From positions 1 to 30,384 of IMG/VR virus record IMGVR_UViG_3300049811_000026: 30,384 nt of DNA; one strand, written 5' to 3'. Of this stretch, positions 1 to 30,384 are shown in pieces; the first letter of the stretch is position 1, and each line of letters begins with the position of its first letter. The notes beneath the pieces are model-generated. The model made no database searches. It had not been told where the DNA came from and saw nothing but the letters and a program-made list of their open reading frames with translations. This stretch comes from a virus. The translations under genes and the position numbers were made by a program.

Positions 1-2
1 CC

Positions 3-701
3 TACAAGAAGGGCGTGAAGATCGCCCCGAAGTGCTGGTCGAGCGACACCAACGTGCCGGACGCCGACGTCGAGACCCCCGTCGCAAAGACCTGTGCCGA
101 GTGCCCGATGAGCGCCAAGAACTCCAGCCCGAACGGGCAGGGGACGGCGTGTCGGATCTCGTGGCGCACGGCGGTGGTGCTGCCGAACGACCCGTCCGGC
201 GACGTCATGCAGTTGGTGCTGCCCGCCGCCTCGTGCTTCGGCAAGGAGGAAGCCGGGCGCTGGCCGTTCCGCCCGTACGTCCAGATGCTGGCGAGCAACA
301 ACATCAGTGTGGGCCGCGTCATCACCAAGATGCAGTTCGACACGGCGTCGTCGGCGCCGAAGCTGCTGTTCTCCCCGGTCGGCGTGGTTCCGCCAGATGT
401 TGTACCGGTGATCAAGGAGCAGGCGACTTCCACGGCCGCGCTGAACGCTGTTAAGCTCAGCGTCTACAAGCCGAAGGAGGGCATGCTCGGCGAGGGTGAG
501 GCCGACGACGGCGAGCAAGGGGCACAGGACCAGCAGTCCGTACAGGTAGCCCCGGAGCCGACGAAGGTTGAGCCGGCAGCCGCTACCCCCGAGGCTGAAC
601 CCACCAAGACCCCTGAGCCGACGGTGCGGGCAAGCAAGAAGAGCGAAACGCCCGCCTCGCCGGACCTTGGTGCCGTCATGGCCAAGTGGGCCAAGAAGTG
701 A
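3..701 (+). CDS. Conserved phage protein with Cys cluster, possibly ssDNA-binding (5' truncated)
   Basis: The frame is open to the left edge, so the true start lies outside; the GTG at 15 is probably internal. The N-terminal part has a pattern I recognise from many phage proteins near replication genes: a PKCWSSD segment, then a CAECP motif, a further Cys about 20 residues on, and an R-x-AVVLP strand. The Cys residues could bind a metal. The last 90 or so residues are a low-complexity tail rich in Glu, Pro, Thr and Ala, ending in basic residues (MAKWAKK). A globular domain with an acidic disordered tail next to a primase-helicase resembles phage single-stranded DNA-binding or recombination accessory proteins, but no OB-fold signature can be proved by eye. 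It is followed after 8 bases by the helix-turn-helix gene, so the two are probably co-transcribed. The function is inferred; that it is a real gene is clear. Confidence 0.7.
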   Translation, partial: YKKGVKIAPKCWSSDTNVPDADVETPVAKTCAECPMSAKNSSPNGQGTACRISWRTAVVLPNDPSGDVMQLVLPAASCFGKEEAGRWPFRPYVQMLASNNISVGRVITKMQFDTASSAPKLLFSPVGVVPPDVVPVIKEQATSTAALNAVKLSVYKPKEGMLGEGEADDGEQGAQDQQSVQVAPEPTKVEPAAATPEAEPTKTPEPTVRASKKSETPASPDLGAVMAKWAKK

Positions 702-709
702 GGTAGACG

Positions 710-1021
710 ATGTCTCGCCAATACAGCAGCAAGTTCTTGGCTGACTTGTATGCCAGCGATTCGAACTCGCTGGGGGTCCGGCTTGCCCGGGTCTGCGTCG
801 AGGCCAAGCTGCCGGCTGCTTACGTTGCCGTGGCTCTGGAGACGACCCGCACGACCGTGTACGGGTGGTTCAGGGGGCAGGGTATTCGTGAAGGCAAGTG
901 GCAACTGGTCGAGACGTTCATCGACGTAGTCAAGACTGACATGGCCAACGGGTTGCTACCAGCGAAGAACGCCAAAGAAGCGAAGAAATACTTCGAACAG
1001 ATGCTGGGGGTTCCCCTGTAG
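710..1021 (+). CDS. Small helix-turn-helix DNA-binding protein
   Basis: 103 residues. ATG at 710 is preceded by GAGGT with suitable spacing. Residues about 25-56 read as a helix-turn-helix of the XRE/Cro type: VEAKLPAAYVAVALETTR, then TTVYGWFRGQG, where the second helix with Y-x-W-F is typical of a recognition helix. The C-terminal half is helical and basic and may serve for dimerisation. A role as regulator of the adjacent early or late genes is likely but inferred. It lies between the Cys-cluster protein and an intrinsic terminator that begins 24 bases after its stop codon, so it is probably the last gene of its transcript when termination is efficient. Confidence 0.72.
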   Translation: MSRQYSSKFLADLYASDSNSLGVRLARVCVEAKLPAAYVAVALETTRTTVYGWFRGQGIREGKWQLVETFIDVVKTDMANGLLPAKNAKEAKKYFEQMLGVPL

Positions 1022-1044
1022 GTCGCGACTACTTTCTGACAACC

Positions 1045-1074
1045 ATGGCGGGTGACCTCACCCGCCATTTTTTT
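1045..1074 (+). terminator. Intrinsic (Rho-independent) terminator
   Basis: A perfect inverted repeat, ATGGCGGGTGA at 1045-1055 and TCACCCGCCAT at 1058-1068, is separated by CC, giving a 10 bp G+C-rich stem with a 4-base loop. It is followed directly by seven T residues at 1068-1074. This is a textbook intrinsic terminator for plus-strand transcription. It lies between the helix-turn-helix gene and the primase-helicase gene, whose likely start is only 10 bases beyond the T run. It therefore either insulates the primase from upstream transcription or attenuates it. Confidence 0.85.
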
Positions 1075-1084
1075 CTCTGTGGGC

Positions 1085-3901
1085 ATGGAAACTCTATACC
1101 GGACCATCTTGCCCGCGCAGGGTACGTACTGCGTAAGTGGCATAGCTAAGACAGGGAGGATCGTTAATAGGTTTGCAGAGAGTGTTGACGCGGTATTCGA
1201 TCTCGTTAATGAACTCCGGGGGGAGTGGAATGTCTTCGTTGCCCCGAATTCCTTCGACGGGTCCAGCCGCCGGGCAGACAACGCTCTGTTCAGCAAATCC
1301 TTCTTTATCGATCTTGACGTTGGCGATAGCAATAAGAAGTATCAATCGAAAGAGGCCGCCTGTGAAGCGCTAGACAAGTTCCTCGACGCAACCGGACTAC
1401 CCCCGCCGTTCTTGGTCGATACGGGTGGGGGCCTGCATGCTTACTGGCCACAAGACCGCGATGTCCCTATTGCGGAATGGCGGATCTACGCAGGTCGGTT
1501 TAAAGACCTCTGCACGAAGCATGGACTGCTCATCGACATGGCAGTCACGGCAGACGCAGCCCGCATCATGCGGGCGCCCGGTACCCTCAACTATAAGTTC
1601 GATCCGCCACGTGAGACGAAAGTCCTCATGGTGGTGCCGGCTTACGACTACGATCTTTTCCGGGAATTCTTCGGGGAGGTCGAGCCGGGCCTGCGGGAGA
1701 TCCTCGCCACCGCTGAGCGCGGGGTGGATCCGGATGTCTACGACCATTCTCAATTCGCGAATTACGAATACGACTTCTCCGTAATCGCGACGCATAGCTT
1801 GCAGGGCAACGGCTGCGCCCAGATCGCAAACGTCCTGATAAACGCCAAGACCATCGAGGAACCGCTGTGGCGGGCTGCCCTCTCGGTGGCGATGCGCTGT
1901 GTCGATGCGGACCCCGCCATCTACCGGATGTCCGAGGACTATGATGGGTATAGCCCACAGGAGACGCTACGCAAGGCGGGCGAGACCCTCAACGCCACGT
2001 GGGCATATAGCTGCAAGAAGTTCGCTGACCTGAACCCGGCCGGGTGTCAGGGGTGCCGGTTCGCGGGCAAGATCCCCTCGCCGACCCATCTCGGGCAGCG
2101 GGTGAAGGCACTGCCCCCGGTACCGGAAGCGCCCAGCGAGGCCGAGGCGGAACAGGAAGACGAAACGCTTGCCCTGTTCTTCGACGTCTTCCGCAAGAAT
2201 AAACTTCAGCCATTTAGTCGGGGCGTCAACGGCGGGATCTACTACACCCCGCCACCACAGGTGCAGAAGGACGGCACCACGCTGCCAGCGAAGCCAGTTC
2301 TGATCCTGAAGCATGACCTGTACCCCGTGAAGCGGATGTACAGCAAGGCGACGGGCGGGGCGCTGCTCGTGCGCTACCGGCTGCCCAAGGACCCTCAACG
2401 GGAGTTCCCGATCCCGTCGAAGATCTTCCACGCCACTGACAAATTCCGGGAGTTGCTCGGCCAGTACGAGGTATCTTTTCCTATCGAAGCGACTCAATTA
2501 GTCATGAAATATATCACAAAGTGGAACGACTACTTGATCGACGCCAGCACGGCGGCCAACGTGCGCACCCAGATGGGGTGGACCGAGGAGATGGATGGTT
2601 TCGTCATCGGGGCCAGCGAGTATCGAAAGACCGGCGAGATCATCACTACGCCAGCCGCGCCCAACGTCAGGAACATCGCCCCGCTGCTCCGGGCATCGGG
2701 GGAGTACGGCATGTGGCGGGCTGCCATGGACGAACTGAACACGCCCAGTCTGGAACCCCATGCCTTCGCCGTCTTCTGCGGCTTCGGCTCGCCACTCATG
2801 GCCTATACAACTACTCCGGGTGTCACGGTCTGCTACACCGGCCGGACCGGCTTCGGCAAGTCGGGTGCGCTGTATGCGGCGCTGAGTCTCTTCGGGCAGC
2901 CCCGGGACCTGTCGCTCATGGACCAGAGCGCCACGGAGAACTCGCTGATTGGCCGATACCTCGTCTACAAGAACATCCTGTTCGGACTGGATGAGGTGCA
3001 GGGGATGACGGCCACGGCGCTGGGTAACACCATCCACCGAGTCTCGCAGGGCAAGCCGAAGCTGCGCATGCAGTCGTCGGTGAACGCGGAGCGCGAGATC
3101 GAGGCGTCAGCCTCGCTGATCATGTTTATGACAACCAATCGTGATCTTAGCGAGGTCATGAAAGAGATCCGGGCCATGCCGGATGGTGAGGCTGCACGTT
3201 TTGTTCAGATAACGTTGCAAAAGCCGCAAGCGTTCGAAGACGACCCCCTCATGGGGCGCCGGGTCTTCAACGTCTTCCACGAACACTTCGGTCATGCTGG
3301 TCCAGCCTATATACAACATCTATTCAAGGTTGGGGACGACGAGATCCGGAAGCGCATCAGCCGGTGGGGCAAGCGCTTTGCCGACATCTTCGGGCGAGAT
3401 ACCTCGTTCCGGTTCTACGAGAACCTGATCGCCGCGTCGTTTGCCGGGGCTGAGCTAGCCTGCGAGGCGGGCATCGTGGCCTTCGACCTCGACCGAGTGT
3501 TCCACTGGATCATGGAACAGATGGTCAAGATGCATGAGACCTATCGAATCGAGAACGTGGATTACGAAGAGATCCTTGCCGACTTCCTCAACGACCACCA
3601 CTCCCGGTTCCTGATCGTCCGGGACAAGCAGATTGTCACCGAACCCCGGGGCGAACTGATCGGGCGCTGCGAGATACACAATCAGATACGCTATGTATCA
3701 ACGATTGCACTGAGACGGCACCTGTCGAAGCTTGGGGTCAATACCAAGGATTTTGCAGTTAACCTCATGAAGAAGGGGATCATCAAGGCGACAACCAAGA
3801 AACGTCTGGGCGCTGGCTGGCCCGGCGGCGCGGATATCGGTGCAGTGGCAGCCTACGAACTGCACTGGCAGGTACCTGACGATGTCCTCGACAAGTCTTG
3901 A
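1085..3901 (+). CDS. Primase-helicase: AEP/PrimPol-like N-terminus, DUF927-like P-loop ATPase C-terminus
   Basis: 938 residues from ATG 1085. The earlier in-frame GTG at 1052 lies inside the terminator hairpin and is unlikely. The N-terminal domain has the archaeo-eukaryotic primase signature: FFIDLDVG with acidic D76 and D78, GGGLHAYW with H118, and ADAARIMRAPGTLNYK with D157 and R160. A Cys group follows (C310, C321, C324, with C272 or C244 as possible partners), as in the metal-binding linker of related primases. The C-terminal half is a DUF927-type helicase ATPase with Walker A GRTGFGKSG at 586-594 and Walker B ILFGLDEVQ with D636 and E637. The last 100 or so residues look like a winged-helix or DNA-binding tail. 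The protein is expected to prime and unwind phage DNA, doing the job of T7 gp4 with unrelated domains. No clear ribosome binding site precedes the start. Confidence 0.9.
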   Translation: METLYRTILPAQGTYCVSGIAKTGRIVNRFAESVDAVFDLVNELRGEWNVFVAPNSFDGSSRRADNALFSKSFFIDLDVGDSNKKYQSKEAACEALDKFLDATGLPPPFLVDTGGGLHAYWPQDRDVPIAEWRIYAGRFKDLCTKHGLLIDMAVTADAARIMRAPGTLNYKFDPPRETKVLMVVPAYDYDLFREFFGEVEPGLREILATAERGVDPDVYDHSQFANYEYDFSVIATHSLQGNGCAQIANVLINAKTIEEPLWRAALSVAMRCVDADPAIYRMSEDYDGYSPQETLRKAGETLNATWAYSCKKFADLNPAGCQGCRFAGKIPSPTHLGQRVKALPPVPEAPSEAEAEQEDETLALFFDVFRKNKLQPFSRGVNGGIYYTPPPQVQKDGTTLPAKPVLILKHDLYPVKRMYSKATGGALLVRYRLPKDPQREFPIPSKIFHATDKFRELLGQYEVSFPIEATQLVMKYITKWNDYLIDASTAANVRTQMGWTEEMDGFVIGASEYRKTGEIITTPAAPNVRNIAPLLRASGEYGMWRAAMDELNTPSLEPHAFAVFCGFGSPLMAYTTTPGVTVCYTGRTGFGKSGALYAALSLFGQPRDLSLMDQSATENSLIGRYLVYKNILFGLDEVQGMTATALGNTIHRVSQGKPKLRMQSSVNAEREIEASASLIMFMTTNRDLSEVMKEIRAMPDGEAARFVQITLQKPQAFEDDPLMGRRVFNVFHEHFGHAGPAYIQHLFKVGDDEIRKRISRWGKRFADIFGRDTSFRFYENLIAASFAGAELACEAGIVAFDLDRVFHWIMEQMVKMHETYRIENVDYEEILADFLNDHHSRFLIVRDKQIVTEPRGELIGRCEIHNQIRYVSTIALRRHLSKLGVNTKDFAVNLMKKGIIKATTKKRLGAGWPGGADIGAVAAYELHWQVPDDVLDKS

Positions 3902-4109
3902 CCCGAGAGACATGGAAGAACCCGAGTGGGTCTTCCCGTTCAACTTCATGAAGCAGGGGGATAGTTTCTTTATCCCAAGCGTACGCCCAGCGATCATGCT
4001 CACCAAGGCGATCAACGCGGCCCGCAAGGAGGGCTACACGGCCCGGGGCTTCGTCACGCGTGAGAATGGTCTGCTGGGCGTACGGGTCTGGCTGTTACTT
4101 TTCAGGTAG
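3882..4109 (+). CDS. Small conserved phage protein with GDSFFIP motif
   Basis: 75 residues from the ATG at 3882, which overlaps the end of the primase gene by 20 bases and has a CAGGT 9 bases upstream. An in-frame ATG at 3912 gives a 65-residue alternative. The core, a GDSFFIPS loop, then a helix (MLTKAINAARKEGYTARGFVTRE) and a final GVRVWLL strand, is a pattern I recognise from short uncharacterised proteins that follow replication genes in many phages. No function is known to me. Its last 15 bases overlap the 3' end of the oppositely oriented giant virion gene, so the two transcription units converge with no gap. Confidence 0.72.
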   Translation: MSSTSLDPRDMEEPEWVFPFNFMKQGDSFFIPSVRPAIMLTKAINAARKEGYTARGFVTRENGLLGVRVWLLLFR

Positions 4110-7100
4110 ATAGCGGTTCTGGTCGGCCATGTAGGCTCGATAGACAGTCACAAACGAACCCTTCAGGCGGTTCAGCCGCTTTTCTTCCTGCCGGATTAAC
4201 TCCTTGCGCATACCCGGCGTCATCTCACCAAGCTTGCCGTCGCGGATTTTGTTCATGGTCTCCCGAACTTGGTCGATCTGTGTCTTGTACGCCTTATAAG
4301 CATCCACGATGTCCAAACTGCGTGGGTTCGACACGAGATAGTCGGCGTAGCGGATCGGGTCCTTCAGGTTCTGAAGTTTGGTGATCCGCTGCTGGAGGTC
4401 CATCACCTGACGCTCATAGCGAGCGAACTTCGTCGCGTCGGGGCTAGGCTGCCGACCAAAGAAGCCACTGAAGAGGATCGAGTCACGCTTCGGTTCGAAG
4501 TCCTTCTTATCCATCATCCACGCACTGAGACCGTAGACGCTGCTGACGCCGTTCACCAGACCAGACGCGTAGTTCGTCAGGAAGTAGTGATACAACTCAG
4601 GCTCGATGTCGATGGCGTTGTCCTCCCCCGCTGCTTTGGCCGTGATCTCCTCGATGAACTGGGCGAGGTCGTTGTAGACCTCAGGCACGCGGTCAACCGC
4701 CCGGTAGGCGTCGCCATACTTGTTATGGCTGTTGGCCTTGTAGATCTCCTGTCCCAGACCATTAATGTTCACGAAGTACTCTACTAGCGGACGGGCGACC
4801 GTGGGTGATGCCGAATCAAGCAGCCACCATACAGACATCTCAGCAGCGGAGCGGTCGCTGGTACTGTCGAACGGGTTGAACTGGGCCACGGGCAGGGGGA
4901 GGTACGTGTCCGCACCGATAGACATGATGTTGCCCATCATCTGCCGACCGCCCTGATCCCCCGCAGCGAACGCAGCTACCTGAGCGCCCGACGACATCAA
5001 CGCGCCGAGACCGAAACCCCACGGAATCTGGTAGAAGTCTTTCTCGTCATCACCGAACCCAAAGAAGGACATCGGGATGCGGAGATTCCGGGTCCACAGT
5101 TCCTTGTTGTCGTAAGCGACGGCGTTCCGCTCCTCGTCGTCTTCGCCGCCCATCATCCGGGCCATCATGTAGCTCATGAAGCCCATGGAGGCGAAGAGGA
5201 CGCTGGTCATGGTCGCGTTCCGCTTCTGCTGCTTGATCTTCTTCATCGCCGCAGCCATAGCCACAGGGTCCTTCTGGACCTTCTCAGGCAGACGGTTCAG
5301 CAGCGTCGTCATGTCCGAGCGAAGCAGGGGGGCGATGGCGTCGAGGGTCCGGACCGCACCGGTCGCCGTCGGGCGGAAGAACATGAACAGGCTGCCCAGC
5401 GTCTTGCCGATCCGACCAACCTGTTCGAAGTTGATCAGGTTCTTGGTGTAGGCAGTGGCGTTCACTCGGGCAGCCGCCTCAGCCTCAGCCGGGGCGATGC
5501 CCTTGCCGATCAGTTCGCGCTTCACCTCGGACTTGTGGATGTCGTAGGCAGCGACGCGGGCCGACAACTCAAACATCATGGCCCAGTTATCGAAGAACTT
5601 GTCTAGCTGCTCGCGCTTGGCGGCGCGCAGCAGGTTCCCCAGCGCCCCCTTGCCCTTGCCGTACCGGTTGACGATCTCCTCGGGGAGCGCCTCGCGGGCG
5701 AAGGACTGGACGTAGGTAACGGCGCCACCCGACATCAGAAACTCGTAGGCACTCCGGTACTGGTAGGCGGTCTTCGGGTCGTTGGCGAGCTTTTCCAGCG
5801 TGGCGATGTCACCGTTCGCATAGAGCTTGGCTGCACGATGAGTGTGGACGAAACCCAGCCGGGCGACCCGGGCCGAGACGGCGCCCAGATACTTGAACCC
5901 AACCAGCGCACCCTTCTCGGCGCTCAGCACGCCCGCGTTGGTGAAGATGTCACGGACGAAGTTCTTCAGGCCGAAGGACAGGTTGAACCGGGTGAACTGC
6001 TTGCCGATGAAGGCCGTGGCCGCCCCCACCGCGCCGAAGAACGCCTGCACGAATTCATCGTCCTGCGAGTAAGCACGCTGGAGCATCTCCTTCTGCTCTT
6101 TCTTCGTGAGCGTGTAGACCTCGATGCTGCCGTCATCGTTGTAGTAGATGAACTTGTCGTTGCCGAGGGTGAGTTCCTTGGACAATTCCTTGGCGCGGTC
6201 GGAGAACTTGATCAGCTTCGGCTTGGTCTTCTCCTTCGACTCGATGTGCCCCTGCTGGATCGCGTTGCGAGTTGCCCCACGGGCCTCGGACTGGGCGACG
6301 CGCATAGCGGCGCGCACCGCGTCCATCTGGATCTGGATGACCGGCGGCGTACCTTCCTCGGTCCGACCGCTGAAGCCGACGGCGACCTCGTTCTTGAACT
6401 CGGGGCTGTAGCGAGGGCCACCGTAGTCCATCATCTGCTCGCGGGTGACGTTGCTGACGATGCCCTTGTAGGGCACGTAGTTCTCCCAGCCGTACAGCCG
6501 CTTGATGTTGGACACGCCTTGTGACCAGAAGTTGGCCTCGATGTTCAGGCGCTCGGTTTCATCCTGAATGCGTCGCATCGTCTTGATGGCGTCTTGAATG
6601 GCACCCTTGCCAACCCGCGTACCGTTCTTCAGGTACCCGTTATCATAGATATCCTTGAAGTCCTGATACTCATCCGGGTGGATGTCGCCGAACACCTGAT
6701 ACCGCTCGTTGTCGATGTTGATGATATCCGGGTCAACAGGCGCGGGCTTGCTCGATGCGTTCTTGCCGTAGTCCTCAAGGCTACGCCCCTCGGGCTTCAG
6801 GTACTTGCTGCCCGGCTCGGTGATCTTGTAGAGCAACGGGCGATACGTCTTCTCGATCAGGTCTTCGAACGCCTTCTTCTCCGCTGCGTTGGCGAAGGAG
6901 GTCTTGTTGTGCATCTTCTCCCAGATCATCTCCCGGAGAGTGGCAGCGCCCACCTTGGTCTTCTGGACCTTGCCCGTCTTGTCCACGGTGGTGATGCTGA
7001 AGACCTTGTTGTCGTCGTCCAGAGGCACGTTGAGGGCGAACAGCGTGCGGCGCCGCTCCTTGGCATGGAGCATCATCATGGTGCGGTCCACGAGAACCGC

Positions 7101-10100
7101 AGCCTCCTTGACGTCCATACCGGTCTCGGCCGAGAGCTTGCGCACCGCCTGTTCGAAGGCGGCGAAGTCCGGGTCGAATACCGAACTCACCAGCCGCCGG
7201 GCGATACCCGACGAGTTGGTGATGTGGTCCATGAAGTTGTTGAATGACTTCAGGGGGTCCGCGTTCCGGGTGTAGATCAGCAGATCAGACAGCCAAAGCT
7301 GCTGCTGCAACTCGTAGCCCAGCCGACGGTCATTCTGGACCTCGCGTACGAGTTTGCTATACGTGTCGTACTTGAACGTCGCCTGCCAGAACTGCCGGAA
7401 GGTCGGACGCTTTTTCAGGTACTTCCAGAAGACCTTGCTACCGTCAGCCAGAACCTGTCCTACCGTCCGCTTCGCTGGCGGCGGGGCCTTGAGTTTTTGC
7501 CCGGGAGTGTTCCGCTTGGCAGCGAGCGAGTAGGTCAGAGGGGCTTTCTGGTCCTCCTCCCGCCGGGCGATATTCTCAACCTGAATCTCGTTGATGGCGC
7601 CATCACTGGTCAACTGCTCAGTGATGCGGAGCGCCTCGGTCAGTTCCGTCTCGGCACCAGCCGGCAGGCCCAGCATCTCGCGGACCCACTTCACGAACGT
7701 GCCGAACAGCCCGTTCTTTGGGTTAGGGGACGGGAGACTCTCAAGGAACCGCTGGAAATTCGGGTCGCTCAGGGCATAGGGCAGGACTTCGTCCGGCAAC
7801 TTGTGGAAGCCTCCGGCACGCTTCTTCTTGAAGATGCCGCTCGCTGCATCCTCGATCCCAAATTCCTTGATCGCCTCAGGTGTCATCGCTTTCATGACGC
7901 GATCAGCGAAGTCGTCGTACTGGTGCATCAGCTTGGCGAGCTTGCTATTGCGGCCAATCCGGACGTGCCCAAGGCCGATCTCACGCAGGGGCTGGATCAC
8001 CGCATGAACCAATTCGTGCAGGGCGATGGTCGGGTTGCTGCCGTTCTTCGGATGCAGGACGACATCGACGCCGAGGTTGCCGGTGCCGGGATCGATCTCG
8101 GGATCCGCCTGCCAGTTGATGATGGCCTTACCAGCGGTACGGATCTTGCTGTCGTAGGTCAGGGGACCGAACTTGACTCCAGCCACGCTCTCCAGCCGTT
8201 CCAGTACCTGTTTCACGTGGCGGGCAACGGCCTTGACGGCATTACTCTCGGCCTCTTCAGCCAGATAGGTAGCGAGTTCGACTAGCGTCTTCCCGTCGGT
8301 CGCGTCAACGAAGTCCTTGCCCGTGACCTCGTTGACGTCAGGGTTCTCGTTCTTGGCTTTCTTCCGGGACTTGGCCGGCGTCGTAGTAGCGGTATCGGCC
8401 TCAGTCGTCGTACCAACGAGGTCTTCCGTCGCGTTGACGTTCTCCAGTTCAGGCTTGCGGGCAAGCTGGGTCTGGGCCTCGGTGGGCACGTCGGCATTGG
8501 CGCGCTGAACCGTCCCCAGCCCGGAGAGGTTGACCGTCTCTACAGCCGACTCTACGGCCTCAGCGATCTCTTCTTCCGCCGTAGCTTTCTCCGCTTCCAC
8601 CTGTTGGGCGTCGGTGCGGCGCTTGCCCGTGATGCCTGCTTCCTTTCGGGCCTGCTCGGTCTCAACGACACGGGACTGGGCCTCCTTCTTGGCAGCCTCC
8701 TCAGCCTGCGCCATGGACTTCGCGACGCGGTTGCGGACCGTGACCTTCTCGTTGACTGACCGCTCCAGTTCACTCAACCGCGCTTCAATACCCAGCCGGA
8801 CCTCAGCCCGCTTGTCAGCCGTGGCCTTGGCCTTCTCCATCTCGTTCAATTCAGCGATGAGAGCGTTGTACTCACGCGTGGTGAACGGACGGTAGGGGCT
8901 GCTCTCGGGCAGCTTCATCGCAGGCGCAGCGGGGCCAACACCGTTCGCCAGAACGCGCAGTGTGCGAAGCTTCTTGTATAGTGGATCAGCCTCACCAGTA
9001 ACAACAGGGGCCGCAGCATCCTCCATCTTCCGGGAGGCTTTGGTGTTGTAAGTACGGGTCTTGGCAGTCTTGTTCCCACGAGGAGGCAACTTCAGGCTGA
9101 CCAAGTAGTCGTCAGTGAGTTCGCGATAGTTCTTCTCTGCCGTCAGGGGGGTGACAATTTTATCCGCCTCAAGCTTCTGCATGAGGGCGAGATAATCCAG
9201 AGGGTCACGGATGGCCGAGACCGACTGTCTGAACTCCCGCAACAGAGGGATCTCGTAGAAAGCATTCCGCGCACGGGTTTTAAGGAACGCGAGTGCTTCC
9301 TTGTAAAGCTCAGAACTTACACGAGAGCCGCCAGCTTCCTCATTAAAGCGGCGCTGTCTACGCTGCGCGTTGTATGCAGTAGTTTCAGCGACGTTGAGTT
9401 CCCGGCGGCGGTCATCCTCCTGTTGGCGGACCTTCTCCGCTGCCGCAGCATCCGCTTTCTTCTGTGCTTCCTTCTGGGTCTTACTCCGCTGGGTGGCCGA
9501 CCCGACCGGGGCAGCGAGGAGTTCCGCGACGTCAGCCTGAGCCGCAGGGTCCCAGACGACGCCGTTCTTCGTCATGTCACGTAGCAGCCGGACCAGCGGG
9601 ACGTCTTTCCAGTCTGTCCAGCCGTGCTTACCCTGCTTCAGCTTGAGGCGATCAACAAGCTGCTGGGTGAGGTCACGCTGGTCTTGGGGAAGGGCAGCGC
9701 GGAGCGTCTCAAGGCGTGCAGCTTCGGCTGCTCTGGCCTCACGGCGCTGTCTGGCGTTGTAGCCGGTGTTTACCGGCGCGGCCCCGGGGGCCGCGTTCGC
9801 GGCCGCGTTCGTGGCCGGCGGCGGAGGGGGCGGAGCTTCTTGGCCAGTAACCTGAACGGCATCGGTAACACCCGGTGGAGCCTCTTGTACGGGTGTAGCA
9901 GCGGAAGCAGTAGGCGGCGGACTAGCAACGGCGTCGCCAGTAGCTGGAGAAGGACCAGTAGATTCAGGGGCCGAATTCTCAGCAAGCCGCGCCGCTGCTT
10001 CCTCGGGACTCAGAACGCGGGGCATCGCGTTAGGATCGTTTCTTGGGCGGGGAATAATGACACTGCGGTCGATAAGCTCTTTCTCAATGAGCTTCGCAGT

Positions 10101-11816
10101 TTTCTCATCTACGCCAAGAAGTTTTTGTATCCCTGCACGCGTACCATTATTAGCGGCACGGACTTTGGCGGCTGCGTCAACAAAAACTTCCTCGGTAATC
10201 GGAGTCCCCGGTAACTGTGAGCGGTCAGTACCATCAAGCTCAGCCGCCGCAGCTTCGATGGCGTCAGGATCCTCCGTGATTACATCCGGAAGGTCTAGCT
10301 GACCGCCCGCTTCAACGCCCGGAGGAGGGGCCTTAGTAGGATCAGTAAGCAGAGTATCTGTAGATACGCCAGCCTCCGCCTCAACGTTCGCCTGAGCGGC
10401 CTTGTCCAGTTCATCAATGTCACTGCCGTACTCGCCGAGCCGCTTGGTAGCGTCCTTGATGTTTTTCTCAGCCGCGTCGTACTCATCCCGCAGGGACCCC
10501 TGATCCCGGGCAGTGAGCGTCTTGTCGGTGTCCAGCTTCTGCTTGATCTCTAGCTGGCGGCGCCGATCCCGCACGATCTCGGTGTACGTCTGGTCAATAA
10601 GTTGTTTACGTGGATTGTCCGGCGGCGCGACGTTCTGAGTGGGGGTCCCCGCTGCCGTGTTGGCCGGGGGGTTCTGCTGGCCCTGTACCTTCTCACGCAG
10701 GGCGCGAGCAAGACCCACCGTCTCGACTGCCGAACCACCGATACCGCCGAGGGTCTCCAGTGCCACGCTCTCGGGGTCGATCTCGCCGTAGGCAGCCTTC
10801 TGGCCTGCGGCTTCGCCAGCACCCTCACCAGCGACGTTGACGCCGATACCGGCGAGACCCCGGCGGGCGTCCTGCCCGACCGTACGAGCCATCATGGCTT
10901 CGTCTACAAGCTTCGTGATCTGTGCCGTGGTAGCGGCCGGGCCAAGCTGCTCCTTGGCGGCGGCGATGGCAGCGCGGCGAGGGGCACCCGCGACCCGGGC
11001 ACCGCCAATCGAGAAGGCGGCATCGACTGCCGACAGCACGACAGCCTTCGTGCGCGCTTCACCAGCGGCCTTGTCAGTAAACTTCTTATCAGACAGTACA
11101 GCGGCGACGTTTTCTTCGGTGACAGGCAGGCCCCGGCGCCGGACCTCCTTGATGACGTTGCCAGAGAACTCGGCACCGGCCTCGACCGAAAGGCCCCCGA
11201 TGAATCCACCAGCGAAGCCGCCACCGACAGCGCCCACCAACGCACCCGCAGGGCCAGCCACAGCACCACCAGCCAGTGCGCCCGTCTTGGCGCCTGCGTA
11301 GGCACCCATGATGGCGGGGACCATGTTGCCTGCCTGCTCGGCCGTGAAGTACCAGACGCCCTTCGGGTTCGTCAGGATCTGCTTGCCCATCTCCAGCAGC
11401 ATGCCGCCCGTGGCACCCAGCTTCTGCATGCCGGTGGCCTCGGGGTCTTCGAAGACAGCCGCTTCGTCCCGGAAGGCTTCCTTGACCTCGGTAAGCTGCT
11501 TCGGCTGCGGGCGGGTCTGCTCCGCGTAGCTCGCGGCGATGTTCTTGGCCTGATCAGTGACGTCACCACCGAAGAGAACATCAGGCGACGCCTTGAGAGC
11601 ACCAAGGGCCTGACGCCCACCGGACACGAGCAAGTCGCCCGTATCTTGGGCAGCCTCCTGCGGGGGTGGCTGGGCCGCAGCCCCCTGTGCCTGAGCTTCG
11701 CGGGCTTCAAGTTCCAGTTGGGCGATGCGGCCTTGGATGTAGGCGATCTTCTGACCGTCCTCCATCAACTGGGCAGTGCGAAGCAGGCGGCGGTAATCCT
11801 CGATTGAGCGCGCCAT
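4095..11816 (-). CDS. Giant polyvalent internal virion/ejection protein with zincin (HExxH) motif and LPD38-like region
   Basis: 2573 residues. Order along the chain: a helical N-terminus; a Gly/Ala-rich membrane-active-looking stretch at about 168-212; a charged coiled-coil region; a Pro/Ala-rich linker at about 600-690; a long Lys/Glu coiled coil at about 770-1100; and a zincin-like metallopeptidase segment. In the last, IALHELVHAVI holds HELVH at 1267-1271 and a downstream glutamate (E1343, in DEVLPYAL) is a candidate third ligand. The last 1100 residues resemble the large polyvalent protein-associated region LPD38, with RFNLSFGLKNFVRDIFTN near 1940 and a SGFFGRQPSP tail near 2445. Such proteins sit in the podovirus head and are ejected with DNA, analogous to T7 gp16. 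It is the last gene of the late operon, after three other internal-virion-type genes, 5 bases after the preceding stop. The peptidase activity is inferred from motif only. Confidence 0.87.
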   Translation of the reverse strand: MARSIEDYRRLLRTAQLMEDGQKIAYIQGRIAQLELEAREAQAQGAAAQPPPQEAAQDTGDLLVSGGRQALGALKASPDVLFGGDVTDQAKNIAASYAEQTRPQPKQLTEVKEAFRDEAAVFEDPEATGMQKLGATGGMLLEMGKQILTNPKGVWYFTAEQAGNMVPAIMGAYAGAKTGALAGGAVAGPAGALVGAVGGGFAGGFIGGLSVEAGAEFSGNVIKEVRRRGLPVTEENVAAVLSDKKFTDKAAGEARTKAVVLSAVDAAFSIGGARVAGAPRRAAIAAAKEQLGPAATTAQITKLVDEAMMARTVGQDARRGLAGIGVNVAGEGAGEAAGQKAAYGEIDPESVALETLGGIGGSAVETVGLARALREKVQGQQNPPANTAAGTPTQNVAPPDNPRKQLIDQTYTEIVRDRRRQLEIKQKLDTDKTLTARDQGSLRDEYDAAEKNIKDATKRLGEYGSDIDELDKAAQANVEAEAGVSTDTLLTDPTKAPPPGVEAGGQLDLPDVITEDPDAIEAAAAELDGTDRSQLPGTPITEEVFVDAAAKVRAANNGTRAGIQKLLGVDEKTAKLIEKELIDRSVIIPRPRNDPNAMPRVLSPEEAAARLAENSAPESTGPSPATGDAVASPPPTASAATPVQEAPPGVTDAVQVTGQEAPPPPPPATNAAANAAPGAAPVNTGYNARQRREARAAEAARLETLRAALPQDQRDLTQQLVDRLKLKQGKHGWTDWKDVPLVRLLRDMTKNGVVWDPAAQADVAELLAAPVGSATQRSKTQKEAQKKADAAAAEKVRQQEDDRRRELNVAETTAYNAQRRQRRFNEEAGGSRVSSELYKEALAFLKTRARNAFYEIPLLREFRQSVSAIRDPLDYLALMQKLEADKIVTPLTAEKNYRELTDDYLVSLKLPPRGNKTAKTRTYNTKASRKMEDAAAPVVTGEADPLYKKLRTLRVLANGVGPAAPAMKLPESSPYRPFTTREYNALIAELNEMEKAKATADKRAEVRLGIEARLSELERSVNEKVTVRNRVAKSMAQAEEAAKKEAQSRVVETEQARKEAGITGKRRTDAQQVEAEKATAEEEIAEAVESAVETVNLSGLGTVQRANADVPTEAQTQLARKPELENVNATEDLVGTTTEADTATTTPAKSRKKAKNENPDVNEVTGKDFVDATDGKTLVELATYLAEEAESNAVKAVARHVKQVLERLESVAGVKFGPLTYDSKIRTAGKAIINWQADPEIDPGTGNLGVDVVLHPKNGSNPTIALHELVHAVIQPLREIGLGHVRIGRNSKLAKLMHQYDDFADRVMKAMTPEAIKEFGIEDAASGIFKKKRAGGFHKLPDEVLPYALSDPNFQRFLESLPSPNPKNGLFGTFVKWVREMLGLPAGAETELTEALRITEQLTSDGAINEIQVENIARREEDQKAPLTYSLAAKRNTPGQKLKAPPPAKRTVGQVLADGSKVFWKYLKKRPTFRQFWQATFKYDTYSKLVREVQNDRRLGYELQQQLWLSDLLIYTRNADPLKSFNNFMDHITNSSGIARRLVSSVFDPDFAAFEQAVRKLSAETGMDVKEAAVLVDRTMMMLHAKERRRTLFALNVPLDDDNKVFSITTVDKTGKVQKTKVGAATLREMIWEKMHNKTSFANAAEKKAFEDLIEKTYRPLLYKITEPGSKYLKPEGRSLEDYGKNASSKPAPVDPDIINIDNERYQVFGDIHPDEYQDFKDIYDNGYLKNGTRVGKGAIQDAIKTMRRIQDETERLNIEANFWSQGVSNIKRLYGWENYVPYKGIVSNVTREQMMDYGGPRYSPEFKNEVAVGFSGRTEEGTPPVIQIQMDAVRAAMRVAQSEARGATRNAIQQGHIESKEKTKPKLIKFSDRAKELSKELTLGNDKFIYYNDDGSIEVYTLTKKEQKEMLQRAYSQDDEFVQAFFGAVGAATAFIGKQFTRFNLSFGLKNFVRDIFTNAGVLSAEKGALVGFKYLGAVSARVARLGFVHTHRAAKLYANGDIATLEKLANDPKTAYQYRSAYEFLMSGGAVTYVQSFAREALPEEIVNRYGKGKGALGNLLRAAKREQLDKFFDNWAMMFELSARVAAYDIHKSEVKRELIGKGIAPAEAEAAARVNATAYTKNLINFEQVGRIGKTLGSLFMFFRPTATGAVRTLDAIAPLLRSDMTTLLNRLPEKVQKDPVAMAAAMKKIKQQKRNATMTSVLFASMGFMSYMMARMMGGEDDEERNAVAYDNKELWTRNLRIPMSFFGFGDDEKDFYQIPWGFGLGALMSSGAQVAAFAAGDQGGRQMMGNIMSIGADTYLPLPVAQFNPFDSTSDRSAAEMSVWWLLDSASPTVARPLVEYFVNINGLGQEIYKANSHNKYGDAYRAVDRVPEVYNDLAQFIEEITAKAAGEDNAIDIEPELYHYFLTNYASGLVNGVSSVYGLSAWMMDKKDFEPKRDSILFSGFFGRQPSPDATKFARYERQVMDLQQRITKLQNLKDPIRYADYLVSNPRSLDIVDAYKAYKTQIDQVRETMNKIRDGKLGEMTPGMRKELIRQEEKRLNRLKGSFVTVYRAYMADQNRYLPEK

Positions 11817-11821
11817 GATTA

Positions 11822-13231
11822 TTATTCTAGTCCGCCAAGCTCAGCTTCCATGTTCGGGTCTTCAGCCACGGGAGGGGCTAGCGTCGGGGCGCTAATAGAC
11901 GGGCCACCACCAATACCCCGACGTTGAATGTAATCCTCCGTAGACCCACTCTCAATCAAGAGGGGGACGTCACCTTCCGGGATCGACTGCCCAAGCTGCC
12001 GACGGATCATATTCTCCTGCTGTTCACGCTTCTTAGGGTCAGGCTCCTGTTTCGCGGCCAGAATAAGGCCATCGATATTCGGCGCAAGCTTACGCAGCCC
12101 AGCCGCCTGAACGGCGCTCAACTGGCCAGCAACCCGGAGTCGGGTAGCCTCCAGCATAGGCGCCGTTGCCTGATACCGCTCAACAAGTTGTTCGAAGCGA
12201 GCCTGAAGATCCAGCATCGCCTTGTCGTCGCCGCTCGCTTTGGCAACCTCCATCTGCTGGAGTACGTCAGCGAAGTACGGCTGGAACGTCGCCCACGGCG
12301 TGTTGATACCACGGGCAGCAACATCCCGCGCTTGGATGGCAAGCTCTTCAGCCTTGAACTTGGCCTCGCGCAGAGAATTACCCAGCTTCATCATCGCCTC
12401 ACCGCCCTGCTGGCGGCGCTCGTTGAGGAGGGCATCCCGCTTGACCGTGGCTTCAGCCATGCGGTCGGCGTCCTCAGTATCGTACCCAAGGGCGCGGGCC
12501 TCGGCCGCGATGGCCTCCTTCTTCAGCGCCAACTCCTTATCCATCAGCCCCCGGATCCCGGAGACGTAGGTACCGGCCGGGTCCTTGAAGGACGATGCGA
12601 GGGCGCCGATGAACGGGCGGTTGGACGACGCGAGGTTGGCCCCCGCCTCCACGAAGAACTGCCCCTTGCTGCGCTTGCGCTCGTTCTCGATGCTGCCACG
12701 CTGGCTCTCGATGAAGTCGCGCTCTTCCTGTGAAAGCTCTCGCAGACGCTTACGGGCCGGGTTCGCTACCCGGGTCTTCTCAAGCTCGATGGGGTCGTAG
12801 GTCGGGGCGTTGTCCATGATCCGCTCGGCGCCGAGGGTCTCCATCTCCGACGGGCTAAGTTCGCGAAGGTTTATCCGGGACGAACTGCCGGAAGACACGT
12901 AATCCCCATCAGCGAAGGCGACGATGCCACCACCAGCGAACGTGTCCGGACGCTCAAGGGCAGGAGCGGGCACGGAGGCGATACCGCCTCCCAGTTTCTG
13001 CTCCAACTGGTCCTTCACCGTCGGCATCGGCCCCTGCGGCGGCTGCGGGGCCTGCATATTCTCCAGCGCCTTGACCTTCTGGTACATCGACATGAGGTAC
13101 GCAAGGCTGCCGGGGACGGCCCCGGAGTCGGCCACCTTCTGTAGATAGCCCGCTGCCTGAGTGGGGTCCATGCCCCGCGTGGCTTGCTGGATCGCCAACA
13201 GGCGCGAATCAGTGACGTCGATGCCCGGCAT
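11822..13231 (-). CDS. Internal virion-type structural protein
   Basis: 469 residues. ATG at 13231 has AAGGAA 6 bases upstream. The N-terminus is helical (residues 1-60), followed by a Pro-rich linker and a short glycine motif, FAGGGIVAFADGD at about 98-110, which recurs in related form in two neighbouring structural genes. Residues about 150-400 are almost wholly helical and rich in Ala, Glu, Lys and Arg, suggesting long coiled coils. The C-terminus is Pro- and Gly-rich. This build and the location directly before the giant ejection protein match the internal core proteins of podoviruses. There is no enzymatic motif and I cannot assign a specific homologue. Confidence 0.75.
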   Translation of the reverse strand: MPGIDVTDSRLLAIQQATRGMDPTQAAGYLQKVADSGAVPGSLAYLMSMYQKVKALENMQAPQPPQGPMPTVKDQLEQKLGGGIASVPAPALERPDTFAGGGIVAFADGDYVSSGSSSRINLRELSPSEMETLGAERIMDNAPTYDPIELEKTRVANPARKRLRELSQEERDFIESQRGSIENERKRSKGQFFVEAGANLASSNRPFIGALASSFKDPAGTYVSGIRGLMDKELALKKEAIAAEARALGYDTEDADRMAEATVKRDALLNERRQQGGEAMMKLGNSLREAKFKAEELAIQARDVAARGINTPWATFQPYFADVLQQMEVAKASGDDKAMLDLQARFEQLVERYQATAPMLEATRLRVAGQLSAVQAAGLRKLAPNIDGLILAAKQEPDPKKREQQENMIRRQLGQSIPEGDVPLLIESGSTEDYIQRRGIGGGPSISAPTLAPPVAEDPNMEAELGGLE

Positions 13232-13242
13232 AGTTCTATTCC

Positions 13243-14154
13243 TTACGGCCGCGCCTGATTGTTCTGGGTGAAGAGGCTACCAAGTCCGTACGCCGTCATG
13301 CCAGCACCCGTCACCTGATTCAGCAGACTAGGCGGGGTCTCGTAGACGTTACGCGTCTGGGCCGTGGCCGGCGTACCCCGCAGGATATCCGACATGAACA
13401 TGAGTTGCTTGTACGGATAGTTGAGTTCGTCAAGGAACTGCTGGTACTTCTGCTCCAGACCGCCCTGCTCCCAGTCCTGAATCTGCTTACCGGCGGTGTT
13501 CTGCGCCGTGAGCGACCGCAGGTACTGGTCGAACTCGGTGTTGCCCTGCTGGCTGAGTGTCGAGCCGGCCTGAATGCCGGTGTTGGCACCCTGAAGGCCG
13601 AGGTTTGACCCGAACTGGAGGCTCTGAAGCCCGGCACCATAGGCATCCTGAAGCCCCTTGGCCTCGATGTCGCCCAGCCGGCTGAAGAGGTTCCGCTCCC
13701 CCTCAGCCTGTACCAGTGCGTTCCGGGTACCACCCAGCGCCCCCACGCGAGCCGCGTTGGCGCCCATCCCGGGGATCGAACGGCCGTAATCCTCGATGGC
13801 GCCCAGCTTCTGCCGGTTGACCACGTTGGCCATGTAGGGCGACATGAACGCACCGACGGCATTCGGGTTGGTCGCCATGGCGTTGTAGTTACCGCCCGCC
13901 ATCAAGCCAGCGATACCGCCCTGCCCGGTGAAGTTCATCGCCGTCGGGTTGACCGCCGACGGACCGAGGCTGGCGATACCACCGAACGCCTGCTGTTGCA
14001 GCGGGTTGAACCCCGCCTGCCGTTGACCACCATAGGGCGTATACGGGTTCTGCCCCGTATCGGTCAGCGCTTCAGCTCTACCAAGGAGCGGTTTTGCATA
14101 AGGCTCCGCCCACTTGGGAATATTTGTTTGGTAGGTTTCAGTTACCGTTGACAT
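13243..14154 (-). CDS. Internal virion-type structural protein, Gln/Gly-rich
   Basis: 303 residues. ATG at 14154 follows GAGGATGAGAT. The chain begins with PKWAEPYAKPLLGRAEAL, then QRQAGFNPLQQQAFGG, a block around 104-150 with FMSPYMANVVNRQKL and ARVGALGGTRNAL, and a long Gln-rich helical region. The order of blocks (an aromatic/Pro start, an 'F-x-x-L-Q-Q-x-A' segment, 'Y-M-x-x-V-V-x-x-Q' and 'A-R-x-G-A-x-G-G-x-R') is one I recognise from internal virion or ejection proteins in many environmental podoviruses. It is sandwiched between two other internal-virion-type genes and probably belongs to the same ejected assembly. The biochemical role is unknown. Confidence 0.76.
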   Translation of the reverse strand: MSTVTETYQTNIPKWAEPYAKPLLGRAEALTDTGQNPYTPYGGQRQAGFNPLQQQAFGGIASLGPSAVNPTAMNFTGQGGIAGLMAGGNYNAMATNPNAVGAFMSPYMANVVNRQKLGAIEDYGRSIPGMGANAARVGALGGTRNALVQAEGERNLFSRLGDIEAKGLQDAYGAGLQSLQFGSNLGLQGANTGIQAGSTLSQQGNTEFDQYLRSLTAQNTAGKQIQDWEQGGLEQKYQQFLDELNYPYKQLMFMSDILRGTPATAQTRNVYETPPSLLNQVTGAGMTAYGLGSLFTQNNQARP

Positions 14155-14163
14155 ATCTCATCC

Positions 14164-15894
14164 TCAAGTGGGCAAGTGGCGATCAGCACCGGAGGGCTTG
14201 CCTCGCTTGGCCTTCGCTCGCGCACTGTGAACCTTGGCGACCATCTGGCTGAGCTTCTTGGCCCCAGCAGCAGACGACCCATTACCGATCTCTGACACCG
14301 TCCGCGCATCAAGGACGTACTCGCCATCAGCGAGGCGCGCCGGCTGCTTGCCGTTGATCACGGCCGGGACCGAGTCACTCACGCCATCGCCACCACCCTG
14401 AATATACCGGCTGGCTTCAGGCAAGGCCCCGATGCCGCCGCCAGCGGCCTTCTTCGTCGGGCCACTGGTCTGGGTGAAGCCGCCGCCCGGCCGATAGGTG
14501 TAACGGAACGTATCCGCCTCCTTCTTGGCCGCTTCCTTGTCTTTCCACTCCTGCCGCTTTTCGAAGACGCTCTGCGGGCGGTCAAAAATGGACCGGGGAC
14601 GCTGCGGCGTAGATGGGCTAGGAGTAGGAGCCTGCGGTGCGGGGGTCACCGGAGGCGGTGCCGGGGGCTGGTAGGGGCGCTGGGTAAGCTCCACGCCCAA
14701 CTGCTGATTCAGCCGCTGACGAACCGCAGCGTTATAGGCATTGGTATACGGATCCGTCGGGTTAGTAGGGGCTGTAGCTTGGTCGTACATCAAGCGCGGG
14801 GTGTTCTCCATGTTGAGGGAACGGATGTACTGCTGGATATCACTGCCAGCTTCAGGGAGGTCGCCCAGCCCCCCAATAGGCCCGCCAGCAGCCTTGCCCG
14901 GCATGCCCGGATACTCTTCCTCCCAGCGCCCGCCGGTATACCCGGGGTTGATGAAGTAGGACTCGCCCGGCTGGCCAAAGTTAGGATTGACCTGACCCTG
15001 ACTGTAATTCGTCATGTAGACAGACGGGTCGAACTTCTCGCCCGAAGCGTCCTCAGTCGTCTGCGCACCGATGGCACCGAGGGCGGGGCCGAACGCCATC
15101 GCGGCATCAGAGATACCGACCGCCCTACCCAGCGTGCCCGGGACGTAGCCCTTGGCGAGCGGGTTGGCCATCTTGGCGCCCTGAACCATGTTGCCGAAGT
15201 TGGCCTTGATGCCGGCAATACCGCCCGGACCCGCCTTCTGGGACTCTGCCCCGATGCGCAGAAGATCCTTACCTGTGAGGTCGGCAATACCACCCGACTG
15301 TGGCGCCGACACAAGAGACAGGGGCGTAGCAGTCACAGGGGTGAGAGCGGAAGATGCAGCGGGGGCTGCCGCCCCCATGCCAGCGGCGTTCACCTTAAAG
15401 CCAGCAGCGGCAGCGTCGGCCGCCGTACCACCGGTCACCTTCAGGGCCTCGGGGGCAAGAACGTTCGCCGCACCAACGTCGCCGGTAGCGGCAGCAGCCT
15501 GCCCCGCGCTTATTGGCGCCTTCGCCAGTCCCGCCAGCTTCGTCCCTATGTTCGCACCACCGAACGCGCCGAGGCCCGCCATGAGGCCGGCTTTCCAGTC
15601 CTTCTTGACGAGGCCGGTGCCCGCGCCAACGAGGCCGGCGATGGCGAGACTGGAGCCACCCGTGAGCGGGGCAAGAACCGCGCCGATGATGGTCGGGAGA
15701 ATGGACTTGAAAACCTTCTTGAGTAGCGAAGCCTCAACAAGCCCAGTTTCAGGATTGATGGTGAGGGGCTTGCCGTTAGCTGCCAGCGCGAGGTAATTCA
15801 GGCCCGCGACTTCGTCGGGGGTCATGTGGACCAGCATTGTGTCGCCGTTGCGACCCTTGGCAGCTAGCTGCTTGGCGGTGAGCTTGCTATTCAT
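14164..15894 (-). CDS. Internal virion-type protein with glycine-zipper segments and LADGEYVLDA motif
   Basis: 576 residues, start overlapping the upstream stop as ATGA. Residues about 65-125 are Gly/Ala-rich and hydrophobic (IIGAVLAPLTGGSSLAIAGL and on), resembling membrane-inserting glycine zippers. Two related short motifs, AAGGPIGGLGDLPEAGSDI near 331 and AAGGGIGALPEASRYI near 481, are separated by a Pro-rich linker and a charged helix. The C-terminus has the widespread phage motif PARLADGEYVLDARTVSEIG near 520 with DGVSDSVPAVI just before it. That C-terminal motif recurs in many phage structural proteins near ejection genes; its function is not known to me. The glycine zippers suggest it could help form the channel through the host envelope, which is inference. 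Confidence 0.76.
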   Translation of the reverse strand: MNSKLTAKQLAAKGRNGDTMLVHMTPDEVAGLNYLALAANGKPLTINPETGLVEASLLKKVFKSILPTIIGAVLAPLTGGSSLAIAGLVGAGTGLVKKDWKAGLMAGLGAFGGANIGTKLAGLAKAPISAGQAAAATGDVGAANVLAPEALKVTGGTAADAAAAGFKVNAAGMGAAAPAASSALTPVTATPLSLVSAPQSGGIADLTGKDLLRIGAESQKAGPGGIAGIKANFGNMVQGAKMANPLAKGYVPGTLGRAVGISDAAMAFGPALGAIGAQTTEDASGEKFDPSVYMTNYSQGQVNPNFGQPGESYFINPGYTGGRWEEEYPGMPGKAAGGPIGGLGDLPEAGSDIQQYIRSLNMENTPRLMYDQATAPTNPTDPYTNAYNAAVRQRLNQQLGVELTQRPYQPPAPPPVTPAPQAPTPSPSTPQRPRSIFDRPQSVFEKRQEWKDKEAAKKEADTFRYTYRPGGGFTQTSGPTKKAAGGGIGALPEASRYIQGGGDGVSDSVPAVINGKQPARLADGEYVLDARTVSEIGNGSSAAGAKKLSQMVAKVHSARAKAKRGKPSGADRHLPT

Positions 15895-16496
15895 AGTTCA
15901 ACGCTCGTAGTAAAGGTAATGATGGCTGACGCTGAAGGGACAGCCGGGCGGGTACCCGAAGCGGCGGTGGCATTGAGAAAGACATCTGTATCTGAAGAAC
16001 TCCACGCCAACTCGATATAGTCGCCTTCGTTGAGTAACAGCAGGCACTTATGCGTGAAGGGGGCTTCGACCCCGTTCCCGTTGGCGGTGATCCGGGCGCC
16101 GGAATTGGGGACCGGCTCGCCGTTCACCAGCGTCCAGACGTAGACATCGGCTGTGCCACCAGTTGTCTTAGCGATCTGGAGACTGAAGGTTACATCATAC
16201 GTCCCAAGCTCGCGAACGATTATTCGCGACGTGGGGTTGCTGAGTTCAACGCCCTCGTTGGTCTGGGCCTTGCTGACGAAGCTCACCCGGTTGACGGCGC
16301 TTGCTATAGGATTCGTCTGATCGACGTTGGTACAAAAGCCGCCATGTGGTCGGGGGGCGTCGAGAAAATTTACAACTTGGTTGAAGAAAAGACGAAGAAC
16401 GTTGTTAAATTGGCTGAAGAACGTGGCGCTGTACTCGTACGGGGGGTACGGCAGGGGCGGGCTGGCAGGGGCGCGGATCGTGTTCCGTGGGGCCAT
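15891..16496 (-). CDS. C1q/TNF-like jelly-roll virion protein (putative head or tail fibre domain)
   Basis: 201 residues. The start overlaps the upstream gene as TGATG; the stop overlaps the next gene as ATGA. After a helical N-terminus (TFFSQFNNVLRLFFNQVVNF), residues about 60-200 form alternating beta strands with the order seen in phage C1q-like domains: VNRVSFVSKAQTNEGVELSN, SRIIVRELGTYDVTFSLQIA, DVYVWTLVNGEPVPNSG, and LLLLNEGDYIELAWSSSDTD. The 'SRI-x-V-x-x-x-G-x-Y' and 'G-D-Y-x-E-L' patterns are diagnostic of this fold. These domains trimerise and often bind sugars or decorate the virion. The helical N-terminus may attach it to the tail. The receptor-binding role is plausible but not proven. 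Confidence 0.78.
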   Translation of the reverse strand: MAPRNTIRAPASPPLPYPPYEYSATFFSQFNNVLRLFFNQVVNFLDAPRPHGGFCTNVDQTNPIASAVNRVSFVSKAQTNEGVELSNPTSRIIVRELGTYDVTFSLQIAKTTGGTADVYVWTLVNGEPVPNSGARITANGNGVEAPFTHKCLLLLNEGDYIELAWSSSDTDVFLNATAASGTRPAVPSASAIITFTTSVEL

Positions 16497-18832
16497 CAGC
16501 GTCTCCCATCCGGGCGCGTGTCAATGCGGGGCGTGCCCAACTGCCACGCCGTCCCGAGTCGGTCAGACTCGACACGCAGGGCCATCTGCCGCCCCCGGAT
16601 GCGGATCGGTACCGTCCCGGTGAACTGCTCTACAGGAACCGTCGCGGAGCGCACCGTGGAAGGTGGGGTGTCGCCGTAGTAGTTGGCGCCGGCGTTCTGC
16701 CGGGCACGGAGGGTCATCAGTACCTGCGGTGCCCCGAGGGTGCCGTCGCTGCCCGTGAAGGTGACGTCAGGCAGGATCCGCCAGACGAACGCAAACTGAT
16801 GCCCGTCACCAATGTCGAAGTCGGCCGACTCGATGAAGGCTTCAACCGGCTGAAGCTCAGGCAGCAGCCCGTCGTCGTTGTTGTACTCGTGGAAGACAAC
16901 TTGGTTCGGGATGACGGGGGTGACGGGGGTGTAGATCGCATGACTGGCCGGCGTCGTCCCGTTTGCACCGCGCTGCCCATCAAGGCCGAAGTCGATCACC
17001 AGCGTATCGCCGGTAATACTGGTGTAGATGATCTCTTCATCACCGACTCGCACCGTGCCCGAGTGCGGGTAGGTCCGGCCATTCAGCAACTGGATCTCCG
17101 TGGCACCGGCCGTGAGCGGAGCGGCGAGGTAAGACTGGTGGACCGAGAAGGCCGCCATGGGGTACTGCCGCAGGGGGGAGTCAAGCCATGCCGTCCGAGT
17201 CATGGCCCCGTAGTACCAGACGTTCTCGGAATAGTTATAGATGATGTAGCTGTCGTTGATCAGGCTGTTGGTCGAGGGGTAGAACCACCACACCTCGTTG
17301 TAGCCTTCATTGACCCCGGCGACGATCTGACTCAACTGGCTCCGGTTGATGTTGTCAAAGACGAACTGTCGCAGCGTGCAGGGGAGGGGTTCAACCCGCC
17401 CACTGTACGTGTAGAACTTGTCCACGCCCATCCAGTAGGTCACGCCGTTGACAGTGACCGGGGAGTTGGGCGAGGCGATGGAGATCTGGTCCGCGATCAT
17501 GTTCTGGGACCAGACGTACGGAGGGCCAAGGTATTGCATGGAGTACAGAGCCGCGTCCGACCACACGAGGATCTCCTGCCGAGTATCCCTCGCGCAGACA
17601 AGATACGACCCACGCGACAACAGAATCTCGCCCGACTGGTTGGTAATTTCAGGCACCCAGTCTTCGGGGTAGTCCTGATCCGACCACCGCACCAGCATCG
17701 GGTTGAAGTCCGTGCCGTCAGGGTCCACCGGGTCGTACGGGTTCGCGCCCAGCGCCATCACGAAGTTGTTCGTGTCGGACACCAGCACGTAGTTGGTCCG
17801 GACCGGGACGGCATCGACTGAGTAAGAGAAACTGTACGTACCCCCGGACCCGCCTGAAGCAACAGGAGTGAACGTGATTGTCCCGCCGTTGATCGCGGTG
17901 ACCTTGGTGCCCGGGTCGAGACCAGTTCCAGTGATGACCGCCCCGACGGCAATGCGGAACGTCGTCTCGACGTCCATGGTATTGGCGCCCGCAATGAACG
18001 CCGCCGTCAGGTTGACCCCGCTCTGCTTCACCTGAGTACCAGCATACTCGCTGAGCAACACGGCCCGGTCATAGTTAGTGGTGTCCTTCTCCCAGTAATA
18101 GATCGCGCCGCCCTGCGGGTTGATGACCAGATTTTCGTTGTAGGTGTCGTGGCTCCACAGGCGCACCGAAGTGAACTCAGTCGCCACGAGATTGGCAGGA
18201 TCGCCCCAGCCAAGATCCCCCCACGGAGATGCACCCCAGCCGTCGCCGATAGCGAAAGAGACAGCCGGACCGGGCGGGAGTAGGTACGTAGCAGTCACCG
18301 AGCCGCCCCCCGTCGTGGTACTGGAGGCAGCGGTAGGGACGACGATGACGTAGGTGTTCGCAGTAGGAACCGCGACTATCTCGTAGCCCTCTAGGTCATT
18401 CAGGGCGGCGGCAGTGATGCCGCCGACGGTCGTGGCGCCAGAGAAGACGACGAAGTTGCCAACTTCCTGCCCGTGGGCGGTGTCCGTGACCGTGACATTC
18501 CGTGACCCACTGGTTGTGGCAAACGGGTCCGTGAGCGAAGCAGTGGACACCACAGGTGTGATGTCTTTGTACTGCCCGCCCTTCTCGACGTAGTACTTCT
18601 GGCTAGTGCCGACCCCCAGCAGGTTTTCGCCGATGAACGACACCCAGTTGATCAGTGTCCGGGCAACGCCCTTGAAGGTGTACGTCGGACTCTGGTTGAC
18701 CCAGCCGCCGATCTTGGCCGGGTAGCCAGACCGGAACCGGACCTTGTCGCACGAAGTCCAGCCGCCCTCGTTACCGTACGAGGTCGTCTCCTTGTTGATC
18801 CCGGGGCGGAACTGGAGTTTCGCGAGGGGCAT
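16496..18832 (-). CDS. Tail nozzle / phage stabilisation protein, P22 gp10-like
   Basis: 778 residues, beginning 2 bases after the endolysin stop. The N-terminus, KLQFRPGINKETTSYGNEGG followed by W-x-x-C-D-K-V-R-F-R-S-G-Y-P-x-K-I-G-G-W, is the strongly conserved opening of a family common in environmental podoviruses and related to P22 gp10 (phage stabilisation). The rest is beta-rich with repeated Trp, Gly and Asp, as expected of a beta-propeller nozzle. A Gly/Ser/Thr-rich insert at about 265-330 (AVITGTGLDPGTKVTAINGG) resembles a bacterial Ig-like or beta-helix insert. The family lies below the adaptor and closes the short tail. Two adaptor-like genes are found upstream in the same operon, which fits. 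Confidence 0.83.
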   Translation of the reverse strand: MPLAKLQFRPGINKETTSYGNEGGWTSCDKVRFRSGYPAKIGGWVNQSPTYTFKGVARTLINWVSFIGENLLGVGTSQKYYVEKGGQYKDITPVVSTASLTDPFATTSGSRNVTVTDTAHGQEVGNFVVFSGATTVGGITAAALNDLEGYEIVAVPTANTYVIVVPTAASSTTTGGGSVTATYLLPPGPAVSFAIGDGWGASPWGDLGWGDPANLVATEFTSVRLWSHDTYNENLVINPQGGAIYYWEKDTTNYDRAVLLSEYAGTQVKQSGVNLTAAFIAGANTMDVETTFRIAVGAVITGTGLDPGTKVTAINGGTITFTPVASGGSGGTYSFSYSVDAVPVRTNYVLVSDTNNFVMALGANPYDPVDPDGTDFNPMLVRWSDQDYPEDWVPEITNQSGEILLSRGSYLVCARDTRQEILVWSDAALYSMQYLGPPYVWSQNMIADQISIASPNSPVTVNGVTYWMGVDKFYTYSGRVEPLPCTLRQFVFDNINRSQLSQIVAGVNEGYNEVWWFYPSTNSLINDSYIIYNYSENVWYYGAMTRTAWLDSPLRQYPMAAFSVHQSYLAAPLTAGATEIQLLNGRTYPHSGTVRVGDEEIIYTSITGDTLVIDFGLDGQRGANGTTPASHAIYTPVTPVIPNQVVFHEYNNDDGLLPELQPVEAFIESADFDIGDGHQFAFVWRILPDVTFTGSDGTLGAPQVLMTLRARQNAGANYYGDTPPSTVRSATVPVEQFTGTVPIRIRGRQMALRVESDRLGTAWQLGTPRIDTRPDGRR

Positions 18833-18834
18833 GG

Positions 18835-19176
18835 TCAGAAGCGCCGTTCGAAGTGAGGGACATCCTTGAAAGACTTCCAGTTACCACCCCACTGGTTCTT
18901 GGGGTCGAGGCTCTCCCAGAAAGTCCCAATAGGACGTAGCACCTCGCGGTCGTAAATCAGCTTACCGTCCCTGAAGAAGTTCAGATCGATGGCAGCCCGC
19001 TTCAGGTGCATCGAGTTCATCGTCTTGGACCGACCCGTCTTGATGTAGATCTCCTGCATTTCAAGCGGGCGAAACAGTTCGCCGCCGGTAACAAAAAACC
19101 CCTGCGAGGTCGCGTAGGCAATCAGCTTGCAAACGTCCTGCATGAACATAGCCTGCTCTCTGACCCAGCCGCTCAT
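18835..19176 (-). CDS. Endolysin, M15-type (VanY-like) L-alanyl-D-glutamate or D-Ala-D-Ala peptidase
   Basis: 113 residues, start overlapping the holin stop as ATGA. The zinc-site layout of M15 peptidases is intact: SMHLKRAAIDLNF gives H57 and D64, and FKDVPHFE near the C-terminus gives H108, with D105 as likely catalytic acid. Spacing and total length match small single-domain phage endolysins of the M15_4 type. It should cleave peptide crosslinks of peptidoglycan at lysis. There is no signal peptide, so export depends on a holin, which is encoded directly upstream. No cell-wall-binding domain is present, which is usual for Gram-negative hosts. Confidence 0.9.
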   Translation of the reverse strand: MSGWVREQAMFMQDVCKLIAYATSQGFFVTGGELFRPLEMQEIYIKTGRSKTMNSMHLKRAAIDLNFFRDGKLIYDREVLRPIGTFWESLDPKNQWGGNWKSFKDVPHFERRF

Positions 19177-19715
19177 TTCAGCGCCTCCTTGATCAGAGCT
19201 TCCTTGTTCTTGCTACCCATGCTGCTACCGAAGTAGTAGACGCAGACCTGAGTGGAAATGGTGGACAGCACGCCGAGGACGTAGATCAGGATGTCACGCC
19301 GGGAAGCATCGATGGGGCGCATGTCGAAGATCATGACGCCGAACAGGAAGAACGTGATGCCCAGCACCAGCAGGGCCAGCAGGGAGGTAATGACCTTGTT
19401 GACGTACGGGGCATGCTCCGACGTCGCGATCTTGACTTCGCGATCCCGGGCATCGGCCGTGTCCTTCATGTACAGGCCGAGTTCATCGATGACCAGCTTC
19501 GACTCCTCGTTCCGCAGGCGCAAGAGTTCCTCTTCATGCTCCATCGCGGCGATCTGGACCCGGGCCAGATCCTCCGAGGACATATCAGGCTTGAGTTCTA
19601 CGCCAAGAACCTCTTCCACCTTCTGTTTGCCTTTGGCCACGACGGCGTTGGCAACGATGTTCAAGCCGTTGGCCAACAGCGGCTTCAGGATCGGCGCAAG
19701 CAGGGCAGGCAGCAT
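19173..19715 (-). CDS. Holin, 3TM (gene-transfer-release) type
   Basis: 180 residues with a strong AAGGAG ribosome binding site before ATG 19715. The N-terminus is an amphipathic or hydrophobic helix (LPALLAPILKPLLANGLNIV), then a charged coiled-coil stretch at about 45-105. Two clear membrane segments follow at about 107-129 (VITSLLALLVLGITFFLFGV) and 141-162 (DILIYVLGVLSTISTQVCVYYF), with a basic tail. This order matches the 'holin of 3TMs, for gene-transfer release' family. It should permeabilise the inner membrane so the endolysin, whose start overlaps its stop by 4 bases, can reach the wall. I see no spanin pair next to these genes. Confidence 0.83.
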   Translation of the reverse strand: MLPALLAPILKPLLANGLNIVANAVVAKGKQKVEEVLGVELKPDMSSEDLARVQIAAMEHEEELLRLRNEESKLVIDELGLYMKDTADARDREVKIATSEHAPYVNKVITSLLALLVLGITFFLFGVMIFDMRPIDASRRDILIYVLGVLSTISTQVCVYYFGSSMGSKNKEALIKEALK

Positions 19716-19724
19716 GACAACTCC

Positions 19725-20153
19725 TTAGATGATGTAGATCTCGCCACTGGCGGGCCACGTAGTCAGCGTGGTGTTCCAATCCCAGTAAGTATACGTACCG
19801 TCGAAGGTGCCAGCGGGGGTCGTGGAAGAAGCACGGGTGTAGGTTGTGCCATTCACAGTGACCGAAGTCCACCAAGTTCCTGTCTGGTTGCCCAGTACCG
19901 CAAGCTCCGTGAGAACCGCGTTGTCGAAGTACGCGACAATGGTGCGCCCACCAGCTAGAGTCTTATTACCGGTAAACGCGCCAAAGTCGATATAGAACCC
20001 TTCGGCAACGCCCTCCGTAGACCCGGACACCCCACGGGTGAACGGTACCGAGTAGACGTCGGACTTCGAACCACCAGCCAGAACCGCATGGATGCCAGAC
20101 ACGATCTTTCTCCATAGCCGCTTCAGGTTAAGCCAGCGCCAGAAATTACCCAT
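19725..20153 (-). CDS. Hypothetical virion-associated protein with basic amphipathic N-terminus
   Basis: 142 residues, unrecognised. ATG at 20153 overlaps the 3' end of the tail fibre gene by 31 bases. The first 27 residues (NFWRWLNLKRLWRKIVSGIH) form a strongly basic, Trp-rich amphipathic helix of a kind that binds membranes. The remainder is beta-rich with many Thr, Gly and Tyr (VTVNGTTYTRASSTTPAGTF), like the distal part of a small fibre or decoration protein. The position between the tail fibre and the holin allows either a fibre accessory or a lysis accessory; the sequence does not decide. Confidence 0.6.
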   Translation of the reverse strand: MGNFWRWLNLKRLWRKIVSGIHAVLAGGSKSDVYSVPFTRGVSGSTEGVAEGFYIDFGAFTGNKTLAGGRTIVAYFDNAVLTELAVLGNQTGTWWTSVTVNGTTYTRASSTTPAGTFDGTYTYWDWNTTLTTWPASGEIYII

Positions 20154-21061
20154 GTCGTCGTCCCTACCTTTACCAGAGTTGCGAGTCCGTACTGGGCGAG
20201 CGTCCGAGTTCCGGTCAGCGCCGTTCCGGCGAACCGCATCGTATCGCTCGTAATGGAGATAGTGATCGAAGCCCCGGAATTATTAAACACACTGACAGCA
20301 CTACCGATAGGAAACGCGACGCTGGAGTTGGCCGGCACCGTGACGTTGGAACTGACACTCAGGTGCTTCCCCCGATGCACGAGGGCGAGGGTCGTCGTGC
20401 CCGTTACCTGCGGGATGTCGAGGTAGCCGGCGTCGTAGAGTGTGTTATCCCGATCAGCCAGCCGCATCGAGTGCTGAGCATTGGCGTAGAACGTACCAAC
20501 GTAGTTTCCGGAAGAAGGGGTACCAGTGAAGGACTGGGAAGTAATGATGTTGGTCGAGACAGCAGCAGCTACCAGCAGCGCGCCATCGAAAGTGAGGTTG
20601 GCACTGGTGGACCAAACCCCAGAGGCGTTGAAGTACGGAACCCGGATGGCCGTACCCGACAGCGCGTTGATCAGTTCAGTGATGCTGGTGCCGTTGCAGA
20701 CCAATGCCCGGCGTTCGCCGACCCGGACAGTGATACCACTTCCGGAGATGGTCTTGACGACGACTGGTTGGTTGGTGTTGTTATAGACGAAGTAGAGCTT
20801 CTTCTTGGCCGGAACGTTGAGATTCCGGGTCACGGTCAAGACACCGGTCAGTTCGATGGCGATGTTTCGGGCAGTGGCCAGCGCCCCGTCCGGGATGGAC
20901 AGGGTCTGGTCGGCGTCGCTAGGGAACGCATAGACGGCGTACCCCGAGGCAGCCTCCTCAAGAAGCTGGAGGTTCGTGTTGGTGATAGACCCCCACGTGC
21001 CGGCTTTCTCGCCGTCAGCGATGAGTTCAACACCAAGACTCGCAGTCCATGTACTCGCCAT
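20123..21061 (-). CDS. Tail fibre protein with conserved N-terminal attachment motif
   Basis: 312 residues, ATG 21061 preceded by GAGGAA. The opening, SLGVELIADGEKAGTWGSIT followed by N-T-N-L-x-L-L-E, is a signature I recognise at the N-terminus of many phage tail fibre proteins. The rest is a repeating beta pattern, Ser/Thr/Gly-rich, with NVPAKKKLYFVYNNTNQPVV and a C-terminal repeat of short beta strands ending TTTWVISGAGLT, consistent with a trimeric beta-helical fibre. It is expected to contact the host surface. It sits in a run of fibre-like genes (260-residue repeat protein upstream, 142-residue protein downstream). Confidence 0.83.
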   Translation of the reverse strand: MASTWTASLGVELIADGEKAGTWGSITNTNLQLLEEAASGYAVYAFPSDADQTLSIPDGALATARNIAIELTGVLTVTRNLNVPAKKKLYFVYNNTNQPVVVKTISGSGITVRVGERRALVCNGTSITELINALSGTAIRVPYFNASGVWSTSANLTFDGALLVAAAVSTNIITSQSFTGTPSSGNYVGTFYANAQHSMRLADRDNTLYDAGYLDIPQVTGTTTLALVHRGKHLSVSSNVTVPANSSVAFPIGSAVSVFNNSGASITISITSDTMRFAGTALTGTRTLAQYGLATLVKVGTTTWVISGAGLT

Positions 21062-21074
21062 TGTCGTTCCTCAG

Positions 21075-21857
21075 TCAGTCTTGCCACTCAGGCTCAGTGG
21101 GGACGGGAACCGCCGCCCATGCCGGGGCTACTGGGCTATGCGCATCCCCCCACGCAGTAGCCACGGGGGCGACGGGGACCCAGCCGCCGGGGGGTCCCGT
21201 ATCAATAGTAGCCCAGATCTGGACAGGCAACGAGGGTAACGTTCTCACCCACGGAGTAGCACCAGTTACGTTGAGAATTGCCTGCCCGACAAGGGTAGCA
21301 GCGCCGTAGCGGACGCCCGGCAAGCGAGTACCGAACGCATCGAGAAGAGCTATACCAGTCAGGGTAGCGGCGCCGAGGGCTGTACGTCGCCCGGTAGCGG
21401 AAATGGAAGCCGTACCAGTCAGGGGGGCCGAACCAAACGTCGTCCGCCGACCATTTATAGAGAGGGTCGCTACACCAGTCAGGGTAGCAGCGCCAAAACT
21501 AACTCGTCGCCCAGTGGCAGAAATGGACGCCACGCCCATGAACGACACACTGCCGAAGGTGGTGCGCTGGCCGGTCGCGAACAGCGAAGCAGTGCCGGTG
21601 AGCGTAGCAGCACCGAACTCGGCACTACGCCCCGTCGCGGAGATAGAAGCCGTACCCGTGAGGAGAACGCTACCGAAAGTGGTGCGCTTACCGTTTACGA
21701 GTACAGATGCCGCGCCGGTGAGTGTGGCGGCGCCGGTATGCGAAGTAGCCCCGGAGTCCCAGAAAAGCGCCCGAGCGGCATCACCGGCTGGACCAGCGTC
21801 GAACCAGACTGGATCACTACCAGCCGGGATTGCGCCTAAGTTGAACGGCTCGGCCAT
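21075..21857 (-). CDS. Tandem-repeat, fibre-like virion protein
   Basis: 260 residues, unrecognised as a family. Start overlaps the upstream stop (TAATG), with no strong ribosome binding site, suggesting translational coupling. Residues 42-161 are six perfect-length 20-residue repeats, two types alternating: GAATLTGxASxxxxGxRTTF and GSVxLTGTASISATGRxxxF. Two looser copies follow from 162 and 185. Each repeat is short beta strands joined by Gly, as in beta-solenoid or beta-prism fibres. The C-terminal 55 residues are Pro/Trp-rich (VQIWATIDTGPPGGWVPV) and could be a cap or attachment segment. The position immediately before the tail fibre gene supports a fibre or spacer role, which is inferred. 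Confidence 0.74.
   Translation of the reverse strand: MAEPFNLGAIPAGSDPVWFDAGPAGDAARALFWDSGATSHTGAATLTGAASVLVNGKRTTFGSVLLTGTASISATGRSAEFGAATLTGTASLFATGQRTTFGSVSFMGVASISATGRRVSFGAATLTGVATLSINGRRTTFGSAPLTGTASISATGRRTALGAATLTGIALLDAFGTRLPGVRYGAATLVGQAILNVTGATPWVRTLPSLPVQIWATIDTGPPGGWVPVAPVATAWGDAHSPVAPAWAAVPVPTEPEWQD
21246..21734 (-). repeat. Coding tandem repeats, 60-base unit
   Basis: Eight in-frame copies of a roughly 60-base unit within the gene at 21075-21857. The first six (21375-21734) are exactly 20 codons each and alternate between two subtypes, so the higher-order period is about 120 bases. Copies 7 and 8 carry a 3-residue insertion and more divergence. On the plus strand a phrase near gtaccagtcagggtagcagc recurs at about 21411, 21471 and similar positions. 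Confidence 0.85.
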
Positions 21858-22660
21858 TAAATTGCCAAAGTCATTGGACTAATTAAGTGTGTACCGGAGC
21901 CGTCCTGTTGAAGTACCACAAACTCCAGACAGCAGTCGGTCGGTAGCCCGGTAGCAGCCAGCGACCAAGGAACGCGGGTTTGCCGCTCGTAAAGCGCATG
22001 CCCTAGTACACCAAGCACGCGAAAAGCCGACACACCGATATTACCGGCAGTAGCTGTGCTAGTAGTCAGAGTGAGGGACTGAACGCTTCTAACTCCGTCA
22101 GGAGTAGAGAATGGCACAAGCCGTTGTGCGGTACGGGCATCGCCAGTACCGCCGATTGCGTAGGGCCAAACTATAGTTTGACCCGAGGTCCCCGCAGCGT
22201 TTGTATACGTAATTGTTATATTTCCGCTTGACGTACTTCCAACTGTAGTCCAGATTTCGATTGCCCAGAGTACGTCTGAGTAATTACTGGCGCCTCGCCG
22301 GACTGTCATATTACTAGTTGCCACAGAGACATCTGGGCCGGCGACGAAACTCTGGAGAGTTGTTACGTTTGCTACCAAACCCGAGGCTGAAGTCAGCCGA
22401 TCTAAGACGTACATCTGAGAACCCGCATATAGGTTGTTATACGCGATTTCCGCACTAACTAAATAAGCGCCCTGTCCACCACCGGGCGTAGGGATGGGGC
22501 ATATGGAGTTTGTGCTGTTGTACACAACTGCGGTTGTGCCGGGGGCGGATAAAGTAGACAGCCGTCGCAAGACCATCTGTGCTCCGGTAACGCCTAAACC
22601 TATGGAGTTATAGCTGACCGGTTCATGCAGCTTGGGTATTTTTGAAACAGCGTCTAGCAC
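21857..22660 (-). CDS. Beta-rich virion protein, paralogue of its upstream neighbour
   Basis: 267 residues from a GTG start at 22660, with AAGGAT 7 to 8 bases upstream. It shares with the 282-residue product encoded just upstream the blocks (x)LYVLDRL/LYLVDRL, GASNYSDVLWAIEIWTTVGS, ITITYTNAAGTSGQT, IGG, RLVPF and TLTTSTATAGNIGVSAFRVL, in the same order and spacing. The pattern of a DRL block, then W-x-x-E-x-Y/W-T-x-x-G-S/T and a YTNxAG strand, is one I have seen in uncharacterised phage structural proteins thought to be capsid decoration or fibre proteins. The DNA is visibly A+T-richer than the flanks (22 G or C in 60 bases at 22201-22260). The role is inferred from context. Confidence 0.7.
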   Translation of the reverse strand: MLDAVSKIPKLHEPVSYNSIGLGVTGAQMVLRRLSTLSAPGTTAVVYNSTNSICPIPTPGGGQGAYLVSAEIAYNNLYAGSQMYVLDRLTSASGLVANVTTLQSFVAGPDVSVATSNMTVRRGASNYSDVLWAIEIWTTVGSTSSGNITITYTNAAGTSGQTIVWPYAIGGTGDARTAQRLVPFSTPDGVRSVQSLTLTTSTATAGNIGVSAFRVLGVLGHALYERQTRVPWSLAATGLPTDCCLEFVVLQQDGSGTHLISPMTLAI

Positions 22661-22664
22661 GGCA

Positions 22665-23513
22665 TTATCCTTGAATCAGGACAGGCGTGATATTCATTAG
22701 GCCCGTAGTGGCATTCGCAGAAAACATAACAAAGCTTAAACAAGCATCATCAGGGATCGTAGCAAGCAGCGTGCGAGTCCAATCAGCGCATACTCCAGAA
22801 TTAGCGGGACCGACATTAATATGGGCAAGAGGGCGGTACGCTACAAAGCCGAAGTTACCAGCAGTACCTGTCGAAGCAGACAACGTACAATTATTCAACT
22901 GGGAACAACCGCCAGTAATCGCTAACGGAAACAACCGCCCTGCTCGGTTTGCGGGCGAAGCACCACCAATACCGTTAGTGAACGTCTGTGTTTGGCCATC
23001 AGTCTCTGCGGCATTTCGGTAGTTGATCGAAAGGTTACGAGCCGTGGTACCAATGTCGGTATAAATTTCCATGGCCCAGCGAATATCAGAATAGTCGGAA
23101 GCTCCGATCCGGGCAGCCGAGACGTTGGCGCTTGAAATACGAAGGTCGATGCCAACAGTCTGAGCAGTAAGCGTTGTGGCGTTTAATCCCCCTACGTGAG
23201 CAAGGCGGTCTACCAGATACAGATGGTGACCAGTAGCAGAGGCTACCGCAGTAATGCTAGCAAGATAATGTTCAGCAGGAGCAGTCGGATTAGTAAAATT
23301 ACGAAGACTCCCCTTGGTAGCTTTTGTTAAATATGCGGCACTTGTGCCGGGAGTATCGGTTCCAGCAACCATGTAAGTCGGTAGATCTTGATACAACCAT
23401 AGATCCGACCAGCCGCTAGCGAGCTGGTTAGCAATAGAGCGGTATTGCATCATTGTCGCTACAGCAGCATTAGCTACCGCATTAACAAGATCATCTGGAG
23501 AAGTAATAGCCAC
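22665..23513 (-). CDS. Beta-rich virion protein, paralogue of its downstream neighbour
   Basis: 282 residues. The start is GTG at 23513 with AGGTG 5 bases upstream. The first 60 residues are helical and differ from the neighbour (VNAVANAAVATMMQYRSIAN). Residues about 95-250 match it: HHLYLVDRLAHVGGL, GASDYSDIRWAMEIYTDIGT, LSINYRNAAETDGQT, RLFPLAI, TLSASTGTAGNFGFVAYRPL. The gene ends 4 bases before the neighbour's GTG, so the pair arose by tandem duplication or was acquired as a unit. The helical N-terminus may anchor it to the virion. It lies in the same lower-G+C patch. Confidence 0.7.
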   Translation of the reverse strand: MAITSPDDLVNAVANAAVATMMQYRSIANQLASGWSDLWLYQDLPTYMVAGTDTPGTSAAYLTKATKGSLRNFTNPTAPAEHYLASITAVASATGHHLYLVDRLAHVGGLNATTLTAQTVGIDLRISSANVSAARIGASDYSDIRWAMEIYTDIGTTARNLSINYRNAAETDGQTQTFTNGIGGASPANRAGRLFPLAITGGCSQLNNCTLSASTGTAGNFGFVAYRPLAHINVGPANSGVCADWTRTLLATIPDDACLSFVMFSANATTGLMNITPVLIQG

Positions 23514-23520
23514 GAATCAC

Positions 23521-23892
23521 CTACAGGAGCTGAAGCGCGAGATCGCCAGCGACAATGCTGAAATTGTCACCAGCGGTTACGGGCACCGGGGCGGTCAAGG
23601 CCCCCTTCATCAACGCGTTACCGCCACTGAGGGCATCCCATACGCTGATATGGGAATACGTTTCGGTATTAGAAACGCCCGTCCAATCGATATCGTTGTC
23701 GTTGGTCACGATACCGCTTGCCACTGTACCCAACGTGACGGCCTTGCGGGTGGTCTCCACAGCGGGGTTGGCAGCGCCTGTTTCAGTCGGGTCGCCAATG
23801 TGTAGTTTGACGAAGACAGTCGAGACGGAGAACGAGGTACCCTTCAGGGTATTCAGCCACGCGTTCTCCAAGTAATCGGTCATTGCGGACAT
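23521..23892 (-). CDS. Small conserved phage virion protein
   Basis: 123 residues. ATG at 23892 has GGAG 6 bases upstream, supporting it over the in-frame ATG three codons on. The N-terminus TDYLENAWLNTLKGTSFSV and the strand VFVKLHIGDPTETGAANPAV are a pattern I recognise: a short helix, then 'x-x-Y/F-V-x-L-H-x-G-D-P-T' and a Gly/Ala turn with an aliphatic strand. Proteins with this opening are common in tailed phages and are usually noted as structural or minor tail proteins. The rest is beta-rich. No enzymatic motif is present. Its position between an adaptor and the decoration-type genes fits a virion role. Confidence 0.73.
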   Translation of the reverse strand: MSAMTDYLENAWLNTLKGTSFSVSTVFVKLHIGDPTETGAANPAVETTRKAVTLGTVASGIVTNDNDIDWTGVSNTETYSHISVWDALSGGNALMKGALTAPVPVTAGDNFSIVAGDLALQLL

Positions 23893-23904
23893 GGAAGTCT
23901 CCTA

Positions 23905-24525
23905 TTACCGCGTGCGGCGGTAGGGCTGGGCACGCTTGGCAAAGATCCCACGCTCCTGCATGAGCGTGATGGATTCGGTGTACATGGTATTGATCGTCGC
24001 GACCATGTCCTGTTCACCCTTCATGAAGACATTGTACGCCTCACGAAGCGACCCATAGAGCAGGACTTGGTCAGCCTTGTCACCCAACCACGTAGTTCCG
24101 GCAGTCGCGATGGACTCCGGATACGCGAAGAAGTCCAACTGGACAGAGTAAGCCAGATCCGGCGTCGGCCCGACAATCAACGTGTTCTCGTCGAACTGCC
24201 CGTAATACTTGGGCATCGCCTCGGCAGCAGGGTCCGGATATGCCTCCCGGATGTAGGTGACGTCTTTCTCGATGAGATAACGGATGAGGCCGGTCCCTGA
24301 AGTGACGCTTAACGCAAACGGGCTGATCATGTCCGTAGGAGCCGCGAGGTAGGGACTCCCGATGGTCAGCGTACCGACCTGACTTTCCCGGGCGGCGGGG
24401 AGGTAGCCAGCGTCGTAGATCCGTTTCTCGGCCAGCCGGACGAACGTCGGGATGCTGGCTACGAAGGTAGCTTCAGCGTTCTCGGTGTAGTCGATGATGG
24501 CCTGCTGAAGCTCGGCGTAGTTCAC
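23905..24525 (-). CDS. Head-tail adaptor protein (SU10 adaptor-like)
   Basis: 206 residues from GTG 24525. This start has GAGGG with 6 bases of spacing, while the TTG at 24531 directly abuts that site and is unlikely. The N-terminus YAELQQAIIDYTENAEATF with FVRLAEKRIYDAGYLPAARE is the helical opening of the SU10-type adaptor family. The middle strands (SPYLAAPTDM, LIRYLIEKDVTYIREAYPD, MPKYYGQFDENTLIVGPTPD) and C-terminal helices (KADQVLLYGSLREAYNVFMK) follow the family's order. Twelve such subunits typically join portal to tail nozzle. A second adaptor-like gene lies 420 bases upstream. Confidence 0.85.
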   Translation of the reverse strand: MNYAELQQAIIDYTENAEATFVASIPTFVRLAEKRIYDAGYLPAARESQVGTLTIGSPYLAAPTDMISPFALSVTSGTGLIRYLIEKDVTYIREAYPDPAAEAMPKYYGQFDENTLIVGPTPDLAYSVQLDFFAYPESIATAGTTWLGDKADQVLLYGSLREAYNVFMKGEQDMVATINTMYTESITLMQERGIFAKRAQPYRRTR

Positions 24526-24527
24526 TG

Positions 24528-24704
24528 TCAACCCTCATCGTGAAACATGTACCCCTTGGTGGCCGCACCGCTACCGCGCATCTTCTTGGCCACCCGCTTG
24601 TTGCGGCGGGGCAGCCAAGCGCGCGTAGGGTCGTTCACATCTGGGTCGTACAGCTTCTTGTCCATCAGATTGTACTTGTTGATCTTGTACTTGCCGTCTT
24701 TCAT
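24528..24704 (-). CDS. Small basic phage protein, 58 residues
   Basis: ATG at 24704, stop TGA at 24528-24530. Starts MKDGKYKINKYNLMDKKLYD, continues with a P-T-R-A-W-L-P-R-R-N-K-R stretch, and ends RGSGAATKGYMFHDEG. It is strongly basic, with 17 Lys or Arg in 58. The R-G-x-G-A-A-T-K/R-G motif near the end recurs in very small phage proteins encoded near head-tail genes. It fills exactly the space between the two adaptor-region genes: its stop overlaps the ribosome binding region of the downstream adaptor gene, and its start is 14 bases from the end of the 76-residue gene. Function unknown; nucleic acid or portal contact would fit the charge. Confidence 0.72.
   Translation of the reverse strand: MKDGKYKINKYNLMDKKLYDPDVNDPTRAWLPRRNKRVAKKMRGSGAATKGYMFHDEG
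24532..24536 (-). promoter_or_regulatory. Ribosome binding site deciding the adaptor start
   Basis: On the minus strand GAGGG lies 6 bases before a GTG at 24525. The longer frame would use TTG at 24531, touching the site. Spacing favours GTG. The site sits inside the last codons of the 58-residue gene, so the two are translationally linked. Confidence 0.65.
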
Positions 24705-24718
24705 GTCAGTACCTTGGA

Positions 24719-24949
24719 TTAGTCCTCAGAGGTATCAGGGCGGGGTTTCCGAAGCGCTTGACCGTCAACAACCGGATACTTGCCAACCTGCAACTGCGGA
24801 TGGTCAGGCTCCCAGCATTCACTACAGACCAGAAGATTAACGTCGCGGCTATTGATGGTCAGCGGCTTCAGTGAGTTGAGTTTAAAACGAAACCCGCACC
24901 GATCACAAATGCCGAGAGCGTGTTTACCCGAGGCGAACTTGGTGGTCAC
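24719..24949 (-). CDS. Small zinc-ribbon-like phage protein
   Basis: 76 residues, ATG overlapping the stop of the upstream gene as ATGA. Two CxxC pairs, ICDRCGF at about 14-20 and VCSECWEP at about 41-48, about 23 residues apart, form a likely four-Cys zinc ribbon. The start FASGKHALGICDRCGFRFKL and the end DHPQL...VVDGQAL-x-K-P-R-P-D-T are family marks I recognise from short proteins in many environmental phages, always near head-tail or structural genes. No function is known to me. Its placement between two adaptor-type genes suggests an assembly factor or minor virion part. Confidence 0.78.
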   Translation of the reverse strand: MTTKFASGKHALGICDRCGFRFKLNSLKPLTINSRDVNLLVCSECWEPDHPQLQVGKYPVVDGQALRKPRPDTSED

Positions 24950-25662
24950 GGCCGACTCACCCGTGGGACAAGGCGGAGGGCAGAGCGGTCTCGATCCTCA
25001 TCTGCTGCGCGAAGCCACACGTCGTCGTAGTCGCCCTTGAGGAGCGGGGTTTTCACCTCCGCGCCGGGGATCTTCATGGACAGATAGTACGCCAGCCCAG
25101 CGACCAGCGCGGGCAACATCCGGAAAGGAATATCCTGTCCATTCATACCGTCACCGGCACTCTTCATACGCCGAAGCCGCCAGTACACGAGGGTGTACGT
25201 CGCGGAGACATCAGGCACCGGCCACAGCACCGCCCGGGGTGGTACAGGGTTCAAGTTGGCGTCCGTGGCACCAGACCGCCGGTCCACCCAGATCTGGTTA
25301 GGTCGCCCCGGTGAGTTCTTGGCGGGGATCGCCGAGTAGGTAGACATCGACATGCGGGCGAGGGGGAGATCCGACTGCCCCTGCCCCGCACCAGTCCGAA
25401 TACCGAACTCGATCAGGTCTACGGTATCGACCGGAAGGTTATAGGCCGCCGTACCCGCCACCAGCGGGATGGAGCCTTCCTCAATGGTCCAAAGGTTGAT
25501 CCCCCGGTTGGCCCACTCCAGCAGGAGCAGGTTCAGGGACCGCCGGGCCGTCCGGAAATCATAGCCCGAGCGAACCTCAGCGCCACAGCGCTCGTACGCT
25601 TCCTCGATGATCTCAGCGAGGTCGAGGTTGAAGTCTGCGGCGGCTGAGATTGGCTCGGCCAT
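24946..25662 (-). CDS. Head-tail adaptor / tail-tube A-like protein
   Basis: 238 residues from ATG 25662. The N-terminus FNLDLAEIIEEAYERCGAEV, then SGYDFRTARRSLNLLLLEWA and N-R-G-I-N-L-W-T, is a strongly conserved opening in environmental podoviruses. Later blocks, IPLVAGTAAYNLPVDTVDLI, PGRPNQIWVDR, VLWPVPDVSATYTLVYWRLR and a helix MLPALVAGLAYYLSMKIP, follow the general adaptor plan: helical bundle, beta strands, C-terminal helix. It is probably the first of two adaptor rings, or the counterpart of P22 gp4. The distinct N-terminus means it is not a simple duplicate of the 206-residue adaptor encoded downstream. Confidence 0.83.
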   Translation of the reverse strand: MAEPISAAADFNLDLAEIIEEAYERCGAEVRSGYDFRTARRSLNLLLLEWANRGINLWTIEEGSIPLVAGTAAYNLPVDTVDLIEFGIRTGAGQGQSDLPLARMSMSTYSAIPAKNSPGRPNQIWVDRRSGATDANLNPVPPRAVLWPVPDVSATYTLVYWRLRRMKSAGDGMNGQDIPFRMLPALVAGLAYYLSMKIPGAEVKTPLLKGDYDDVWLRAADEDRDRSALRLVPRVSRP

Positions 25663-25671
25663 GACTCACTC

Positions 25672-25794
25672 TTAGAACTTACCCTTCGGCTTCATCTTGC
25701 TGGGGAATGCTGTCATGGCACCCGCCATCTTCTTCTTGCCCGCCTTCTTCGGCGGCATCATCGGCATCATCTTCTTCGGCTTACTCATCTTCAT
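25672..25794 (-). CDS. Tiny Lys/Met-rich protein, 40 residues
   Basis: ATG at 25794, stop TAA at 25672-25674. AGGAG at 25801-25805 lies 6 bases before the ATG, an ideal ribosome binding site that overlaps the stop codon of the upstream gene. The product has 13 Lys and 9 Met among 40 residues, for example MKMSKPKKMMPMMPPKKAGK. Such small Lys/Met-rich peptides occur in some environmental phages near structural genes. The charge suggests DNA or capsid-interior contact. Function unknown. The precise fit between two genes and the strong site make it a credible gene despite its size. Confidence 0.72.
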   Translation of the reverse strand: MKMSKPKKMMPMMPPKKAGKKKMAGAMTAFPSKMKPKGKF

Positions 25795-25800
25795 GTCTAG

Positions 25801-25805
25801 CTCCT
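25801..25805 (-). promoter_or_regulatory. Strong ribosome binding site of the 40-residue gene
   Basis: AGGAG on the minus strand, 6 bases before the ATG at 25794. It overlaps the TAG stop codon (25804-25806) of the upstream 220-residue gene, so terminating ribosomes can re-initiate directly. Confidence 0.7.
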
Positions 25806-26466
25806 AGCACATCTTGCCTTTGCCAATGCCCTTGCGGGCGATACCACCACCACGGACGACGCCGCCCTTGGCCCAACCCGGACCGACCACACGGGTTGGG
25901 AGTCCAGCCTTCTCGCGGGCCTTGTTGGCCGTCCGCTGTTCACGCTCGCGCCCCGGCGCACTGGGGGCGAGCTTGCCCATCCGCTCGCCCGGGGAAAGCT
26001 CCCGATAGGTCTTGGGCTTGGCCGCGTCGGGGGACTTGAGCGTCGAGACGAGGGAAGAAACCCGCGTATCCGCAGCGCCCTCCTTGGCGATCCCAGCAGG
26101 GGCGCGCTTCCGTGCCAGCGCGTTTGGCGGCGCCTTCGGCGTCGGCTTCAGGGTCTCACGGGCAGCGACGGTCACGGCCTTCTCGCTGGTATCCAGTTTC
26201 ATGCGGTTAGGCGGGGTGCTGGACGGCTTCTTGTCATCAGCGCGGTCAGTGGTGTACTCCTTACCCTTCCACGTAAAGCGGCCACCAGCCCCCTGTGCCT
26301 TGCGCGCAGCGGCGAACGCCTCCTTGAAGCTCACCTCGCCACCGGCCGCGTAGCCGGCCTTCTTGTTGAGGGGCTTGAAGGGCATGTCCATCTTGCCGTG
26401 GCGAGTGTTCTGCTTGTTCACCTTCGCCTTGGTCATCGCGAACTTCTTAGGCTTTGCGGTTGCCAT
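25804..26466 (-). CDS. Basic, Lys/Ala/Pro-rich phage protein with WKGKEYTT motif
   Basis: 220 residues from ATG 26466 (GGA 7 bases upstream); an in-frame ATG at 26484 adds MEMEMV encoded by a hexanucleotide repeat and has no site of its own. The chain is basic and largely disordered. Two features are recognisable: EAFAAARKAQGAGGRFTWKG with K-E-Y-T-T near residues 50-73, a short motif common in phage structural or scaffold-like proteins, and a C-terminal GWAKGGVVRGGGIARKGIGK. An AAGGEV near residue 40 resembles the AAGG motifs of the internal virion proteins. It may be a scaffold or a DNA-associated virion protein; the sequence does not decide. Confidence 0.68.
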   Translation of the reverse strand: MATAKPKKFAMTKAKVNKQNTRHGKMDMPFKPLNKKAGYAAGGEVSFKEAFAAARKAQGAGGRFTWKGKEYTTDRADDKKPSSTPPNRMKLDTSEKAVTVAARETLKPTPKAPPNALARKRAPAGIAKEGAADTRVSSLVSTLKSPDAAKPKTYRELSPGERMGKLAPSAPGREREQRTANKAREKAGLPTRVVGPGWAKGGVVRGGGIARKGIGKGKMC

Positions 26467-26818
26467 TACCATTTCCATTTCCATTCTGTTGGCTGAGTTG
26501 AGTAATGATCAGGTTACGAACTTCCTTGATGTCGTTACTGACCTCCTTGACCTCGCCATGGATCTCTTTTCGGCTTTCTTCGATCCTGTCAATGGCGTCG
26601 GAGATCTCGGAACGCAACGACACGACCGCACTAGACAGTTCAAGGTGGGTAACCCCCTTGTTAGCGAGGTTCTCCAGTGCGCCGAGCCTGTTTTCAAGCT
26701 TGTCTAAGCGATTGAACACGAGTGTCCTCACTAACCAGAGAATTGCGGTCCCAATAGCGAGAAGTACCCAGCCAAGAAAATCTACTACGTATTTGATCAG
26801 ACCAGATTCGGCGAGCAT
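26447..26818 (-). CDS. Small membrane protein with C-terminal coiled coil
   Basis: 123 residues. One hydrophobic segment at about 8-33 (IKYVVDFLGWVLLAIGTAIL) is followed by a long charged helix with heptad-like leucine/isoleucine spacing at about 35-108 (LENRLGALENLANKG, IEESRKEIHGEVKEVSNDIK), ending in an NG repeat and basic tip. The layout, an N-terminal anchor with a cytoplasmic or periplasmic coiled coil, resembles phage lysis-accessory or holin-like proteins but also small virion-assembly membrane proteins. It is followed by a basic protein and preceded by another membrane protein. No family is recognised. Confidence 0.68.
   Translation of the reverse strand: MLAESGLIKYVVDFLGWVLLAIGTAILWLVRTLVFNRLDKLENRLGALENLANKGVTHLELSSAVVSLRSEISDAIDRIEESRKEIHGEVKEVSNDIKEVRNLIITQLSQQNGNGNGNGNRKA
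26463..26486. repeat. CCATTN hexanucleotide tandem repeat, four units
   Basis: Units CCATTA, CCATTT, CCATTT, CCATTC in a row. It lies where two minus-strand genes overlap or abut. In one frame it encodes NGNGNGNGN near the end of the membrane/coiled-coil protein; in another it encodes MEMEMVM at the possible start of the next gene, offering several alternative ATG codons. Confidence 0.8.
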
Positions 26819-26827
26819 GGACCACCA

Positions 26828-27184
26828 TTAGAAAAAAACCGAAATTGCGAGAACGGTCCACGCCAACGGGACCACGATCCGGACCCATTTCGGCGGCAGC
26901 ACAGAGTCCCACAACGGCGGGCCACTGCGCGGACCATGGTTTTTGTCGAATTTTTCTATCAGGTCAAGCAACTTGCCCCAGAACCACCCGCTGCGGTGGT
27001 CTTCCGCATGCCGGCTGATCGTCTCCACCTGACCAGCCAGAAAGATCACGTTGATGCCATAGTCCACCAAGTAGAGGAACCACCACTTGGGCTGCTTCGC
27101 GGTCCAGCCGGGTTCGAACTCCACCTCACCAAACTTGGTGAAGCCCTTCAGCCACAGCCACAAGTTGATGAAGTAATGTTTCAT
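26828..27184 (-). CDS. Small membrane protein, unknown function
   Basis: 118 residues, ATG overlapping the upstream stop as TGATG. Two hydrophobic segments are visible: about 36-52 (WFLYLVDYGINVIFLAG) and a C-terminal one at about 101-118 (WVRIVVPLAWTVLAISVFF). Between them is a polar, His/Asp/Lys-rich loop with ETISRHAEDHRSGWFWGKLL. The N-terminus HYFINLWLWLKGF is also hydrophobic. Many Trp residues suggest it sits at membrane interfaces. It precedes another membrane gene, so the two may form a functional pair. I do not recognise the family. Confidence 0.65.
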   Translation of the reverse strand: MKHYFINLWLWLKGFTKFGEVEFEPGWTAKQPKWWFLYLVDYGINVIFLAGQVETISRHAEDHRSGWFWGKLLDLIEKFDKNHGPRSGPPLWDSVLPPKWVRIVVPLAWTVLAISVFF

Positions 27185-27711
27185 CAGTCGTGGATACTCA
27201 CGAACGGGAACGTGAAGACGACCTTGGTGGCACCCAAGAAGGCAGTGCCTGTCGTCGCCACGTAACAGGCGAAGTAGATCCGCCGGCTATTGACATAGAT
27301 CGGCGTGCCGTTGGCACCGGTCAGCCGCCCGTATGCTCCCAAGGTGAGGGGCTGGTTCGTAATAGTACCGCTGAAAATGCCGTTGTAGCGCGACGTATAC
27401 GGCCCAGCAGACGCCAACGGCGGGTTCGTGACGTTGTTCAACCCGATAGCACTCGCGGACCCCTGCTGAGGAACAGGCAGGGACTGGCTATCCTCGATGA
27501 TCACGAGGTTGTACGTCGGTGAGGCGCCAGATATGCCGACGCTGAAGTACACATCCACGTAGGGGATGTAGTACCCGCTGGTACTCGGCGCCTGAACAGC
27601 GACGGTCTGGTAGTCGTTGACCGCCCAACCGCTGGGCCGCACAACAGCGCCAGCGACGGTGTTGTCGATGGCCGCGTCGTAGCCGGTAGATGCAATAAGG
27701 AGCTTGCCCAT
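27184..27711 (-). CDS. Beta-rich virion protein, unknown
   Basis: 175 residues with AAGGATTGGTAA directly before ATG 27711. The composition is Gly, Ser, Thr, Val and Tyr-rich with short strands (YYIPYVDVYFSVGISG, YNLVIIEDSQSLPVPQQ, RRIYFACYVATTGTAFLG), as in phage decoration or minor capsid proteins. It has no Cys cluster or catalytic motif. It follows two FSGPV-type structural genes and probably forms part of the same virion surface set. Not recognised as a named family. Confidence 0.66.
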   Translation of the reverse strand: MGKLLIASTGYDAAIDNTVAGAVVRPSGWAVNDYQTVAVQAPSTSGYYIPYVDVYFSVGISGASPTYNLVIIEDSQSLPVPQQGSASAIGLNNVTNPPLASAGPYTSRYNGIFSGTITNQPLTLGAYGRLTGANGTPIYVNSRRIYFACYVATTGTAFLGATKVVFTFPFVSIHD

Positions 27712-27721
27712 TTACCAATCC

Positions 27722-28240
27722 TTACCCAGTCGGAAACTGACGGAGCGTATTCGGGTCGCGGGCGTAGTATTCAATTCCGATACGCAGAGACCCAGACAAC
27801 GCCACGGTGCCGCTGATGAAGGGGAACACAAACGCACCGAGTATAGCAGCCGGGGCACGGTTGGCTACGCTATTGGAGGCCGAGTTGCCTACGTCAGTGG
27901 TTATTGCCCGGAACGGGTTAATCGGAGTAGTGCCCAAAGATTGCCCCGCACGGTAGTTGACAGAAAACTCACCATCCAGTTCAAGGAGCGCAAGCGTACA
28001 GAAAAACTCATCCGGTACTGAAGAGGTTATCTGGGACATGACGTCGATAGACACCCGGATGATCCGGGATGAGGCCGGCAGATAGGCGACCGGCTGGTAG
28101 ACAGGGTCGCCTACATCAGTCCCGAACGCAGTATAGGGGACATCGCCGTACTGGTACAGCTTCATGCCCCCGACGTTGCGGGCCGGGCCGCCAAAGACGG
28201 TGCCAGCGATGACAGGTCCAGAATACGTAGCAAAACCCAT
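27722..28240 (-). CDS. FSGPV-type minor structural/decoration protein, copy 2
   Basis: 172 residues, ATG 28240 preceded by AGGTGG. Starts GFATYSGPVIAGTVFGGPAR with N-V-G-G after it; later YLPASSRIIRVSIDV and a C-terminal LRIGIEYYARDPNTLRQFP. These three blocks match the upstream gene (FSTFSGPVRIGTVREGAQRN, NLPAGSKIIRFHIER, SIIVEYVQREPNGS). The family, with an 'F/Y-S-G-P-V' opening and an 'L-P-A-x-S-x-I-I' strand, is common in tailed phages and usually annotated as minor structural. It probably decorates the capsid or its fibre sites. Confidence 0.76.
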   Translation of the reverse strand: MGFATYSGPVIAGTVFGGPARNVGGMKLYQYGDVPYTAFGTDVGDPVYQPVAYLPASSRIIRVSIDVMSQITSSVPDEFFCTLALLELDGEFSVNYRAGQSLGTTPINPFRAITTDVGNSASNSVANRAPAAILGAFVFPFISGTVALSGSLRIGIEYYARDPNTLRQFPTG

Positions 28241-28254
28241 GTTACACCACCTGA

Positions 28255-28740
28255 TCAGGCGACAGAGCCATTCGGCTCACGCTGAACGTACTCAACAATG
28301 ATGCTCACGGCGCCCGCAGTGGGGTTACCGCCCGTGGCAGTGAACGTCCCGTAGACAGCAACGTCTTGCGTACCGATGTTGTCAGTAGCCGTAACCGGCA
28401 TGTTCGGGTCGATGGTAGACCGGGCGATAACTGCGGCGCCGGACGTGCCGAGCGCGGTGGCCGAGAGGTAAAGCGCTGGCGAAGCAAGCGTACCAACGGT
28501 CAAGTTGACGCCGGTAACACCGCCACCCGAAATGCCGGTGTTCCGCTCGATGTGGAAGCGGATGATCTTGGAGCCGGCTGGGAGGTTGAACAGAAGCTGC
28601 GGGGGCGGAGCAGCCGTGAGCGCGACGCCAGACATGGAAACGCTGGTGTTCTGGTTGAGCATCACCAACCCGAGATTCCGCTGGGCGCCCTCACGGACAG
28701 TGCCTATGCGGACAGGACCAGAGAAAGTTGAAAAGGCCAT
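28255..28740 (-). CDS. FSGPV-type minor structural/decoration protein, copy 1
   Basis: 161 residues with AAGGAT 7 bases before ATG 28740. It starts AFSTFSGPVRIGTVREGAQR and N-L-G-L-V-M-L-N-Q, the classic opening of this phage structural family, followed by LLFNLPAGSKIIRFHIERNT, a beta-rich middle (VNLTVGTLASPALYLSATAL) and a C-terminal VSIIVEYVQREPNG. It is the first gene after the only sizeable gap in the late operon and after the probable promoter, so it may be strongly expressed, as expected for a decoration protein. Its paralogue lies directly downstream. Confidence 0.78.
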   Translation of the reverse strand: MAFSTFSGPVRIGTVREGAQRNLGLVMLNQNTSVSMSGVALTAAPPPQLLFNLPAGSKIIRFHIERNTGISGGGVTGVNLTVGTLASPALYLSATALGTSGAAVIARSTIDPNMPVTATDNIGTQDVAVYGTFTATGGNPTAGAVSIIVEYVQREPNGSVA

Positions 28741-28820
28741 GTAGACTATCCTTGTGTTAAAACACTCAATTGCTAGCGGGAAGGGCTACACCCCAGAGAC
28801 TCTATACACTTTGGGGCAGA
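28741..28820. other. Intergenic gap with regulatory elements
   Basis: The longest non-coding stretch in the minus-strand block (80 bases). It holds the -10 region above, the CCCCA/TGGGG arms, a 5 bp inverted repeat GTGTT/AACAC at 28754-28765 next to the AAGGAT ribosome binding site of the downstream gene, and no reading frame. No intrinsic terminator with a T run is visible for either strand. Confidence 0.6.
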
Positions 28821-28829
28821 TCACTTCAA
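28801..28829 (-). promoter_or_regulatory. Putative sigma70-type promoter for the late structural genes
   Basis: On the minus strand a -35-like TTGAAG (28824-28829) and a -10-like TATAGA (28801-28806) are exactly 17 bases apart, each matching 4 of 6 consensus bases. The element overlaps the stop codon of the DUF1501 gene (28821-28823) and would start transcription near 28794, about 54 bases upstream of the first structural gene. CCCCA (28791-28795) and TGGGG (28812-28816) form inverted arms flanking the -10 and could be an operator or hairpin. This is a pattern match only. Confidence 0.45.
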
Positions 28830-30350
28830 GAAGCCGAGGTCCCAGCCCTCAAAGTTCACCAGATTCGGCAGAATCAGCGGCATCTGCGCAGACGGCACAC
28901 CGAACCACCGTAGAAGCGTCGCGTAGTACTGGTCAATCGAAACGTCAGGGATGTAACGCCCAAGATTGGTATCGACATCCCGACCAGCGCCGATAGTGTA
29001 GTCAGGCTCAATACCATAGAGACCACGAGTAATGTTCGACGGGCTGGCAATGACGAAGTGGTGCCCCGCCCACGCGTGGTCAGTGCCGTTCGTCGTGTTG
29101 GCCTTGAACGTCCGGCTGAACTCAGTCTCCGTAAAGACCGCAACGGTCTCGGAGAGCGGGGTGCCCGTGCCGTCAATCGTAAGGTCTTGGAGACAACGCC
29201 AGAAGCCCGCCAACCCAACGCTCATGGACTCCAGCAACCAGTCCATGTTGTTCCGGAGGTCGAGGTGGTTATCCCATCCGCCGATGCTGACCATGATGAC
29301 CTGACGCTGCTGATCCATCTCAGCACCGGCAACACGGGTCCGACTGTAGATGGCCCGCGCCGCTGCCTGAAGCTGGGTCCGGAACGGGTTCGACCGCACC
29401 ACACCGTTGCCATCAGTGACGTTCGGCATGTTGGTGATGTTGAAGTACGCGTCCTGCGCGCCGGGCAGGGGCAGCAGGTTCGTGTTCACCGCCTCCTGCG
29501 TCCGGATCGCATCAATGAAGTTGTCGCGCTGGGCATTATGGAGGTTGTTTACCGGCGAGTACGGCTGCGTGAACGGGAACGCATTCGTCGGCGCAGACGG
29601 GCTAGTCTGCGTCGTCGCGTGGTACATCTTATAAAGGCGGGTAGTAAACGAGTTAGCGTTAGTCGTACCAACCGTGTTACCCGTATTCATCTGCGTCGGC
29701 GGAATGATATTGGGGTTCGCCGCACCATACATCCACTGCTGAAGGCGCCGACCAGAAGTGCTGAACCCACTCGACTCTACCAACTGAGCCGGGTTGAACG
29801 AGGGGTCCATCAGATTCGCCGTACGGCCGAACCAGCCCGTCGTGCGAAGCTCTCGGTGACGCAGCGCCGCTTGCCAGATGTCCTGCTGAATGTTGTGCGC
29901 GAACAACTGGTCCGGGCGGATCTGATTCTGGTTGGCGAGGTACTCGGCCCGGGACGTCGGCCGGTTGAGGGTACCAACACTACGCACGATGGCCATCTGG
30001 TTGTCCTGCCAGAAGCTATAAAAGCTCTTGGCAGCAGGGCCGTGGTTCGTGCCCAGCTTGGGGTGCAGGCGCCAGTTCGGCGTGGTCCCGAGTTGGCAAG
30101 TCGGCGTCTCACCGATGCCGACACCAGACAGCGTAGTGGGGTACGTCACTGACGTAGCCGCCGGGGCCGGTGACGGCCGCCACGTGTCGTAGATGGTGCG
30201 GTTGGCCCCATCTACCGGCACAAGCATGTTGTGCGTATCAGCGCCACCAAACAGGAAGATACAAACGAGCGTCTTCGGCCCGGTAGACGTCGCCGCAGCG
30301 GCATCCATGGCGGGCTTGGCTGCTGTATATGAAGCCGGAATATCAGGCAT
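28821..30350 (-). CDS. DUF1501-family protein (alkaline phosphatase/sulfatase-like fold)
   Basis: 509 residues from ATG 30350 with GGGTGAT just upstream. Hallmarks of the family are all present: LVCIFLFGGADTHNMLVPVD at 28-47 (metal-site FGGAD), SIGGWDNHLDLRNNMDW with D360 and H362, TETEFSRTFK with E410 and R413, and NGTDHAWAGHHFVI with D424 and H425. Cellular members usually carry a Tat signal for export; here the first 25 residues are Ala/Pro-rich with no twin-Arg motif or clear hydrophobic core. The length is at the normal family range (about 400-520). Cellular members are often paired with a DUF1800 gene; none is seen here. It precedes two decoration-type genes. A hydrolase on a surface polymer or a structural use of the fold are both possible. 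Confidence 0.85.
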   Translation of the reverse strand: MPDIPASYTAAKPAMDAAAATSTGPKTLVCIFLFGGADTHNMLVPVDGANRTIYDTWRPSPAPAATSVTYPTTLSGVGIGETPTCQLGTTPNWRLHPKLGTNHGPAAKSFYSFWQDNQMAIVRSVGTLNRPTSRAEYLANQNQIRPDQLFAHNIQQDIWQAALRHRELRTTGWFGRTANLMDPSFNPAQLVESSGFSTSGRRLQQWMYGAANPNIIPPTQMNTGNTVGTTNANSFTTRLYKMYHATTQTSPSAPTNAFPFTQPYSPVNNLHNAQRDNFIDAIRTQEAVNTNLLPLPGAQDAYFNITNMPNVTDGNGVVRSNPFRTQLQAAARAIYSRTRVAGAEMDQQRQVIMVSIGGWDNHLDLRNNMDWLLESMSVGLAGFWRCLQDLTIDGTGTPLSETVAVFTETEFSRTFKANTTNGTDHAWAGHHFVIASPSNITRGLYGIEPDYTIGAGRDVDTNLGRYIPDVSIDQYYATLLRWFGVPSAQMPLILPNLVNFEGWDLGFLK

Positions 30351-30384
30351 TACATCACCCAGAATTCAGTAGTACGAATGATGA

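Follow-up and report, generated by a model that had tools for sequence, protein, structure and literature searches.

A DUF1501 protein without an export signal, g26, is encoded at the end of a phage virion operon in the window (the whole stretch analysed, a 30.4-kb linear IMG/VR record), and comparison with related phage loci suggests that it is one half of a DUF1800-DUF1501 pair shared with bacteria. We lean, by a little more than an even chance, toward a virion-carried pair that acts on or binds the host surface, for which we infer both the virion location and the chemistry.

Results

g26 and its operon

By its sequence, g26 belongs firmly to DUF1501. The PF07394 profile matches it over positions 2-322 of 390 with 60.2 bits (E 2.6e-16; the Pfam gathering score is 27), and a genome-level search of g26 against DUF1501 gave E 8.3e-16. 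The C-terminal conserved positions of the family are also aligned, and g26 keeps the family residues G35, G36, D38, R58, H152, Q155, D360, H362, F411, R413, D424, H425 and W427. The earlier note, made from the letters alone, was right about the coordinates, the strand and the full-length DUF1501 protein (Table 1); all the family motifs that it had listed were found, and the PF07394 search that it had proposed gave a significant match. It had also placed g26 within a phage virion operon, co-directional with virion genes, which is supported by g25 to g18 running in the same direction, with two SU10-type adaptors among them.

Table 1. Positions of g26, its motifs and neighbouring features in the window
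Feature	Position	Strand	Basis or remark
g18, SU10-type adaptor	23905..24531	(-)	query that found 80 related viral contigs
g19, SU10-type head-tail adaptor	24946..25662	(-)	PF24175, 5.3e-11
g24, paralogue of g25	27722..28240	(-)	
g25, family directly behind the major capsid gene in relatives	28255..28740	(-)	
g26, DUF1501 protein, 509 aa	28821..30350	(-)	ORF, PF07394 match and AF2 model
NGTDHAWAGHH, residues 421-431, [ST]DH	29058..29090	(-)	D424, H425 invariant
TEFSRT, residues 409-414	29109..29126	(-)	F411, R413 invariant
GGWDNH, residues 357-362	29265..29282	(-)	D360, H362 invariant in 71/71
FGGADTHN, residues 34-41	30228..30251	(-)	D38, putative first metal-ligand Asp
g26 N-terminal segment, residues 1-26, MPDIPASYTAAKPAMDAAAATSTGPK	30273..30350	(-)	in place of a Tat signal
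34 nt upstream of g26, then contig end	30351..30384	(-)	DUF1800 gene expected beyond
In-frame TGA bounding the g26 N-terminus	30366..30368	(-)	

The minus-strand operon also contains a gp80-like protein, the virion structural protein g09 and a 2573-aa LPD38 polyvalent protein (4095-11816), probably a giant internal virion protein. The GC (0.601) and GC3 (0.753) of g26 match its neighbours and give no sign of a recent foreign origin, which was set aside. Elsewhere in the window, the adjacent paralogues g15 and g16 (21857-23513) have GC3 values of 0.49 and 0.41, against mostly 0.6-0.87 in the rest of the window. A promoter and terminator scan near g26 found nothing above chance.

The major capsid gene (MCP) lies directly upstream of the g25 family in the 10 relatives with enough upstream sequence, at a distance below 250 bp in most of them, and HNH endonuclease genes are inserted there in three. 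g26 fills the slot ahead of g25, and the window's own capsid gene lies off the contig. The capsid-decoration role named earlier is a putative one for g25 and g24, read from the position behind MCP in relatives. g24 and g25 (27722-28740) are adjacent paralogues, and relatives carry a single family member behind MCP. The interval between MCP and the next structural gene is an insertion hotspot, with HNH or GIY-YIG genes in L036, L052, L080 and L166. In other contigs, L159:8587-10305 matches dCTP deaminase but is interrupted mid-way by a match to HNH endonuclease, which looks like an inserted selfish element, and L158:7279-11793 encodes a 1505-aa protein, a possible intein case, with a ribonucleotide reductase match in three stretches and helicase- and endonuclease-like parts. 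None of the 80 adaptor-related viral contigs carries DUF1501, so the window's phage group does not have the pair among its core genes.

The phage GenBank collection held no match to g26, and the DUF1501 protein of L091 had one weak match there, an unannotated 6.9-kb faecal scaffold. Scanning viral contigs with g26 as the single query found nothing, so an alignment was needed for that scan. By tblastn, the nearest match to g26 is L200/L201 (39% over 533 aa). A DUF1501 mention in Pseudomonas phage ZC03 was set aside, as it concerns a 61-aa protein with a weak match. A phage DUF1501 protein is already deposited, with an automatic name, in UniProt (A0A6J5M742, uncultured Caudovirales phage); it is the best structural match to g26 (E 2.2e-18) and the sole clear one in the viral library (BFVD/UniProt). 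Our literature search found no paper describing DUF1501 or DUF1800 in phages, nor one discussing A0A6J5M742 or a DUF1800 partner.

The N-terminus lacks an export signal

An in-frame TGA stands 15 nt (5 codons) above the ATG of g26 at 30350, with no other start codon in between. Since the frame is closed by this TGA and the ATG is the sole start below it, the absence of a signal is real and not the product of a wrong start. Residues 1-26 have neither a twin-arginine motif nor a hydrophobic core, and phage homologues have comparable short N-termini (MPLPTGFVDAQPAM.., MPQPTNFTAAQPAM.., MPASPASYASAQ..). The earlier statement that g26 has no visible export signal is thus borne out for Tat and Sec alike. 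All ~55 cellular homologues sampled, in contrast, carry a twin-arginine motif 38-55 residues ahead of the GG.D..N motif; they were picked by similarity to g26 from Pseudomonadota, Acidobacteriota, Thermus and plasmids, and the motif was scored with a simple pattern, not a trained predictor. The twin-arginine signal is usual in DUF1501 but not defining.

The DUF1800 proteins of phages likewise begin without signal-like hydrophobic stretches, except in L163, where DUF1501 has a Tat motif and DUF1800 a hydrophobic signal. Phage pairs have signals on both proteins or on neither. Because the L163 pair keeps both, at least one phage pair looks exported, not virion-borne. The record that holds it (IMGVR_UViG_3300037882_003354, 322 kb, T4-like) contains two DUF1800-DUF1501 pairs, and the other, L172, has signals on neither protein.

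A DUF1800 partner is expected beyond the contig end

The earlier note had set g26 apart from cellular DUF1501 genes, which sit with DUF1800 genes. This contrast proved to be an artefact of truncation: only 34 nt separate the start of g26 from the contig end, so the upstream neighbour is missing, not absent. Profile scans of IMG/VR recovered DUF1501 or DUF1800 in about 20 phage records. In 18/18 phage loci with both sides on the contig, DUF1501 is immediately preceded by a co-directional DUF1800 gene, the independent count being somewhat below 18 because L163 and L172 share a record and L200 and L201 appear to be one phage. In each of the four singletons (the window, L164, L170 and L202), a contig end interrupts the locus. 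L166, which has the capsid family (MCP 75% identical to that of L037) and both adaptors of the window group, shows the order MCP, GIY-YIG gene, 133-aa gene, DUF1800, DUF1501, minor tail protein, adaptors. In L202, a phage of the window's group (MCP 84% identical to that of L037), MCP and a small gene are followed by a DUF1800 gene running into the contig end; the nearest relatives of this DUF1800 are in L160, L161, L162 and L091, whose DUF1501 proteins form the clade of g26. Judging from these related phages, the window would be expected to read MCP, small gene, DUF1800, g26, g25.

The same two families make up the bacterial DUF1800-DUF1501 operon (PF08811-PF07394), found for example in Agarilytica plasmid pSU2, Sphingomonas, Vibrio and Pyrinomonadaceae; such co-operons and Tat export have been described (PMC5122149). 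Phage relatives show the same gene order and near-contact, and g26 keeps the DUF1501 motifs. Unlike the bacterial operon, which has export signals and lies outside virion operons, g26 is signal-less and has no DUF1800 on its contig. Distances among the DUF1501 proteins rise and fall with those among their DUF1800 partners (Mantel r 0.93 for 21 pairs and 0.83 for the 13 phage pairs, p 0.0001).

Unrelated tailed phages carry the pair

Pair carriers belong to at least five capsid families: phrog_1328 (L160), 334 (L174), 267 (L173), 29 (L168) and 371 (L166). Neck or terminase genes of T4 type occur in L164, L170 and the 322-kb L163/L172 record, and L091 has terminase, portal and scaffold genes. 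L171 belongs to an IMG/VR record that seems to come from an isolate genome. A 59-row tree, built by a quick method with long branches and no bootstrap, joined g26 and nine other phage proteins in one group (SH-aLRT 98), with L091, L160, L161 and L162 nearest g26 (97). In this tree, g26 falls in a well-supported phage-only clade. L163, L166/L169, L171 and L174 are placed outside the group, L163 among cellular proteins, and therefore more than one uptake is likely. An earlier, more careful tree had only two phage rows, which paired at 100/91; it had long branches, and the 59-row tree superseded it.

Fibre, baseplate or tail genes lie at most two genes from the pair in L160, L166, L168, L172, L174, L200 and L203, namely a minor tail protein in L166 and fibre/baseplate genes in the other six. 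The N-terminus of the L200 DUF1800 has a modest match (3e-5) to phrog_677 (baseplate wedge tail fiber connector), and a baseplate wedge protein is encoded two genes up from it (8.4e-31). The N-terminus of the L203 DUF1800 looks similar by eye and has no PHROG match. The L091 DUF1800 has a coiled-coil-like start and Cadherin_5 and DUF4082 domains.

Conserved residues and predicted fold

Across 71 phage and cellular homologues, R58, H152, Q155, D360, H362, F411, R413, D424, H425 and W427 are present in all or nearly all. The two D424 and H425 positions are, like D360 and H362, kept in 71/71, and D38 in 69/71, being Cys in L165 and L168. Among the 71, no Ser, Thr or Cys in the right region is invariant at a convincing nucleophile position. 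The best candidate is S151 (64/71 homologues), which is Ala in g26, L091, L162 and L167. The cellular consensus is Ser151 (52/55), Asn124 (53/55) and Asp179 (51/55), and g26 differs at all three positions (A151, S124, N179), so its activity may be altered or lost.

An AF2 model of g26 from a 24-row alignment reached pLDDT 78.2 and pTM 0.85; a first model from 11 near cellular rows was discarded (pLDDT 49). In the model, D38 comes directly past the first beta strand (26-32), and the secondary structure puts the ligand-type residues at core-strand ends. All 50 PDB matches listed by Foldseek belong to the alkaline-phosphatase superfamily (sulfatases, MCR-1 phosphoethanolamine transferase, LtaS, alkaline phosphatase), with a best E of 0.0098, none of the 50 below 0.001, probability up to 0.82 and poor global TM-scores. 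Model and matches point weakly to this superfamily, which would fit the phosphatase/sulfatase-like fold put forward earlier. Like its members, g26 has the [ST]DH, D-x-H and strand-end Asp pattern; unlike them, it has no recognisable nucleophile, the significance is low, and a sequence search against solved structures gave no match.

Discussion

Our data suggest that tailed phages took a DUF1800-DUF1501 pair from bacteria and that g26 is its DUF1501 half. Bacteria export both proteins, DUF1501 through Tat and DUF1800 through Sec or lipoprotein-type signals. In most pair-carrying phages both signals are gone, DUF1501 has a short signal-less N-terminus, and the pair is encoded among the virion genes, mostly with fibre or baseplate neighbours. 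The L200 and L203 DUF1800 proteins begin with a fibre-anchor-like segment. Most likely, DUF1800 would serve within the virion as a fibre or surface platform, on which DUF1501, a putative metal-binding protein of alkaline-phosphatase-superfamily type, would ride. At adsorption, the pair might bind or modify a host-envelope group of phosphorylated, sulfated or phospholipid type. Since the pair would act outside the cell, an export signal would not be needed. A counter-point to this fibre-linked reading is that, in the window, g26 adjoins head genes, not fibre genes. The earlier idea of a virion-borne hydrolase is plausible, if unproven; its support from context consists of the fibre/baseplate neighbours and the connector-like N-terminus in L200. 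More tentatively, and a little short of an even chance, the two proteins may form a virion module, a fibre-anchored platform with an alkaline-phosphatase-fold enzyme, that unrelated tailed phages acquired repeatedly for host-surface modification.

Two rivals are live but less likely. In one, the pair may be made during infection and work inside the host cell as an auxiliary metabolic or host-modifying enzyme pair, whose location in the late operon would be incidental. For a protein with no signal the cytoplasm is the default location, and HNH genes also enter the cargo site between MCP and g25. However, export of all sampled cellular relatives points to a probable extracellular substrate, and the location of the pair beside fibre/baseplate genes in unrelated phages, together with the L200 DUF1800 N-terminus, also speaks against an intracellular role. 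In the other, of the same fairly low probability, the fold and the pairing were kept while catalysis was lost, leaving DUF1501 as a glycan- or phosphate-binding virion protein. The departures of g26 from the cellular Ser, Asn and Asp would fit such structural or receptor-binding reuse, as would the Cys of L165 and L168, but A151 occurs in 3/55 cellular members too. Moreover, R58, H152, Q155, D360, H362, R413, D424 and H425 are invariant among phages with about a quarter to a third identity, which points to selection for a site that is active or at least binds metal.

Export of the phage protein by the host, as in the cellular family, is conceivable for the L163 pair of the 322-kb T4-like record with its Tat motif and hydrophobic signal. 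For the window it is refuted by the missing signals and the frame closed just upstream, barring a sequencing error that hides another start, and we give it very little credence. Hardly any weight falls on an assembly chimera or bacterial contamination, which the position of g26 at the very end of the contig might bring to mind: its composition matches its neighbours, its clade is phage-only with signal-less members, and two phages of the window's group have matching genes at the equivalent position, L166 the whole pair and L202 its first gene.

The virion-carried pair would resemble phage virion-associated polysaccharide depolymerases and deacetylases in its proposed role, as a virion-borne enzyme directed at a surface polymer and encoded with tail genes; unlike these, it consists of two separate genes, not one tailspike (PMC5380687). 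The known virion depolymerase classes comprise glycosidases, lyases, a peptidase, predicted lipases and deacetylases, and the words phosphatase and sulfatase are absent from that review (PMC5380687). If the proposed role is true, phosphatase- or sulfatase-type chemistry would be added to the known virion enzymes, and the two-protein module would stand apart, as a virion enzyme class, from the glycosidase, lyase and esterase depolymerases known so far. In bacteria, DUF1501 and DUF1800 proteins are widespread and exported, and papers note their partnership without a function. Signal-less yet still paired genes in virion clusters make the function of the bacterial pair testable in purified virions.
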